From: Nocardiopsis sp. FR4
GTDB taxonomy: Bacteria; Actinomycetota; Actinomycetes; Streptosporangiales; Streptosporangiaceae
NCBI RefSeq assembly: GCF_009830945.1
Contig: NZ_ML776455.1
Span: 210,408-274,407, forward strand
Direction: 5' to 3'
DNA length: 64,000 bases
The notes beneath the pieces are model-generated. The model searched no databases. It had not been told where the DNA came from and was given only the letters and a program-made list of their open reading frames with translations. A program made the position numbers and the translations under genes. Of the stretch, positions 1-64,000 are shown piece after piece (position 1 is the first letter of the stretch; each line of letters opens with the position of its first letter).

Positions 1-1038
1 TTGGTCATGGTGGCGAACACGCGGTACGGGCACGCCCTGACGATCGGGGTGGACATCGGCGGGACGAAGGTGGCCGCCGGGGTGGTGAGCCCCGGCGGCC
101 GCGTCCTGGCGCGGCTGCGCACGGAGACCCCCGAGCGCAGCAAGAGCCCGGCCGTCGTGGAGGACACCATCGTCTCGGTGGTGGAGGAGCTGCGGACGGA
201 GTTCCGGGTGCGCGCCGTGGGGGTGGGCGCGGCGGGTTTCGTCGACGAGCACCGGGCGAACGTCCTGTTCGCCCCGCACCTGTCCTGGCGGCGCGAACCG
301 CTACGCGACGCCCTGTCGCTGCGGCTGGGGCTGCCGGTGGTGGTGGAGAACGACGCCAACGCCTCGGCCTGGGCGGAGGTGCGCGCCGGAGCGGCCCGGG
401 GCGTGGACAACGTCGTGGTGGTCAACCTGGGCACCGGTATCGGCGGCGCGGTGGTCCTGGACGGGCGGCTGCGCCGGGGCCGGTACGGGCTGGCCGGGGA
501 GTTCGGGCACATGACGGTGGTGCCGGGCGGCCACCGGTGCGAGTGCGGCAACCGGGGCTGCTGGGAACAGTACGCCAGCGGCAACGCACTGACCCGGGAG
601 GCCCGCGAGCTCGTGGTCTCGGGGTCACCGGTGGCGGAAACGCTGCACCAGGCGGTGGCCGGTGACGTCGGCCAGATCACCGGGCCGCTGGTGAGCGAGC
701 TGGCCCGCAAGGGCGACCGGGCGTGCGTGGAGTTGATGCGCGACGCGGGGGAGTGGCTGGGGGCGGGCCTGGCCAACCTGGCCGCGGCGTTCGACCCGGA
801 GCTGTTCGTGGTGGGCGGCGGGGTGTCGGAGGCGGGCGGGCTGTTGCTGGACCCCGCCAGGACGGCCTTCGAACGCAGTCTGACCGGCCGGGGCTTCCGT
901 CCGGAGGCCCGGGTGGCCGCCGCGGCCCTGGGCAACGAGGCGGGGATGATCGGCGCCGCCGACCTGGCCCGGGAGGCGCTGCCCCGGTGGTACCAGCGCC
1001 GCCGCCAGCCCCGCCTGGGGCGCTTCGGCCGGAACTAG
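1..1038 (+). CDS. glk: ROK-family glucokinase-type sugar kinase
   Basis: Cytoplasmic ATP-dependent hexose kinase, most likely glucose to glucose 6-phosphate. The ROK signature is clear: phosphate-binding DIGGTK at residues 18-23, END with the putative catalytic Asp near 117, EFGH near 167, and the zinc-binding CECGNRGCWE near 179-188. There is no N-terminal winged helix, so this is a kinase and not a ROK repressor; about 340 residues is slightly longer than usual. The frame is open to base 1 (a TTG). An ATG at 7 gives 343 residues, and a start beyond the window edge cannot be excluded. The exact sugar is inferred from the family. Confidence 0.85.
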   Translation: MVMVANTRYGHALTIGVDIGGTKVAAGVVSPGGRVLARLRTETPERSKSPAVVEDTIVSVVEELRTEFRVRAVGVGAAGFVDEHRANVLFAPHLSWRREPLRDALSLRLGLPVVVENDANASAWAEVRAGAARGVDNVVVVNLGTGIGGAVVLDGRLRRGRYGLAGEFGHMTVVPGGHRCECGNRGCWEQYASGNALTREARELVVSGSPVAETLHQAVAGDVGQITGPLVSELARKGDRACVELMRDAGEWLGAGLANLAAAFDPELFVVGGGVSEAGGLLLDPARTAFERSLTGRGFRPEARVAAAALGNEAGMIGAADLAREALPRWYQRRRQPRLGRFGRN

Positions 1039-1254
1039 TGGTGCGCGGCCCCCGACTGGTGTCGCGCGGCCCCCGCTCTCCGGGACCACCAACCGCCGTC
1101 TTAGGCGCGGTGCCCTTCGTCGTTCCGGGGATGCGGACTCGCCTTTTCCCGTTGACGTGCGACGTCACGGACCTTCTGTGTAAGGTGGCCCGGCTGCCGG
1201 ACGTTTTCCGTCCCCCAGAGTCCGACCTTCCCTCCAGAGAAACCGCCGAACGCG

Positions 1255-1761
1255 ATGACCCGCACCCCTCATCCGCCGCGACTCCGGCGAAGCGAAGCGC
1301 GTCGGCTGGAACGGCGCCGTCGGCGCCTGCTCATGGCGGCGCTGGCCTGTGGAACGGGTGCCCTCACCATGGTGGGCGTGCTCGTCGTCGTCCTGCTCGC
1401 CCAGGGGCAGGACCGGACCGGAGACAGGGCCGAACGGCAGGAGGAGGCCCGCGTGTCCCCGACCTCCGCGGCCACCGCCCCGGACCCCGTGACGCCGAGC
1501 CCCGTACCCGTCCTCACGGCCTCGGCCTCGGAGGAGGCCAGAGCCCGGGAGGTGGAGGAGGAGCCCTCGCCGTCGGAGGAGCCGGAGGAGGGGAGGGCGG
1601 ACGCGGAGGAGGAGAGGCCGCCGGCTCCCGAGGCACCGCGTCCGGCGGGGAGCGGCCCGCAGCCGCCGCCCGCTGACGATCCGCCTCCTCCCCCGCCTCC
1701 GGAGGACGACGGCGGGAGCGGCGGCGGTGAGGACCCCGACCTTCCCTGGTGGCCCTGGTAG
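1255..1761 (+). CDS. Single-pass membrane protein with acidic, Pro-rich tail
   Basis: Unrecognised 168-residue protein. An Arg-rich N-terminus (residues 1-24) is followed by one hydrophobic segment at about 25-50. After it comes a low-complexity tail rich in Glu, Pro, Ala and Ser that turns Pro/Gly/Asp-rich and ends in WWPW. This predicts a cytoplasmic N-terminus, one membrane anchor and a long disordered exported tail. The ATG at 1255 has only a weak purine stretch upstream. The upstream gap 1039-1254 holds no other recognisable gene. Codon bias supports coding, but no function can be assigned. Confidence 0.6.
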   Translation: MTRTPHPPRLRRSEARRLERRRRRLLMAALACGTGALTMVGVLVVVLLAQGQDRTGDRAERQEEARVSPTSAATAPDPVTPSPVPVLTASASEEARAREVEEEPSPSEEPEEGRADAEEERPPAPEAPRPAGSGPQPPPADDPPPPPPPEDDGGSGGGEDPDLPWWPW

Positions 1762-1870
1762 CGGACCGCCCCGCGCGGTGCCGGGTGCCCCGTCCCGCCC
1801 CCGCCGCCCCCGGCGGTGCGCGGTACTTCGGGGAAGGGGTTTCCCGGTCCCCCTGGGCGCCTGGGCGGCC

Positions 1871-2229
1871 GGCGCCCTCTCTGGCCAGTGCCCTGACGTC
1901 GATGTCGACCGGGAGGGGCACGTCCAGCCTGAGGCGGTTCCGGGCGATGGCGGTGGGCACGTACTGGGGGGTCTTCGTCCCGCCGAGCTCGTAGACGTGG
2001 ATGACGGGTTCGCCCTTCTCCCTCTCGACGCGCCAGAAGTGTGGAATGCCCGCCATGGCGTACTTGTCAGGTTTCGTCAAGCGATCCCGCTCCTCGGACT
2101 CCTCGGACGCGATCTCCACCGCCAGCAGCACCTCATCCGGGGAGCTCCCGGGGGAAGGTCGTCCATGTCGTCGGCGGTCCAGCCGCCGGGCGGGGGCGTG
2201 AACCAGTCGGGGAGCGGCTCGGCGGTCAT
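1871..2229 (-). pseudogene. Uma2-family (DUF820) nuclease relic with internal deletion
   Basis: The minus-strand ATG at 2229 starts MTAEPLPDWFTPPPGGWTAD, the typical Uma2 N-terminus. After about 30 residues the frame breaks. From about 2140 another frame gives DEVLLAVEIASEESEERDR, then KYAMAGIPHFWRVER and a normal Uma2 C-terminus ending near 1871. About 70-80 residues of the middle of the fold, expected between these blocks, are missing, and the second frame has no stop near the family's usual end. It is read as a deletion relic of a Uma2 protein, a family that is very abundant in this group of actinomycetes. Confidence 0.7.
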
Positions 2230-2432
2230 CGAATCCCCCGGGTCGCTTCCTGAGCCCGCTCTAATCCGGTGACGGCGGTCATGACAGGACGGTGGCGCTG
2301 GGTGACGACACGGTGGGGCCGTTCGGCGAAAACGCACGTCGGCCGGGGCGCGGGTGCCGAGGCCGGGTGCTGCCCGCAATTAACCGAACCCGGTTCTAGT
2401 GTGGCGGCGGCATTCTCTGTAGAGTGCGGCCC

Positions 2433-3206
2433 ATGGATCTCAACGGAATCTCCGCCCTCGTCTCGGGCGGCGCGAGTGGCCTGGGCGAGGCCACCGCCAG
2501 GGAGCTCGCCTCGGCGGGCGCGACCGTCGTCATCGCCGACCTCAACGCCGAACGCGGCGAGGCCGTCGCCAAGGAGATCGGCGGTGTCTTCGTCAGCACC
2601 GACGTCTCACAGGAGGACCAGGTCCAGGCCGCGGTCCAGGCCGCCGTCGACACCGGCAGGCCCTTCCGCGTGGCGGTCTCCTGCGCCGGGATCGGCTGGG
2701 CCACCCGCACCGTGGACCGCGAGGGCAAGCCCCACGACCTGGCCAGCTACCAGAAGGTCATCCAGGTCAACCTCATCGGCACCTTCAACGTACTGCGCCT
2801 GGCCGCGGCCGAGATCGCCAAGACCGAACCGCTCAACGAGGACGGCGAGCGCGGCTCGATCGTCAACACCGCCTCCCTCGCCGGAATCGAGGGGCAGATC
2901 GGCCAGATCGCCTACTCCTCCTCCAAGGGCGGCGTCATCGGTATGACCCTCCCGGCCGCCCGCGACCTGGCGGCCGTCGGCATCACGGTCAACACCATCG
3001 CCCCCGGCATCCTGGAGACCCCGATCTACGGGCAGGGCGAGGCCGCCGAGGAGTTCAAGAAGCGCCTGGCCGCCCCGGTGCCCTTCCCCAAGCGCCTGGG
3101 CACCGCCGAGGAGTTCGGCAGGCTGGCCCGCGCGCTGCTGGAGATCAGCTACGTCAACGGCGAGGTCGTGCGGATCGACGGCGCGCTGCGCATGCCGCCG
3201 AAGTAG
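2433..3206 (+). CDS. SDR-family 3-hydroxyacyl-CoA dehydrogenase-like oxidoreductase
   Basis: Short-chain dehydrogenase of 257 residues resembling type 2 3-hydroxyacyl-CoA dehydrogenases (HSD17B10-like). The nucleotide-binding motif is SGGASGLG near residues 10-17, with Ser in place of the usual first Thr. NTASLAG supplies the catalytic Ser and YSSSK the catalytic Tyr and Lys. The C-terminus [13 protein letters not shown] is typical of the subgroup. The ATG at 2433 is preferred over an in-frame GTG at 2424 because the family begins at MDLNG. Nine bases separate it from the enoyl-CoA hydratase gene, so the two are probably one operon for fatty-acid or related acyl-CoA beta-oxidation. The substrate is not identifiable. 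Confidence 0.88.
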
Positions 3207-3215
3207 GGGGAGAAC

Positions 3216-3980
3216 GTGTCTGACGAGGTTCTCTACACGGCCGAGGACGGCGTCGCCGTCATCACCATCAACCGGCCCCAGGCCAAGAACGCGGTCAACG
3301 CCGCGGTCGCCGCCAAGGTCGCCGAGGCGCTGGACGACCTGGACGCGCGCAGGGACCTGACCGTCGGCATCATCACCGGGGCGGGCGGCACCTTCTGCGC
3401 CGGGATGGACCTCAAGGCCTTCATGCGGGGCGAGGTCCCCCTGGTGGAGGGGCGCGGGTTCGGCGGCTTCGCCGAGCGCGGGCCGAGGAAGCCGCTGATC
3501 GCCGCGGTGGAGGGCTACGCCCTGGCGGGCGGGTTCGAGGCCGTGCTGGCCTGCGACCTGGTCGTGGCCGCCGAGGACGCCAAGTTCGGCATCCCGGAGG
3601 TCAAGCGCGGCCTGGTCGCCGGTGCTGGCGGTCTGCTGCGCCTGCACCACCGGATTCCGCGCAACATCGCCATGGAGCTCGCGCTCACCGGCGACTTCGT
3701 CGGCGCCGGGCGCCTGGCGGAGCTGGGACTGGTCAACCACGTCACCCCGAGCGGCGGCGCGCTGGAGGGCGCCCGCGGGCTGGCCGCGCGGATCGCCGCC
3801 AACGGCCCCCTGGCGGTGCGGGTCTCCAAGGAGGTCATCACCGCCTCGGACGACTGGTCCACCGGGGAGATGTGGGAGCGGCAGAACGAGCTGACCGGAC
3901 CGGTGTTCGTCAGCCAGGACGCCATGGAGGGCGCGGCGGCCTTCGCCGAGAAGCGCCCGCCGGTGTGGAAGGGCGAGTAG
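3216..3980 (+). CDS. Crotonase-family enoyl-CoA hydratase
   Basis: A 254-residue enoyl-CoA hydratase/isomerase-fold enzyme, probably hydrating a 2-enoyl-CoA. The CoA-binding and oxyanion segment GGTFCAGMDLKAF is near residue 58. Acidic residues lie at both usual catalytic positions: GGFEAVLACD near 105 and FGIPEVKRGL near 127. The GTG start at 3216 has GGGGAG just upstream. It follows the SDR gene directly and ends at a strong hairpin (3991-4023). Pairing with a hydroxyacyl-CoA dehydrogenase supports an acyl-CoA degradation step. Overall similarity is to CaiD-like or general hydratases; the exact chain length is unknown. Confidence 0.88.
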   Translation: MSDEVLYTAEDGVAVITINRPQAKNAVNAAVAAKVAEALDDLDARRDLTVGIITGAGGTFCAGMDLKAFMRGEVPLVEGRGFGGFAERGPRKPLIAAVEGYALAGGFEAVLACDLVVAAEDAKFGIPEVKRGLVAGAGGLLRLHHRIPRNIAMELALTGDFVGAGRLAELGLVNHVTPSGGALEGARGLAARIAANGPLAVRVSKEVITASDDWSTGEMWERQNELTGPVFVSQDAMEGAAAFAEKRPPVWKGE

Positions 3981-3990
3981 CCAGGTACAG

Positions 3991-4023
3991 CGACGGCGGC
4001 CGTCCCGGGGACGGCCGCCGTCG
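3991..4023. terminator. Perfect 15-bp hairpin between convergent genes
   Basis: Bases 3991-4005 pair perfectly with 4009-4023 around a 3-base loop. The hairpin sits between the stop of the enoyl-CoA hydratase and the stop of the minus-strand acyltransferase, so it can terminate transcription from both sides. There is no U-tract, as is common for actinomycete terminators. Confidence 0.75.
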
Positions 4024-4033
4024 TCGTGTCCGC

Positions 4034-6148
4034 TCACTCCGCGGCCAGCAGGCTCCCGGTCGACTCGGCGAGGGTGTCCTGGCTGGCGGGCGCGTGGGGG
4101 AGGGACCGGAACAGGGAGGGCTCCATGACCACGGCCAGGGACTGTGAGAAGGCGTAGGAGAAGTGGTTGGTGTCGTAGTACACCACGTGGTTGCCGATCA
4201 CCCCGGGGCACACGCCCTCGGTGCACAGGTAGTCGGTCATGTCCACGAAGCGGGTGTTGCCCGGTACACCCGTGAGACCCCCGTAGGGCGCGACCTCAGC
4301 CATGGAGGTGTACTGGTCCATCACGCAGTCCGCACGGTGGTTGCGGTCCAGGCACTCAGGCACCCGGAACGGGAAGCGGGGAGTGTCGCGCACGGCCACC
4401 ACGTCGATGCCCATCGCGTCGAGCTGGCGCCAGCGCTCCACGAAACCGTCGGGGACGTGCTCCTCGCCCTCACCCTTGCCGCGTGCCGTGAGCGTGGCCA
4501 GGCCGAACACCGCGTCCGGCCGAAGCTCGGCGAGTTCGTCCATGACCTGTCCGTTCCAGTCGTTGCACTCGGGGAACGCGTCCCCGTTACGCCTGTACTG
4601 GGTCTCCGTGGTGAACTGGCAGGAGTTCTTGGTGATCAGCACCAGGCGCCAGCCGTGGTGTTCGGCCAGGGCGCGCAGGCCGTGGACCCAGTGGCGCACG
4701 TGGGAACTGCCGACCATGGCGATCGTGTAGTCGGAGTCGGTGTCACCGAACTCGCAGCTCACCAGTTCGGTGCTGGAGGAGGACGCGATGCAGCCGCGGG
4801 TCCGGTCCACGGTGTCCTGGATGACGGTGCTGGTGTCGGGGTGGACGGGCAGCACCGGCAGGGTGTCCGCCAGGGCGGGGTCCAGGTGCACGGCCGCGCC
4901 TGGGTAGGCGGCCGGGTTCGCGCTCAGCTCCAGGCGCAGCCGCCGCTCGTGTTCGATGGAGCCGCTCCACAGACCTGCGGCGACGAGTACCGGGACGACG
5001 AAGACCACGCCTGCGGCCAGGGACCAGATCGGGGTGCTGAAACGGGTGGTCGCCCGGGCGAGGCCGCCGTCGATGATCCAGCTGGTGAGCAGGGCCGCGG
5101 CGAAGGAGACCCCCAGGACCAGGAAGCCCCCGGCCAGCGTCGGGCGCTCGCTGTCGGTGACCTCCAGGTGGAAGACCAGCACCGGCCAGTGCCACAGGAA
5201 GAGCGGGAACGCGTGACCGCCCAGCCAGGTGAGCGGGCGCCAGCCCAGCAGCCGGTTCGCCGACCATCCGTCGGCTCCGTTCGCGCCCCCGACGATGACC
5301 AGCGCGGCGGCCAGGGTCGGCCACAGGGACGCGTAGCCGGGGTAGGGCAGCGCGTCGCCGATGACGACGCCGCAGGCGACCAGGGCGGTGAGCCCGAGCC
5401 ACCCCGCTGCCAGTCGCAGCCAACGCGGCGGTCGCACGCGGTGGATGACCAGTGCCAGGACACCGCCCAGGGCCAGCTCCCACAGGCGCGCGCCGGCGTC
5501 GAAGTAGGCCCACACGGGCTCGTGCGCGGTGATCCACAGCGAGTACCCGAAGGACACCGCGAGGACCGCGGCCACGGCGGCCAGGGCGGCGCGGCGGACG
5601 CTGGCTCCCAGACGAACCGCGACCAGTCCGGCCAGCGTGACGAGGAGCGGCCAGAGCAGGTAGAACTGCCCCTGGACGGCCAGGGACCAGAAGTGCTGGA
5701 CGGGGCTGGCGGCGTTGTTCTGCGCCAGGTAGTCCACGGAGTCGCCGGCCAGGTGCCAGTTGAGGTGGTACAGCGCCGCCGCCCGCACCTCGGCGATGAC
5801 GTCGGTCCACCGGGAGCGGGGCAGGAGGAGGTGGGCGCCGACCAGCACGGCGCCGAGCACGACCGCGCCCGCCGGGAACAGCCGTCTGACGAGCTTGCTC
5901 CAGAAGGCGCCGAGGGCGATCCGCCCGTCGCGTTCCATCGCCCTGACCAGGGAACCGGTGATGAGGAAGCCGGTGAGCAGCAGGAAGACGTCCACACCGC
6001 CGGAGACCGTGCCGAACCAGATGTGGTACACGGCGATCAGCAGGGCGGCGACGGCGCGCAGTCCCTCGATGTCCGGGCGACGGCGGCCACGGACGGGCGG
6101 ACTCACGTCGATCACGTCGGTTGCGCGGCCGAGGGCGGAAGAGAACAC
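4034..6148 (-). CDS. OafA/YrhL-type membrane O-acyltransferase with SGNH domain
   Basis: Predicted to transfer acyl (often acetyl) groups from the cytoplasm to an extracellular glycan. At 704 residues it has the family layout: an acyltransferase-3 domain (about 20-400) with roughly ten membrane segments, then an extracytoplasmic SGNH esterase-like domain (about 450-690). RRPDIEGLRAVAALLIAVYH gives the typical first helix with its His. The SGNH block I is GSSH near 495, where many members have GDSH, and DTNHFS gives the terminal Asp/His. The start is GTG at 6148, with AAGG about 8-11 bases upstream. Adjacent Stealth genes and galE suggest a surface polysaccharide or teichoic-acid-like substrate. 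Confidence 0.88.
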   Translation of the reverse strand: MFSSALGRATDVIDVSPPVRGRRRPDIEGLRAVAALLIAVYHIWFGTVSGGVDVFLLLTGFLITGSLVRAMERDGRIALGAFWSKLVRRLFPAGAVVLGAVLVGAHLLLPRSRWTDVIAEVRAAALYHLNWHLAGDSVDYLAQNNAASPVQHFWSLAVQGQFYLLWPLLVTLAGLVAVRLGASVRRAALAAVAAVLAVSFGYSLWITAHEPVWAYFDAGARLWELALGGVLALVIHRVRPPRWLRLAAGWLGLTALVACGVVIGDALPYPGYASLWPTLAAALVIVGGANGADGWSANRLLGWRPLTWLGGHAFPLFLWHWPVLVFHLEVTDSERPTLAGGFLVLGVSFAAALLTSWIIDGGLARATTRFSTPIWSLAAGVVFVVPVLVAAGLWSGSIEHERRLRLELSANPAAYPGAAVHLDPALADTLPVLPVHPDTSTVIQDTVDRTRGCIASSSSTELVSCEFGDTDSDYTIAMVGSSHVRHWVHGLRALAEHHGWRLVLITKNSCQFTTETQYRRNGDAFPECNDWNGQVMDELAELRPDAVFGLATLTARGKGEGEEHVPDGFVERWRQLDAMGIDVVAVRDTPRFPFRVPECLDRNHRADCVMDQYTSMAEVAPYGGLTGVPGNTRFVDMTDYLCTEGVCPGVIGNHVVYYDTNHFSYAFSQSLAVVMEPSLFRSLPHAPASQDTLAESTGSLLAAE

Positions 6149-6629
6149 AGATCAGCCTTGGGCTCGGGGTGAGAGGAGGGCAGGGCAGCCGGTGTGACGG
6201 CTCGTACTCGTCGGGGCCCGAAGGGATGGAAGGCGCCCGGGAAGACCCTGCCGGTCCAGTATCGGCGTGTCCGGTGAGTGCCTGGTCAGGAGTGCGGAGC
6301 CTGTTGCCGAGCCGAGATGGAATCTGTGTGGATATGTGCCCTGACATGGGCAGATGTGTGCACTGGATCACGCTGGGGGTGGCGGCGGGTGGTCGCGCTG
6401 TTGCCTGACGGGAGTCGGTCGGCGTGGCTCTGTGGTTGGAGGGGCCGGCGAGCGCCTGACAGCCGACACCCGGGTGGTGGACGCCGGGGGCCCGGTGTCG
6501 ATGGTGCTGGACGGCGAACCCGTACTCCTCGGAGTCTCCGAGGAGAGGGGAAAGACCCGTCGGAGACGTTCTCGTGGTGACCGCTGAATGAGAAGGTGGC
6601 GACGTCCCCCAGAGGACGCCGCCACTGAC
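6149..6629. other. Intergenic region containing a gene relic
   Basis: This 481-base stretch separates the acyltransferase start from the 3' end of the first Stealth gene. From about 6420 to 6591 it holds a decayed phosphodiester glycosidase tail, annotated separately. The left part, 6149-6420, presumably holds the promoter of the minus-strand acyltransferase. No other coding frame looks genuine. Confidence 0.6.
6420..6591 (+). pseudogene. Relic of a phosphodiester glycosidase (NAGPA domain) C-terminus
   Basis: The plus strand reads GERLTADTRVVDAGG and then SVMVLDGEPVLLGV-like sequence, matching two separate parts of the intact glycosidase at 14244-15812 (GERLRVDTRVVDSGG and SVSMVLDGEPVLLGV). 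About 110 residues present between those parts in the intact gene are absent. Bases 6493-6532 are identical to 15715-15754. A frameshift near 6555 must then be corrected to recover a tail reading PVGDVLVVTAE with its stop at 6589-6591. Deletion plus frameshift make this a dead fragment, probably of a second family member. Confidence 0.75.
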
Positions 6630-8336
6630 TCAGGGCTTCTCCGCCGGTGAGGGGAAGGGGAAGTAGTGGTTGAGGAAGTCGCTCATGCGACGGTGCACCT
6701 CGTCACGGCTCTCCTCCGGGACGTCCACTTCGTTCAGGCAGAAGAAGGCGTAGTGGCGCCTCTGGCTGATGTCCCCCAGCAGACGGTCCGCGTCCTCGCG
6801 GCTGACGTTGACGTAGCGGTAGCTGTACTTGCCCGGAATGCCGAGCCCCGTCATGAGGGCGTGGTTGTAGTGCATCGGCGAGGTCACCGCGATGTCGGTG
6901 GGAGCCCGGAAGCGGGAGCGCGCGGTGCGGGCGAACTCCTCGGGGAACAGCTCCTCCAGTTCAAGGAGCACCGAGCGGCGCTGGGGGAGCGGTGTGTGCA
7001 GGAAGTTGTTCGTCGTGAACTTGCCGTGCACCCCCTCCAGGAGTTTGCGGACGTTCTTGCTCGCGGAGTTGGTGGCCGTCTCGTCCGCGCGGGGGGAACC
7101 GAGCCCGATCTTCAGGGGTGAGACGGGGACCTTGATGATGCCGTTGCCGTGGAAGAAGTGCTGGGGGGTGACGGGGCGGCCGAAGAACACGTCGTCGTTG
7201 AGGTAGAGGTAGTGCTCGGACAGGCCCGGGATGTGGTGCAGGCGGGTCTCGATCGCGTGGGAGTTGAACACCGGCAGGGCGTCCTCGGGGAAGATCTCGC
7301 GGTGGTCCACCACACGTACGCGGTCCTGGGAGGTGTCCAGCCAGGACGGGGTCTGCCCGTCGGTGACGATGTAGACGTTGCGCACGAACGGCGCGTACAT
7401 CTCCAGGGACCGCAACGAGTACTTCAACTCGTCATGACTCGTGTACCGGGAGGAGTTCGTTTCCTTGTCCAGGATCTGGGCGGCCTCGCCCTTGTAGCGG
7501 GCGCGCTTCTCCCGGAGGGCGGGCTCCTCGCCGTCCACCCAGGTGTAGACGACATCGATCGGGAAGGTGACGTCGTGGGTCGTGGGGACGGTGAAGCCCT
7601 GGAAGGTGGGGAAGTCCCGGCCGCGGACCTGGATGGTAGCCGGTTTCTGCTCGCTGGAGGGCAGAACGTCGGAGACGAGGTTGCGTCTGGGAGCGACCAG
7701 TGAGTCCCTGAAGACCTCCTCGGAGGCCTGGGGTTGAACCCATGCGAGAGCCTCCTGGCCAGCGGGGGAGTCGAGGAGCTTCGCGCCGTCCCGCCAGAAC
7801 TCCACGTCGCAGCCGAGTTCGGGGGTGCCGAGGAGTTGTCCCTCGCCACCGATCCGGATCTCACCGATCCGCAGTACCTCGGCTTCGGCCAGTACCGGGT
7901 TCAGTCCGTTGTCCGCGCAGACCATGGTGTGCATGAACTTGGTGCTGTTGCGCGGGCGGGAGATGTACACGGCGCTTCTGCCCTGCCGTTTGAGCAGGGA
8001 GTCCAGGAAGGCGCGCTGCTCACTCTGGTGGACACCGACGGTGTGCCGGAAGGCGGTCGGCGAGGGAACGAGGAAGTAGGAGATCCCGGCGGCCTCCAGG
8101 GCGTCGGTGACATAGCCGAGATTGTCTGCCGCCGCGTCCTGGGCGGTGAAGTTGTCCACCACCCTGCCGGGCAGGATCTGGTCGTCGACGGTCACCATGC
8201 GCAGAGAGGTGTCCGAGTTGAGGAGGGCTCGCCGGTTCGCCGCCGAGCGCTGGCGCCAGAGGAGTTCTGCGACGTGTCGCTTCTTGTCCTGAAGGGTCTG
8301 GGAGCGGAAGCGGTTCACGCGGGATCGCAGACTCAT
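6630..8336 (-). CDS. Stealth-family sugar-phosphate transferase (A)
   Basis: A 568-residue Stealth protein, a family of capsule or teichoic-acid-type hexose-1-phosphate transferases. The unconserved N-terminal half (1-250) is followed by the four Stealth regions: CR1 DVVYTWVDGEEP near 257, CR2 DELKYSLRSLEMYAPFVRNV near 297, CR3 HAIETRLHHIPGLSEHYLYL with NDDVFFG near 360-390, and CR4 with RFRAPTDIA near 480. The ATG at 8336 is chosen because AGAGGTG lies about 9 bases upstream; the frame is open further to 8411. It is divergent from Stealth gene B. Bases 7117-7451 are identical, in inverted orientation, to 9758-10092 in that gene. Confidence 0.9.
   Translation of the reverse strand: MSLRSRVNRFRSQTLQDKKRHVAELLWRQRSAANRRALLNSDTSLRMVTVDDQILPGRVVDNFTAQDAAADNLGYVTDALEAAGISYFLVPSPTAFRHTVGVHQSEQRAFLDSLLKRQGRSAVYISRPRNSTKFMHTMVCADNGLNPVLAEAEVLRIGEIRIGGEGQLLGTPELGCDVEFWRDGAKLLDSPAGQEALAWVQPQASEEVFRDSLVAPRRNLVSDVLPSSEQKPATIQVRGRDFPTFQGFTVPTTHDVTFPIDVVYTWVDGEEPALREKRARYKGEAAQILDKETNSSRYTSHDELKYSLRSLEMYAPFVRNVYIVTDGQTPSWLDTSQDRVRVVDHREIFPEDALPVFNSHAIETRLHHIPGLSEHYLYLNDDVFFGRPVTPQHFFHGNGIIKVPVSPLKIGLGSPRADETATNSASKNVRKLLEGVHGKFTTNNFLHTPLPQRRSVLLELEELFPEEFARTARSRFRAPTDIAVTSPMHYNHALMTGLGIPGKYSYRYVNVSREDADRLLGDISQRRHYAFFCLNEVDVPEESRDEVHRRMSDFLNHYFPFPSPAEKP
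7117..7451. repeat. 335-bp perfect inverted repeat, left arm
   Basis: Line-by-line comparison shows this segment to be the exact reverse complement of 9758-10092. It encodes Stealth CR2 and CR3 in gene A. Sequence on either side diverges at once at the DNA level although the proteins remain homologous, which points to recent gene conversion and not simply to strong selection. Confidence 0.9.
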
Positions 8337-8902
8337 GCTTGGGGCACCTCTCTGGAAGTACTTCGGGGACGACGGTGACCCGGCCGATCGAGACACGGGT
8401 GCGCGAGCCATGCGGAGAGAAGGGTTGACGTCGCTCAGGTCCCCGGGAAAGACTCCGGTCCCGCATGCCGGTACAGGTCGGCTGTAGGACGTCCGAAGCG
8501 CAGTTTACTGCATATTCCCCTGCGCTTCGGGCGTGATTAAGGTCGCCGCCAGGCCCGGTTCGGTGTGGCGGGTGCTGTCTCTGCAGCGGCCCCGAGGGTC
8601 GTCCTCTCAGCGGCCGGGGTTCCGTGGATGCGGTGGTGCCGAGAGCCGAGGACGCCCGGGGTGCTTCGAGGGTTACACGGGATTCCATATCGTTGTTCTT
8701 CTGATATGAGATGGAATCATTGTTCTTGTCACACATGTGCTCTTGGTCTGTTTCATCGAGTACTGTGACTCTTTGCGGTCGAATGCGTATACGGGACTGC
8801 GTCGTGAGCTCCGGTCGCCCGGCATCCCGGGAATTCACTCCACGCCCATGCCCCGGAGAGGTCGACCGCGGCACCTCTTGCGACTGAGGACGGTAGTCAG
8901 CG
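8337..8902. promoter_or_regulatory. Divergent Stealth promoter region with AT-rich patch
   Basis: This 566-base gap between the two divergent Stealth starts has no convincing gene. Bases 8681-8800 are far more AT-rich than the surroundings. They contain an imperfect inverted repeat: gattccat at 8681-8688 pairs with atggaatc at 8711-8718, and inner atatc (8687-8691) pairs with gatat (8703-8707). Two copies of a ttgttctt motif lie inside and just after it. Both Stealth promoters are expected here; the repeat could be an operator or a transcript hairpin. Confidence 0.5.
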
Positions 8903-10597
8903 ATGATCCATGTGCGGAGGCTCGTGTCACGTCTACGGATTAGGCGGAGACTCGCAGAACGCCTTCGGTTGAGGGCCAATGCCAGGTGTGCCGCCTCCAT
9001 CGCCGAATCGACGCCCGGAGTGTCCCCCGTCACCTGGCGCGGTGAGTCGCTGTGCGGGCGGCGCGTGGACGGTTTCACCGCCAAGGACGCCGCGGAGTCC
9101 AACCTCCGCCTCGTGACCGGAGTCCTGGAGGCAGGCGGTATCGACTACTTCCTGGTCCCGGGCAAGAACAGGACGGGCCACTGCGTCGGTGTGGCGCGTG
9201 GCGACCGCGATCGGTTCCTCGCTCTGGTCGCGGAGCGTCACGGTTCCGGCCCCCTTCTGGTGGGTGTGCCCAAGGGAGGCGGCAGGATGACCCAGATCTC
9301 CTTCGCCTCGGGGCGGATTCCGCGCTCTGACGTTCTGCGTTTCTGCGAGCTGCGGCTGGGCGCCCGGGGACAGGTACTCGGGGGCTACGAACTCGGCTGC
9401 GACGTGGAGTTCTGGCGCGACGGTTCGGAACTGGTGGGAGAGGGGGGGAACTCCTTCCTGAAACGGCTCCGGATTCAGGACGGAGAAGAGGTGCTGAGGG
9501 GGGCCCTGGTGGCACCCCGGCACAACCGCGTCGCTGACATGCTCCCCCAGGACATGCGGAAACCGGCGTGGGCGGAGGTCGGAGCACGGCAGATCCCGAC
9601 CTTCGAGGTCTTCACCGCGACCACCCCCGAGGACGTCACCTTCCCGATCGATGTCGTCTACACCTGGGTGGACGGCCAGGAACCCGCTCTGCGGGAGAAG
9701 CGCGCCCGCTATCTGCCCGAGGAGAAACGGGACGTCGCCCCGTGGGAGTTCGGTGAGTCCCGGTACACGAGTCATGACGAGTTGAAGTACTCGTTGCGGT
9801 CCCTGGAGATGTACGCGCCGTTCGTGCGCAACGTCTACATCGTCACCGACGGGCAGACCCCGTCCTGGCTGGACACCTCCCAGGACCGCGTACGTGTGGT
9901 GGACCACCGCGAGATCTTCCCCGAGGACGCCCTGCCGGTGTTCAACTCCCACGCGATCGAGACCCGCCTGCACCACATCCCGGGCCTGTCCGAGCACTAC
10001 CTCTACCTCAACGACGACGTGTTCTTCGGCCGCCCCGTCACCCCCCAGCACTTCTTCCACGGCAACGGCATCATCAAGGTCCCCGTCTCACCGTTCAAGA
10101 TCTCCCTGGGCTCAGGTGCTCCTGGGGCCACCGCTCCCAACGCGGCGGGGGGCAACGTCCGCGCGTTGCTCCACAGGAGCCGGGGGAGCTTCGTCACTCA
10201 GCGCTTCCTTCACACTCCGCATCCGCAGCGGAAATCGGTGCTCAGCGAGATCGAGCGGGAGTTCTCCGCTGACTTCGCCCGTACGACGCGCTCCCGCTTC
10301 CGGTCGGCCAGCGACATCGCCCCCGTCTCCATGGCCCACCACTACGCCATGATCACCGGTCGGGGGGTGAGTGGTAAGTACCGTTACCGCTACCTCGACA
10401 TAGCGGGGGAGAAGGCGGAGGGGCAGTTCCGCGAACTGGAACGCGACAGGTCCTACGACCTGTTCTGTGTCAACGACGTCGACTCCGACAACCGACAGAG
10501 GCGGAGAATGCGGGAGTTCCTGGAGGGCTACTTCCCCTTTGCCGCCTCCTGGGAGGGAGCACACCGCTTCGGACAACGGTCCGACCTGGCGGCGTGA
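8903..10597 (+). CDS. Stealth-family sugar-phosphate transferase (B)
   Basis: A 564-residue paralogue of gene A. It has a basic N-terminus (residues 3-25, Arg-rich), a variable N-terminal half, and Stealth CR1 DVVYTWVDGQEP near 250. CR2 and CR3 are identical in sequence to gene A, and CR4 (RFRSASDIAPVSMAHHY) is near 475. ATG 8903 is the first start, with a modest purine stretch upstream. Expected role: transfer of a sugar phosphate onto a surface polymer. The DNA of 9758-10092 is an exact inverted copy of 7117-7451. Downstream lie a teichoic-acid-type polymerase relic and galE, consistent with a cell-wall glycopolymer locus. Confidence 0.9.
   Translation: MIHVRRLVSRLRIRRRLAERLRLRANARCAASIAESTPGVSPVTWRGESLCGRRVDGFTAKDAAESNLRLVTGVLEAGGIDYFLVPGKNRTGHCVGVARGDRDRFLALVAERHGSGPLLVGVPKGGGRMTQISFASGRIPRSDVLRFCELRLGARGQVLGGYELGCDVEFWRDGSELVGEGGNSFLKRLRIQDGEEVLRGALVAPRHNRVADMLPQDMRKPAWAEVGARQIPTFEVFTATTPEDVTFPIDVVYTWVDGQEPALREKRARYLPEEKRDVAPWEFGESRYTSHDELKYSLRSLEMYAPFVRNVYIVTDGQTPSWLDTSQDRVRVVDHREIFPEDALPVFNSHAIETRLHHIPGLSEHYLYLNDDVFFGRPVTPQHFFHGNGIIKVPVSPFKISLGSGAPGATAPNAAGGNVRALLHRSRGSFVTQRFLHTPHPQRKSVLSEIEREFSADFARTTRSRFRSASDIAPVSMAHHYAMITGRGVSGKYRYRYLDIAGEKAEGQFRELERDRSYDLFCVNDVDSDNRQRRRMREFLEGYFPFAASWEGAHRFGQRSDLAA
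9758..10092. repeat. 335-bp perfect inverted repeat, right arm
   Basis: Exact reverse complement of 7117-7451; the arms are 2,306 bases apart. Crossing-over between the arms would invert the whole interval and exchange the N-terminal halves of the two Stealth genes in frame. Confidence 0.9.
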
Positions 10598-10640
10598 CTC
10601 CCCAGCCGGGGAAGCCGGCCGCGAGCGGCTGCCGCCGACA

Positions 10641-10997
10641 CCGGACCCCTACGTCCTCCCCGAACGGGACCCGTGCGGTGGGACGGACATCCTCGTCACG
10701 GACCACTCGTCGCTGATGTTCGACTTCGCCAACACCGGCCGTCCGATGCTGTTCTTCACCTACGATCTCGAGGACTACCGGGACAACCTCCGCGGGTTCT
10801 GCTCCGACTCCGGGGAGACGGCCCCCGGCCCGCTGCTGCGCACATCGGACGAGGCCATCGAGTCCATCCGCGGGATCGACGGGGTCCGGGCGTCGTACGC
10901 TGAGCGCTACCGGGCGTTCGTGGACCAGTTCTGCCCCCTGGACGACGGCAAGGCCGCGTCCCGGGTCGTCGAGAGGGTCTTCGGCGAGCTCCTCTGA
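10641..10997 (+). pseudogene. C-terminal relic of a CDP-glycerol glycerophosphotransferase (TagF-like)
   Basis: The frame ending at 10997 reads TDILVTDHSSLMFDFANTG, then RPMLFFTYDLEDYRDNLRGF, and ends with an FCPLDDGKAASRVVERVF-type tail. That is the last 100 or so residues of TagB/TagF-type poly(glycerophosphate) polymerases, normally 380-plus residues or fused to glycosyltransferase domains. Nothing upstream of about 10640 matches the family; it runs straight into the stop of Stealth gene B at 10597. The polymerase body has been lost, probably when the Stealth gene arrived or recombined. The gap 10998-11067 holds a weak hairpin (arms 11019-11025 and 11036-11042). Confidence 0.75.
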
Positions 10998-11067
10998 GCC
11001 GGACGGGTCCGGTGGGACGGGCCGCTCCGCGCGGGGCGGCCCCACGAGACGTAAGGAGGCAAGGGCT

Positions 11068-12078
11068 GTGCGGATCCTGCTGACCGGAGGGGCCGGGTAC
11101 ATCGGTTCCCACACCGCGGTCGAGTTGGCCGGACGGGGCCATCAGGTGGTCGTCCTCGACAACCTGGTGAACAGCAGCGCCGAGGCCGTGCGCCGGGTCG
11201 AGAAGATCACGGGGACCCAGATCCCGTTCGTCGTCGGCGACTGCACCGACAGCGACGTCGTCGAGAGGGTCCTCGCCGAGCACGGCGTCGACGCCGTCGT
11301 GCACTTCGCCGGGCTCAAGGCGGTCGGCGAGTCCGTGAGCCAGCCGCTGCGCTACTACCGCAACAACCTGGACGCCCTGCTCACCCTGGCCGAGGCGATG
11401 GACCGGGCGGGCGTGCGCGACCTGGTGTTCAGCTCCTCGGCCACGGTCTACGGGGACCCGGAGAACGTGCCGATCCCCGAGGGCAGCGCCCTGCGGGTGA
11501 CCAACCCCTACGGTGCGACCAAGCTGTTCGGCGAGCGGATCCTGGAGGACCTGGCCGCCGCCTCGTCCGACTGGCGGATCACCGTGCTGCGGTACTTCAA
11601 CCCGGTGGGAGCCCACCCCAGCGGGCTGATCGGGGAGGACCCCAACGACATCCCCAACAACCTCTTCCCCTACATCTCCAAGGTCGCGGCGGGCCGCCTG
11701 CCCGAGCTCACGGTCTTCGGGGACGACTACGGCACCCCGGACGGGACCGGTGTGCGGGACTACCTGCACGTGGTGGACCTGGCCAGGGGCCACGTCGCCG
11801 CGCTCGACCACCTGGCCGACCAGCGGGGGTTCCGGGCGTTCAACCTGGGCACCGGCCGGGGGACCTCCGTCCTGGAGGCGATCCGCGCCTTCGAGGAGGC
11901 GTGCGGCCGCCCGATCCCCTTCCGGGTGGGGCCGCGCCGCGACGGCGACATCGCGACCTGTTTCGCCGACCCGGAACTGGCCAACCGGGAACTGGGCTGG
12001 CGCGCCGAGCACACGGTCGCCGAGGCGTGCGCCGACGCCTGGCGCTGGCAGTCGGCCAACCCCGACGGCTACCGCTGA
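11068..12078 (+). CDS. galE: UDP-glucose 4-epimerase
   Basis: Interconverts UDP-glucose and UDP-galactose with bound NAD, supplying galactosyl donors. The 336 residues match the family. The Rossmann motif GGAGYIGS is near residues 7-14, the catalytic Ser lies in SSSATVYG near 121-128, and the Tyr/Lys pair is in NPYGATK near 146-152. The GTG start at 11068 follows a strong GTAAGGAGG site. It is the last intact gene of the surface-carbohydrate region and is followed by a hairpin terminator. Its neighbours suggest it feeds wall-polymer synthesis; a Leloir-pathway role is also possible. Confidence 0.93.
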   Translation: MRILLTGGAGYIGSHTAVELAGRGHQVVVLDNLVNSSAEAVRRVEKITGTQIPFVVGDCTDSDVVERVLAEHGVDAVVHFAGLKAVGESVSQPLRYYRNNLDALLTLAEAMDRAGVRDLVFSSSATVYGDPENVPIPEGSALRVTNPYGATKLFGERILEDLAAASSDWRITVLRYFNPVGAHPSGLIGEDPNDIPNNLFPYISKVAAGRLPELTVFGDDYGTPDGTGVRDYLHVVDLARGHVAALDHLADQRGFRAFNLGTGRGTSVLEAIRAFEEACGRPIPFRVGPRRDGDIATCFADPELANRELGWRAEHTVAEACADAWRWQSANPDGYR

Positions 12079-12085
12079 CCACGGA

Positions 12086-12124
12086 GGGGCGTTGACCGGG
12101 TGCCGGTACGCCGGTCAACGCCCC
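12086..12124 (+). terminator. galE terminator hairpin
   Basis: Bases 12086-12099 pair perfectly with 12111-12124 (14 bp) around an 11-base loop, starting 8 bases after the galE stop. It separates galE from the small reading frame at 12174. Confidence 0.7.
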
Positions 12125-12173
12125 GCCTGTCCCGGGCGTCCTGCCATGGGCGACAAAAGGAGCGAAACGCACC

Positions 12174-12296
12174 ATGGATCTGGACTGGGACACCCCCTAC
12201 GAGGAGGGGGAGGAGTTCTTCTACGACGACGACGGCGCCTTCGGAGTGGGGCTGCCGCCCGGAGCCGACCCTCCGGACCACGGCGAGAACCCGTGA
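12174..12296 (+). CDS. Small acidic 40-residue protein
   Basis: ATG at 12174 opens a 40-codon frame starting MDLDWDTPYEEGEEFFYDDD, strongly acidic, with a Gly/Pro-rich end. An AAAAGGAG site lies about 12 bases upstream. It sits between two strong hairpins (12086-12124 and 12302-12339), which is the expected layout for an independent short transcript. No family is recognised; it could be a small regulator or a protein-binding peptide. The acidic, non-random composition and ribosome site support it, but its length makes coding uncertain. Confidence 0.45.
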   Translation: MDLDWDTPYEEGEEFFYDDDGAFGVGLPPGADPPDHGENP

Positions 12297-12301
12297 CCGA
12301 C

Positions 12302-12339
12302 GGGTGAGGGGCCCGCGCACGCGCGCGGGCCCCTCACCC
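12302..12339. terminator. Perfect 17-bp hairpin
   Basis: Bases 12302-12318 pair perfectly with 12323-12339 around a 4-base loop (acgc). It lies between the small plus-strand frame and the 3' end of the minus-strand permease, so it probably acts in both directions. Confidence 0.8.
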
Positions 12340-12354
12340 CTGTCCCGGCCCCGG

Positions 12355-13899
12355 TCAGTCCCGGACCGCGGCCCGCCGGTCGGGGAAGAGCACGCTCAGG
12401 CCCCAGTGCAGCAGCAGCCCGCTGAACAGCCCCACGACCCAGCCGTAGTCCGCCAGCGGGGCCAGGAACGGGATCAGCCCCTCGGCCGGGAAGGGCCCCG
12501 AGCCCTCGGGGGAGTGCGAACCGCCCACGGCCAGCAGCGCGCCCGCGCCGAAGGCCGCAAGGGCGCGCCAGTTCCACCCGTGCGTGTACCAGTACTCCGA
12601 GCCGCGTTCGTACAGCGCGGGCAGGCTCAGCCGGGTACGGCGCAGCAGCCAGTAGTCGGCGAGCAGGATGCCCGCCACGGTGCCCAGCACGCCGCCGACC
12701 GTGCCCAGCCACGTGAAGATGTAGACGCTCTCGTTCTCCAGCAGCCTCCACGGGAGGATCAGCACGCTGACCAGGCAGGTGACGATCGCCCCGGTGCGGA
12801 AGCTGATCAGCCGCGGTCTGAGGTTGGCCAGGTCGTAGGCCGGGCCGACCAGGTTGGCCGCGATGTTGGTGGAGACCGTGGCCAGCAGCACGACGAAGAC
12901 CGCGAACAACAGGCCGATGCCGCTGTCCATCCGCGCGACCACGTCGATCGGGTTCCACAGGGGTTCGCCGTAGACCGCGGCGGTGCCCGCCGTGACCATG
13001 ACCGCCAGCAGGGAGAACAGCGTCATCGTGGTGGGCAGGCCCAGCGACTGGCCCAGGACCTGGGCGCGCTGGGAGGAGGCGAAGCGGGTGAAGTCGCTGA
13101 TGTTGAGGGTCAGCGTCGCCCAGTAGCCGATCACGCCCATGAGCGAGGGGAAGAACAGCGCCCAGAAGGACGGCCCCCAGTCCAGCGGCTCGCCGGAGCC
13201 CAGGGACAGCATCGCGCCCAGCCCCCCGGCCTCCACGGCCATCCAGGCCAGCAGGGCGACGCCGCCGAGGACCATCAGGGGCGCGGCCCACACCTGGACC
13301 CGGCGCACGCCCTCCATGCCCCACAGGATGATCCCCAGCTGGGCCGCCCAGAACAGGCCGAAGGACAGCCACAGGGTCCACGGGTTGCCGCCGACCACCG
13401 CCGCGCCGGTCCACCCGTCCCCGAACAGGCGTCCGGCCAGGACGTACACGCCCTGGCCGCCCACCCAGGTCTGGATGCCGTACCAGCCGCAGGCGACCGC
13501 CCCGCGCAGCAGCGCGGGCAGGTTCGCGCCCCGCAGGCCGAAGGAGGCGCGCGCGAACACCGGGAAGGGGATGCCGTACCTGGCCCCCGCGTGACCGGTC
13601 AGCACCATCGGCAGCAGCACGACGAGGTTGCCCAGCACCACGGCGAGCATGGCCTGGCGCCAGTCCAGTCCCGCCGCGATCAGCCCGCTGGCCAGGGTCC
13701 AGGCCGGGATGCTGACCGACATGCTCACCCACAGGGCGCTGAAGCTGCCGGTGCCCCAGGTGCGCCGGGACATCGGGACCGGCTGCAGGTCGGAGTTGAC
13801 GAAGGGGCCGTCGGGGAGGGCCGCGTCCTCGGCCAGGGAGACCCGCCCGTCGGGGTGGGTGAGGGCGTCGGGTTCCGCGGAGGGCGGGGCGTGGGTCAC
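12355..13899 (-). CDS. NCS1-family nucleobase/cofactor permease
   Basis: Secondary transporter of the nucleobase:cation symporter-1 family (cytosine, purine, uracil, allantoin, thiamine or related). The 514-residue protein has about twelve hydrophobic helices. A typical N-terminal loop (VNSDLQPVPMSRRTWG, near residue 38) leads into the first helix, and the cytoplasmic loop PFPVFARASFGLRGANLPAL is near 115. The GTG at 13899 is preferred because AAGGTG lies just upstream; the frame stays open to 14256 but loses family similarity. The substrate cannot be told from sequence alone, and no catabolic enzyme is adjacent. Confidence 0.85.
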   Translation of the reverse strand: MTHAPPSAEPDALTHPDGRVSLAEDAALPDGPFVNSDLQPVPMSRRTWGTGSFSALWVSMSVSIPAWTLASGLIAAGLDWRQAMLAVVLGNLVVLLPMVLTGHAGARYGIPFPVFARASFGLRGANLPALLRGAVACGWYGIQTWVGGQGVYVLAGRLFGDGWTGAAVVGGNPWTLWLSFGLFWAAQLGIILWGMEGVRRVQVWAAPLMVLGGVALLAWMAVEAGGLGAMLSLGSGEPLDWGPSFWALFFPSLMGVIGYWATLTLNISDFTRFASSQRAQVLGQSLGLPTTMTLFSLLAVMVTAGTAAVYGEPLWNPIDVVARMDSGIGLLFAVFVVLLATVSTNIAANLVGPAYDLANLRPRLISFRTGAIVTCLVSVLILPWRLLENESVYIFTWLGTVGGVLGTVAGILLADYWLLRRTRLSLPALYERGSEYWYTHGWNWRALAAFGAGALLAVGGSHSPEGSGPFPAEGLIPFLAPLADYGWVVGLFSGLLLHWGLSVLFPDRRAAVRD

Positions 13900-14243
13900 G
13901 GGGCACCTTGGTTTCGATGGAACTGTCAGGGAGGGGCGGGGTGCGGGCCCCACCGACGGTGGAACCCGGAGAGAAGCGCGGAAAAATCCCTTTCTGTCAC
14001 GGTCCGCCGAATATCTTCGCACGTCACACTCGGACGTGACCCGGCACCACCGAGGGACCTCGCGTCCCCCGGACCCCGTCGGCTTCCCTCCGTGACGAAG
14101 CGGTTCCGCGTGGTTGTCGCCGGGTTTCGCCGCCCGTACCCTGGCCGTCCCCCTCCCGTCATGCCCGGGGGCGACCCTGATCCTCGGCCCGGGGCTCCCG
14201 CGGCCCGTCCCCCTCCACCCGCCCGTCCACGTAGGGAGGTCCC
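13900..14243. promoter_or_regulatory. Divergent promoter region, permease versus glycosidase
   Basis: This 344-base gap between divergent starts holds no gene. An AT-richer patch at about 13978-14040 contains a short inverted repeat (acgtc and gacgt, 14020-14038) and is the best place for the permease promoter. TPP-riboswitch-like motifs were looked for and not seen. Confidence 0.4.
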
Positions 14244-15812
14244 GTGCCCCGCTCACACGGAAGGCTCGCCGCCTGGCTGCTCGCGCTGTCCCTCGCCGCC
14301 GTCGCCTGTACGGCTCCGGCCGCGCCGGAGGTTCTCCCGGCCTCCGCCGCCGTGGCCCGGGAGGTCTCCGCCCTCCCCGAGGACTGGTCGGTGCGGGAGG
14401 TCGAGCCGGGCTTCCTGCTCTACGAGGGCGAGGTCGTTCGCGGAGAGGATCCCGCCTGGTCGGTGTCGGTGACCGCGGGGCAGGACTGGCTGGGCTCGCG
14501 AGCCGAGGCGGAGGAGGTCACTGCCAAGCTCGCTGGTCTGGGGTGGGCGGCGGAGGTGGTGGAGATCGCCTGGCCGGAGGCCTTCGTCCAGGCGGGGCTG
14601 GCGCTGGGGTGGAAGGTGGTGTTGCGGGAGCGGTATGCGACCCGGGCCCGGGCCGAGGCGCGCGCCGCCGAGCTCGGCGACGGGGGCTGGCGCGCGTCGG
14701 TGGAGTGGTCGGGCGCCGAGCCCTATGGCGGGTACTCCAGGACCCGGGTGGTGGCGGCCGTCCTGGACCCGGCGGAGTTTCGCGGAAGCGTGGAGGCCAC
14801 CTTCGGGGAGCGGATCGACGCTGCGAGCACGGTCGCGGAGATGGCTCGTGAGGGGGGCGCCCTGTTCGCGGTGAACGGGGGCTACTTCGTGATGGAGGAG
14901 GCCGACGGCGTGCCGGGGACCCCGGCCGGGATCGGTGTCTACGGCGGGCGGCTGGAGAGCGAGGCCGTGGAGGGCCGGGCGGCGGTGGTCCTGGAGGGCG
15001 ACGGGTTGTCGCCCTCGTTCGTGGAGCTGTCCACCGAGGTCACCGTCTCGGTGGACGGGCGGGTGCGTGAGGCGGAGGGGGTCAACCGGGTGCCCGGGGT
15101 GCGGCGCAACTGTGTGGACCCCCGGCGGCCGACCCGGTACCCGTTGCATGACGTGACCTGCCGCCTGGACTCGGAGCTGGTGGTGTTCACGGACGCCTTC
15201 CGCGGTTCCACCCCCGAGACCGGTGGGGTTGAGGCGGTGGCGGACGCGGCGGGTGTGATCACCTCGGTGGGGGCCCCGGGCGCCGAGGTCCCGGCCGGGG
15301 GGCACGTCGTGCAGGGTGTGGGAGGGGCGGCCGCGTGGCTGGAGGAGAGCGCCGAGGTCGGCGAGCGCCTGAGGGTTGACACCCGGGTGGTGGACTCCGG
15401 GGGCGGGGAGCTCGCCCTGGGCGAGGGCACGAGCGTGGTCAACGCGGGTCCGCGGTTGGTGAGCGGTGGCCTGGTGGGTATCGATGCGGAGGTCAACGGG
15501 CTGATCCACCCCGACGATCCCCGTTTCGGGTACGCGTGGGCGTTGCGGGGCAATCCGCGGATGGCGATGGGGGTGGACGGCGCGGGTCGTTTGTTGTTGG
15601 TGGGTGCCTCGGGTCGGGCGCCGGGGGAGAGCGACGGGTTCGGTCTGGAGGCGCTGGCCGGGCTGATGCGGGACCTGGGCGCGGTGGAGGCGGTGGCGTT
15701 GGACGGCGGGGGTTCGGTGTCGATGGTGCTGGACGGCGAACCCGTACTCCTCGGCGTGTCCGCCCGGGGCGAGCGGTCGGTCGGGGACGCCGTCCTCGTG
15801 CGCGCCGGGTGA
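14244..15812 (+). CDS. Phosphodiester glycosidase (NAGPA domain) lipoprotein
   Basis: Predicted extracellular, membrane-anchored hydrolase of the N-acetylglucosamine-1-phosphodiester alpha-N-acetylglucosaminidase family, 522 residues. An N-terminal signal ends in a lipobox, LAAVAC, with Cys 22. Residues about 70-155 look like two SPOR-like peptidoglycan-binding repeats (AEEVTAKLAGLGWAAEVV and ARAEARAAELGDGGWRASVE). The NAGPA domain fills about 165-520, with FAVNGGYF near 210 and VEAVALDGGGSVSMVLDG near 488. GTG 14244 follows GTAGGGAGG. Wall glycopolymers with sugar-phosphate linkages, such as those made by Stealth enzymes, are plausible substrates (inference). Confidence 0.85.
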   Translation: MPRSHGRLAAWLLALSLAAVACTAPAAPEVLPASAAVAREVSALPEDWSVREVEPGFLLYEGEVVRGEDPAWSVSVTAGQDWLGSRAEAEEVTAKLAGLGWAAEVVEIAWPEAFVQAGLALGWKVVLRERYATRARAEARAAELGDGGWRASVEWSGAEPYGGYSRTRVVAAVLDPAEFRGSVEATFGERIDAASTVAEMAREGGALFAVNGGYFVMEEADGVPGTPAGIGVYGGRLESEAVEGRAAVVLEGDGLSPSFVELSTEVTVSVDGRVREAEGVNRVPGVRRNCVDPRRPTRYPLHDVTCRLDSELVVFTDAFRGSTPETGGVEAVADAAGVITSVGAPGAEVPAGGHVVQGVGGAAAWLEESAEVGERLRVDTRVVDSGGGELALGEGTSVVNAGPRLVSGGLVGIDAEVNGLIHPDDPRFGYAWALRGNPRMAMGVDGAGRLLLVGASGRAPGESDGFGLEALAGLMRDLGAVEAVALDGGGSVSMVLDGEPVLLGVSARGERSVGDAVLVRAG

Positions 15813-15826
15813 GCGTCGCCCCTCCG

Positions 15827-16516
15827 TCAGATGCCCAGGTCGACCTCCACCTCGTTGCCGCCGCGGAAGCGCGAGCTCAGCCCGATGTGGGAGATCTCGG
15901 CCGCCGAGGGGACGTCGAAGGCGATGCTGACCCCCACCGGTGAGCCGTCGGCGGGCAGGTCCTGCCACATGGGGGTGCCGAGTTCGAGGGTGGCGCCGTA
16001 GTCCTCCTCTATCCGCTCGCCGGAGACGGTGTACACGTGCTGCTCATCGCGCCAGAACTCGTCCGATCCCGCCGCGGCCACGTCGATGTGCACGATGAGG
16101 TACTCACCGAGGGGCCGGTAGCCGCCGATCTCGTCGGTGACCTCGGTACCGGTGACCGAGAAGACCATGCCGTCGTGTTCGACGGACTCGTTCGGCCCCG
16201 GGGTGTCCGCGGCGGTCGGCGTGCCGCTGGCACCGTCCTCGTTCCCCTCACCCCGGTCGTTGAAGACGAAGGCGATGAGCACCACCATGACGACGCCGAG
16301 GACGAACAGCGTGCCGCAGCCCAGGCCGACCCACAGCCAGGGCGAGGCGCCGCCCGGCCGCTGTGGCGGCGGGGAGCCGGGCCCCTGCGGTCCGAACGGA
16401 GGGGGAGGGGGCCCCATGGGCGGCTGCCCTCCGGCCGGCGGCATTCCGCCGGGCGGCGGGAGCATGGGCGGCGGACCGCCGTGGCGGGGTCCGTGCGGGG
16501 GCGGAGGCTGACTCAT
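15827..16516 (-). CDS. DUF4352-type membrane-anchored protein (first copy)
   Basis: A 229-residue protein. Residues 1-70 are a Pro/Gly/Met-rich cytoplasmic region built from PPPGG-like units. One membrane helix (about 72-98, LFVLGVVMVVLIAFVF) follows, then a short acidic Thr/Pro linker and a beta-rich outer domain (about 125-229) resembling the DUF4352/immunoglobulin-like fold. The start is ATG 16516. A second protein of the same design lies at 33545-34372 in this window. The family is thought to be cell-surface; ligand and role are unknown. Confidence 0.75.
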   Translation of the reverse strand: MSQPPPPHGPRHGGPPPMLPPPGGMPPAGGQPPMGPPPPPFGPQGPGSPPPQRPGGASPWLWVGLGCGTLFVLGVVMVVLIAFVFNDRGEGNEDGASGTPTAADTPGPNESVEHDGMVFSVTGTEVTDEIGGYRPLGEYLIVHIDVAAAGSDEFWRDEQHVYTVSGERIEEDYGATLELGTPMWQDLPADGSPVGVSIAFDVPSAAEISHIGLSSRFRGGNEVEVDLGI

Positions 16517-16637
16517 GGCGGTCCCGGCTTTCTGCTGCGGACGGCGGCACCGTACGGGAGGCGGCGGTCGCGCGCCGCTTCCCTCCAGTGTGGCGGACGG
16601 GGCCGCACCGCACACTGTTCACCACACGGCCCCGACG

Positions 16638-16664
16638 CGGGAGGCCCCGAGCCGGGGCCTCCCG
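16638..16664. terminator. Hairpin after the FAD monooxygenase
   Basis: Bases 16638-16649 pair perfectly with 16653-16664 (12 bp, 3-base loop), about 55 bases beyond the stop of the minus-strand monooxygenase. The remaining bases of 16517-16718 show no gene. Confidence 0.65.
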
Positions 16665-16718
16665 AGCGGCGGTCGGAACCGGTGCTGATCCGCACCGGTA
16701 CGCCGTTGGCCGGCGGGC

Positions 16719-17642
16719 TCAGAGGCGGTCACTGATCCCGCGGAGAAGCCGCTCGAACGACCAGGTCGCGAAACCGGCGGGCAGGATCCCGGCTCCGCGC
16801 AGCGCGGCCTCGCCCTGGAACAGGGTGCGCGGCCCGGAGGTGGCCACGCCCCGGGCGGCCGCGGTGGCGGCCAGGCGGGCCTGCGGTCGGCGGGCCCGCT
16901 CGTAGGCGGCCAGCGCCGTGGACAGATCCGGGGCCTGGGCGAGGCGGCGCACCAGGGCCGACACGTCCCCCAGTGCCTGTCCGGTGCCCTGCGCCCAGGA
17001 CAGGTCGATGAGCCACTGCAACTGGCCGTCGCCCGCGGGGTTGAGTCCCACGGTTCCCTCGCGCCCCAGGAACAGCAGTGCGCTCGAGCCCGGGTCGAAG
17101 GGCGCCGGGATGAGGCCCCGCCAGGTGGCCGCCCCGGTCGGCCGCGCCCGGGTGCCGGGGCCGAAGAGCGCGGTGCGCACCCGGGATCCGATGCCGTCGG
17201 CGCCGACGAGCAGGTCACCCGAGTACCGTTCGCCCTCCTCGGTCTCCGCGTGGACCGACCGGCCGTCGTCGCCCAGGTCGCGCAGGCGCGCGTCGAAGCG
17301 GACGGTTCCCGGCGGCAGACCCTCGGCGAGCCGGGCGAGCAGCGCGCGGCGGGGGACCACCACCGTGGGGGAGCCGAGCCGGGCCTCCAACCGCCGGGTG
17401 TCCACCGACATCACCGGTCGATCCCGGGTGCTGCGCACCTCGACGGCGTCGACGCTCTGACCGGTGTCCTTGACCCCCAGGTCCTCCGGGACCGCCGTGC
17501 CGTTGGCCCAGAGCAGGACGGCGCAGCCCCCGCCGCGCGGCTCGGGGCTCTGTTCCAGGACGGTCACCTCGTGTCCCGCGGCCAGCAGTCCCCGGGCCGC
17601 CACCAGTCCGGCGATTCCGGCCCCCACGACGAGAACGCGCAT
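16719..17642 (-). CDS. FAD-dependent monooxygenase-like protein lacking the GD motif
   Basis: Related to PHBH/UbiH-type aromatic hydroxylases. The N-terminal dinucleotide motif VVGAGIAGLVAARGL (residues 4-18) and the DG motif LLVGADGIGSRVR (near 165) are present. At 307 residues it is about 80 short. The text passes from QWLIDLSW directly to AQGTGQALGDVSALVRRL, so the usual segment with GDAAHAMSPN, which closes the FAD site, is missing in frame. It may be inactive. ATG 17642 has GGAGG about 8 bases upstream; a TTG at 17648 is the alternative. It is divergent from a flavodoxin-like gene across a 94-base promoter with direct repeats. Confidence 0.75.
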   Translation of the reverse strand: MRVLVVGAGIAGLVAARGLLAAGHEVTVLEQSPEPRGGGCAVLLWANGTAVPEDLGVKDTGQSVDAVEVRSTRDRPVMSVDTRRLEARLGSPTVVVPRRALLARLAEGLPPGTVRFDARLRDLGDDGRSVHAETEEGERYSGDLLVGADGIGSRVRTALFGPGTRARPTGAATWRGLIPAPFDPGSSALLFLGREGTVGLNPAGDGQLQWLIDLSWAQGTGQALGDVSALVRRLAQAPDLSTALAAYERARRPQARLAATAAARGVATSGPRTLFQGEAALRGAGILPAGFATWSFERLLRGISDRL

Positions 17643-17660
17643 GCCCAACCTCCACGGCTT

Positions 17661-17689
17661 GTAATACTACGGAGGGTAGTACTACGGAG
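17661..17689. promoter_or_regulatory. Direct repeat in the divergent monooxygenase/flavodoxin promoter
   Basis: Two 14-base copies, gtaatactacggag (17661-17674) and gtagtactacggag (17676-17689), differ at one base and start 15 bases apart. Their AT content stands out. A regulator binding here could control both divergent genes; no regulator gene is adjacent. Confidence 0.5.
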
Positions 17690-17736
17690 CGTCGAAGAAC
17701 AGGGGGTTTCCGGGGTCCGGCTCCTAGGCTGGGGGC

Positions 17737-18195
17737 ATGGCACGACTGCTCATCGTTCACCACACGGTCTCGCCCGCCACCCAGGAGCTGCTGGGCGCGG
17801 TCCTGGACGGCGCCCGCAACGACGAGGTCGAGGGGGTGGAGGTGCGAGCCGAGGCGGCGCTGTCGGCCACGGCCAGTGACCTGCTGGGCGCCGACGCCCT
17901 GGTCCTGGGCACCCCCGCCAACATCGGCTACATGTCCGGCGCCCTCAAGGTCTTCTTCGACACGGTCTTCTACCCCGCGCAGGGGGCCACCGCCGGGCTG
18001 CCCTACGCCCTGTACGTGCACGGGGACAACGACACCTCCGGCGCGGTCCGCGCGGTGGAGTCCATCGCCAAGGGCGTCGGGTGGGAGCGGTGCCGGCCGC
18101 CGGTCACGGTGACCGGCCGCCCGGACGCCGCGGCCCGTGAGGCCTGCTGGGAACTGGGTGCCGTATCCGCCCTGGCCGCGCTCGGCCAGGTGTGA
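17737..18195 (+). CDS. Flavodoxin-like NAD(P)H-dependent oxidoreductase
   Basis: A 152-residue flavodoxin-fold protein, probably FMN-binding. After a first strand (LLIVHHTVSPATQELLGAVL, residues 4-23), which resembles the phosphate loop, comes LVLGTPANIGYMSGALKVFF near 57-76, typical of NADPH-dependent FMN reductase and WrbA-like proteins. ATG 17737 fits the family. It is divergent from the monooxygenase, so an electron-transfer link between the two is conceivable but unproven. It is followed by two hairpins. Confidence 0.8.
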   Translation: MARLLIVHHTVSPATQELLGAVLDGARNDEVEGVEVRAEAALSATASDLLGADALVLGTPANIGYMSGALKVFFDTVFYPAQGATAGLPYALYVHGDNDTSGAVRAVESIAKGVGWERCRPPVTVTGRPDAAAREACWELGAVSALAALGQV

Positions 18196-18238
18196 TCCCG
18201 GTCAGGTCGGGTCGGCCCCGGGTGACGCTGAGGTACGA

Positions 18239-18279
18239 GGGCCTCCCCGAAGCCGCGCGGCACGTCTGACGGGAGGCCC
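18239..18279 (+). terminator. Possible terminator of the flavodoxin-like gene
   Basis: Nine-base arms 18239-18247 and 18271-18279 pair perfectly around a 23-base loop, starting 44 bases after the stop. The long loop makes this weaker than the neighbouring hairpin at 18321. Confidence 0.45.
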
Positions 18280-18320
18280 CGGGGTCCCCCCTGGCGGGCC
18301 GCCGGAGCCGGACGCGCGAC

Positions 18321-18350
18321 GGCGCCCCCGCTCAGAGGAGCGGGGGCGCC
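18321..18350. terminator. Perfect 13-bp hairpin between convergent genes
   Basis: Bases 18321-18333 pair with 18338-18350 around a 4-base loop (agag). It lies 66 bases beyond the stop of the minus-strand aminotransferase and can serve both strands. Confidence 0.75.
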
Positions 18351-18415
18351 CACCCGTGCCAGGGGGTCGTTCGGGCGCCCGAACCCGGGCCGGAGCGGCC
18401 CGGGAGCAGCGCGGC

Positions 18416-19849
18416 CTAGATGCGGTCCCAGGCCTCGGTGAGGACCTTGCGCAGGATGCGCTCGATCTCGTCGAAGTGCTCCGGGCCGCAGGTCAGCGGC
18501 GGGGACAGCTGCACGACCGGCTCGCCCCGGTCGTCGGCGCGGCAGACCAGCCCGGCCTCGAAGAGCGCCCCCGACAGGAAGCCCTTGAGCAGCCGCTGCG
18601 CCTCCTCGTCGGTGAAGGTCTCCTTGGTCTCCTTGTCCTTGACCAGCTCGATCCCGTAGAAGAACCCGTCGCCGCGCACGTCGCCGACGATCGGCAGGTC
18701 CAGCAGCCTCTCCAGGGTGGCGCGGAAGACGGGCGCGTTCTCGCGCACGTTCTCCAGCACGCCCTCCCTCTCGAAAAGGTCGAGGTTGGCCAGCGCGGCC
18801 GCGGCGGCCACCGGGTGCCCGGCGAAGGTGACACCGTGCAGGAAGGCCGCGCCCTCCTCCTTGAAGGGCTCCATGAGCCGCTCACGGGCGATCAGCCCGC
18901 CCAGCGGCACGTAGCCGCTGGTGGCGCCCTTGGCGAAGGTGATGATGTCGGGCAGGTACCCGTACTTGGTGGCGCCGAAGTACTCTCCCAGGCGGCCGAA
19001 GGCGCAGATGACCTCGTCGGAGACCATCAGGACCCCGTGTCGGTCGCAGATCTCGCGCACCCGCTGCAGGTACCCGGGCGGCGGCGGGAAGCAGCCCCCG
19101 GAGTTCTGCACGGGCTCGACGAAGACCGCGGCCACGGTCGCGGGGTCGTTCTGGACGATGGCCTCCTCGATCTGGTCGGCCGCCCAGCGGCCGAAGGCCT
19201 CCAGGTCGTCCCCGTGCTGGGGCGCGCGGTAGAAGTTCGTGTTCGGAACCTGCACGGTGCTGGGAACCAGCGGCTCGAACGGGGTCTTGATCGCCTGCAG
19301 GCCCGTGATCGCCAGTGCGCCCATGCTGCTGCCGTGGTAGGCGATCCGCCTGCTGATCACCTTGTGCCGGGTGGGCTCGCCGATCGCCTTGAAGTACTGG
19401 CGGGCCAGCTTCCAGGCGGACTCGACGGCCTCCGAGCCGCTGGTGGTGAAGAAGACCCGGTTGAGGTCGCCCGGCGCCAGGCCGGCGAGGCGCTCGGCCA
19501 GTTCGGCCGCCTTGGGGTGCGCGTAGGTCCAGATCGGGAAGTAGGCCAGCTCGCGTGCCTGCTCGGCGATGGCGTCGGCGATCTCGGCCCTGCCGTGGCC
19601 CACCTGGGAGACGAACAGCCCGGCCAGGCCGTCCAGGTACCGCTTCCCGTCGGTGTCGTAGACGTAGGCGCCCTCGCCCCGCGTGATGACGGGGACGTCG
19701 GCGTCGTCGTAGACGGCCATCTCCGTGAAGTGCATCCACAGATGGTCCTTGGCGGCCCGCTGGAGTTGCTCCGGGCTCAGGTGCGCTGCCACTTGGTGCT
19801 CCAAGATCGCTGGGTGGTGCGGGGACCGTGCGGTCGACCCGGGGGTCAT
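18416..19849 (-). CDS. Class III omega-aminotransferase, polyamine/beta-alanine type
   Basis: PLP-dependent aminotransferase of 477 residues that probably transfers the terminal amino group of putrescine, GABA or a similar amine to pyruvate or 2-oxoglutarate. The PLP lysine is in TFAKGATSGYVPLGG near residue 310. Other family blocks are SGSEAVESAWKLARQY near 137 and the Asp-containing HGVLMVSDEVICAFGR near 276. ATG 19849 has no clear ribosome site; an in-frame GTG at 19792 has TTGGAG upstream and is a good alternative. It is divergent from the dehydrogenase and Pot operon, whose products would supply and consume its substrates. Confidence 0.88.
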   Translation of the reverse strand: MTPGSTARSPHHPAILEHQVAAHLSPEQLQRAAKDHLWMHFTEMAVYDDADVPVITRGEGAYVYDTDGKRYLDGLAGLFVSQVGHGRAEIADAIAEQARELAYFPIWTYAHPKAAELAERLAGLAPGDLNRVFFTTSGSEAVESAWKLARQYFKAIGEPTRHKVISRRIAYHGSSMGALAITGLQAIKTPFEPLVPSTVQVPNTNFYRAPQHGDDLEAFGRWAADQIEEAIVQNDPATVAAVFVEPVQNSGGCFPPPPGYLQRVREICDRHGVLMVSDEVICAFGRLGEYFGATKYGYLPDIITFAKGATSGYVPLGGLIARERLMEPFKEEGAAFLHGVTFAGHPVAAAAALANLDLFEREGVLENVRENAPVFRATLERLLDLPIVGDVRGDGFFYGIELVKDKETKETFTDEEAQRLLKGFLSGALFEAGLVCRADDRGEPVVQLSPPLTCGPEHFDEIERILRKVLTEAWDRI

Positions 19850-20022
19850 CGGACTAGGACCCGCTCAATAGAAATAGTGGCATCTGTGGCCGTTCTGTCA
19901 AGTATCCGTCGTGAAATCGAATTTTTACAACGGAATCCCTTGATCTCGCTGGTCATGGGTGGCAGTGTGACGGTTCACAGCCTCATGTGTGCCCCAGCGC
20001 ACCCGACCAGCAGGGAGCCGTA
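19850..20022. promoter_or_regulatory. Divergent promoter of the polyamine cluster
   Basis: The gap between the aminotransferase and the dehydrogenase contains an AT-rich stretch, roughly 19867-19945, with the run attttta. It must hold the promoters for both directions and probably a common operator, but no clean palindrome was found. Confidence 0.45.
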
Positions 20023-21471
20023 GTGACCCAGGAGTCCGGACTCGACCACCTCCGCAACTTCGTCGGCGGGGAGTACGTCGACACCGCGGACGGGATCCGC
20101 GGCGACCTCGTCGACCCGGCCACCGGCAAGGTCTTCGCCACCGCCCCGGTGTCCACCGCCGAGGACGTCGACCACGCCTTCAAGGTCGCCCAGCGCGCCT
20201 TCGACGACGAATGGCGCGACTGGACCCCCGCCCAGCGCCAGATCGCCCTCAACAAGTTCGCCGACCGGGTCGAGGAGCGCGCCGACGAGCTGGTCGAGGC
20301 CGAGGTCCGCAACTGCGGCAAGCCGGTCGGCCTCACCCGCTCCGAGGAGATCGCCCAGGTCCTGGACGCCCTGCGCTTCTTCGCGGGCGCCGCCCGCAAC
20401 CTGGAGGGCCGGGCCGCGGCCGAGTACATGGCCGACCACACCTCCTGGATCCGCCGCGAGCCGTTGGGCGCCGTCGGCCAGATCACCCCCTGGAACTACC
20501 CGATGGCCATGGCGGCCTGGAAGATCGGTCCCGCCCTGGCCGCGGGCAACACCATCGTCCTCAAGCCCTCCGACACCACCCCGGTCTCCACGCTGCTGCT
20601 GGCCGAGATCGCCGCCGAGTTCCTGCCGCCGGGCGTGTTCAACGTCGTCGCCGGGGACCGCGACACCGGCCGCGCCCTGGTCGACCACCCCGCCCCCCGG
20701 CTGATCTCCCTCACCGGTTCCACCCGAGCCGGGTACGAGGTCGCCCAGGCCGGGTCGCGCGACCTCAAGCGCCTGCACCTGGAGCTGGGCGGCAAGGCCC
20801 CCGTGCTGGTCTTCGACGACGCAGACGTCGAGCGCGCCGCCGCCGGGATCGCCGAGGCCGGGTACTTCAACGCCGGGCAGGACTGCACCGCCGCCACCCG
20901 CGTGCTGGCCGCCCCCGGCATCCACGACGACCTCGCCGCCGCCCTGGCCGAGCAGGCCCGCAACACCGTCACCGCCCCGCCGAGCAACCCCGACGCCGCC
21001 TACGGCCCGGTCAACAACGCGGGCCAACTGGCCCGCGTCAGCGGCTTCCTGGAGCGCACCCCCGACCACGCCGAGATCCTCGCGGGCGGTTCCCGGGTCG
21101 GCGACGAGGGCTACTTCTACGCCCCGACCGTGGTGGCCGGACTGCGCCAGGGCGACGAGATGGTCACCGACGAGATCTTCGGCCCGGTCATCACGGTTCA
21201 GCGCTTCACGGATGAGGAAACCGCTGTGAACTGGGCAAACTCCGTAGAATACGGTCTGGCGTCCAGCGTGTGGACCCGCGACCACGCCCGTGCGCTACGG
21301 GTCTCGCGCCGCCTGGACTTCGGCTGCGTGTGGATCAACACCCACATCCCGGTCACCGCGGAGATGCCGCACGGCGGCTTCAAGCACTCGGGCTACGGCA
21401 AGGACCTGTCGATGTACTCCTTCGACGAGTACACCCGGGTCAAGCACGTCATGAGCTACATCGGCGACTGA
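20023..21471 (+). CDS. Gamma-aminobutyraldehyde dehydrogenase
   Basis: NAD(P)-dependent aldehyde dehydrogenase of 482 residues that most likely oxidises 4-aminobutyraldehyde to GABA in putrescine breakdown. The substrate-pocket motif TPWNYPMAMAAWKIGPALAA is near 155, the general base Glu is in LELGGKAP near 255, and the nucleophile Cys is in FNAGQDCTAATR near 290. GTG 20023, with GGGAG about 6 bases upstream, is preferred over ATG 19987. The substrate call rests on overall similarity to the PatD/YdcW subgroup and on the following Pot transporter genes. Divergent from the aminotransferase. Confidence 0.87.
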   Translation: MTQESGLDHLRNFVGGEYVDTADGIRGDLVDPATGKVFATAPVSTAEDVDHAFKVAQRAFDDEWRDWTPAQRQIALNKFADRVEERADELVEAEVRNCGKPVGLTRSEEIAQVLDALRFFAGAARNLEGRAAAEYMADHTSWIRREPLGAVGQITPWNYPMAMAAWKIGPALAAGNTIVLKPSDTTPVSTLLLAEIAAEFLPPGVFNVVAGDRDTGRALVDHPAPRLISLTGSTRAGYEVAQAGSRDLKRLHLELGGKAPVLVFDDADVERAAAGIAEAGYFNAGQDCTAATRVLAAPGIHDDLAAALAEQARNTVTAPPSNPDAAYGPVNNAGQLARVSGFLERTPDHAEILAGGSRVGDEGYFYAPTVVAGLRQGDEMVTDEIFGPVITVQRFTDEETAVNWANSVEYGLASSVWTRDHARALRVSRRLDFGCVWINTHIPVTAEMPHGGFKHSGYGKDLSMYSFDEYTRVKHVMSYIGD

Positions 21472-21539
21472 CCCCGGCCGGGCGCACGGCCCGGTACCCG
21501 GCCCACCAGGAACGAGAGAGTGATAGGAATCTCCCCGCC

Positions 21540-22694
21540 ATGGCTCCCACCAGCACCACCCAGCCCGAGGCCCCCGACACCGGCACCGCCCCGGCGGCGG
21601 GTCCCGCCATCAGCCTGACCGGAGTGGTCAAGTCCTTCCGGTCCGGCTCCGAGACGGTGCGCGCGGTCAACGGCGTCGACCTGGAGATCGAACGGGGGGA
21701 GTTCTTCTCACTTCTCGGTCCGTCCGGCTGCGGCAAGACGACCACCATGCGCATGATCGCCGGGTTCGAGGACCCCACCGAGGGCGTCGTGTGCCTCGAC
21801 GGCCGCGACGTCACCGGTGTGGCCGCCAACCACCGCGACGTCAACATGGTCTTCCAGAGCTACGCGCTCTTCCCGCACATGAGCGTGGCCGACAACGTCG
21901 CCTTCGGGCTCAGGCGCAAGAAGGTGGCCAAGGCCGAGGTCACCCGCCGGGTCGCCCGGATGCTCGACCTGGTCGAACTCGGCCACCGCGCCAAGCACCG
22001 CCCCTCGCAGCTGTCCGGCGGGCAGCAGCAGCGCGTGGCCCTGGCCCGCGCCCTCGTCAACGAGCCCGCCGCCCTGCTCCTGGACGAGCCGCTCGGAGCC
22101 CTGGACCTCAAGCTCCGCCAGTCCATGCAGGTCGAGCTCAAGCGCATCCAGCGCGAGGTCGGCATCACCTTCGTCTACGTCACGCACGACCAGGGCGAGG
22201 CGCTGACCATGTCCGACCGCATCGCCGTGATGAACCACGGCGTGGTCGAACAGCTCGGCGCGCCCACCGAGATCTACGAGCGGCCCGCCACCCGCTTCGT
22301 CGCCGACTTCATCGGTACCAGCAACCTCCTGCGCGGCGTGGTCGGCCCCGCGTCCGGGGACCTGTGGAAGGTGGAGGTGGCCTGCGCCTCCACCGCCCTG
22401 GCCGCCGAGCTTCCCGCCCAGGTCTCCACCGGCTCCCACGTGCACCTGACCGTGCGCCCGGAGAAGGTCCGCATCTCCGCGGCCCGGCCCGAGGGCGAGG
22501 TCAGCCGCCTGCCCGGCACGGTCACCGAGACCGTCTACATGGGTTCGTCGACCCACTACCAGGTGGACGTCGGTGACGGAGAGGAGGTCACGGTCTACCA
22601 GCAGAACTCCGCCAGCTCCGCCCTGGCCGCCGAGCGCGGCGAGCGGGTGTGGCTGTCCTGGCCGCCGGAGCACTCCTACGTCCTCCCCGCCTGA
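21540..22694 (+). CDS. potA: Spermidine/putrescine ABC transporter ATPase
   Basis: A 384-residue ATPase driving polyamine import. It has Walker A GPSGCGKTT near 60, the Q-loop VFQSYALFPHMSV near 103, the signature LSGGQQQRVALARAL near 158, Walker B LLLDEPLGALD near 180, and the switch His in VTHDQGEAL near 214. A TOBE-like C-terminal domain (about 300-384) matches the PotA group. ATG 21540 has GATAGGAAT upstream. It is first of four ABC genes, 68 bases after the dehydrogenase, so co-transcription is likely. Confidence 0.9.
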   Translation: MAPTSTTQPEAPDTGTAPAAGPAISLTGVVKSFRSGSETVRAVNGVDLEIERGEFFSLLGPSGCGKTTTMRMIAGFEDPTEGVVCLDGRDVTGVAANHRDVNMVFQSYALFPHMSVADNVAFGLRRKKVAKAEVTRRVARMLDLVELGHRAKHRPSQLSGGQQQRVALARALVNEPAALLLDEPLGALDLKLRQSMQVELKRIQREVGITFVYVTHDQGEALTMSDRIAVMNHGVVEQLGAPTEIYERPATRFVADFIGTSNLLRGVVGPASGDLWKVEVACASTALAAELPAQVSTGSHVHLTVRPEKVRISAARPEGEVSRLPGTVTETVYMGSSTHYQVDVGDGEEVTVYQQNSASSALAAERGERVWLSWPPEHSYVLPA

Positions 22695-22741
22695 CCGGCC
22701 CGACCGACCACCGTCCAGACCCCCGAAGTAGGTAACGACGC

Positions 22742-23971
22742 ATGAACCGACGCTCCGACCCCGCCCTCCTGCGCGGACTGACCCGCGCCCGCCTCACCCG
22801 CCGCCACACCCTCCAGGCCGGCGGCGCGGCCGCCGCCGCGCTCGCCCTGGCCTCCTGCGGCGTCGGCGGCCAACAGCGCGACCCGGCCGAGGACGGGAAC
22901 TACTGGTCCGACAAGGAGCGCACGGGCAACCTGCGCTGGGCCAACTGGCCGCTCTACATGGACTCCGAGCGCACCCAGATCCAGCAGTTCACCGAGGCCA
23001 CCGGGATCAGGGTCGACTACAAGGAGGACGTGCACGAGGCGCCGTCGTTCTTCGGGCAGATCCAGCCCAAGCTCGCCAACGGCGACGACATCGGCTACGA
23101 CCTCATGGTCCTGACCAACGGCTTCGAGCTCGCCAAGCTCATCGAGCTCGGCTACCTGGTCCAGCTGGACCACACCAGGCTCCCCGCCTTCGCCGAGTAC
23201 GCCGGGGAGGTCTACCAGAACTCCACGTTCGACCCCGGCAACAAGTACACGGTCCCCTACGCCTCGGGCATCACCGGCATCGCCTACAACCCCGAGTACG
23301 TCGACCGCGAGATCACCAGCCTCAAGGACCTGTGGGACCCCGAGTTCGCGGGCAAGGTCGGGATGTTCGCCGACCCGCAGGAGATCGCCAACTTCGGCCT
23401 GCTCGCCAACGGCGTCCGCCCCGGGGAGTCCACCCCGGAGGACTGGGAGGCCGCCGCCGACAAGCTCCGCGAGCAGCGCGACTCCGGCGTGGTGCGCTCC
23501 TACTACGAGCAGGACTACATCCAGCCGCTCACCACGGGCGACCTGTGGATGACCATGGCCTGGTCCGGCGACATCTACCAGCAGAACGCCGAGGAGGGCA
23601 CGAACCTGAAGTTCGTCATCCCCGACGAGGGTGCCACGCTGTGGACCGACAACCTGATGATCCCGTACACCTCCAAGGCCCCGGTCGACGCCATCGAGCT
23701 CATGAACTTCCTCTACGAGCCGGAGATCGCCACCGGGCTGACCGAGTACATCGGCTACATCTCCCCGGTCCCGCACGCGCAGGAGGTCATGGCCGAGTGG
23801 GCCGACGCCGAGAGCGACGGGGAGCGCGCCGAGGCCCTGCGCGAGATGTCCGAGAGCAGCCTGGTCTTCCCCGACGAGGGCGACTACCAGAAGCTCCACA
23901 ACTACGTCGCCCTGCCGCCCGACCAGCAGGGGGAGTTCTCCTCCCTCTTCCAGGCAGTCACGCAGAGCTGA
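22742..23971 (+). CDS. potD: Polyamine-binding lipoprotein of the ABC transporter
   Basis: Extracellular solute-binding protein of 409 residues. The N-terminus has a twin-arginine signal (RR at 20-21, then a hydrophobic run) ending in a lipobox, LASC, with Cys 39. It should therefore be exported folded by Tat and anchored by lipid. The body matches PotD/PotF-type binding proteins, with the strand LRWANWPLYMD near 64 and conserved aromatic and acidic residues that normally hold the polyamine. The ATG start at 22742 follows AGGTAACG. It lies between the ATPase and the two permeases. Confidence 0.9.
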   Translation: MNRRSDPALLRGLTRARLTRRHTLQAGGAAAAALALASCGVGGQQRDPAEDGNYWSDKERTGNLRWANWPLYMDSERTQIQQFTEATGIRVDYKEDVHEAPSFFGQIQPKLANGDDIGYDLMVLTNGFELAKLIELGYLVQLDHTRLPAFAEYAGEVYQNSTFDPGNKYTVPYASGITGIAYNPEYVDREITSLKDLWDPEFAGKVGMFADPQEIANFGLLANGVRPGESTPEDWEAAADKLREQRDSGVVRSYYEQDYIQPLTTGDLWMTMAWSGDIYQQNAEEGTNLKFVIPDEGATLWTDNLMIPYTSKAPVDAIELMNFLYEPEIATGLTEYIGYISPVPHAQEVMAEWADAESDGERAEALREMSESSLVFPDEGDYQKLHNYVALPPDQQGEFSSLFQAVTQS

Positions 23972-23978
23972 GCCGCAC

Positions 23979-24830
23979 ATGAACCGTAAGATCACGCCCT
24001 ACGTGCTGGTCCTGCCGGCGTGGGCCTGGCTGGCACTGTTCTTCGTGGTGCCCATCGGCGGGATGCTGTCCCTGTCGCTGACCACCGGAAACGTGGTCAC
24101 CGGCTTCCAGCAGACCTTCGAGGTGGGCAACTACGCCACCGCCGTCGGCACCTACTGGGAGCAGATCCTGCGCTCCCTGTTCTACGGGGCCTGCGCGACC
24201 CTGGTGTGCATCGCCCTGGGCTACCCCATGGCGTACTGGATCGCCTTCCGGGGCGGGGCCTACAAGTCCACCTACCTGCTGCTGGTCCTGCTGCCCTTCT
24301 TCGTCTCGTTCGTGCTGCGCACCATCTCCTGGCGCTTCTTCCTCGCCGACAACGGCGTGGTGCTCGGCACGCTCAAGAACATCGGCCTGCTCCCGGACGG
24401 CTTCGCGGTGCTGAACTCCGCGCCCGCGGTCATCCTCGGCCTGGCCTACAACTTCCTGCCCTTCATGGTCCTGCCGATCTACGCGGTCCTGGAGCGCATG
24501 GACCCGCACCTGGTGGAGGCCGCGCACGACCTGTACTCCAACCGGATCCAGGCCTTCGCGCGGGTGATCCTGCCGGTGTCCCTGCCCGGGGTGTTCGCCG
24601 GCGTGCTGATGACCTTCATCCCCACCAGCGCCGACTACGTCAACGCCTCGGTCCTGGGCGGAACGCACAACACGATGATCGGCAACGTCATCCAGACGCA
24701 GTACCTGGTCAACAACAACTACCCGATCGCCGCATCGATCACCTTCGTCCTCATGGGCCTCCTGCTCGTCGGGATCTTCAGCTACGCCAGGGCCCTGGGC
24801 ACCGAGAAGGTCATGGAGGTGCACGCGTGA
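23979..24830 (+). CDS. potB: Polyamine ABC transporter permease, PotB-type
   Basis: A 283-residue inner-membrane permease with about six helices and the EAA loop VEAAHDLYSNRIQAFARVIL near 180, which contacts the ATPase. It starts 7 bases after the binding protein and overlaps the next permease start by 4 bases (GTGA), so translational coupling is likely. Confidence 0.9.
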   Translation: MNRKITPYVLVLPAWAWLALFFVVPIGGMLSLSLTTGNVVTGFQQTFEVGNYATAVGTYWEQILRSLFYGACATLVCIALGYPMAYWIAFRGGAYKSTYLLLVLLPFFVSFVLRTISWRFFLADNGVVLGTLKNIGLLPDGFAVLNSAPAVILGLAYNFLPFMVLPIYAVLERMDPHLVEAAHDLYSNRIQAFARVILPVSLPGVFAGVLMTFIPTSADYVNASVLGGTHNTMIGNVIQTQYLVNNNYPIAASITFVLMGLLLVGIFSYARALGTEKVMEVHA

Positions 24831-25672
24831 GCACCCTGACGCAGACCCCGCCGGACGCACCGACCGGGGACCGGCCGCCGAGACGGCGCCGCCGCGTCCG
24901 CGTGGACTGGGGCCGCTACCACACCTGGGCCGTCCTGGCCTGGCTGTTCGCCCCGATCCTGTTCATGATCGCGTTCAGCTTCAACGACCCGGCCGGCCGC
25001 CACAACATCACGTGGCAGGGCTTCACGCTGAAGTGGTACCAGAACGCCTTCGCGCACTCCGAGCTGAACGAGGCGATGTTCAACTCGGTCAGCATCGCCC
25101 TGCTGACGATGGTGCTCGCGGGCGGCCTGGGCACCCTGCTGGGGCTGGCGCTGGGCAGGTTCAGCTTCCGCGGCAAACAGCTCACCAACCTGGTGATGTT
25201 CGCGGCCATCAGCGCCCCCGAGGTGGTGCTCGGCGCCGCGCTGCTGTCCACGTTCCTCATGATGAACGTGACCACCGGCTACTGGACGACCGTGATCGCG
25301 CACGTGATGTTCTGCGTGTCCTTCGTCGCCATCACCGTGCGGGCCCGCGTCATCACCCTGGACCCGCGCCTGGAGGAGGCCGCCCGCGACCTGGGCGCCG
25401 GGCCGTGGGACACGTTCCGGCTGGTGACCCTGCCCATGCTCTCCCCCGCCATCATGGCGGGCGGGCTGCTGGCCTTCGCCCTGTCCATCGACGACTACAT
25501 CATCACCTCGTTCGTCAGCGGCGACGTCACCACCTTCCCGCTGTGGATCTGGGGCGCCACCCGTGTGGGCATCCCGCCCCAGGTGAACGTGATGGGCACC
25601 CTGCTGTTCGCGGTGGGCCTGCTCATGGCCGTCATCAACATCGTCACGGCCCGCCGCCGGAACGCGGCCTGA
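24827..25672 (+). CDS. potC: Polyamine ABC transporter permease, PotC-type
   Basis: A 281-residue second permease. A basic N-terminus (RRRRRVRVDW near 20) precedes about six helices, with the EAA loop LEEAARDLGAGPWDTFRLVT near 182. The GTG start at 24827 overlaps the potB stop. Downstream, 25673-26005 separates it from the FAD oxidase. Confidence 0.9.
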   Translation: MSTLTQTPPDAPTGDRPPRRRRRVRVDWGRYHTWAVLAWLFAPILFMIAFSFNDPAGRHNITWQGFTLKWYQNAFAHSELNEAMFNSVSIALLTMVLAGGLGTLLGLALGRFSFRGKQLTNLVMFAAISAPEVVLGAALLSTFLMMNVTTGYWTTVIAHVMFCVSFVAITVRARVITLDPRLEEAARDLGAGPWDTFRLVTLPMLSPAIMAGGLLAFALSIDDYIITSFVSGDVTTFPLWIWGATRVGIPPQVNVMGTLLFAVGLLMAVINIVTARRRNAA

Positions 25673-26005
25673 CGGAGCGTACCGGCGCCGGGGGCCGGGC
25701 GGGTTCTGGCTCTTCCGCCCGGTCCCGGAGCCGCGGCGCGGCCCCCGCGGGGCGCGCCGGTGTGTCCACCCCAGCCAGGCAGGGCCGAATAACGCCCGGC
25801 GGTGGGCCCTCCCGGGCGTGGTTTCTGCCTGAGCCGGCGCACGTCAGGCGGGCACCGGCCTCAGCGCGGACACGGGGGTTCGGTGATTCCGGTGGCGGCG
25901 GTCCGCCCGAGGGGCGGACCGCTCCGCCCTGACCCGCTCCGCAGGGGTCTGAGTCCTCCCCGGACCGAAGGCCGGGGTCTCCTCGCAAGAAATCAGGTGA
26001 TACTC
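25673..26005 (+). promoter_or_regulatory. Gap between potC and the FAD oxidase, with two hairpins
   Basis: No gene is seen in these 333 bases. Arms 25695-25702 and 25715-25722 form an 8-bp hairpin, and 25900-25908 pairs with 25912-25920 (9 bp, 3-base loop). They could attenuate or end the Pot transcript, so the oxidase may also have its own promoter in the region after 25920. Confidence 0.45.
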
Positions 26006-27430
26006 ATGGCCGACGGAACGAGCGAGAGGGTGGTCAGGGCCCTGGCGGACACCCGCCCCCGGGTCTTCTGGCTCGACCCCGACGTTCCGGGGCACGACGT
26101 CCCCGAGCCCGCGCCCGCCCTGGTCGGCGACGCCTTCGCCGACCTGGTGGTGGTCGGCGCCGGGTTCAGCGGGCTGTGGACCGCGCTGATCGCCAAGGAG
26201 CGCGACCCCGACCGCGACGTGGTGCTGGTGGAGGCCCGCACCGCCGGGTGGGCGGCCTCCGGGCGCAACGGCGGGTTCTGCGCCGCCAGCCTCACCCACG
26301 GCTACGACAACGGCGCCGAGCGCTGGCCCGAGGAGATCGCCGAGCTCGAACGCCAGGGACACGCCAACCTCGACGCCATCGAGGAGGCGGTGGCCCGGTA
26401 CGGCATCGACTGCGAGTTCGAGCGCACCGGGGAGATCCTCGTCGCCACCGAGCCCTGGCAGGCCGAGGGGTTCGCCGAGTCCGCCGCCACGATGAACGGC
26501 CTGGGCTACGCCGCCCAGGTCTGGGACGCCGAGCGGATCCGCCGCGAGGTCGACTCGCCCACCTACGTGGCGGCGCTGTACGAACCCGACGGCGTGGCCA
26601 TGGTCCACCCCGCCAAGCTCGCCTGGGGCCTGCGCGAGACCTGCCTGCGGCTCGGGGTGCGGATCTTCGAGAACACCCCGGTGCGGGCGATCCGGTCCGT
26701 GCCCGCGGGCCTGCGCCTGGAGACCTCCGGCGGCGCCGTGCACGCGCCCAGGGTGGCCTGGGGTACCGGGGCCCTCCCCGGCCCGCTGCGCCGCCTCAGG
26801 CACTACCTGGCCCCGGTCTACGACTACGCGCTGATGACAGAGCCGCTCTCCGAAGGGCAGATGGCGTCGCTGGGCTGGAAGGGCCGTCAGGGGTTGTCCG
26901 ACGCGGCCAACTTCTTCCACTACTACCGGCTCACCGCGGACAACCGGATCCTGTGGGGCGGCTACGACATCGTCCACCACTACGGCGGGAAGGTGCGCCC
27001 CGAGTACGACCAGCGCCCGGAGACCTTCCGCACCCTCGCGGAGCACTTCTTCGCCACCTTCCCCCAGTTGGGGGACGTGCGGTTCACGCACAGCTGGGGC
27101 GGGGTCATCGACACGTGCAGCCGCTTCTCCGCCTTCTTCGGCACCGGGTACGGGGGCCGCCTGGCCTACGCCGCCGGGTACACGGGGCTGGGCGTGGGCG
27201 CGACCCGCTTCGGCGCAGAGGTGATGCTGGACCGCCTCGACGGCCTGGACACCGAGCGGACCCGGCTGCGGATGGTCCGGGAGAAGCCGCTGCCCTTCCC
27301 GCCCGAGCCGGTGCGCTCCCTGGGCATCGGGCTGACCCTGCGCGCGACCGCGGCCGCCGACCGCAACGGCGGACGCCGCAACCTGTGGCTGCGCGCGCTG
27401 GACGCGGTGGGGCTCGGCTTCGACAGCTGA
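26006..27430 (+). CDS. FAD-dependent amine oxidase, PuuB/DAO-type
   Basis: A 474-residue flavoprotein of the D-amino-acid oxidase fold, resembling gamma-glutamylputrescine oxidase (PuuB/OrdL). The FAD motif LVVVGAGFSGLWTALIAKER is near residues 45-64, VEARTAGWAASGRNGGFCA near 77 is typical of the group, and the FAD-contacting end YAAGYTGLGVGATRFGAEVM is near 392. It would oxidise a polyamine or gamma-glutamyl polyamine to an aldehyde, H2O2 and ammonia. ATG 26006 has AGGTGA upstream; a GTG at 25997 is possible. No PuuA-type ligase or PuuD-type hydrolase lies in the window. Confidence 0.83.
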   Translation: MADGTSERVVRALADTRPRVFWLDPDVPGHDVPEPAPALVGDAFADLVVVGAGFSGLWTALIAKERDPDRDVVLVEARTAGWAASGRNGGFCAASLTHGYDNGAERWPEEIAELERQGHANLDAIEEAVARYGIDCEFERTGEILVATEPWQAEGFAESAATMNGLGYAAQVWDAERIRREVDSPTYVAALYEPDGVAMVHPAKLAWGLRETCLRLGVRIFENTPVRAIRSVPAGLRLETSGGAVHAPRVAWGTGALPGPLRRLRHYLAPVYDYALMTEPLSEGQMASLGWKGRQGLSDAANFFHYYRLTADNRILWGGYDIVHHYGGKVRPEYDQRPETFRTLAEHFFATFPQLGDVRFTHSWGGVIDTCSRFSAFFGTGYGGRLAYAAGYTGLGVGATRFGAEVMLDRLDGLDTERTRLRMVREKPLPFPPEPVRSLGIGLTLRATAAADRNGGRRNLWLRALDAVGLGFDS

Positions 27431-27431
27431 G

Positions 27432-27487
27432 GGCCGGTCGGGGAACCGGGCCGCCAGCGCACCGGCCGCCCGGCTCCCCGACCGGCC
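27432..27487 (+). terminator. Strong hairpin ending the polyamine cluster
   Basis: Bases 27432-27450 pair with 27469-27487. A 12-bp perfect base, one 2-base mismatch and 5 more pairs surround an 18-base loop. It starts 1 base after the oxidase stop. Confidence 0.75.
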
Positions 27488-27779
27488 AGCTGGGTGGAAA
27501 GGCGGGCACAAGTCCGGGTAAGGGCTTGTCCGCGGCGGTGCCGGGGACGGCGTGGCGTGCTCGCGCGCCACCCCTACCGGGGCAAGATGGGCCAGGTCAC
27601 GGGGAAACGGGACGAATGCGTACGCACGTCGCGCGACCCCGACCCCGCACCAGGCACACCGCGTGGCCGCCCACCGACCCGGGTCCTCAGGCCGCGCGGT
27701 GCCTCTTCCCCGGGGGACCCCGGGCTCCTCCTTCCGGAGGCCGCGCTCCCCCCGGAGGCCGGACCCGGGTCGGGGGCCG
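27488..27779. repeat. Gap with a 13-bp inverted repeat
   Basis: The rest of the 349-base gap before the spermidine synthase stop has no gene. Arms 27674-27686 (ccgacccgggtcc) and 27761-27773 (ggacccgggtcgg) are exact reverse complements 74 bases apart, and each contains the palindrome acccgggt. It could fold at the 3' end of the minus-strand operon. Confidence 0.45.
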
Positions 27780-29345
27780 TCAGTAGCCCCGCCAGGCGCC
27801 CTGGTGGTAGCCGATCACCCGCGGGTGCATGAGGGTCGACTCCCGGACCTCTCCCCCGCGGCGGTCCTTCGGGAAGACCTGGGCCGCGGCCAGCAGCGAG
27901 TCGTCCAGGAAGCGCAGTTCGGGTGCGTCCTCGGGAACGCGCAGGTCGGGCGGCCCGTCGGCGGCGGCGAGGTAGAACCCCCAGTTGCCGAACGTCGGCA
28001 CGTCCACGTTGTAGGGGGTCGCGGCCAGCCCGGCCTCCTCCAAGGAACGGCCCACGCTCCAGTAGGCGTCCGGGGCGAAGAAGGGCGAACCCGACTGCAC
28101 CACCACCCGGCCCCCCTCGTCCAGGGCTTGGCGCAGGAGCGCGTAGAACTCGACGGTGTAGAGCTTGGCGGTGCCCACGTCGGTTCCGTCCGGCAGGTCG
28201 GCCACGACCACGTCGAAACGCTCCCCGTTGTCGCGCAGCCACTGGAAGGCGTCGGCGTTGACCACGCGCAGGCGCGGGTCCCCGAAGGAGTCCCCGTTGA
28301 GGTCGCGGATCACCGGGTTGGTGGCGGCCAGCTCGATCACGGCCGGGTCCAGGTCCACCAGGGTCACCGAGGCGACGTCGTCGTAGGCGAGGATCTCGCG
28401 CAGGGCCAGCCCGTCGCCGCCGCCCAGCACCAGGACCTCCTCGTGCGGCCCCGCCATCGCCGGGTGCACCAGGGACTCGTGGTAGCGGTACTCGTCCAGG
28501 GTGGAGAACTGCAGGTCCCCGTTGAGGAACATGCGGGTGTCCCGGCCGTCCAGGGAACGGGTGAGCACGATCTCCTGGTACTCCGAGCGCTCGGCGTGCA
28601 CGATCGGGTCGCGGTACAGGGCCTGGCGGGCGTCCACCTCGAACCGGTCGGCGTAGAGGTAGGCCAGGCCCAGCACGGCGAGGACGAGGGCCAGGCCCAG
28701 GCTCAGCCCGACGCGGGCGCGCCGGGACAGCTCGCCGCGGAAGAGCCACAGCACCACCGCCACGCCGACCACCGCGTTGAGCGCGCCCACCATCAGCGCC
28801 CCCTTGGGCAGCCCCAGCAGCGGCAGCAGCAGGAAGGGGAAGGCCAGGCCCCCGATCAGCCCGCCCACGTAGTCGGCCGCGAACAGGTCGGCCACCGCCT
28901 CGGAGGCCTCCTGCCGGCGGATGCGCTGGATCAGCGTCATCAGCAGCGGGATCTCCATGCCGATGAGGGCGCCGATGACGAAGGCCAGCAGCACCAGGGC
29001 GGGCTGGTAGGCGGAGAACCACGCGAAGGCCCCGTACAGCAACAGCACCGACAGGCCGCCGACCAGCGAGAGCAGTCCCTCGATCACCGCGAAGGAGCTG
29101 GCTGGGCGGGCCTGGAAGCGCTTGGACAGCAGCGAGCCGACCCCCATGGCGAAGACCATCACGGACAGGACCACGGAGGCCTGGGTGATGGTGTCGCCCA
29201 GCAGGTAGCTGCCGATGGCCACGAGCGCCAGCTCGTACACCAGGCCGCAGGCGGCGCAGACGAACACCGCCAGCAGCACGAGGAAGCGGGCCGCCCGGGC
29301 CGGTACCGGGAGCCCGGGTCGTGTGCGTGCGGCGGTCTCAGTCAA
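27780..29345 (-). CDS. speE: Membrane-fused spermidine synthase-like protein
   Basis: A 521-residue protein. An N-terminal membrane domain (about 15-235, around seven helices) precedes an aminopropyltransferase-type domain. This has a YHESLVHP gate near 285, the SAM-binding VLVLGGGDGLALREI near 304 and VTLVDLDP near 325, and the catalytic-type VVVADLPDGTD near 378. Members make polyamines, or use decarboxylated SAM on unknown acceptors. TTG 29345 has GAAGG upstream. It is last in a five-gene minus-strand operon after DUF350; a GC-rich hairpin lies between them near 29406-29425. No SAM decarboxylase gene is nearby. Confidence 0.83.
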   Translation of the reverse strand: MTETAARTRPGLPVPARAARFLVLLAVFVCAACGLVYELALVAIGSYLLGDTITQASVVLSVMVFAMGVGSLLSKRFQARPASSFAVIEGLLSLVGGLSVLLLYGAFAWFSAYQPALVLLAFVIGALIGMEIPLLMTLIQRIRRQEASEAVADLFAADYVGGLIGGLAFPFLLLPLLGLPKGALMVGALNAVVGVAVVLWLFRGELSRRARVGLSLGLALVLAVLGLAYLYADRFEVDARQALYRDPIVHAERSEYQEIVLTRSLDGRDTRMFLNGDLQFSTLDEYRYHESLVHPAMAGPHEEVLVLGGGDGLALREILAYDDVASVTLVDLDPAVIELAATNPVIRDLNGDSFGDPRLRVVNADAFQWLRDNGERFDVVVADLPDGTDVGTAKLYTVEFYALLRQALDEGGRVVVQSGSPFFAPDAYWSVGRSLEEAGLAATPYNVDVPTFGNWGFYLAAADGPPDLRVPEDAPELRFLDDSLLAAAQVFPKDRRGGEVRESTLMHPRVIGYHQGAWRGY

Positions 29346-29429
29346 CGCGGGTGCCTTCGTCCGGTGGTGCGTGCGGCCGGAGCCCGGCCGTTCGGTGCTG
29401 CTGGGGGCGGCGCCGGGGCGCCGCCGGGG

Positions 29430-29858
29430 TCAGGTCAGGGCCGCGGCGACGACCACGGCGATCGCGATGTGCGCGGATGCGCTCACCCAGGTGGCCGGGT
29501 GCGGTTCGCTGTCGCTGATCATGCGGGCGATCTTGGCCGGGGTGATGGCGTCGATCAGCAGGAAGGACAGCGCCATGACCGCCAGTCCGATCAGGCCGTA
29601 GACGGCGGTCGAGAGCAGTCCGGCGCCCAGTCCGATCTCGGAGTCGCTGGACAGGATCGCCGAGGTGACGACGACGGCGGAGCCCAGCGTGTTGGCGGAC
29701 ACGAGCAGCACGGCGTTGCGGTTGCGCTCCTCCCAGATGAGCTGGTGCAGCTTGCCGGGGGTGAGCAGGTCGGTGAGCAGGTAGCCCACCACGAGCACGG
29801 CGATGCCCACTCCGCCGTAGGCGAGGGCAGCGAGGGAGTTGAAGAGGATCTCGTTCAT
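29430..29858 (-). CDS. DUF350 membrane protein
   Basis: A 142-residue integral membrane protein with four helices. Two repeated helix pairs each carry a polar loop (LTDLLTPGKLHQLIWEERNR near 30 and LLIDAITPAKIARMISDSEP near 100), the hallmark of DUF350. The internal duplication suggests an ancient tandem repeat. The family often neighbours spermidine synthase-like and DUF4178 genes, as here, in systems tentatively linked to membrane stress or peptide modification. The biochemical role is unknown. ATG 29858. Confidence 0.85.
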   Translation of the reverse strand: MNEILFNSLAALAYGGVGIAVLVVGYLLTDLLTPGKLHQLIWEERNRNAVLLVSANTLGSAVVVTSAILSSDSEIGLGAGLLSTAVYGLIGLAVMALSFLLIDAITPAKIARMISDSEPHPATWVSASAHIAIAVVVAAALT

Positions 29859-29914
29859 GGTCCTGTCCGCTGGTGAGGGGATGTGTGGGAGGAGGTACTG
29901 GAGGTGAGGGGGCG

Positions 29915-30259
29915 CTACTTGCCGAAACCGCTGCCGCCGCCACGGGTGTTGCTGCCGCTGCCGTTGCTCTGGCTGCTGCCGCCGTAGTCGTTGTTCCGGT
30001 TGCTGCTGTAGCTGCTACCGCTGTTGCCGCTGCTTCCGCCGAAGAAGAAGAACCCTCCGCCCGAGGAGCCGGAGGAGGACGACTCGCAGTCATCGTCGTC
30101 GTAGCCCTCGACGGCGACCACGTCGTCGTCCGGGCAGTAGCGGTTGTTGTCGCTGGTGCAGGCGCTGAGCAGGAACAGGATCAGGAGGATGCCGCCGATC
30201 ACGGCGAAGACGGCGATCACGGTGTTCCTGCCGTCGTGGGGTTCCTCGTATGCCTTCAT
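29915..30259 (-). CDS. Small Ser/Gly-rich lipoprotein-like protein
   Basis: A 114-residue protein. A short charged N-terminus and one hydrophobic segment (13-34) end in LLSAC, a lipobox-like site with Cys near 34. An acidic patch (DDDVVAVEGYDDDD) follows, then a tail almost wholly Ser, Gly, Asn and Phe/Tyr. It is expected outside the membrane, lipid-anchored or bitopic. Its start overlaps the stop of the DUF2617 gene by 4 bases, so it is part of the same operon. By position it could be the substrate or surface partner of the operon's enzymes; that is inference. Confidence 0.75.
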   Translation of the reverse strand: MKAYEEPHDGRNTVIAVFAVIGGILLILFLLSACTSDNNRYCPDDDVVAVEGYDDDDCESSSSGSSGGGFFFFGGSSGNSGSSYSSNRNNDYGGSSQSNGSGSNTRGGGSGFGK

Positions 30260-30795
30260 GGGGCGCTTCTCTCAGGGGTGGGGGGCGTGGTCACTGTCGA
30301 GGAGGTCGTCACCAGTTCGCCACTCTGCGGGTAGGCGTGCCAGGTGCGCCAGCGGGTCCGTCCCGCGCGGTCGCGGGACAGGCTCAGCGCCGTGACGGCG
30401 AGGGGGTCTCCCGGGAAGGCGACGAGCAGGCCGTCGGGGGAGTCGGCCACCTCTCGGCGGAGCCGGTCCACCCGCCGGGTCAGCGCGGTGCGCGACAGGC
30501 GCTCCACGAGCGAGGTGAAGCGGTAGCGCCCGGAGCGCTCGGCCCGGTCCGGCAGGCCGCCGGGGAGTCCGGGGAGGCAGGCCACGGTCTCCACCAGGGG
30601 CGTGTCCGCGGCCGGTGCCGCCGCCTCGGGGGTGAGGGCCACCTGGTGGGAGGCCCCGAGCACGCGGAGTTCGACCCGGGCCCCGGGAACCCGCAGGGTG
30701 CGGGCGGCCAGGGCCTCCACCAGCGGGTGGCCCAGGGTCCAGACCAGGTCGTCGGCCCGGGTGTCGACGAAGGGGGTGCTGATGCTCGCGAGCAC
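30256..30795 (-). CDS. DUF2617 family protein
   Basis: A 179-residue soluble protein of the actinobacterial DUF2617 family. It starts MLASISTPFVDTRADDLVWT and has the conserved block ELRVLGASHQVAL near 42. No catalytic motif or membrane segment is evident. It lies 7 bases after the DUF4178 gene and overlaps the next gene by 4 bases. The role is unknown beyond co-occurrence with DUF350 and spermidine synthase-like genes. Confidence 0.8.
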   Translation of the reverse strand: MLASISTPFVDTRADDLVWTLGHPLVEALAARTLRVPGARVELRVLGASHQVALTPEAAAPAADTPLVETVACLPGLPGGLPDRAERSGRYRFTSLVERLSRTALTRRVDRLRREVADSPDGLLVAFPGDPLAVTALSLSRDRAGRTRWRTWHAYPQSGELVTTSSTVTTPPTPERSAP

Positions 30796-30802
30796 GCTCC
30801 GC

Positions 30803-31402
30803 TCAGCTCCCCGGGTAGATGGTGAAGGTGCCGGGCGCGACCTTGGTGCCGGTGCTGGCCTCCCAGCGGCCGTGGTCGAAGCGCTCGAAGGACAGCAGCC
30901 TGCCGTCGCTGGACTCGTAGTCGGCGTAGTCCATGCCGCCCTCGGCCCTGAGGCCGGTGGTGCCCTCGGAGCGGTAGGAGCCGCTGCCCTTCTCCTGGAG
31001 TTCGTAGACCACGCCCTCCAGTTCGACGGACCTGCCCTGGGGGATGATGTCGACGTCGGGGCGGCCGGTCCACAGGGCGATCTCCACGTCGGGGTCCGCC
31101 TCCACCGAGAGCCAGCGCTTGCCTCCCTCGACCTCCAGGAAGTGCTCCGACCAGGTGTACCCGCCCTCGGACAGGCGCAGGGTGCCGCGGATCCAGGTGC
31201 GCTCGACGCCCCAGTCGATCATGTCGCCCGCCTTGAGCGCGAGGGGGTCGCCCGCGGTGCCGTCGTCCTTGTCGGCGAAGGGGTCCCGCGGGGGCAGCGG
31301 GGCCGGGGGAGCGGAGTCCCGCCCGCGCGAGCGCCGCGCGTAGACCACGGCGGCGATCACGGCCGCGACGGCGACGACGATGAGCAGCAGCAGGATTTCC
31401 AT
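30803..31402 (-). CDS. DUF4178 protein with N-terminal membrane anchor
   Basis: A 199-residue protein with one helix (2-20, EILLLLIVVAVAAVIAAVVY), then a basic stretch and a DUF4178 domain. Around 55-180 it shows the family's beta-rich pattern with IDWGVERTWIRGTLRLSEGG near 62 and WSEHFLEVEGGKRWLSVEAD near 83. ATG 31402 is preferred over an upstream in-frame start at 31483 because the hydrophobic anchor then begins at once and GAGGAA lies upstream. It is the first gene of the five-gene operon. Confidence 0.82.
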   Translation of the reverse strand: MEILLLLIVVAVAAVIAAVVYARRSRGRDSAPPAPLPPRDPFADKDDGTAGDPLALKAGDMIDWGVERTWIRGTLRLSEGGYTWSEHFLEVEGGKRWLSVEADPDVEIALWTGRPDVDIIPQGRSVELEGVVYELQEKGSGSYRSEGTTGLRAEGGMDYADYESSDGRLLSFERFDHGRWEASTGTKVAPGTFTIYPGS

Positions 31403-31591
31403 GGCCAGGGTTCCTCGCTTCGCGACGGGGGTGGGGGCGGACGGCGCGGCCCCTGTTCGGGACCCCTCCCCGGGCCGGGCCATCCTACTGGGGCTTTGAC
31501 GCCGCCGACAGATGCGAGGTTCCGGACATAAGGGGCAAAAACCCGAGAGGTCCGGAGCTTTCGCGGACGGCCCGGGGCGGGCGGGCCCGGG

Positions 31592-32443
31592 TCAGGCCCA
31601 GGGGTCGCCGGTCTCCACGGGAAGTGTGTCGTCGCCGCCCCACCGGCTCCACGAGCCCGGGTACAGGCGGGCGCCGCGGTACCCCGCGTGCTCCAGGGCG
31701 AGCAGGTCGTGGCAGGCGGTGACCCCGGACCCGCAGTAGGCGGTGACGGTGGCGGCGGAGTCGGCGCCCAGTGCCGCGAAGCGTTCCCGCAGGTTTTCCG
31801 GACTGGCCAGGAAACCGTCACCGTCCAGGTTCCGAACCCACTCGGCGCCGCGCGCGCCGGGGATGTGCCCGGGCCGGGCGTCCGCGGGGGCGGGCTGCTC
31901 GCCGGTGTAGCGGCCGTGGACGCGTGCGTCCAGCAGCAGGTGCGCCGGGTCGCCCGTGCGGGCCCGCACCTGCTCGGTGTCCGCGACCCGGTCCCCGGGC
32001 CAGGGCACCGGGGTGCGGTGGACGGGCTCGGGGGTGACCTCGCCCTCCTCCAGCGGTCCGTCCCACGCCCGGAGGCCGCCGTCCAGGAAGGCCGCGGGGG
32101 TGCCCAGGACGCGCAGCATCCACACGAGGCGGGCGGCGACAGAACCGCCCGCGTCGTCGTAGACGACTACGCGGGAGTCGTCGCCGATGCCGAGACGGCC
32201 CAGGGTGCGGGCGAACGCGTCGGGGCCGGGGAGCGGGTGGCGGCCGCCCTCGGGGCTGGCCGGCGCGGCGAGGTCGGCGTCCAGGTCGGTGAAGACCGCG
32301 CCCGGAAGGTGGCCGGAGCGGTGGGCGTCGCGGCCGGAGCGGCCGTCGAGGTACCACCGGGAGTCGACGAGGACGACCTGGTCACGGTGCGCGCGGAGCC
32401 AGTCGGCCGAGACGGCCACCGGAAGCGTCAGGGGTTCGGACAT
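31592..32443 (-). CDS. sseA: Thiosulfate/3-mercaptopyruvate sulfurtransferase
   Basis: A 283-residue tandem rhodanese. The inactive N-terminal domain (about 10-130) has VLVDSRWYLDGRSGRDAHRS, and the catalytic C-terminal domain (about 150-275) has the active-site loop CGSGVTAC near 236. The CGSGVTA-type loop favours 3-mercaptopyruvate-type sulfurtransferases. It moves sulfane sulfur to cyanide or thiols in the cytoplasm. ATG 32443 fits the family. It stands alone, not closely linked to sulfur genes here. Confidence 0.9.
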   Translation of the reverse strand: MSEPLTLPVAVSADWLRAHRDQVVLVDSRWYLDGRSGRDAHRSGHLPGAVFTDLDADLAAPASPEGGRHPLPGPDAFARTLGRLGIGDDSRVVVYDDAGGSVAARLVWMLRVLGTPAAFLDGGLRAWDGPLEEGEVTPEPVHRTPVPWPGDRVADTEQVRARTGDPAHLLLDARVHGRYTGEQPAPADARPGHIPGARGAEWVRNLDGDGFLASPENLRERFAALGADSAATVTAYCGSGVTACHDLLALEHAGYRGARLYPGSWSRWGGDDTLPVETGDPWA

Positions 32444-32486
32444 GGGCGCCAGCCTAGCGCCGCGCCGCCGTCCGCGCCGTGACGCC

Positions 32487-32918
32487 TCAGCCCTCTCCCG
32501 CCTGGTCCAGGCGGTGCACGCGCCGGATCCACCACAGCCCCAGGGCCGGGAGCACCAGCGGGATGAAGAGGTACCCGCTGCCGAAGTTCGACCACACCGT
32601 GTCGTCGGGGAAGACCTCCGGCAGGAACACGCTGGTCGTGCCGACCGCCAGCACCCCGGCCATCTCGATGCCGCACGCCACGAAGGCCACCGTGCGGGAG
32701 GTGCGCCCGGCCCGCGCCAGGCCGAACGCCGCCACCAGGTAGATCACCCCGGCGAGCAGGGACAGGGCGTACGCCAGCGGGGCCTCGTCGAACCTCGTGG
32801 CCAGCTGGTAGCCGCCCCGGGCGGTGGCGGCGAGCGCGAACACCCCGTAGACGGCCACCAGGAGCCGGCCGGGGCCGGTCCGCAGGGTCCTGGCGGTGGG
32901 CGGGGAGGTCTCAGACAA
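32487..32918 (-). CDS. Four-helix integral membrane protein, unknown
   Basis: A 143-residue protein with four predicted helices (about 18-37, 48-68, 78-98, 110-128) and a conserved-looking loop PEVFPDDTVWSNFGSGYLFI near 99. A similar small family is common in streptomycetes, without known function. Its start overlaps the end of the upstream membrane-protein gene by 8 bases, so the two are coupled. Confidence 0.75.
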   Translation of the reverse strand: MSETSPPTARTLRTGPGRLLVAVYGVFALAATARGGYQLATRFDEAPLAYALSLLAGVIYLVAAFGLARAGRTSRTVAFVACGIEMAGVLAVGTTSVFLPEVFPDDTVWSNFGSGYLFIPLVLPALGLWWIRRVHRLDQAGEG

Positions 32919-33273
32919 CGGGGTTCCAGAGCTGTTCGAGCCGGACGAGCAGGACGGGCAGGATCAGGCACGCGAAGGCGATCACGGCCGGCCCCCACCT
33001 GCTGCGCTCCATGAAGCCCCACACGGCGCACGCGGGCGGCAGCAGGGCCACGGTGGCCAGGTAGGAGACGAACATGGCCGTCTCCGCGGGGCGCTCGCCG
33101 CCGACCATGGCGGCGACGGAGACCCCCACCTGCCCCAGGACGAGGAGCCACAGCAAGCCCATGCCGACCAGGTGGGGGACCACCATCGGCTGGTCGCGCA
33201 GGGTCGAGACGAGGAACCACCCGGCCATCGCCAGCGACACCATCTGAATCGTCATGGTCAGCCAGTCGACCAC
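32911..33273 (-). CDS. Small integral membrane protein, unknown
   Basis: A 120-residue protein with four hydrophobic stretches (about 6-22, 35-55, 66-85, 95-110) and GTG start at 33273. It overlaps the next gene by 8 bases, and both probably form a heteromeric membrane unit. The 271-base gap upstream to 33544 contains the short palindrome-like tgtgtacgacaca near 33314-33326, a possible operator. No enzyme motif is visible. Confidence 0.7.
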   Translation of the reverse strand: MVDWLTMTIQMVSLAMAGWFLVSTLRDQPMVVPHLVGMGLLWLLVLGQVGVSVAAMVGGERPAETAMFVSYLATVALLPPACAVWGFMERSRWGPAVIAFACLILPVLLVRLEQLWNPVV

Positions 33274-33544
33274 GCCGCCTCCCCGCGCACCGTCCCTCCG
33301 CCCATGTCAGCGGTGTGTACGACACAGCGTAGTACGTTAGGGCCACCGGACGGCACCGGCCCCGTTCCGGGACCGCGCCCACCAGGGAGGAGAGGGTTCC
33401 GGGCGCCCCTTAGCGGAGGCTCACCCGACGCGAACCCGCCCACGTCGGATATGGTCCTCGCAGCCGCGCGTGTTCCAGCCGGTGCACACCCCAAGGCCCG
33501 CGGCGCGTCCCACAACCATCGTGTACGAGAACCGGAGCACACGC

Positions 33545-34372
33545 GTGTCCAACCCCCAGTACCCCTCCGGCCCCCAGCAACCGCCCTACGGCGGCCAGCC
33601 CCCCTACGGCGACCCCACCGGCGGCCAGCCCTCCTACGGCGACCCGACCGGAGGCCAGTCCCCGTACGGCGCGCCCCCCGGCGGCCAGCCCCCCTACGGC
33701 GACCCGACGGGCGGTCAGCCCCCCTACGGGAACCCGCCCGGCGGTCAGCCGCCCTACGGCATGCCCCCCGGCCCGCCCGGAGGCGAGTTCCCCTACGGCC
33801 CGCCCCCCGGCGGCCAGCCGCCGAAGCAGGGCATGTCCACCGGGGCCAAGGTCGGCATCGGGGTCGGCGCCGGATGCCTCGGCATCATCGTGATCCTGGT
33901 CATCGTCATCGTGTTCGCGATCTTCGCCTCCGGAGGCGAAGACACCCCGTCCTCCGCCCCGAACCCCTCCGTCACGCAGGAGGAGGAGCCCGCCGAGGAC
34001 ACCGCCCCCGCCGAGGAGGAGCCCGCCGCCGACGGGCGGGGCGTCAGCATCACCGCGACCCCCGCCGGGACCGCGGGTGACGTCATCGACGACACCGTCT
34101 ACACGGTCCTGGACGTGGAGATCGTCAACAACGGCGACCAGGACCTCGACATCAACCCGCTCTACTTCTCGACGGTGCTCGACGACGGCACCGAGCGCAG
34201 CGACTGGGCCGAGGCGCTCTTCGCCGACATCGAGCCGTTCGAGGTCGGCACCCTCCCGCCCGGCTCCAGCGTCTCCGGACAGATCGCCGTCGAGGGGGAG
34301 GTCACCATCGTCGAGGTGCGGTACGACCCGACCTTCGGCATGGAGGAGCCGATCACCACGACCGTGCAGTAG
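33545..34372 (+). CDS. DUF4352-type membrane-anchored protein (second copy)
   Basis: A 275-residue protein. Residues about 10-95 are imperfect copies of [10 protein letters not shown], a Pro/Gly/Tyr-rich repeat in the cytoplasmic tail. One helix (about 107-130, [13 protein letters not shown]) leads to an acidic linker ([16 protein letters not shown]) and an outer DUF4352-like domain (about 160-275). GTG 33545, with GGAG 9 bases upstream, is preferred over ATG 33470. It shares its plan with the protein at 15827-16516. Gap 34373-34654 downstream holds no recognisable gene. Confidence 0.75.
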
Positions 34373-34654
34373 TCCGCGCACGCGCGACCCCGCCCGCGGC
34401 CGGTCCGCGGGCGGGGTTTCCCGTCCGCACGGGACTTCCCCCGGCGCACGCTCCGCCTTCTACGGCAGAACGGAGATCTTTCCGGTCCGCTTGGATAGGG
34501 TCTTCGCGCGCGTACCCCCGGCTCAGTACGCGGTGTCCTTCGCGGCTCCCGCTCCGCCGCCCCCGTGCGCCGGGGAGAACCCGGCTACGGGCCCCACCCG
34601 GACCGCGACGGCGTCGGACGCGAGCAGCCGACAACGCCCCGCCGGGCCGGTACC

Positions 34655-35516
34655 TCAGGTGGCCGCCGGATCCGCCTCCTCCACGTCCTCAACGGCGGTG
34701 AGGACCTCCGCGTCCCCCGAGGCCAGGGCCGACTCCAGCATGCGCTTGGTGACGGCGGCCTCCACCTGGTCGACCGCGTGCGCGGTCATCTCGTCGCCGT
34801 ACCCGGGCAGGGCCCGGCTGCCGACGTAGGCCCGGCACAGCCGCACGGCCTCGGCCGTGGCCGGTCCGTACCTGGAGTCGATCCCGCCCCTGCCCAGGGC
34901 GTCGCCGAAGCCCGCCCGGTGATCCTGAGCTGGAGCAGCTTGACCGCCGCCCCCCTGCTGCCGATGCGCAGCCCGAGCATGCCGGGTACCTCCGTGTTCT
35001 GGCCGGGGCCGGGTGGCTGTTCGAACGCGCCGGATCTGACGAGGGCGTAGGCCCGGTCGCCGGGGCACGAGGTGGAGACGAAGTCGCGGTGCCCGAGCAC
35101 CCGTCCGGCGACCGAGGTGCCCGGCTCCATCAGCCAGCGGCGGAGTTCGCGGACGGCGTTGACCTGCTCGGGGGTGACCGGGTCGGTGGGACCGGTGGCC
35201 AGAGTGACCGAGTAGTGGGAGGAGTTGCCTCCGGGCTGCGCGGCCTGTACTCGGTACAAGCCCCGACCTTCTATGACGTATCCATGCGGACAGGCCATAA
35301 AGGAATACCCGATGTCGGCCCAGCCCCGGGCCGGGCCGGTGTGGAACGCGCGGGTGCGCCGCCAGTAGGCGAGGCAGGCCGCGTGGTCCCTGGCCGCCAG
35401 GCCCTGGTCGGAACCGCCGTAGTGGACGACCAGTCCCGAGCGGGGGGCGGCCCTGGCCGCGGGCGAGGCCCCCACCCGAGCCCGGACCGCGACACGTACT
35501 TGCTCGGTCGTGGCAT
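34655..35516 (-). pseudogene. N-acetylmuramoyl-L-alanine amidase/PGRP-type gene with two frameshifts
   Basis: Three frames join into one 287-residue amidase. MPRPSKYVSRSGLGWG starts at 35516. The second frame gives ASPAARAAPRSGLVVHYGGS, then HYSVTLATG and LGHRDFVSTSCPGD, an amidase-2 (peptidoglycan recognition) domain with its zinc-type His and Cys. The third frame continues from about 34915 with a peptidoglycan-binding-like RYGPATAEAVRLCRAYVG. The first break is at a run of five C (35469-35473) that needs one more base; the second, near 34905-34935, also needs one base. It is either inactive or has two assembly errors. Confidence 0.75.
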
Positions 35517-35669
35517 ATCACCATTGTGTCAAGCGGACACTCCGAAGAGTAGTGGAGTTATGGCTCCCGGTGATATTTCTCTGGTCCCGGGCCCCCGTGT
35601 GGCGCAGGCCCCCCGTCCGGCCCGGACTGGGGCACCATGGTGGCCGACCCACCCCCGGGAGGTAGTCCA

Positions 35670-37163
35670 GTGCTCTCCGCACACACCGTCAGCGTCGTCC
35701 GCGAGGCCGAGCACGCGCTCATGGCGCGGCTCCCCGACGGAACCCTCATGCGCCGGGCCGCCGCCGGGCTCGGCGCCGAGTGCGCCCGGATGCTGCCGCG
35801 CGTGTACGGCGCGCGGATCGTCCTCCTGGTCGGCGGCGGCGACAACGGCGGCGACGCCCTGTACGCGGGCGCCGGCCTGGCGGCCCGGGGTGCGGCCGTG
35901 CTCGCGCTGCTCGCCGGACGCGGCGCCCACGAGGGCGGGGCCGAGGCCCTGCGTGCCGCGGGCGGCCGGATCCGCCCGTTCGGCGGTACCGGGGCGGACG
36001 AGACCGACGTCTTCGGGGCCGACCTCATCGTCGACGGGCTCCTCGGCATCGGCGGCCGGGGAGGGCTGCGCGAACCGCACGCCGCACTGGCGCTGCTCGC
36101 CGTGAACGCACCGGCGCCCGTGGTCGCCGTCGACCTGCCCAGCGGCGTGGACGCCGACACCGGGGAGGTCCGCGGGCACGCGGTCCGCGCCGACGCCACC
36201 GTCACCTTCGGCACCCCCAAGCCGGGGTTGTTCGTGGACCCGGGCGCCGAACGCGCGGGCCGGGTCCGCGTCGTGGACATCGGGCTGGGACCGGAACTGC
36301 CCGGGCCCGACCTGGTCCGCCCCGAAGCCGGGGACATCGCCTCCCTCCTGCCGGTCCCCGGAGCCGAGACCGACAAGTACCGGCGGGGCGTGCTGGAGGT
36401 CCGGGCGGGCTCGGACCGCTACCGCGGCGCCGCCGTCCTGTGCGTGGGCGGAGCACTGCGCACCGGGGTCGGGATGGTCCGCTACGGGGGCGGACCGGCC
36501 GTCGTCGACCAGGTGCTCTCCCGCTGGCCGGAGGTGGTCGCCAGCCACCTCGAACCGCAGCACAGCACCGACCTGGCACCGGGCCGGGCCTCCGCCGTGG
36601 TCGTCGGCTCGGGACGCGGTACGCACCCGGCCAACACGGAGGAGCTGCGCGCGGTCCTGGACAGCGAGCTTCCCGTGCTCGTCGACGCCGACGGGCTCAC
36701 CCTGCTCACCGGTGAGGGGGGCCGGCCGCTGGTCGAGCTGCTGCGGACCCGGTCCGCGCACACGGTGCTGACCCCGCACGCGGGCGAAATGGCCCGGCTG
36801 CTGGGGGTCGACCGGGGCGAGGTCGAGGCGCGCCGCCGGGAGCACGCCCTGCGCGCCCGCGACCGCTTCGGCTGCACGGTCCTGCTCAAGGGGTCGACCA
36901 CGCTGATCGCGCACCCCGGGGCGCCCCTGGTCGTCAACCCGACGGGTACGCCGCTGCTCGCCACGGCCGGTTCCGGTGACGTGCTCTCCGGTGCGATCGG
37001 CGCCCTCCTGGCGGCCGGACTGCCCGCCGGGGAGGCCGCGATGTGCGGCGCCTACGTCCACGGGCGGGCCGCCTCACTGGCCCGTGACGGCGCCCCGATC
37101 AGCGCGTCCGACCTGTTGGACGCGCTGCCGCGTGCGGTCGCGGAGGTCTCCCGGGCCCGCTGA
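35670..37163 (+). CDS. nnr: Bifunctional NAD(P)HX epimerase/dehydratase
   Basis: A 497-residue cytoplasmic repair enzyme that recycles hydrated NADH and NADPH. The N-terminal YjeF epimerase domain (about 1-205) has VGGGDNGGDALYAGAGLA near 52. The C-terminal ADP-dependent dehydratase (about 215-495) has TPHAGEMARLLGVDRGEVEA near 370 and the catalytic NPTGTPLLATAGSGDVLSGA near 420. GTG 35670 with GGGAGGT upstream is preferred over ATG 35637. It is a housekeeping gene not visibly linked to its neighbours. Confidence 0.92.
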   Translation: MLSAHTVSVVREAEHALMARLPDGTLMRRAAAGLGAECARMLPRVYGARIVLLVGGGDNGGDALYAGAGLAARGAAVLALLAGRGAHEGGAEALRAAGGRIRPFGGTGADETDVFGADLIVDGLLGIGGRGGLREPHAALALLAVNAPAPVVAVDLPSGVDADTGEVRGHAVRADATVTFGTPKPGLFVDPGAERAGRVRVVDIGLGPELPGPDLVRPEAGDIASLLPVPGAETDKYRRGVLEVRAGSDRYRGAAVLCVGGALRTGVGMVRYGGGPAVVDQVLSRWPEVVASHLEPQHSTDLAPGRASAVVVGSGRGTHPANTEELRAVLDSELPVLVDADGLTLLTGEGGRPLVELLRTRSAHTVLTPHAGEMARLLGVDRGEVEARRREHALRARDRFGCTVLLKGSTTLIAHPGAPLVVNPTGTPLLATAGSGDVLSGAIGALLAAGLPAGEAAMCGAYVHGRAASLARDGAPISASDLLDALPRAVAEVSRAR

Positions 37164-37223
37164 GGCGCCGCCGGGGCGCCCCGTGGCTCGCCCCCGCCTT
37201 CCAGACGATCGCCCGAACGGGGC

Positions 37224-37712
37224 TCAGCCCGCGCGGGCCGCGTCGATGCCGCGCTGCACGATGTCGGTGATGAAGTAGTCCCCCGGGTCGCGCTCGTCGC
37301 GCAGCCGGTGCACCAGGGAGTCGTCCACCCACAGGAACTCGGTGTGCTTGTCCGGTTCCAGGCGGGGTGCCTCCAGGTCGCCCTCGACCCGGACCAGGTA
37401 GTCCACCTCGTGCCGGGTGACGCCGTCGCCGGGGTCCCAGTCCAGGCGGAACAGCTCGGCCAGCACGGCGGTCAGCCGCCAGCCGGTCTCCTCCTCGATC
37501 TCGCGCGCCAGGCCCTGGAGCATGCTCTCGCCCGGCTCGACGTGCCCGCCCACGATGTCCCAGCAGTGCGGGAAGACCCTGCGCGTGGGCGACCGGCGCT
37601 GCGCGAAGACCCTGCCCCGGCCGTCGGCGATGACCGCGCCCGCCACGTGGGTCCGCCCGTCGGAGGTGTCCGGGAACTCGATCCCCGGAGCCACCGTGAT
37701 ACCGCCGCTCAT
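37224..37712 (-). CDS. NUDIX hydrolase
   Basis: A 162-residue protein with a complete Nudix box, GHVEPGESMLQGLAREIEEE then TGW (residues about 58-80), so it can hydrolyse a nucleoside diphosphate linked to another group with Mg2+. The substrate is unknown. The stop of the upstream TetR gene overlaps its ATG at 37712 by 4 bases, so the two are translated from one message and the regulator probably controls the hydrolase. Confidence 0.87.
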   Translation of the reverse strand: MSGGITVAPGIEFPDTSDGRTHVAGAVIADGRGRVFAQRRSPTRRVFPHCWDIVGGHVEPGESMLQGLAREIEEETGWRLTAVLAELFRLDWDPGDGVTRHEVDYLVRVEGDLEAPRLEPDKHTEFLWVDDSLVHRLRDERDPGDYFITDIVQRGIDAARAG

Positions 37713-38374
37713 GCGCCCTCCTCCTCGTCCGGGGGCCAGCCTACGTCCCGGCCCCGGCGGGGGAGGCGCAGGGTGAGCAGCCTGGCGCGGGGCGCCAGCC
37801 GGGCGGCCAGGTCGAAGACCGCCTCGGTGCGCGAGTGGTCCTCGTCCAGCACCGAGAACAGGTTCACGCCCAGGTAGAACGTGATCGCCCCGTAGGCCAC
37901 CTCGCGGGCGGGCAGCAGCCTGGCCAGGGCGGATCCGCCCAGCACCCGGTTCCACTCCCGCTCGATGAAGGCGATCCACGGCTCGGAGCGGTCCCGGATC
38001 TCCCGGCGCAGCTCCGGTTTGGTGACGGCCGCGGCCACGAGCTCGGAGAACTCGGTGATGTAGCCCCGCTCCAGGTCGGTGCGGTAGATCCGCACGGCCG
38101 CCTCCACCAGCTCCTCCAGGGTGTCCGCCCGCGCGGCGACCTCCTGGTACATGGCCATGCGCTCCGCGCTGGAGCGGTCCAGCGCCGCGAGCAGCAGTGG
38201 GTCCACACCCCCGAAGTGGTAGAAGACCAGCGCCGAGTTGGCCTCCGCGCGCGTGGCGATGGCCCGTGCCGAGGCGCCGGCGTACCCCTCCTCGCGCAGG
38301 ACCTCGCTGGCGGCGGCCAGCAGCCGCTCCTTCGTCTCCTCGCCCGTGCGCCGTCCTCCGCTGTTCCTCGCCAC
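37709..38374 (-). CDS. TetR-family transcriptional regulator
   Basis: A 222-residue repressor. The N-terminal helix-turn-helix (about 10-58) contains GYAGASARAIATRAEANSAL and VFYHFGGVDPLLLAALD; the C-terminal ligand domain is alpha-helical and resembles TetR_C_11-type regulators. GTG 38374 with AAGGAGG 6 bases upstream decides the start, although the frame is open to 38422. It is divergent from a three-gene membrane operon, with an operator-like palindrome between them, so autoregulation plus control of that operon is likely. Confidence 0.88.
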   Translation of the reverse strand: MARNSGGRRTGEETKERLLAAASEVLREEGYAGASARAIATRAEANSALVFYHFGGVDPLLLAALDRSSAERMAMYQEVAARADTLEELVEAAVRIYRTDLERGYITEFSELVAAAVTKPELRREIRDRSEPWIAFIEREWNRVLGGSALARLLPAREVAYGAITFYLGVNLFSVLDEDHSRTEAVFDLAARLAPRARLLTLRLPRRGRDVGWPPDEEEGA

Positions 38375-38411
38375 GCGGCCCTCCTTGCTCTCGGGACGGT
38401 GTTCAGCATAC

Positions 38412-38447
38412 GGTTTAATCACTTGATTAAACCGATTGCTTTAATCA
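38412..38447. promoter_or_regulatory. TetR operator: palindrome plus third half-site
   Basis: A perfect 10-bp palindrome, ggtttaatca (38412-38421) and tgattaaacc (38424-38433), has a 2-base centre. A third half-site, tttaatca, lies at 38440-38447. The AT-rich block is very unlike its surroundings and lies between the divergent GTG starts at 38374 and 38468, where a TetR dimer would block both promoters. Confidence 0.75.
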
Positions 38448-38467
38448 TCTGGCGAAGGAGCTCCCCC

Positions 38468-39430
38468 GTGACCCCACCCCCGCCCTCCGAGCCGGACGGG
38501 CCGCCGCGGCCCTCCCGGGAGCGCTGGCTGCTCGCCGGCGTGGTCCTGGCCGCCTTCGTCGCCCTCCTGGCCCTGCGCGTCCAGCACTGGGGCCGGTTGG
38601 ACCAGACCGCCCTGTTCTACGTCGGGCTCCCCGCGACGATCGCGCTGTTCGTGGTGCTCACCGTGCGGGCCCGGACCGTCGTCGGCGTCGCCCTGGCCGC
38701 CACCACCGTCTGCCTCACCCTGGCCGGACCGCTGCTGGGCGAGGGACTCGTCTGCCTGCTCATCGCCGCGCCGCTCATCTACGGGGTCGTCGCCCTGGTC
38801 GGCTGGGTCGCCGGGCTGATCCTGCGCGGTGGACGCTCCCAGCACGCCCTGTTCGCGGTGCCGCTGCTCTTCGCGCTCGCCCTGGAGGGCGTCGCCGGGG
38901 TCTCGCTGCTGCCCCGGGCCGACCGGGGGGAGGGATCGGTCCTGGTGGCCGCCGACCCCGCGAGCGTCGCCGCGGCCCTGGCCGCGCCGCCCGCCTACGG
39001 CGAGCCCGAGGCGCTCTTCCTGCGCGCCGTCCCCTTCCCACGCCCGGTCGAGGCCTCCGGGGAGGGCCTGGAGGCGGGCGACACCCGGTCGGTCCGCTTC
39101 ACCCCGCGCCGGGTCCTGCGGCCCGGGGCCGAGCCCACTCCGCGCCACATGGAACTGAGGGTCGCGGAGAGCCGGGTCGGCGCGGACGGCGGCCGGGTGG
39201 TGTTCGACGTGGTCGAGGACACCGCCTTCGCCAACTGGATGGACATGCGCCGCGCCGAGGCGGTGTGGCGGGCAGAGGGCGGCGGCACCCGGCTGACCTG
39301 GACCATCGACTACGAGCGCACCTACGAGCCGTCCTGGTACTTCGGGCCGGTCCAGTCCTACGCGACGGACCTGGCCGCCGGGTACCTCGGCGCGGCCTTC
39401 GCCGCCGCCGCGTCGGGGGAGGGGAGCTGA
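38468..39430 (+). CDS. Membrane protein with SRPBCC-like extracellular domain
   Basis: A 320-residue protein. Four or five N-terminal helices (about 20-160) precede a soluble domain (about 165-315). The soluble part has a pattern like polyketide cyclase/SRPBCC proteins, with DTRSVRFTPRRVLRPG and GTRLTWTIDYERTYEPSWYF blocks. GTG 38468 with AAGGAG about 8 bases upstream is chosen; the frame is open far upstream only because of GC bias. Its stop overlaps the next start (TGATG). It is first in the operon controlled by the TetR operator. Function unknown. Confidence 0.72.
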   Translation: MTPPPPSEPDGPPRPSRERWLLAGVVLAAFVALLALRVQHWGRLDQTALFYVGLPATIALFVVLTVRARTVVGVALAATTVCLTLAGPLLGEGLVCLLIAAPLIYGVVALVGWVAGLILRGGRSQHALFAVPLLFALALEGVAGVSLLPRADRGEGSVLVAADPASVAAALAAPPAYGEPEALFLRAVPFPRPVEASGEGLEAGDTRSVRFTPRRVLRPGAEPTPRHMELRVAESRVGADGGRVVFDVVEDTAFANWMDMRRAEAVWRAEGGGTRLTWTIDYERTYEPSWYFGPVQSYATDLAAGYLGAAFAAAASGEGS

Positions 39431-40725
39431 TGGACCCGGAACCCTCCGCCGCGCTGGTCCGCGGCGTCGGACTGTTCCTCCCCCTGCTGCTCACGGCCGT
39501 GCTGTGCCTGTGGCGCGCCCCCCGACAGCGCGAGGTCGCGGCGATGGTCGTGGCCGGGGTCTGGGCCCTGCTCACCCTCGTCCCGCTCAACCTGTACGCC
39601 CTGCACGCGGGCTGGTGGTCCTTCCACGCGCGGGGGGCCGTGTGGCTCGGCATCCCCGTCGACCTGCTGCTCGCCTGGGCGCTGCTGTGGGGCTCCCTGC
39701 CCGCCCTGCTGCTGCGGCTGCTCCCCGTCCCGCTGCTCACCGGGCTGCTCGTGTGGATCGACGTCATCGCCATGCCGCTCGCCGAACCCGTCGTGGTGCT
39801 GGGACCCCTGTGGCTGCTGGGGGAGTTCGCGGGTTCGGTGCTGTGCCTGATCCCCGCGCTGATGCTGGCCTACTGGACGCGCACCGGCCAGCTCGTCCAC
39901 GCCCGGATGTGGGCGCAGGCGGGGCTCGCCTTCGTGCTCATGGCGGTGCTGCCGGTGGTCGTCCTCGGCGCCCGACCCCTCTCCGACGCGGCGGCCTTCG
40001 GCGCGGCCCAGGCCCTGGCCCTGGTGTGCCTGCCGGGCCTGGCGGCGGCCCGCGAGTTCGCCCGGGTGGGCGGCGGCACCCCGCTGCCCTTCGACCCGCC
40101 CTCCGCGCTGGTGACCAGCGGCCCCTACGCCTATGTGCGCAATCCGATGCAGACCACCATCGTCGCGCTCTACCTGGTGCTGGCCCCGGCGACGGGGAAC
40201 CCGTGGTTCCTCGCCGGAACCGGGGTCGCGTTCGGCTACGGCGCCGGGTTCGCCGCCTGGCACGAGGGCGGACAGCTGCGCCGGGCCTTCGGCCCCGCCT
40301 GGGAGGACTACCGCTCGGGCGTGCGCGCGTGGCTGCCGCGCTGGCGGCCCTGGCCGGACCGCCCGCGCGCCCGGCTGTACGTGGCCGCCGACTGCGCCAT
40401 GTGCCGGGGGCTGGGCGGGTGGCTCGCCGCCCGCTCCCCGGTGGCGCTGGAGCTGCGCCCCGCCGCCGAGCACTCGGAGGTGCTGTACCGCCTGACCTAC
40501 CAGATGGCGGACGGGCCGCGCTGGAGCGGGGTGTCCGCCTTGGCCCGCGCGCTCGAACACCTCCACCTCGGCTGGGCGCTCACCGGCTGGGCGCTCGACC
40601 TGCCGGGGGTACGGCACTTCGCCCAGCTGTGCGCCGACGCCTTCGGCGCCGGTCCCCGCCCCTCCCGGACGGGGCAGGAGGACGCGACGCCGGCCCGCCC
40701 CCGTGCCGAGCAGGTGGGACGGTGA
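39430..40725 (+). CDS. ICMT-like membrane methyltransferase fused to a DCC1 (DUF393) domain
   Basis: A 431-residue protein with about eight helices. The methyltransferase signature, PYAYVRNPMQTTIVALYLVL near 231 and FGPAWEDYRSGVRAWLPRW near 290, belongs to the isoprenylcysteine/phospholipid methyltransferase group, which uses SAM at the membrane. From about 315 a thiol-oxidoreductase-like domain begins with LYVAADCAMCRGLGGWL, the DxxC-type motif of DUF393. This fusion is unusual. ATG 39430 overlaps the previous stop. Gap 40726-40960 holds nothing recognisable. Confidence 0.72.
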   Translation: MDPEPSAALVRGVGLFLPLLLTAVLCLWRAPRQREVAAMVVAGVWALLTLVPLNLYALHAGWWSFHARGAVWLGIPVDLLLAWALLWGSLPALLLRLLPVPLLTGLLVWIDVIAMPLAEPVVVLGPLWLLGEFAGSVLCLIPALMLAYWTRTGQLVHARMWAQAGLAFVLMAVLPVVVLGARPLSDAAAFGAAQALALVCLPGLAAAREFARVGGGTPLPFDPPSALVTSGPYAYVRNPMQTTIVALYLVLAPATGNPWFLAGTGVAFGYGAGFAAWHEGGQLRRAFGPAWEDYRSGVRAWLPRWRPWPDRPRARLYVAADCAMCRGLGGWLAARSPVALELRPAAEHSEVLYRLTYQMADGPRWSGVSALARALEHLHLGWALTGWALDLPGVRHFAQLCADAFGAGPRPSRTGQEDATPARPRAEQVGR

Positions 40726-40960
40726 CCGAACCCCACGGTCCGCCCGCGCCGGGGCGGCGTTCCCCGTGGACCGGCAGGCAGTCGGGGCGGAGACGGGACC
40801 GCGTGTTCCCGCGGGTCGGCCCTGCCCGGCGGTCGGACCGCCGCGGGACCGCGCCCTCCTCGGCGCGGACCGCCCACCGTTATGCTCGGTCGGGGCCCGG
40901 CCGCGCCGGAGGCGGCGCGGGGCCCCACGTGTTCGCCCCCCGTCAGGCACGAGGAAACCG

Positions 40961-43138
40961 ATGGAAGAACAGGCCATGCTCGCGCGGGACCTCGTGCTGC
41001 GCGTCTGTGCCGGAGCGACCGAGCTCGACCCCCACTGGATCCGGAGCGGCGGCAAGGTCACCACCCCCTTCCTCGTGCCGCGCGACCGCAACCTCATCCG
41101 CGCGATCGTCGCCGCGGGCCGCGCCATGGGCGTGGACCGGCTCCTGGTGTGCCGGACCCGGCCCGAGTTCTCCTACGACCCCGTCACCGAGGTCCCCCTC
41201 GACACCGACACCCTCATCGACCTCATCCGCGGCTGGGGACCCACGCCCACCGACTTCCTCGTCTGTGTCGAGGACTTCTCCGCCGCGGTACTGGTCACCG
41301 CGGACGAACTCACCGTCGCCGCCGGACCCGCCGACTTCGTCCGCGAACTCGTCGGAGCCGACATCCCCCAGGCCCGGGCGCACTTCGGCGCGCGCGCCCG
41401 CGCCGAGGGCGGCCCCGTCCTCACCCGCGCCGCCCAGCTCTACCACTGCGCCGAGACCGGCGCCCGCCACGCCCGGGGCTCCCGCGGCCCCGGCCCCGAC
41501 CTGGCCGAACGCCTGGTCCGGAGCGTCGACCGCGCCCGGCGGAACTCGCCGCGCGCCGTCCGCTCCCTGCGCGCCCTGCGCGGCGCCTGGGGGTGGCTCA
41601 TGGTGGTGGCCCTGCTCCTCGCGCCCCTGGCCGCACCCGAACTGGGCGCCGCCCTCCCCGCGCTGGCCGCCGCGTTCGCGCTGCTGCTGCAGCTCGGTCT
41701 GCTGGCGCGCTCGCGCACCGTCTCCTTCGCCGCCCTGCTCCGGGTGGCCGCGTTCGGGGCGCTGCTGCTGTGGCCCCTGGCCCTGGCCGAGGCCGCCGTG
41801 GCCCGGCTGCTCGGCGCCGACCCCTACGGCGTGCTCGCCTACACCTACGTCGCCGTGCCCCTGGAGGAGCTGGGCAAGCTGCTCCCGCTGCTGCTCCTGC
41901 CCCTGGCGGCGCGCAGGCGGCTGCGCCGCCTGGCCGCGGTCGACTTCCTGCTGCTGGCCGCCGCCTCCGGAGCCGGGTTCCAACTGGCGGAGCGCCTGTT
42001 CACCCAGGTGGCCCTGGGCGCCCCCGACCTCTCCGCCGACGGGGGGCTGTTCCTGCCCGGCGGCAGCACCGTGACCGACCCGGCGGGCGAGGTGCTGGCG
42101 GTCTTCTCCGGGCACGCCGTCACCACCGGCCTGGTCGGCGCCGCCCTCGGACTGGCCGTCGTGGGCCGCCGCCACGGGGCCTGGCTGTGGCTGCTGCCCC
42201 CCGTCGCGCTGACCCTGGCGGTGCTGGACCACCTCAACCTCAACGCGCGGCTGGCCAACGCCGCGCTCCACCCCGCGTCGGAGTTCGTGCACGGCCTCCT
42301 CGGCGGCGGGGCGCTCACCCCCTGGCTGCTGGTGCTGCTCCTGGTGTGCGCGGTCGCCCTGGACTACCGGCTGATCGCGACCGCCGCCGAGTCCACGCCC
42401 CCGCTGCCCGGTCAGCCGCCGCTGGCGGGCCTGCGCCGCCGGGCCCGGGGCCGTTCCGTGGCCACGCGCGTCCGCGTGCCCGCCGACATCGCGCCGATGT
42501 TCCGCCGCACGGCGCTGTCCTGGGCGGAACTGCCGGTCATCCTGGCCACCGCCCTGTCCACGGTCGCGCACGAACTGGCCGCCGCCACCATCGCCGCGCG
42601 GCGCGGCCCAGGGGTGCTCTGCGACACCTGGCGGTTCCTGCGCTGGCGCCGCGCCAACGCGATGGGCGAGGCCCGCTCCGCCGGACGGCCCTGGCGCCAC
42701 CACCCCTCGCAGGTGGAACTGTCCGGGCAGGCGCGCGAACTGGCCCGGCGCCTGGGACTGGCGGCCACCGGCGGGGTCACCGCGGCGGTGGGCCTGCTGG
42801 CCTGCGCCACCGCGTACGCCGTCCTCGGCGCACCGGCCGCGGACGGGACCCCCGCCTACGCCTACCTGGCGCTGGACCGGATCCAGGGCTGGCTGGCCGG
42901 GCTCTCCCCGGGGGACACGGTCTGGGCCGCCGTGGTCACGACCGCGGTGCTCACACTGCTGACGGCGGGCAACGGCGTGCCGCACGCCCACCCGCGGATG
43001 CGCGAGTTCCTGCGCGAGCCCACCGCCAACACCGGCGCGATCCTGGGCATGCTCGCCCCCGGCCAGGTGGGGTACGCCGTCCTGGGCCTGGCGGGGCTGG
43101 CCCTGCCCCGGCGCGTGGACCGGCTCCTGGTCCGCTGA
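40961..43138 (+). CDS. PrsW-family intramembrane protease with extra N-terminal domain
   Basis: A 725-residue protein. Residues about 1-185 form a soluble domain of unknown type. About 200-475 is the PrsW membrane core with the zinc-site pattern: PLEELGKLLPL (EExxK) near 303, SGAGFQLAERLF near 340, and a His in FSGHAVTTGLVG near 385. A further membrane region extends to 725. PrsW proteins cut membrane proteins such as anti-sigma factors. ATG 40961 has ACGAGGAAA upstream. No anti-sigma gene lies next to it. Confidence 0.78.
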   Translation: MEEQAMLARDLVLRVCAGATELDPHWIRSGGKVTTPFLVPRDRNLIRAIVAAGRAMGVDRLLVCRTRPEFSYDPVTEVPLDTDTLIDLIRGWGPTPTDFLVCVEDFSAAVLVTADELTVAAGPADFVRELVGADIPQARAHFGARARAEGGPVLTRAAQLYHCAETGARHARGSRGPGPDLAERLVRSVDRARRNSPRAVRSLRALRGAWGWLMVVALLLAPLAAPELGAALPALAAAFALLLQLGLLARSRTVSFAALLRVAAFGALLLWPLALAEAAVARLLGADPYGVLAYTYVAVPLEELGKLLPLLLLPLAARRRLRRLAAVDFLLLAAASGAGFQLAERLFTQVALGAPDLSADGGLFLPGGSTVTDPAGEVLAVFSGHAVTTGLVGAALGLAVVGRRHGAWLWLLPPVALTLAVLDHLNLNARLANAALHPASEFVHGLLGGGALTPWLLVLLLVCAVALDYRLIATAAESTPPLPGQPPLAGLRRRARGRSVATRVRVPADIAPMFRRTALSWAELPVILATALSTVAHELAAATIAARRGPGVLCDTWRFLRWRRANAMGEARSAGRPWRHHPSQVELSGQARELARRLGLAATGGVTAAVGLLACATAYAVLGAPAADGTPAYAYLALDRIQGWLAGLSPGDTVWAAVVTTAVLTLLTAGNGVPHAHPRMREFLREPTANTGAILGMLAPGQVGYAVLGLAGLALPRRVDRLLVR

Positions 43139-43143
43139 TCCGC

Positions 43144-43230
43144 TCAGAACCCGTAGGCGTCCCTGCGGTGACGAATCGAGTGGATCCCGATCACCTCCTC
43201 GTCCGGACGGACCTTGCGGACGATCCGGCC
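43144..43230 (-). pseudogene. C-terminal relic of a RelE/ParE-like toxin
   Basis: On the minus strand, about 27 residues before the stop at 43144 read RIVRKVRPDEEVIGIHSIRH and then RRDAYGF. That resembles the last strands of RelE/ParE toxins (a VxVxxIxHRRxxY pattern). No start or antitoxin is present; upstream sequence runs into the molybdoenzyme 3' end, whose tail overlaps this relic in another frame. It is a short match and therefore tentative. Confidence 0.4.
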
Positions 43231-45602
43231 TGACCACGGTGGAGACCAGCCCGGCTTCCGTCGGTGTCCTGTACAGGGGTGACGCCCCTGGGCGGCTCGA
43301 AGGCGCGCACCGGCGGCACCTCGCCGGTGAACCGCTCCACCCGCACCCGCGTCAGCTGGCCGGTGCAACCCTGGCTCAACGCGGACGTGCCCACGTCCTC
43401 CGTGAGCGCGTTCGGGTTGCCGTGAGCGCATCCCACCCCGTCGGCGGAGGGGTCGTACCAGGCCCCCGTCGACAGCTGCACCACGCCCGGCCGGAGCGCC
43501 TCGCTCACCACCACACCGGCCAGGCACGAGCCCCGGGCGCTCACCACCCGGACCACGTCCCCGTCGGCCGCGCCGCACGCCCGCGCGTCGTCCGGGTGCA
43601 TCCGCACCGGCGCGCGCCCGGCGACCTTCTGCGCCATGCTGTGCGCGCCCATGTCCTGCTGGCTGTGCAGCCGCCCGCTCGGCTGGTTGGCGAGCAGCAC
43701 CAGGGGGAAGTCCTCCGACCCGGCGCCGGCCACCGCCGGACCGGGCAGCCACACCGGGTGCCCGGGGCAGTCCTCGTATCCGAAGGAGGCGATCGTCTCC
43801 GAGAACAGCTCGATCCGCCCGCTGGGGGTGCGCAGCGCGTTGGCCGCCGGGTCGGCGCGGAACTCGGACAGCAGCGCCGCGTCCTCCACCCGGCCGGGCA
43901 TCTCCGCCCGGCCCCGCTCCCAGAACTCCTCGAACCCGGGCACCTCCAGGCCCCGCCGCGCCACCAGCGACCGCCACCGCTCGTAGGACACCCGCATCCA
44001 GTCCCGGCTGGTCCGGCCCTCGGTGAACTCCTCGCGCACTCCCAGGCGTTCGGCCAGGTCGGCGTAGGTGTCGTACTCGTCGCGGGCCTGCCCGTGCGGG
44101 GGCACCGCGCGCCGCATCGCCCGCACGCTCAGGTCGCCCTGGCTCGCGGCGACGTCCTCGCGCTCCAGCACCGTCGTGGCCGGGATGACGATGTCGGCGT
44201 GGCGCGCGGTCGCGGTCCAGTGCGTCTCGTGCACCACCACCGTCTCCGGGCGCCCGAAGGCCCGGGTCAGCCGGGCCAGGTCCTGGTGGTGGTGGAAGGG
44301 GTTGCCGCCCGCCCAGTAGACCAGCCGCACGTCCGGGTAGCGGCGCTCCTCGCCGTCGTAGTCGTAGCGCCCGCCCGGGTCCAGCAGCATGTCGGCCACC
44401 CGCGCCACCGGGATGAACGAGTCCACCGGGTTGCCGCCCTGCGGCATCCTCGGCAGGCCCAGCGGGGTCGCACCGCCGCCGTAGTTGCCCATCGACCCGT
44501 AGCCGGAGGCGAAGCCCCCGCCCGGCAGCCCCACCTGTCCCAGACAGCACGCCAGGGCCAGGCCCGCCCACAGCGGCTGCTCGCCGTAGCGCGCCCGCTG
44601 CACCGACCACCCCACGTTGACCAGGGTGCGCCGTCCGGCCATCCGCCGGGCCAGCGACCGCAGCCGGTCGGCGGCCACCCCGCTGATCCGCTCGGCCCAC
44701 TCCGGGGAGCGCTCCGTACCGCCCGGGCGGCCCCGCTCGTCGCGCTCGCCCAGCACGTACGCGCGCAGCGCGTCCGCGCCCACCGTGTACCGGTCCAGGA
44801 AGTCGGTGTCGGCCAGGCCCTCGGTGAACAGCACGTGCATCAGCGCCAGCAGCACGGCGGTGTCGGTCCCCGGGGCGAGGGAGACCCACTCGGCCTTCAC
44901 GTCCTCGGAGGCGTCGTCCGCCAGCGGCGACACCGACACGAACTCCACCCCGGCGTCGGCGGCCCCGCGCATCGCCGGGCCCGCGGTCTGCGCGGCCCGG
45001 CCGCCCGAGGAGGTCCACGTGTTGGACACGCGCAGCCCGCCGAAGGAGACCAGGAGCTCGGTGTGCTCGCGGATCCGGGTCCACGCCGGGGCCCGGTGCA
45101 GCAGGCGGTTCGCCGCCGGGGTGCCCAGGATCCGGGGGAACAGCACCTCCACCGCGCCGTGGCTGTAGGTGGTGCGCGAGCTCGTGTACCCGCCGATCGT
45201 GTTGAGGAACCGGTGCAGCTGGCTCTGCGCGTGGTGGATCCGGCCCGCGCTGCCCCACCCGTAGGAGCCGCCGTAGATCGCCGCGTTCCCGTGCGTTCGG
45301 CGCACCCGGTCCAGCTCCCCGGCGAGCAGGTCCAGCGCGGTGGACCACTCGACCTCGACGTACTCGTCGTCCGGATGGCCCCGGAGCGGGTCAGGGCCCG
45401 GGCCGCGGTCCAGCCACCGGCGCCGCACCGCCGGGCGCGCCACGCGCGAGGCGTGGTGCTGGGCGGCCGGGGTGTTGGCGATCACCGGGGAGGGCGCCGG
45501 GTCGTCGGCGTCCGGGCGGGTCCCGACCACGCGGCCGTCTTCGACGAGCACCTCGTAGCTGCCCCAGTGGGCGCTGGTCGGGTACGACGACGTCGCGGGC
45601 AT
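43191..45602 (-). CDS. Molybdopterin oxidoreductase, BisC/TorA-type
   Basis: An 803-residue cytoplasmic bis-MGD enzyme of the DMSO reductase family, close to biotin sulfoxide or TMAO reductases. The Mo-ligand Ser region is YGGSYGWGSAGRIHHAQSQL near 112-131. Other blocks are NVGWSVQRARYGEQPLWAGL near 337 and a C-terminal cofactor-binding domain from about 630. It has no Tat signal and no N-terminal cysteine cluster. The last 30 or so residues look non-family and overlap a toxin relic, so the original end may have been lost. ATG 45602. Confidence 0.87.
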   Translation of the reverse strand: MPATSSYPTSAHWGSYEVLVEDGRVVGTRPDADDPAPSPVIANTPAAQHHASRVARPAVRRRWLDRGPGPDPLRGHPDDEYVEVEWSTALDLLAGELDRVRRTHGNAAIYGGSYGWGSAGRIHHAQSQLHRFLNTIGGYTSSRTTYSHGAVEVLFPRILGTPAANRLLHRAPAWTRIREHTELLVSFGGLRVSNTWTSSGGRAAQTAGPAMRGAADAGVEFVSVSPLADDASEDVKAEWVSLAPGTDTAVLLALMHVLFTEGLADTDFLDRYTVGADALRAYVLGERDERGRPGGTERSPEWAERISGVAADRLRSLARRMAGRRTLVNVGWSVQRARYGEQPLWAGLALACCLGQVGLPGGGFASGYGSMGNYGGGATPLGLPRMPQGGNPVDSFIPVARVADMLLDPGGRYDYDGEERRYPDVRLVYWAGGNPFHHHQDLARLTRAFGRPETVVVHETHWTATARHADIVIPATTVLEREDVAASQGDLSVRAMRRAVPPHGQARDEYDTYADLAERLGVREEFTEGRTSRDWMRVSYERWRSLVARRGLEVPGFEEFWERGRAEMPGRVEDAALLSEFRADPAANALRTPSGRIELFSETIASFGYEDCPGHPVWLPGPAVAGAGSEDFPLVLLANQPSGRLHSQQDMGAHSMAQKVAGRAPVRMHPDDARACGAADGDVVRVVSARGSCLAGVVVSEALRPGVVQLSTGAWYDPSADGVGCAHGNPNALTEDVGTSALSQGCTGQLTRVRVERFTGEVPPVRAFEPPRGVTPVQDTDGSRAGLHRGQAGSSARSVRTRR

Positions 45603-45757
45603 GCTGGTTCCCTCCGTGGTCCTTCGTCCCTTTTGGGGTCGGACCTCACTCTACGCACCGCCGGGTGCGATGATGGGCCGCGCGGCGCGGGAGCGGAGCC
45701 GGGTGATCCCGGCCGTCCCCGCACCGCCCAGGTGGCCGAACGGAGGAGGAGACAGCG
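45603..45757. promoter_or_regulatory. Divergent promoter region, molybdoenzyme versus lyase
   Basis: This short gap between two divergent starts must carry both promoters. No repeat or known operator was found. Confidence 0.35.
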
Positions 45758-46708
45758 GTGACGGGCGAACTCAGGTCGCGTCGGTCGGTACTCGCGGTCC
45801 CGGGGTCCAACCCCCGGTTCGTCGACAAGGCACGGGGGCTGGACGTGGACGCCTTCTTCCTCGACCTGGAGGACGCGGTCGCGCCCCTGGAGAAGGAGGC
45901 CGCCCGCGACACCGTGGTGCGCGCCCTCAACGACGGCGGCTGGGGCGGCAGGGTCCGCAGCGTGCGGGTGAACGACGTCACCACCGCGTGGGCCTACCGC
46001 GACGTCATCACGGTGGTCGAGGGGGCCGGAGCCGAACTCGACGCGCTGGTGCTGCCCAAGGTCACCGGCGCCCGCGACGTCCAGTGGCTGGACACCCTGC
46101 TGACCCAGATCGAGCGCGCCGTCGGGCTGGAGGTCGGCCGGATCGGCATCGAGGCCCAGATCGAGGACGCCCGCGGCCTGGTCGCCGTCGACGCGATCGC
46201 CGGCGCCTCGCCCCGCCTGGAGTCCCTGGTCTACGGCCCCGCCGACTTCATGGCCTCCCTCAACATGAAAAGCCTGGTCGTCGGGGAGCAGCCGCCCGGC
46301 TACGACACCGGAGACGCCTACCACTACGTGCTCATGCGCATCCTCACCGCCGCGCGCGCCAACGGCCTCCAGGCCATCGACGGCCCCCACCTGCAGATCC
46401 GAGACGTGGACGCCTTCCGCCGCTCCGCCGCCCGCACTGCCGCCCTCGGCTTCGACGGCAAGTGGGTCCTGCACCCGCTCCAGGTGGAGGCGGCCAACGA
46501 GGTCTACGCGCCCACCCAGGAGGACTACGACCACGCCGAGCTCATCCTGGACGCCTACGAGCGCGCCACCACCGTCGACCGCCGGGGCGCCGTCATGCTC
46601 GGCGACGAGATGCTCGACGAGGCCTCCCGCAAGATGGCGCTCGTGGTCGCGGGCAAGGGCCGCGCCGCCGGACTCCGCAGGACCCGCTTCCTCGACTCCG
46701 GGGCCTGA
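45758..46708 (+). CDS. CitE/HpcH-type CoA-ester lyase
   Basis: A 316-residue TIM-barrel lyase of the HpcH/HpaI family, probably cleaving malyl-CoA, citramalyl-CoA or a similar beta-hydroxyacyl-CoA with Mg2+. Blocks include RRSVLAVPGSNPRFVDKARG near 6 and DAFFLDLEDAVAPLEKEAAR near 30, where the acidic pair binds metal. VGRIGIEAQIEDARGL follows near 128, and the C-terminal GKWVLHPLQVEAANEVYAPT is near 235. GTG 45758 follows GGAGGAGGAG. It is divergent from the molybdoenzyme, with no shared pathway evident. Confidence 0.87.
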   Translation: MTGELRSRRSVLAVPGSNPRFVDKARGLDVDAFFLDLEDAVAPLEKEAARDTVVRALNDGGWGGRVRSVRVNDVTTAWAYRDVITVVEGAGAELDALVLPKVTGARDVQWLDTLLTQIERAVGLEVGRIGIEAQIEDARGLVAVDAIAGASPRLESLVYGPADFMASLNMKSLVVGEQPPGYDTGDAYHYVLMRILTAARANGLQAIDGPHLQIRDVDAFRRSAARTAALGFDGKWVLHPLQVEAANEVYAPTQEDYDHAELILDAYERATTVDRRGAVMLGDEMLDEASRKMALVVAGKGRAAGLRRTRFLDSGA

Positions 46709-46750
46709 CCCGCCGCTGACCGGCCCGGATCTGACACGCGCCCCACCCGT

Positions 46751-46769
46751 CTCTTACCGCGCTCTCACC
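46751..46769 (+). promoter_or_regulatory. 8-3-8 direct repeat upstream of the MprA-like regulator
   Basis: ctcttacc (46751-46758) and ctctcacc (46762-46769) form a direct repeat with 11-bp spacing, the usual layout of OmpR-family sites and similar to described mycobacterial MprA boxes. The end lies 22 bases before the start codon. The same arrangement occurs upstream of htrA at 52491-52509. Confidence 0.6.
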
Positions 46770-46791
46770 CTGATGCGCCACCATAAGCGCC

Positions 46792-47493
46792 ATGGAAGCC
46801 ACCGCCACGGTTCTGGTCGCCGACGACGACCGAGCGATCAGGGACTCACTGGAACGCGCACTCCAGCTGGAGGGCTACGAGGTGCGGACGGTACCGGACG
46901 GGGTCCAGGCCCTGGCCGCCGTGCACGCCCAGCCCGTCGACCTGCTCATCCTCGACGTGATGATGCCGGGTGTGGACGGGCTCGGCGTGGCCCGGGTCCT
47001 GCGGGCCGAGAAGGACCGCACGCCCATCCTCATGCTCACCGCGCGCGTGGAGACCCCGGACCGGGTGGCGGGGCTCGACGCCGGAGCCGACGACTACCTC
47101 GCCAAGCCCTTCGAGCTGGAGGAGCTCCTGGCCCGGCTGCGCGCCCTGCTGCGCCGCGCCGCGCCCGCCGACGGCGAGGCCGCGGAGGAGGGTCCGCTGC
47201 GGGTCGGCGAACTGCGGCTGGACCCGCGCGCCCGCCGGGTCTGGCGCGGCGAACACGAGGTCGAGCTGTCCAAGACGGAGTTCGACCTCCTCGAACTCCT
47301 GGTCCGCAACGCCGGGATCGTCCTGGACCACTCCACCATCTACGACCGCATCTGGGGCTACGACTTCGGCCCCGAGTCCAAGAACCTCGCCGTCTACATC
47401 AGCTACCTGCGCCGCAAGCTGGAGCGGGGCGGCGGAGCGCCGCTCATCCAGACCGTGCGCGGAGTCGGCTACACCCTGCGGCCCCAGGACTGA
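46792..47493 (+). CDS. OmpR-family response regulator, MprA-like
   Basis: A 233-residue DNA-binding regulator. The receiver domain (1-120) has the acidic pocket ADDD near 11, the phospho-Asp in LILDVMMPGVDG near 54 and Lys in YLAKPFELEELL near 104. The winged-helix domain (about 135-230) has ELSKTEFDLLELLVRNAG and ends with TVRGVGYTLRPQD. It is followed 4 bases later by its histidine kinase. A direct repeat just upstream suggests autoregulation. Similar pairs control envelope stress genes in mycobacteria. Confidence 0.9.
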   Translation: MEATATVLVADDDRAIRDSLERALQLEGYEVRTVPDGVQALAAVHAQPVDLLILDVMMPGVDGLGVARVLRAEKDRTPILMLTARVETPDRVAGLDAGADDYLAKPFELEELLARLRALLRRAAPADGEAAEEGPLRVGELRLDPRARRVWRGEHEVELSKTEFDLLELLVRNAGIVLDHSTIYDRIWGYDFGPESKNLAVYISYLRRKLERGGGAPLIQTVRGVGYTLRPQD

Positions 47494-47497
47494 GCCC

Positions 47498-49075
47498 GTG
47501 CGCCCCGACCACCACCCCGCCACCGGCGGCGACCGCGCCACCGTCCACGCGCACCCCACCGCCCCCTGGTGGCGGCGCGTGCCGCCCCCGAGCGACTGGC
47601 GGCCGGGCGTGCTGCTGCGCCCGGGCGGCTGGCGGCTGGGCACCCGCTTCGCGGTGATCTTCGCCCTGGTCGCCGCCCTGGTCATCGCCCTGGTCGGCAC
47701 TCTGGCCTACAGCACCGCCGCCGCGCTCATCCGGGCCGACGCCGAGAGCGAGTTCGACAAGACCGTCCGCGAGCTGTCCGACGAACTCGTCAGCCTCCAC
47801 GAGCGGGACGGCACCGCCTTCCACAGACAGGGCCCGTTCCTGTCCGGCCCCAACCTCCAGCTGCAGTTCCTCGGCCCCGACGGCAGCAGGACGGTCACCG
47901 TGACCGACCCCTCCGAGGTCGTCTTCTTCGGCCCCTCGGACACCGACCTGGAGATCGCGGCGAAGGCGGAGCCCGGGGTCGTCGACACACGCGAGCAGAC
48001 CATCGAGGGCCAGGGGTACCGGGTGGCCACGGTCTCCGTCGGCGGCGGCGGAGGAGCCCTCCAGCTCATCCAGGGGCTGTCCCCCACCGAGCTGATGCTC
48101 GACCGGCTCGCCACCCAGATCCTGTGGGCGGGCCTGTTCATCGCCCTGTGCGCGGCCGCCGCGGGCTGGCTGCTGGGCCACCGGACCACCGGCCGCCTGG
48201 TGCGCCTCACCGACGCCGCGGAGTACGTCAGCTCCACCGGCCGACTCGACCCGGTCGACGCCGGACGCGGCGGCGGGGACCGGGAGGAGGACCCCGGAAA
48301 CGACGAGGTGGGCCGCCTGAGCAGCGCCTTCAACGCCATGCTCGCCCGCCTGGCCCGCTCCCAGGACGAACAGCGCCGCCTCGTCCAGGACGCCGCGCAC
48401 GAGCTGCGCACGCCGCTGACGAGCCTGTACACCAACGTCCAGGTGCTCGGCCAGGCGGACCGGCTCAGCCCGCGGGCCCGCGAGAGCCTCATCGAGGACC
48501 TGCGCGGGGAGACCCGCGAGCTCACCGCACTCGTCAACGAACTGGTCGGCCTGGCCACCGGAGACCACGAGGACGAGCCGAGCGGCGCCGTCTCCCTCGC
48601 CGAGGTCGCCGAGAGGGTGGCCCGGCGCACCCGCCGCCGCACCGGCCGCGACATCGTCGTGGACGCCGACGACAGCGTGGTCTGGGGCCGCCCCGGCTCC
48701 CTGGAACGCGCGATCGCCAACCCCGTTGAGAACTCGGCCAAGTTCGACCCCGAGGGCACCGCGCCGATCGAGATCCGGGTGCGCCGGGGGACCGTGGAGG
48801 TCCTGGACCGGGGGCCCGGGATCGACCCGGCCGAGCTCGACCACGTCTTCGAGCGCTTCTACCGGTCCGCCTCCGCCCGCGGACTGCCCGGCTCCGGCCT
48901 CGGGTTGTCCATGGTCAGGGACATCGCGCACGCCCACGGCGGCGACGTCTTCGCCCGAAACCGGGAGGGCGGCGGCGCCGCCATCGGGTTCCGCCTGCCC
49001 GTGTTCACCCCGCCGGCCGGGGAGTCCGGGACCGCGGACGACGAGTCCGGAGGCGGGGTCCCCGGAACGGGTTGA
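47498..49075 (+). CDS. Sensor histidine kinase, MprB-like
   Basis: A 525-residue membrane kinase. The first helix is about 50-75, an extracellular sensor domain 76-205, and the second helix about 206-230. HAMP follows (about 230-285), then HisKA with His near 300 in DAAHELRTPLTSL, and HATPase with N-box NPVENSAKFDP near 408, DRGPGIDP and GSGLGLSMVRD. The Pro in the N-box, where Leu is usual, is a mild oddity. GTG 47498 lies 4 bases after the regulator stop. It is expected to phosphorylate that regulator in response to envelope stress (inference). Confidence 0.9.
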   Translation: MRPDHHPATGGDRATVHAHPTAPWWRRVPPPSDWRPGVLLRPGGWRLGTRFAVIFALVAALVIALVGTLAYSTAAALIRADAESEFDKTVRELSDELVSLHERDGTAFHRQGPFLSGPNLQLQFLGPDGSRTVTVTDPSEVVFFGPSDTDLEIAAKAEPGVVDTREQTIEGQGYRVATVSVGGGGGALQLIQGLSPTELMLDRLATQILWAGLFIALCAAAAGWLLGHRTTGRLVRLTDAAEYVSSTGRLDPVDAGRGGGDREEDPGNDEVGRLSSAFNAMLARLARSQDEQRRLVQDAAHELRTPLTSLYTNVQVLGQADRLSPRARESLIEDLRGETRELTALVNELVGLATGDHEDEPSGAVSLAEVAERVARRTRRRTGRDIVVDADDSVVWGRPGSLERAIANPVENSAKFDPEGTAPIEIRVRRGTVEVLDRGPGIDPAELDHVFERFYRSASARGLPGSGLGLSMVRDIAHAHGGDVFARNREGGGAAIGFRLPVFTPPAGESGTADDESGGGVPGTG

Positions 49076-49150
49076 ACCCCCGGGGCCGGCCGGGCGCCCG
49101 CTCCGGGAACGGTCCCCGCCGGGGCGGTCGCCGCATCCGGGAAGGGGGCC

Positions 49151-50461
49151 TCACACCCGGGCGGAGGCGCCCATCAGGCCCCCGGCCGCCCCGAACGGCC
49201 CGGACGGGACGGCGCCCGCGCGCACGCCGGACACCTCCCGGTAGATCCGCTCGAACCGCTCCAGGGAGTCCTGCAACCGGTGCCGGGAGGCCATACCCCG
49301 GCTGTACACGCCCATCCGCAGCCGCAGGTCCTCGTCGGCGAGCACCGAGTCCAGGCGCGCGGCCAGCTCCTCCGGGCGCCCGGGCGTGTACAGGTACCCG
49401 TTGCGCCCCTCCTCCACCAGGTGCGGCAGCGCCATCGCGTTCGCCGCCACCACCGGCAGGCCGCTCGCCATCGCCTCCAGGGTCGCGATGCTCTGGAGCT
49501 CGGCGGTACCGGCGATGGCCCACACGTCCGCGCACCGGTACACGTCCGGCAGGTCGGCGTGGGCGACGAAGCCCAGGAACACCACTCGGTCGGCCACGCC
49601 CTCGGCCCGGGCCAGCTCCTCCAGGCGCGCGCGGTGCGAGCCCCGCCCCACCAGCACCAGCTGCGCCCCGTCCGTCCGGGCCAGCGCGCGCACGATCTCG
49701 TCCACGCGCTTCTCCTCGTCCAACCGGCCCACGAACAGCACCGTCGGCCGGTCCGGAACGCCCAGCCGGGCACGCAGCCGCGCCCGGCCCGCCGCCGCCT
49801 CCAGCGGACTGAACCGGGCCAGGTCGATCCCGCACGAGACCGGTTCGACCGGGCGGGCGAAGCCCTGCTCGCGCAGCAGGCGTGCCGCGGCCGGGGTCGG
49901 CGTGGTCACGTGCTCGGTCCGGGACAGCACCGCGCCCAGGTCCCACCAGGCCAGCCGGGCCGCGTGTGGGCGCAGCGGCCCGGGCACGTGCACGTAGTCG
50001 AACAGGTTCTCCGGCATGAAGTGGTTGGTGGCGATCACCGGGACGCCGCGGGCGCGTGCGGCCGAGGCCAGCATGCGCCCGACCAGGAAGTGGTTCTGGA
50101 TGTGCACGGCGTCCGGTCGCAGGCGCTCCAGGAGCCGGTCCAGGTGGCCGCGCACGCCCAGCGGGAGCGCGAGCCGCACGCTGTCGTGGACCAGCGAGGA
50201 CACCGAGCGGAGCCGGTGCTCGACCACGCCGTCCCGCTCCGCCGTGTACGGCCCGCCCGTGGGGGAGGGGCACACCACGTGCACGCGCGCGCCGCGCTCG
50301 GCCAGCCCGCGGGCCAGGCGCGCGGTGAAGTAGGCGGCTCCGTTCACGTCGGGCGGGTAGGTGTCGGTGCCGATCAGCACCCGTGTGCGGGGCCGGGCAC
50401 CGGGGACCGGCTCGGGAGGGGGAGCCAGTGCGGGGGAGGGGGGAGCGAAGGAGGTGGACAT
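49151..50461 (-). CDS. GT4-family glycosyltransferase
   Basis: A 436-residue GT-B glycosyltransferase. The N-terminal acceptor domain begins RVLIGTDTYPPDVNGAAYFT near 28, and the C-terminal donor domain has VLFVGRLDEEKRVDEIVRAL near 240 and the EX7E-type region AELQSIATLEAMASGLPVVA near 320. It resembles PimB/PimC-type mannosyltransferases or other GDP/UDP-sugar enzymes acting on lipid acceptors. ATG 50461 with AGGAGA upstream is preferred over earlier in-frame starts. It stands between a kinase operon and htrA. Donor and acceptor are unknown. Confidence 0.85.
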   Translation of the reverse strand: MSTSFAPPSPALAPPPEPVPGARPRTRVLIGTDTYPPDVNGAAYFTARLARGLAERGARVHVVCPSPTGGPYTAERDGVVEHRLRSVSSLVHDSVRLALPLGVRGHLDRLLERLRPDAVHIQNHFLVGRMLASAARARGVPVIATNHFMPENLFDYVHVPGPLRPHAARLAWWDLGAVLSRTEHVTTPTPAAARLLREQGFARPVEPVSCGIDLARFSPLEAAAGRARLRARLGVPDRPTVLFVGRLDEEKRVDEIVRALARTDGAQLVLVGRGSHRARLEELARAEGVADRVVFLGFVAHADLPDVYRCADVWAIAGTAELQSIATLEAMASGLPVVAANAMALPHLVEEGRNGYLYTPGRPEELAARLDSVLADEDLRLRMGVYSRGMASRHRLQDSLERFERIYREVSGVRAGAVPSGPFGAAGGLMGASARV

Positions 50462-50676
50462 GGACGGGTTCTCCTGGGCTGTCGGGGCGCCGCGTACGCC
50501 CGAGTGTGGACTGCCCGCGTTGACCGCCGCCGACCTTGCGGTGACCGCCGGGCGACCGCTGAGGTAGCACCGGGGACGGGGGGAGGCGGGCGGTGTCACC
50601 CGGCGTTCACCCCGGGTGCCGGTGTTCACCCGGACCGGGGCGCGGCCCGCTCCGGCCCCGGGCTCCCGCGCGGCGA

Positions 50677-50712
50677 GGGGGCGGCCCCGGGCCGAAGCCC
50701 GGGACCGCCCCC
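50677..50712 (-). terminator. Hairpin after htrA
   Basis: Bases 50677-50692 pair with 50697-50712, 15 of 16 pairs, around a cgaa loop, 40 bases beyond the htrA stop on the minus strand. The remaining gap 50462-50751 has no gene. Confidence 0.75.
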
Positions 50713-50751
50713 GGAGCCGCCGTCGCGGCCGGACCCGCCGACGAGGCGGGC

Positions 50752-52431
50752 TCAGTCGCCCCCGTCCTCGTTCTGGGCCGAGGTGGCGCTCTGCTCGCCG
50801 AGGGTCACCGTCACCTCCTCGGGGGAGCCGCTGCCGCCCGGCAGCACCCCCAGGGCCACCTCCTCGCCGGGCTGGCGGACGCGGATCTGGGCGATCAGCT
50901 CGTCCGGGGTGGAGACCTGCTCGCCGTCCACGGACACCACCACGTCACCGGGGCTGATCCCGGCCTCGTCCGCCGCACCGCCCCTGGTCACGTCCACGAT
51001 CTCCGCGCCCCCCACCCGCGAGTTGGTGATGGTGGCCTCGATCGCCGGGTAGCTCGCGCTGCCGTCCTCGATCAGCTGCTCCGCGATCGGGCTCACCTGG
51101 TTGATCGGGATGGCGAAGCCCAGGCCCACCGAACCGCTCTCCTGTGAGATGCTCGCGATCGCGGTGTTGATCCCGATCACCTCGCCGTTCATGTTCACCA
51201 GCGGACCGCCCGAGTTGCCCGGGTTGATCGCCGCGTCCGTCTGGATCGCGTTGATCACCGTGGAGGTCTGCCCGTTGCCGCTCTCGGTCGCCCCCGTGTT
51301 CACGGGCCGGTTCAGCGCGCTGACCACGCCCGTGGTCACCGTGCCGCTCAGCCCCAGCGGGGAGCCGATCGCGACCACGTTCGCGCCGACGCCGACCTGG
51401 TCGGAGTCGCCGAGCGTGGCCGGGACGAGGTCGCCCCGCCCCTCGGCCTTGATCACCGCGATGTCGGAGACCGGGTCCGAGCCCAGGATCTCGGCGCGCG
51501 CGGAGGTCCCGTCGTTGAACAGCACCTCCAGGGCGCCGCCCTGGGCCGCGCCCACCACGTGGGCGTTGGTCAGGATCTGGCCGTCGGAGGAGATGATGAC
51601 GCCGCTGCCGCTGCCGCTGCCGGTCTCGATGGACACCACGCTGGGCAGGACCGTCTCGGCGACGTCGCCGACGGCGCCCTGGGTGGCAGTGCCGCCCGTC
51701 TGCCCGTCGAGTGAGCTGATGGGCCCGCTCAGCCCGTTGGGGAACAGGTAGGCGGTGCCCAGGGCCGTCGCCGGGCCCACGATCAGGCTCGTGATCAGGG
51801 CGGTCACCGCGGCCAGGGTCACGACCTTGCCGGAGCCGCGCCCGCGCTCCCGTGCGGGGGGCGGGCCTCCGTAGGGATGACCGCCGAACGGGGGCTGGCC
51901 GCCCGTGTCCCCCGGTCCTCCCGGACCACCGGGCCCGCCGTATCCGCCCGCCCCGAAGGCCCCGCCGCCCCCGTAGTGCGGCTGGCCCGGGTAGGCGCCA
52001 CCGGAACCGCCCGGGGCGCCCGGCCCGTGCGGACCGCCCTGCCCCGGGGGGACGTGGCCGCCCTGGTGGGCGGCGAACTGCTCGTGCTGACCGCTGACCG
52101 GGGCGCCGTAACCGGCCCCGGGCGGCGGGAAGGTGTAGGAGGCGCGCTCGGGGTCGTTGGGCCCGGTGGCCCAGCGCGGCGGGTTCTGCGCGGGCGCGAA
52201 GCCGGGGCCGGGGCCGGTGCCCGCGGACTCCGGCTCGGCCGCTCCGCCCGGATGGTCGCCGTAAGCGGCCCCGCCTCCGTCCGCGGCCCCCTCGGCGGCG
52301 GAGGAGTCCGCCCCGGTGGTGCTGGGCGTGCCCGCCGAACGGTCGGCGGGCTCGGCGGGACGGTGTCCGGGATACCCGTTCCCGGCCGCGGTACCGGGCT
52401 CGGTACCTGCACTCGGTTCGTTGGCGTTCAA
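50752..52431 (-). CDS. htrA: HtrA/DegP-type membrane serine protease with PDZ domain
   Basis: A 559-residue envelope protease. The cytoplasmic N-terminal 185 residues are disordered and Gly/Pro/Tyr-rich, one helix follows (about 200-222), then a trypsin-like domain with His in LTNAHVVG near 290, Asp in SDIAVIKAEG near 322 and Ser in NPGNSGGPLVN near 405. A C-terminal PDZ domain is about 455-545. It degrades or refolds damaged exported proteins. TTG 52431 is supported by CCGGAGG just upstream. A direct repeat matching that before the MprA-like gene lies 60-78 bases upstream, paralleling MprA control of pepD in mycobacteria. Confidence 0.92.
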   Translation of the reverse strand: MNANEPSAGTEPGTAAGNGYPGHRPAEPADRSAGTPSTTGADSSAAEGAADGGGAAYGDHPGGAAEPESAGTGPGPGFAPAQNPPRWATGPNDPERASYTFPPPGAGYGAPVSGQHEQFAAHQGGHVPPGQGGPHGPGAPGGSGGAYPGQPHYGGGGAFGAGGYGGPGGPGGPGDTGGQPPFGGHPYGGPPPARERGRGSGKVVTLAAVTALITSLIVGPATALGTAYLFPNGLSGPISSLDGQTGGTATQGAVGDVAETVLPSVVSIETGSGSGSGVIISSDGQILTNAHVVGAAQGGALEVLFNDGTSARAEILGSDPVSDIAVIKAEGRGDLVPATLGDSDQVGVGANVVAIGSPLGLSGTVTTGVVSALNRPVNTGATESGNGQTSTVINAIQTDAAINPGNSGGPLVNMNGEVIGINTAIASISQESGSVGLGFAIPINQVSPIAEQLIEDGSASYPAIEATITNSRVGGAEIVDVTRGGAADEAGISPGDVVVSVDGEQVSTPDELIAQIRVRQPGEEVALGVLPGGSGSPEEVTVTLGEQSATSAQNEDGGD

Positions 52432-52490
52432 CGCGTCCTCCGGCTGACGGGGCGATGTTCTCAGTGACGTGGTCCATCATGCGCCGCATG

Positions 52491-52509
52491 GGTTAGAACA
52501 GGGTGAGAG
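52491..52509 (-). promoter_or_regulatory. 8-3-8 direct repeat upstream of htrA
   Basis: On the minus strand ctctcacc, 3 bases, ttctaacc: the same 11-bp-spaced repeat as at 46751-46769 before the MprA-like regulator. It lies 60 bases upstream of the htrA start, a suitable place for activation. Gap 52432-52690 otherwise holds no gene. Confidence 0.6.
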
Positions 52510-52690
52510 CCCGATATACCAGGGTTTCGAGTCCCCTCGGCCCCGGGACGTCCGGCTCCGGGGCCGAACCCCCCGTGCGAAGCCTGGGCCCGTCCTCCCG
52601 GCTCGAACCGCCGTCTGCGCGCTATACGGCACAATGTCCGGAAACGATACCGTGTCGACGCCAAAGCGAGACACTGGAGAAGAGCCGACC

Positions 52691-53296
52691 TTGATCAAGA
52701 TCGTGCTGGCCGACGACGAACACCTCGTCAGGGGGGCCCTCGCCGCCCTCCTCGGCCTGGAGGAGGACCTGGAGGTCGTGGCCGAGGTCGGCCGCGGGGA
52801 CGAGGTGGTCGACGCGGTCCTGCGGCACGGCGCCGCCATCGCCGTCCTGGACATCGAGATGCCCGGCGGCACCGGGCTGGAGGTCGCGGCCCGGCTGCGC
52901 GAGAGCGCCCCCGACTGCGGTGTCCTCATCCTCACCAGCTTCGGCCGCCCCGGCTACCTGCGCCGGGCGCTGGCCTCGGGCGCGCGCGGCTTCCTCGCCA
53001 AGGACGCCCCGGTCGAGCAGCTCGCCGGGGCCGTCCGCCGCGTCCACCGGGGCGGGCGCTACATCGACACCGACCTGGCCGCCGCGGCCATGACCGGCGG
53101 GGAGAGCCCGCTCACCGACCGGGAGACCGAGGTGCTGCGCGCCGCCTCCGACGGCGCCACCGTCGCCCGCATCGCCGCGGCCCTCCACCTGACCCAGGGC
53201 ACCGTGCGCAACTACCTCTCCAACGCCATCAGCAAGACCGGCGCCGACAACCGCATGTCCGCCATCCGCACCGCCCAGGACATGGGCTGGCTCTGA
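52691..53296 (+). CDS. NarL/LuxR-family response regulator, DesR-type
   Basis: A 201-residue regulator. The receiver (1-120) has ADDE near 7, the phospho-Asp in AVLDIEMPGG near 53 and Lys in FLAKDAP near 103. The LuxR helix-turn-helix (about 138-195) has LTDRETEVLRAASDGATVAR and GTVRNYLSNAISKTGADNR. TTG 52691 gives the family length; ATG 52634 is in frame but adds a non-family extension. No histidine kinase lies next to it, unlike the usual DesK-DesR layout, so its partner must be elsewhere. Confidence 0.87.
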   Translation: MIKIVLADDEHLVRGALAALLGLEEDLEVVAEVGRGDEVVDAVLRHGAAIAVLDIEMPGGTGLEVAARLRESAPDCGVLILTSFGRPGYLRRALASGARGFLAKDAPVEQLAGAVRRVHRGGRYIDTDLAAAAMTGGESPLTDRETEVLRAASDGATVARIAAALHLTQGTVRNYLSNAISKTGADNRMSAIRTAQDMGWL

Positions 53297-53338
53297 ACCG
53301 TGCCCTCCCCGGGCGGCCGCCCCGCCCGGACCATCGGG

Positions 53339-55555
53339 TCAGAGGAAGCGCAGCACCAGCATCGCGGTGTCGTCGCTGCGCCCGCCCGGGGCGTACTCCT
53401 CCAGCTCCCGGTCGATCCGGCTGATCACCGCCTGGGCGGTCAGTCCGGCGCACCCGGAGAAGATCCGCTCCAGACCCTCGTCGCCGAGCATGTCGCTGTT
53501 GTTGCGCCGCTCGGTCACGCCGTCGGTCACCGCCAGGACCACCTCGCCCGGCCGGATGTCCACGTTCTCGGTCGTGAACCCCACGTCCTCGAACGCGCCC
53601 AGCAGCGGCTGCGAGGTGCCGAACGAGGTCACCTCGCCCTTCTGGTTGAGCCGCATCGGCAGCGGGTGCCCGGCGGAGACCATCCGCAGCCGCATCCCGC
53701 CCTCGCCGTCGGTGGCCGGGGTCATCTCCCCGTACAGCATCGTCAGGAACCGGGTCGAGGTGTTCTCGTCCAGGATCGCCATGTTCAGCCGCTGCATGAT
53801 GTGCGAGGGCGTGAAGCCCTCCTTGGCCAGCGCCCGAAGCGTGTGCCGGGCCAGCCCGGTCACGGCCGCCGCCTCCGGGCCCGTGCCGCACACGTCCCCG
53901 ATCGCGAAGCACCAGCGCCCGCTCGCCGCGAACACGTCGTAGAAGTCCCCGCCGACCACGTTGCGCTCGTCGGCCGGACGGTAGAACACCGCGTGGTCCA
54001 CCCGTGGGATCACCGGCTCCTTCTCCTTGGCGGGAAGGAGGCTGCGCTGCAGAGCCTCGCTCATCGCCAGCTGCTTCTCGTGCAGCCGGGCGTTCTCCAT
54101 CGCCGACGCCACCCGGCGGCTGAGGTCGTCGGCGACGTCCACCTCCTCGCGGGTGAAGTCGTCCGTCTCGTTCTTGCCGATCGTCATCCGCCCCAGCGCG
54201 CGCCCGTGCGCCACCAGGGGGATGCTGATCGCCGGGCCGCTCGCCAGCTCGCGGATCAGCTGCTCGTCCAGCCCCTCCTTGGCCAGCTCGGCCGGGGACC
54301 ACAGCGGCTGCGGCTGGCGCTGCTCGCGCGGCGGCAGGCCGGTCAGCAGCGCCCGCAGGATGTCGTTGTAGTTCTCGTCGCTGTGCACCACGTGCGTCAG
54401 CTGGGAGGCGCCCATCTCGTTGACGGTCTCGACCGCGCACCAGCGCCCCAGCCGGGAGGTGATCAGCTGCGCGGCCAGCGCACCCGTCATCCGCTCGTCC
54501 AGGGTGCCCGCCAGCAGGTCGCTCGCCTCCGCCAGGAAGCTCAGCGAGGCCCGCCTGCTCAGCTCCACCTCCGCCAGGCGGGCGCGCTCCACCGGCAGCG
54601 CGATCAGGTCCGCGCCCTCCTGGAGCCGCTTGGCCGCCGAGGGGCCGAAGTGCCGGGCCCGCCGGGAGGCCACCCCCAGCAGGCCGGTCACCCGACCGTC
54701 CACGATCAGCGGGGCCGTCACCAGCGAGCGCATCCCCGCGCGGGAGAGCCTGCCCCGGCCCGTGCGGGCCAGCATCAGGTCGTCGTTGATCACCGCGCCC
54801 GGCTCCGGCGCCGCCGAGGGGAAGATCTCCTCGGTGCGCACCCGCAGGGAACGCCACTGCGCGCCGCCCGAGGTCAGGCCGACCGCGGCGCGCACCTCCC
54901 ACATGGTCTCGTCGGGGGTGGCCAGGGTGATGTAGGCGGCGTCCCCGCCCAGCGCCGTGGCGGCGTACTCCACGGTGCGCTCCAGCAGCTGCGGAAGCCG
55001 CAGGCGCGCGCTCAGCGCGGCGTCCAGCGGCGCCCACGGAGAGGGGCGGCCGGGGCGCCTGGACCGCGAGGCGTTCCTGCGGGCCGGGGGAGACTCCAAC
55101 GACGGCCGCTGCCCGGAGGCGTCCTCGATCCGGAACCACACGGCCTTGTCCTCGCGCCCGTAGCTGACGCCCCAGCTCGACGCGATCGCCGACGCCAGGG
55201 CCAGGCCCAGGCCGCCGCCGCGCCCGTTCTCCCGGGCCGCGGAGGCCTCCACCGACAGCGGTCCGGCCTGCGGCACCGCCCGCTCGGGCGCGGAGTCGGT
55301 CACCATGACCTCGGTGGACCCCTCGCCCCGGCGCACGGCCACCTCCAGGGCCGACCTCGCGTGGATGACGGCGTTGGTCACCAGTTCGCTCACCAGCAGG
55401 ATCACGTCGTCGAGGGGAGCGGACACACCCCACGACAGAAGGGTGTCGTGAACGAACTCGCGGGCCGCCGCCGCGGTCTCCGGGGCGGGAGGGAACTCTT
55501 GTCGAGCGACCTTCAACGCGTCTTGTGCTGGCAAGCCGTCGGTGTCCTTCGTCAC
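53339..55555 (-). CDS. SpoIIE-type PP2C phosphatase with HATPase and GAF domains
   Basis: A 738-residue cytoplasmic regulator. It has an N-terminal RsbW-like ATPase domain (about 25-150, ELVTNAVIHARS and GGGLGLALASAI), two GAF-like sensor regions (about 200-345 and 365-510), and a C-terminal SpoIIE/RsbU phosphatase (about 525-735) with GGDFYDVFAASG and IGDVCGTGPEAAAVTGLARH. Carrying kinase-like and phosphatase modules, it can set the phosphorylation of STAS anti-anti-sigma factors. GTG 55555 lacks a clear ribosome site; earlier in-frame codons lack family similarity. Divergent from osaA. Confidence 0.88.
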   Translation of the reverse strand: MTKDTDGLPAQDALKVARQEFPPAPETAAAAREFVHDTLLSWGVSAPLDDVILLVSELVTNAVIHARSALEVAVRRGEGSTEVMVTDSAPERAVPQAGPLSVEASAARENGRGGGLGLALASAIASSWGVSYGREDKAVWFRIEDASGQRPSLESPPARRNASRSRRPGRPSPWAPLDAALSARLRLPQLLERTVEYAATALGGDAAYITLATPDETMWEVRAAVGLTSGGAQWRSLRVRTEEIFPSAAPEPGAVINDDLMLARTGRGRLSRAGMRSLVTAPLIVDGRVTGLLGVASRRARHFGPSAAKRLQEGADLIALPVERARLAEVELSRRASLSFLAEASDLLAGTLDERMTGALAAQLITSRLGRWCAVETVNEMGASQLTHVVHSDENYNDILRALLTGLPPREQRQPQPLWSPAELAKEGLDEQLIRELASGPAISIPLVAHGRALGRMTIGKNETDDFTREEVDVADDLSRRVASAMENARLHEKQLAMSEALQRSLLPAKEKEPVIPRVDHAVFYRPADERNVVGGDFYDVFAASGRWCFAIGDVCGTGPEAAAVTGLARHTLRALAKEGFTPSHIMQRLNMAILDENTSTRFLTMLYGEMTPATDGEGGMRLRMVSAGHPLPMRLNQKGEVTSFGTSQPLLGAFEDVGFTTENVDIRPGEVVLAVTDGVTERRNNSDMLGDEGLERIFSGCAGLTAQAVISRIDRELEEYAPGGRSDDTAMLVLRFL

Positions 55556-55964
55556 TGGGTGCGTGCGCGGGAAGCGGTGGTCAGTGCCACGATACGCGTG
55601 CTGTCGAGGTCGGCGCCGCCCGAAGCGGCGTTCGGGCGGCCGGGAGCCGGACGGCCGCGCGACCGGTCCACGGCGGCCCCGGGAGCACCACGGCGCCACC
55701 CGGCACCCGCGGGGGCGCCGTACCCGGGCGACCACCGTCTGTGCGACCGTGGGGAACATCGCCAACCCTCCTGTGCAGGTCGGCTTGGCCGGTTAGTGTA
55801 AGTCACCGACACATCCGCTTCTTTCGGGTGGTTCCCCGCACGGGTAGCGTGACGGGGTGTCACCAGGGGTACGCGGTCACGACCGCCTACCCCCGTTTCC
55901 GTGCCCGCCGACGGGGCCGGACCGAGGGAGCCGAGGTGGCAGAGCAGGCTGAGAAGGGGGTTCG
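55556..55964. promoter_or_regulatory. Divergent promoter region, phosphatase versus osaA
   Basis: A 409-base gap without a convincing gene. It contains the candidate sigma-B-type promoter annotated at 55847-55872. The left part is GC-rich and featureless, with promoter signals for the minus-strand phosphatase not identified. Confidence 0.45.
55847..55872 (+). promoter_or_regulatory. Candidate sigma-B-type promoter of osaA
   Basis: GCGT (55847-55850), 16 bases, then GGGTAC (55867-55872) fits the streptomycete sigma-B pattern GNNT-N14-16-GGGTAC/T exactly. It lies 92 bases before the osaA ATG. Chance matches occur in GC-rich DNA, so this is a candidate only. Confidence 0.45.
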
Positions 55965-60296
<4,332 letters not shown>

Positions 60297-60302
60297 CCCG
60301 AA

Positions 60303-60941
60303 GTGACCCAGAAGGCCAACATCCTTCTCGTCGACGACCGAGACGAGAACCTGATCGCGCTGGAGGCCGCGCTCACCTCCCTGGACCAGAACCTGATCCG
60401 GGCCAACTCGGGTGAGGAGGCACTCAAGCACCTTCTGGGCACCGACTTCGCGGTCATCCTCCTCGACGTCGTCATGCCGGGTATGGACGGCTTCGAGACC
60501 GCCGCGCACATCAAGCAGCGCGAGAAGACCAAGGACGTGCCGATCATCTTCCTGACCGCCCAGGAGTTCGACCGGCACCAGGTCTTCCGCGGCTACGCCT
60601 CGCGCGCGGTGGACTTCCTCCTCAAGCCCTTCGACCCCTGGGTGCTGCGCTCCAAGGTCGAGGTCTTCGTGGAGCTGCACCACCTCAAGGCGCAGATGCG
60701 CGAGCAGGCCCGCGCCCTGCAGCGGGACCTGGGCCAGGAGACCGGTGAGTCCGGAAGGCTCCTGGCCGAGCAGCTGGCGCAGCGCGCCCGGCAGGTCCAG
60801 GCCGACCTCGCCGAACTGCGTGAGCACATCGTGGACACGTACCAGGACGTGGACCAGCCCCTGGTGGAGGGCGTGCGCCGGGTGGACGACTCGGTCTCGC
60901 GCCTGTCCACCCTGGTGGACACCCTGCACGGCCCCGAGTAA
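60303..60941 (+). CDS. osaB: OsaB-type response regulator with coiled-coil output
   Basis: A 212-residue regulator. The receiver domain (3-125) has VDDRDENLIALEAAL, the phospho-Asp in VILLDVVMPGMDGFET near 56, and Lys in FLLKPFDPWVL near 107. A C-terminal helical coiled coil (about 130-210, rich in Gln, Glu and Arg) replaces a DNA-binding domain. In Streptomyces coelicolor OsaB is required for development under osmotic stress. It is 6 bases after osaA, so co-transcribed. Output is probably by protein contact, perhaps with partner-switch proteins nearby. Confidence 0.88.
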   Translation: MTQKANILLVDDRDENLIALEAALTSLDQNLIRANSGEEALKHLLGTDFAVILLDVVMPGMDGFETAAHIKQREKTKDVPIIFLTAQEFDRHQVFRGYASRAVDFLLKPFDPWVLRSKVEVFVELHHLKAQMREQARALQRDLGQETGESGRLLAEQLAQRARQVQADLAELREHIVDTYQDVDQPLVEGVRRVDDSVSRLSTLVDTLHGPE

Positions 60942-60954
60942 CGGCCGCCCGGTC

Positions 60955-62127
60955 TCACCCGGACGGGCGCGGCGGCAGCGCCAGGCCGATGTGCTCGCCG
61001 ATCTCCTCGATCAGGCCCAGGTCGGCCAGGCGGAAGCTGCCCCGGTTGCTGCGCCGGATCAGCGTGAGCGCGCCCCGTACGCCCCGGCTGCCGCGCAGGG
61101 GCACCGACAGCAGCGAACCCGCGCCCAGCATCGCCAGCAGCGGGGCGCCCGACGCGGCGTGGCCCAGCACGCCCTCGTCCTCGATCAGGGGGAACAGCAG
61201 CGACTGGCCCCGGCGCAGCACCTCGCCGGGGATGTCGGAGGCGCCGGGCGCGGCCTCGGTCACCGCCTCCTCCTGCTCCGCGGGCGCGTCGACCGGACCG
61301 GCGACCACCGCGCGGCGGGCCGCCTCGGGGCCGGTGGGCAGGTCGCACACGTCGACGACCACCCAGTCGGCGTAGGAGTCGGCCAGCAGCTCGGCGGCGT
61401 CGGCCAGCGCGAGCGGCTTCCCGGCCCCGCCCGGACCGGCCGAGCGCAGCAGCAGCCGGGTCATCCGGGTCAGCACGTCCAGCCTGCGCGCGGCCAGCAC
61501 CACCACCTGGTCCTCCACCTCCGGCTCCAGCGGGGCGGGGCCCTCCTCCTCGGCGCCGTTCATCGGCGGCGACATCGCCACCAGGACCAGGGGGTGGGGC
61601 TCGGTGGGCAGCTCCAGCCGGGTCAGGGTCAGGTGCACGTCCTCGGCCCAGCCCCGCTGGGCCAGCCGCGACTCCAGGGAGGTGCTTCCCTCGCCGCGCA
61701 GCACCGCCGCCAGCCAGGACCGCATCGCCGCGCGCTTGCGCAGGTCCACGAAGTGCGCGAAGGGCTTGCCGGTGAGGTAGCCCGGGGCGCTGCCCAGCCG
61801 GGCGGCGCCCGCGTTGTTGATGCGCCGGATGTAGCCCTCGTGGTCCAGCAGCACCACGGGGACGCTCAGCTCCTGGAACACCGCGCGCAGCAGGGCCCGG
61901 TCGCCGCCGTCCTCGCCCTGGCGCCGCGGGCCGGGGTGGGCGTGCGCGCTGGCCAGCTCCGAACCGGCGTCGCCCAGCAGGCGCTCGGCGTACTCCAGCT
62001 CGGCCAGGGCCGCCTCCGCCGTGCTCCGGGCGTCGTCGGGATACATGGTGTGCGTGTTGCGCAGAGCGGAGATGCGTTCACCCAGGGCGGTGATCTCACG
62101 CTGCAACCCCGCGAGGTTGTCCGACAC
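60955..62127 (-). CDS. PAS/GAF sensor protein without output domain
   Basis: A 390-residue protein. A short coiled coil (1-60) and a PAS domain (about 75-190; SVPVVLLDHEGYIRRINNAG) are followed by a GAF-like domain (about 205-385; SLLSVPLRGSRGVRGALTLI). No phosphatase, kinase or DNA-binding domain follows, although related actinomycete proteins usually end in SpoIIE. GTG 62127 with GGGAGA upstream is chosen over an earlier start at 62196. It is convergent with osaB, 13 bases apart, and divergent from the GAF-ANTAR gene. It may act as a binding partner in the same signalling network. Confidence 0.78.
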   Translation of the reverse strand: MSDNLAGLQREITALGERISALRNTHTMYPDDARSTAEAALAELEYAERLLGDAGSELASAHAHPGPRRQGEDGGDRALLRAVFQELSVPVVLLDHEGYIRRINNAGAARLGSAPGYLTGKPFAHFVDLRKRAAMRSWLAAVLRGEGSTSLESRLAQRGWAEDVHLTLTRLELPTEPHPLVLVAMSPPMNGAEEEGPAPLEPEVEDQVVVLAARRLDVLTRMTRLLLRSAGPGGAGKPLALADAAELLADSYADWVVVDVCDLPTGPEAARRAVVAGPVDAPAEQEEAVTEAAPGASDIPGEVLRRGQSLLFPLIEDEGVLGHAASGAPLLAMLGAGSLLSVPLRGSRGVRGALTLIRRSNRGSFRLADLGLIEEIGEHIGLALPPRPSG

Positions 62128-62240
62128 GCTCAGGTCTCCCGTCGTGGATGGGGTCTGCACCGAAGCTAACGGATGTCCGCGCCCACGGTCCTCCAAGGTT
62201 ACGGTTAGGGGGGACCCGGACGCGCGAAGGAGGCCGGATC

Positions 62241-63011
62241 GTGTGGATCGAGCGCCTGGCCCGTGACATCGGCGCGCTGGGGCAGGAGGACGGCACCACC
62301 CTGGAACGCGCCCTGGACCAGATGAGCAGGGCGGCGGCCCTGGGCGTGCCCGGCTGCTCGGCCGCCCTGGTGGTGGTCTGGCGTGAGGTCGGGGGCCCCG
62401 ACGGCTCCGTCCGCCACGTCGTCACCGACTACGGGGCCTCCCACGCCGACCTGTCGGCGGCCTTCGAGCACCAGTACACCAGCGACCAGGGGCCCACGGT
62501 CGAGGCCGTCCGCGACATGCGCCAGGTCCGGGTGGGCGACGTCCTGCGCGAACCCCACCGGTGGCCGCGCTACACCAGCATGGCGGTCCAGTGCGGCGAC
62601 CGCTCCTCCATCACCCTGCCCAGCCCGATGCCCGGCGAGGGGGACGACCGGGTGATCACCTTCGGGGTGCACTCCGGCCGCGCGGACGCCTTCGACGAGG
62701 ACGTGGTGGCGCCGCTGACCGCCCTGCTGGCCGAGCACGCCGCCGTGTCGCTCTACAGCGCCGGGCGCCAGGCCGACGCGGCCCGCGAGACCGCCCACAT
62801 GCGCCGGGCCATGTCGGCGCGCACGGTGATCGACCAGGCCAAGGGCATCATCATGCACGCCCGGGGATGCGACGCCGACACCGCCTTCACCGCGCTGCGC
62901 GAGGTCGCCCAGCGCAACCGCAAACGGGTGGTGGAGGTGGCCCGCGACCTCGTGGAGGAGAACACCGGGCCGCAGCCGCGGCCGCGTCGCACCGGCGCGC
63001 CACGAGAGTGA
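62241..63011 (+). CDS. GAF-ANTAR RNA-binding regulator
   Basis: A 256-residue protein. The GAF domain (about 15-165) includes YTSDQGPTVEAVRDMRQVRV. The C-terminal ANTAR domain (about 180-240; RTVIDQAKGIIMHARGCDAD and AFTALREVAQRNRKRVVEVA) normally binds tandem RNA hairpins and prevents transcription termination. GTG 62241 with AAGGAGG upstream. It lies next to the STAS and RsbW-like genes, as often in actinomycetes. Target transcripts are unknown. Confidence 0.88.
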   Translation: MWIERLARDIGALGQEDGTTLERALDQMSRAAALGVPGCSAALVVVWREVGGPDGSVRHVVTDYGASHADLSAAFEHQYTSDQGPTVEAVRDMRQVRVGDVLREPHRWPRYTSMAVQCGDRSSITLPSPMPGEGDDRVITFGVHSGRADAFDEDVVAPLTALLAEHAAVSLYSAGRQADAARETAHMRRAMSARTVIDQAKGIIMHARGCDADTAFTALREVAQRNRKRVVEVARDLVEENTGPQPRPRRTGAPRE

Positions 63012-63107
63012 ACACCGGGGCAACACCGGGCGATGAGTCCCCAGCGTGATCGAAACGCGCCATGATGAGGGCTCGGGGCCGCCCCGGAACGACAAGGAGA
63101 AGCGACC

Positions 63108-63455
63108 GTGACGTCAGACATCCCGACCCGGCGCGAGGACGGCGTCGTCGTCGTCACCCCCGTGGGGGACATGGACGCGGTGACCTCTCCCGAACTGGCC
63201 GCGGTCCTGGACGGCGTCCTGGCCGCCGCGCCGCCCCGCGGGGTGGTGGTCGACCTGGCCAAGGTCAGCTTCTGCGACTCCCGGTGCATCGGGGTCCTCG
63301 TCTCCGCCTACCGGCAGGCCCGCGACCTGGGGGTGGGGCTGGTGGTCACCGAGCCCCAGCAGCAGGTCAACCGCCTCTTCGTGATCGCCGGGATCGACCA
63401 GGTCATCCCGATCATGGAGAGCACCGACGCCGCCGTGGACTCCCTCAGGGGCTGA
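63108..63455 (+). CDS. STAS-domain anti-sigma factor antagonist
   Basis: A 115-residue RsbV/SpoIIAA-like protein. The STAS core carries VDLAKVSFCDSRCIGVLVSA near 45-64, where the Ser of CDS is the expected phosphorylation site. Cys and Arg flank it, in place of the more common Ile and Thr. GTG 63108 with AAGGAGA upstream. It would bind an RsbW-like kinase and release a sigma factor. Its 3' end overlaps the convergent ATPase gene by 11 bases. Confidence 0.88.
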   Translation: MTSDIPTRREDGVVVVTPVGDMDAVTSPELAAVLDGVLAAAPPRGVVVDLAKVSFCDSRCIGVLVSAYRQARDLGVGLVVTEPQQQVNRLFVIAGIDQVIPIMESTDAAVDSLRG

Positions 63456-63993
63456 GCGGCGCCGGCCTCCCGGCCTCCTCGGCGGCCCTGCGGGCGCCGA
63501 TCCGGTCCACGAAGTGCAGCCGCACCAGCGACCCCTCACCGCTGCCGCTGATCTCCAGGAAGTCGCAGCTCTGCCTGGTGATCCACAGCCCGTACCCCCG
63601 CGCGCGCAGGCTGTCGGCAGGCCGGTACCCGGCCAGCGGGTCGCGCAGGCCCCCGCGTTCGTCGAAGACGTCGCACACCCACCGGTCCGGGGCGCGCCAG
63701 ACCTGCACGGTGCCCTTGCCCGCGCCGTGCTCCAGCACGTTGGCGGCCAGCTCGTTGACCGCCACCACCAGGCTGTCGATCCGCTCCGGGGGGAAGCCCA
63801 CGTCCTCGCCCAGCGCGGCCAGGTCGCCCCGCAGCCGGGGCAGGGACATCCCGATGTCCAGCCGGTGCACGGCACCGGCCACCGGCAGCGGGTCCGGCGC
63901 GACCGGACGGGCGCCGAAGGCCGCCGTGCCCCGGTACCGGGGGTTGGGGAGCGGCCCCGCGGGCCCCAGCAGCACCGGGTGGGTGGCGACCAC
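63445..63993 (-). CDS. RsbW-like anti-sigma ATPase/kinase
   Basis: A 182-residue HATPase_c_2 protein. The N-box is SLVVAVNELAANVLEHGAG near 66, a CDVFDERGGLRDPLAGYRP-type ATP-lid region follows near 105, then GYGLWITRQSCDFLEIS near 140. It probably phosphorylates STAS proteins or holds a sigma factor. It faces the STAS gene tail to tail with an 11-base overlap. The GTG at 63993 is only 7 bases from the window edge, so the true start may lie outside. Confidence 0.83.
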   Translation of the reverse strand: MVATHPVLLGPAGPLPNPRYRGTAAFGARPVAPDPLPVAGAVHRLDIGMSLPRLRGDLAALGEDVGFPPERIDSLVVAVNELAANVLEHGAGKGTVQVWRAPDRWVCDVFDERGGLRDPLAGYRPADSLRARGYGLWITRQSCDFLEISGSGEGSLVRLHFVDRIGARRAAEEAGRPAPLSP

Positions 63994-64000
63994 CGCGGAG

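Follow-up and report, generated by a model that had tools for sequence, protein, structure and literature searches.

Two divergent Stealth genes share a perfect inverted repeat, and the question raised by this locus is whether the repeat serves to invert the DNA between its arms or is the trace of an exchange between the two genes. The stretch of DNA that was analysed, 64 kb in length (C5:210408-274407), is called the window throughout. On the comparisons given below, the 335-bp repeat is very probably the footprint of a recent gene conversion between old adjacent Stealth paralogues, confined to CR2.

The inverted repeat within Stealth genes A and B

The genes, the region between them and the two arms are as follows.

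6630..8336, minus strand: Stealth gene A, 568 aa, with CR1-CR4 (ORF list, Pfam; N- and C-terminal parts match Streptomyces gene 1)
8903..10597, plus strand: Stealth gene B, 564 aa, with CR1-CR4 (ORF list, Pfam)
8337..8902, no strand: divergent intergenic region between A and B, 566 bp, presumed to hold both promoters
7117..7451, minus strand: first arm of the exact repeat, CR2 of A (repeat scan, Pfam, direct comparison)
9758..10092, plus strand: second arm of the exact repeat, CR2 of B (repeat scan, Pfam, direct comparison)

The Pfam models of CR1, CR2, CR3 and CR4 all scored above cut-off in both A and B, and an NCBIfam search of the two proteins at E 0.001 gave no match. The start of A at 8336 was our choice; the ORF stays open up to an earlier ATG at 8411. 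A sigma-70 scan for the presumed promoters of A and B gave a single site, which is weak and lies at 8903-8930 on the minus strand.

An earlier, sequence-only reading of this DNA had described exact 335-bp reverse-complement arms within two divergent Stealth genes. Direct comparison confirmed this description: bases 7117-7451 are the exact reverse complement of 9758-10092, with no exact extension at either end. The same reading held that the flanks diverge at once, which is correct on the inner side; on the outer side about 21 more high-identity bases follow, and the repeat scan accordingly extended the repeat outward to 356 nt at 98% (7096-7451 and 9758-10113). The next similar patch after the arms was the CR1 region, with 147 nt at 82% (7484-7630 and 9576-9722), and a further patch of 117 nt was similar between the two genes at 74%. 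The arm corresponds to residues 296-406 of A, and Pfam places CR2 at residues 297-401 and CR3 at residues 447-491 of that protein. The arms had been said to encode CR2 and CR3; CR2 stands, and CR3 does not, since CR3 and CR4 of both genes lie outside the arms.

Homogenisation of CR2 in adjacent Stealth pairs

In codon alignments of A and B none of the 111 codons of the arm differed, whereas the 443 codons aligned outside the arm had 58% nucleotide identity and differed at 78 of the 204 codons that specify the same residue. At the rate found outside the arm, the chance of zero differences within it would be ~1e-23. By our own arithmetic this chance would be ~5e-14 at the lowest arm rate between genes (20/83), and ~6e-7 at the lowest rate within a pair (10/82, locus L229). 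When A was compared over the arm with seven other Stealth genes, nucleotide identity was 70-80% and from 20/83 to 38/80 same-residue codons differed. The window's genome has three Stealth genes, the third of which (contig C29) is 79% identical across the arm. Judged by these codon comparisons, the identity of the A and B arms exceeds plain family conservation. Conversion between distant Stealth genes of one genome was also considered, and left no sign: the longest identical run in 14 such same-genome comparisons was at most 10 codons.

The A and B arms thus form a tract that is far more alike than its flanks and has sharp borders, the pattern expected of gene conversion. Identity that stops sharply on both sides would also be seen if CR2 or the whole gene had been duplicated recently and only this part were still identical. 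However, the tract is flanked on both sides by old homologous in-frame coding sequence (the 58% identity outside the arm), and a duplication would not substitute one CR2 for another, in register, within a homologue that has diverged; an event that did so would be gene conversion renamed. Duplication conflicts, in addition, with the ancestry of A described below, and is considered extremely unlikely.

Adjacent Stealth pairs elsewhere were used for comparison. The search covered 60 genomes, among them 36 others of the window's genus, and among the matches listed in those 36, the window's own genome aside, no second intact Stealth gene adjoined the first. Among the best 80 of 274 loci were three Streptomyces loci with an adjacent co-directional pair whose first gene was closest to A (L077, L078 and L079). 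Screening of 392 Streptomyces genomes then gave 45 that match A at E 1e-140 or better, and the loci examined from 40 of these 45 comprised 30 with a pair and 10 with a single gene (including L262, at a contig edge). The 32 Streptomyces pairs compared are these 30 together with L078 and L079. All 32 are co-directional, head to tail, and therefore recombination between their copies cannot invert anything.

Two of the 32 nevertheless contain a long shared tract in CR2. In the head-to-tail pair of Streptomyces pseudogriseolus (L077) both genes have an exact 243-bp tract in common (9165-9407 and 10898-11140), and in L251 the exact tract is 204 bp. Within each genome the paralogous arms were 97.6% and 97.3% identical (L077 and L251, respectively), more than the orthologous arms between the genomes (95.2% and 94.0%). 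For the C-terminal part the order was reversed, with 65.5% and 66.7% identity within the genome and 91.7% and 92.4% between orthologues. Paralogues thus exceed orthologues in the tract and fall below them outside it. Because both genes of a genome carry a CR2 peculiar to that genome, conversion of CR2 continued after L077 and L251 split. Homogenisation in these two pairs also took in the N-terminal part (89% and 78% identity between the paired genes). In the window, L077 and L251 alike, the shared region lies between a divergent linker that precedes CR2 and a divergent segment that follows it. L077 and L251 are themselves close relatives (~88-89% in the genes), and the earlier events that they share are not mutually independent.

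In codon alignments the longest identical run in the remaining 30 of the 32 pairs was at most 17 codons; with a long tract in only 2/32, conversion is not constant. Given these 30 co-directional pairs and the 14 comparisons of distant genes, with their runs of at most 10 codons, a long tract is not the default conservation of the family and was seen in adjacent genes only. Among 22 further co-directional adjacent loci, 14 have no exact match longer than 18-38 bp, and for the other eight (L123, L127, L139, L143, L147, L149, L153 and L156) the exact-match values were uninformative owing to overlapping stop-to-stop frames. Such frames inflated several exact-match values among the Streptomyces pairs too, and codon alignments were used there instead.

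These pairs also bear on the quality of the assembly. The window's genome is a 6.1-Mb draft in 73 contigs, and perfect inverted repeats longer than the reads are a known assembly hazard, by which slightly different arms may be merged into one consensus or a segment misjoined; L262, which begins at a contig edge inside such a gene, is consistent with that hazard. Against an artefact of this kind, the two arms have different flanks, both reading frames cross both junctions, and near-identity inside old pairs also occurs in two other genomes (L077 and L251). It is therefore a very unlikely source of the repeat. A consensus merged by the assembler from two slightly different arms could overstate how perfect the identity is.

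Gene conversion would proceed at this locus as follows. The paralogues remain most similar in CR2, which binds metal and sugar nucleotide, so that strand exchange would start there. The heterologous linker that precedes CR2 and the divergent segment that follows it would limit the exchange, and the CR2 of one gene would have replaced that of the other non-reciprocally, probably through ordinary homologous recombination. The conversion would be tolerable because a replaced CR2 should leave the chemistry intact and the differing parts were kept; the separate roles of A and B may have been retained through their unconverted N- and C-terminal parts. The sequence-only reading had spoken of very recent gene conversion at the least, and the abrupt tract, together with the homogenisation of CR2 in two co-directional Streptomyces pairs, supports it.

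As an instance of conversion between adjacent paralogues, the A/B repeat is real and clean, has independent parallels and is ordinary in kind. It shares with other such cases a sharply bounded stretch of identity between paralogues that have otherwise diverged and, in L077 and L251, arms that are more alike between paralogues than between orthologues; it differs in that the stretch matches a single conserved domain (CR2) and that the genes are divergent. Most of the papers listed on conversion between adjacent paralogues concern eukaryotes, and the literature search made returned no paper on gene conversion in Stealth pairs.

Ancestry of A and B and the case for inversion

The geometry of the locus would allow an inversion, as the sequence-only reading had noted. 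The genes point outward, the arms are separated by 2306 bp (the spacer given by the repeat scan), and an inversion computed between them exchanges the N-terminal parts in frame. It was accordingly proposed that the arms recombine to invert a 2.3-kb segment and exchange the N-terminal parts, yielding two alternative enzyme pairs and variable surface polymers. In favor of such a switch are the opposite orientation of the genes and the perfect 335-bp arms, and the scripted inversion yielded two open in-frame chimeras of 574 and 558 aa. As in known invertible loci, inverted repeats thus lie within coding genes and the products are, by computation, in frame both ways.

An odd number of inversions would leave the N- and C-terminal parts of A with different affinities. 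Instead, the N-terminal part of A was closer to Streptomyces gene 1 than to gene 2 in 31 of 32 comparisons (mean 49.4% vs 37.4%), as were CR1 with the linker in 32/32 and the C-terminal part in 32/32 (62.7% vs 41.8%). Consistent with these values, a quick tree of the N-terminal part grouped A with gene 1 of L078 and L079 (support 86), and one of the C-terminal part placed it in a set of four rows (support 97), the nearest rows among those listed being three gene 1 proteins. These affinities indicate that A belongs to an old lineage common with Streptomyces gene 1. Since its N- and C-terminal parts are both gene-1-like, no net half-swap is visible in A.

The position of B is less clear-cut. Its N-terminal part was closer to gene 1 in 30/32 comparisons and its C-terminal part in 32/32, in both cases only slightly, while its 13-column linker was closer to gene 2 in 32/32. 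In the quick trees B formed a long, unplaced branch. Orthology of B with Streptomyces gene 2, which the linker would fit, is therefore doubtful, given the affinity of the N- and C-terminal parts to gene 1 and that long branch.

The arm itself was examined for signs of its donor. It was closer to the arms of gene 1 in 29/32 comparisons and its nearest row in the arm tree was a gene 1, which would suit A as the donor. At 18 diagnostic columns, however, it carried 7 gene-1 and 6 gene-2 states. At the 112 diagnostic columns elsewhere A had 67 gene-1 and 15 gene-2 states, and B had 38 and 21; by Fisher's test the arm departs from the remainder of A (p 0.035) and fits the remainder of B (p 0.54). 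The diagnostic columns did not bear out A as the donor of CR2, and the donor signals disagree.

A scan for half-swaps found 14 of 182 proteins in which the N-terminal part leaned to one reference gene and the C-terminal part to the other, with leans of over 3 points, against a median lean among the non-reference proteins that was already +2.5 and -0.8. The only outliers were gene 2 of L077 (+12.1/-4.1) and the partial L262 (+11.3/-6.2); gene 2 of L251 (+11.1/-1.1) was similar and fell below flagging. With its gene-1-like N-terminal and gene-2-like C-terminal part, gene 2 of L077 suggests that chimeras of the kind a switch would make can persist.

Other evidence argues against a switch. The same homogenisation of CR2 occurs in L077 and L251, which are co-directional and in which inversion is impossible. 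The one other divergent Stealth pair noticed (G815), with genes 56% identical, has no long tract, its longest identical run being 10 codons. No match to PF00239 (Resolvase) or PF00589 (Phage_integrase) was found within the 64-kb window, compared with 2 and 23, respectively, genome-wide; the nearest recombinase-family match on the contig (C5:105750-106271) is ~111 kb from the arm. Among the loci compared, no relative carried the A/B pair in swapped form.

The spnIII locus of Streptococcus pneumoniae offers a precedent for recombination of this type. In the available text of that report, recombination occurs on inverted repeats of 333, 85 and 15 bp; without CreX, recombination fell at the 333-bp repeat and ceased at the smallest, and in a recA mutant it was unchanged (PMC6620402). 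Recombination there persisted without known recombinases, so that a linked recombinase is not strictly required, and the absence of a dedicated recombinase near A and B is not fatal to a switch. The A/B locus resembles spnIII and the hsdS loci, as far as that text describes them, in that inverted repeats within homologous coding genes permit an exchange of parts (PMC6620402). It differs from them in that several orientations have been measured in their populations and CreX serves the smallest repeat, whereas at A/B one orientation is known, no recombinase lies near and A is in the ancestral combination.

Taken together, no match to the two recombinase families in the window, no net half-swap in A and no swapped relative among the loci compared were found, although these would mark an invertible locus. 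Against the proposal that the locus is a switch for variation of a surface polymer stand the gene-1 linkage of the N- and C-terminal parts of A, the window free of PF00239 and PF00589 matches and the lack of a swapped relative among those loci. A programmed switch is unsupported, with no sign of a second orientation, and the inversion of 2.3 kb as a source of variable polymers is unlikely. We hold as equally improbable its more elaborate form, a two-state switch operated by homologous recombination with arms kept perfect by conversion, which would repeatedly re-pair the N-terminal domain and CR1 with the CR3-CR4 of the other enzyme and so make two wall polymers from one locus; CR2 would then be a built-in exchange joint, giving conversion chimeras in Streptomyces and reversible inversion here. 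Occasional inversion is possible, given the in-frame chimeras computed and the recombination of the 333-bp repeat in spnIII; so, too, are inversions that are even in number or that happen only rarely in culture. Were inversion frequent enough to be of use, it would amount to a device for variation that operates within a glycopolymer enzyme.

Predicted function and genomic slot

Enzymes of the Stealth family transfer sugar-1-phosphates. From their homology to CpsY and GNPTAB, A and B are predicted to be sugar-1-phosphate transferases, and may help to make a phosphodiester-linked wall polymer. Like CpsY of Mycobacterium tuberculosis (PDB 8j2n) and GNPTAB, both have CR1-CR4, and A aligns to 8j2n across residues 258-567 (E 7e-75); unlike these, A and B are an adjacent pair with a shared CR2. 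According to the available part of the CpsY report, three CR2 residues, E305, N322 and D324, make contact with the substrate or the metal, R419 in CR3 is indispensable, and a protein of residues 201-520 is fully active (PMC10668966). In our reading of the alignment to 8j2n, E305, N322 and D324 match E363, N380 and D382 of A, all three within the arm, and the residue matching R419 lies outside it.

With gene conversion, an ordinary process accounts for this conspicuous repeat, and most of the grounds for expecting a switch disappear. The pattern recurs: adjacent Stealth pairs sometimes homogenise CR2 while their N- and C-terminal parts stay apart. Such homogenisation of CR2 points to the N- and C-terminal parts as the site of a difference in substrate or partner, and CR2 should be treated separately in trees of Stealth genes.

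The setting of the pair was compared with related genomes, for which three further features are needed.

4034..6148, minus strand: acyltransferase-3/SGNH gene, the left neighbor inside the slot
10682..10997, plus strand: 3' end left over from a PF04464 (CDP-glycerol glycerophosphotransferase) gene, where the replaced slot ends on the right
11068..12078, plus strand: galE-like NAD-dependent epimerase gene, conserved and flanking the slot on the right

In three relatives (G002, G005 and G018) the slot is flanked, as in the window, by the left neighbors (ROK, SDR and enoyl-CoA hydratase-like) and galE. Directly before galE, G002, G005 and G003 have a full-length PF04464-type gene (1185 aa in G002), the last 105 residues of which are 74-79% identical to the remnant in the window. 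G018 has a more distant homologue (47%) immediately before galE, and the 77% homologue lies ~6 kb further. DNA similarity of the window to the galE loci of relatives begins at 10682-10686. Because the flanks are shared and the PF04464 gene is full-length in relatives, the A/B pair and the acyltransferase gene occupy a variable slot in which an older polymerase gene has been reduced to its 3' end. On the left side of the pair, at 6443-6540, lies a decayed fragment of a gene for NAGPA (phosphodiester glycosidase).

The CR1 patch and the divergent pair of G815

Around CR1, one of the conserved regions of Stealth proteins, the two divergent Stealth genes of the window share a 147-nt patch (7484-7630 and 9576-9722) with 82% identity, possibly an earlier conversion that has in part been eroded. 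A second divergent Stealth pair, besides that of the window, was found at 3409-9754 of locus L263 in the Streptomyces-group genome G815. Comparison of these two genes found no long shared tract between them, and their DNA identity was 56%.

Stealth pairs of L077 and L251

The N-terminal module was also homogenised within the co-directional Stealth pairs of two Streptomyces loci, L077 (8187-11659) and L251 (5573-8658). As a result of this homogenisation, gene 2 of L077 has an N-terminal part resembling gene 1 and a C-terminal part that is gene-2-like, and is thus a natural chimera. Gene 1 of L251 (7276-9020, minus strand) has an open frame of just 461 residues while its homology extends further upstream; the frame seems to be disrupted.

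Gene remnants flanking the window pair

10682-10997, 3′ remnant of a PF04464 polymerase gene (~105 codons)
6443-6540, decayed fragment of a gene for phosphodiester glycosidase (NAGPA)
14244-15812, intact NAGPA gene

The PF04464 remnant marks a replaced cargo slot in a wall-polymer region. In the related genomes G002, G005 and G003, a full-length relative of it precedes galE. The degraded NAGPA piece matches two segments of the intact gene, 15356-15404 and 15700-15762, at 88-92% identity. In animals, NAGPA works in sequence with GNPTAB, a Stealth-type protein, in the lysosomal pathway.
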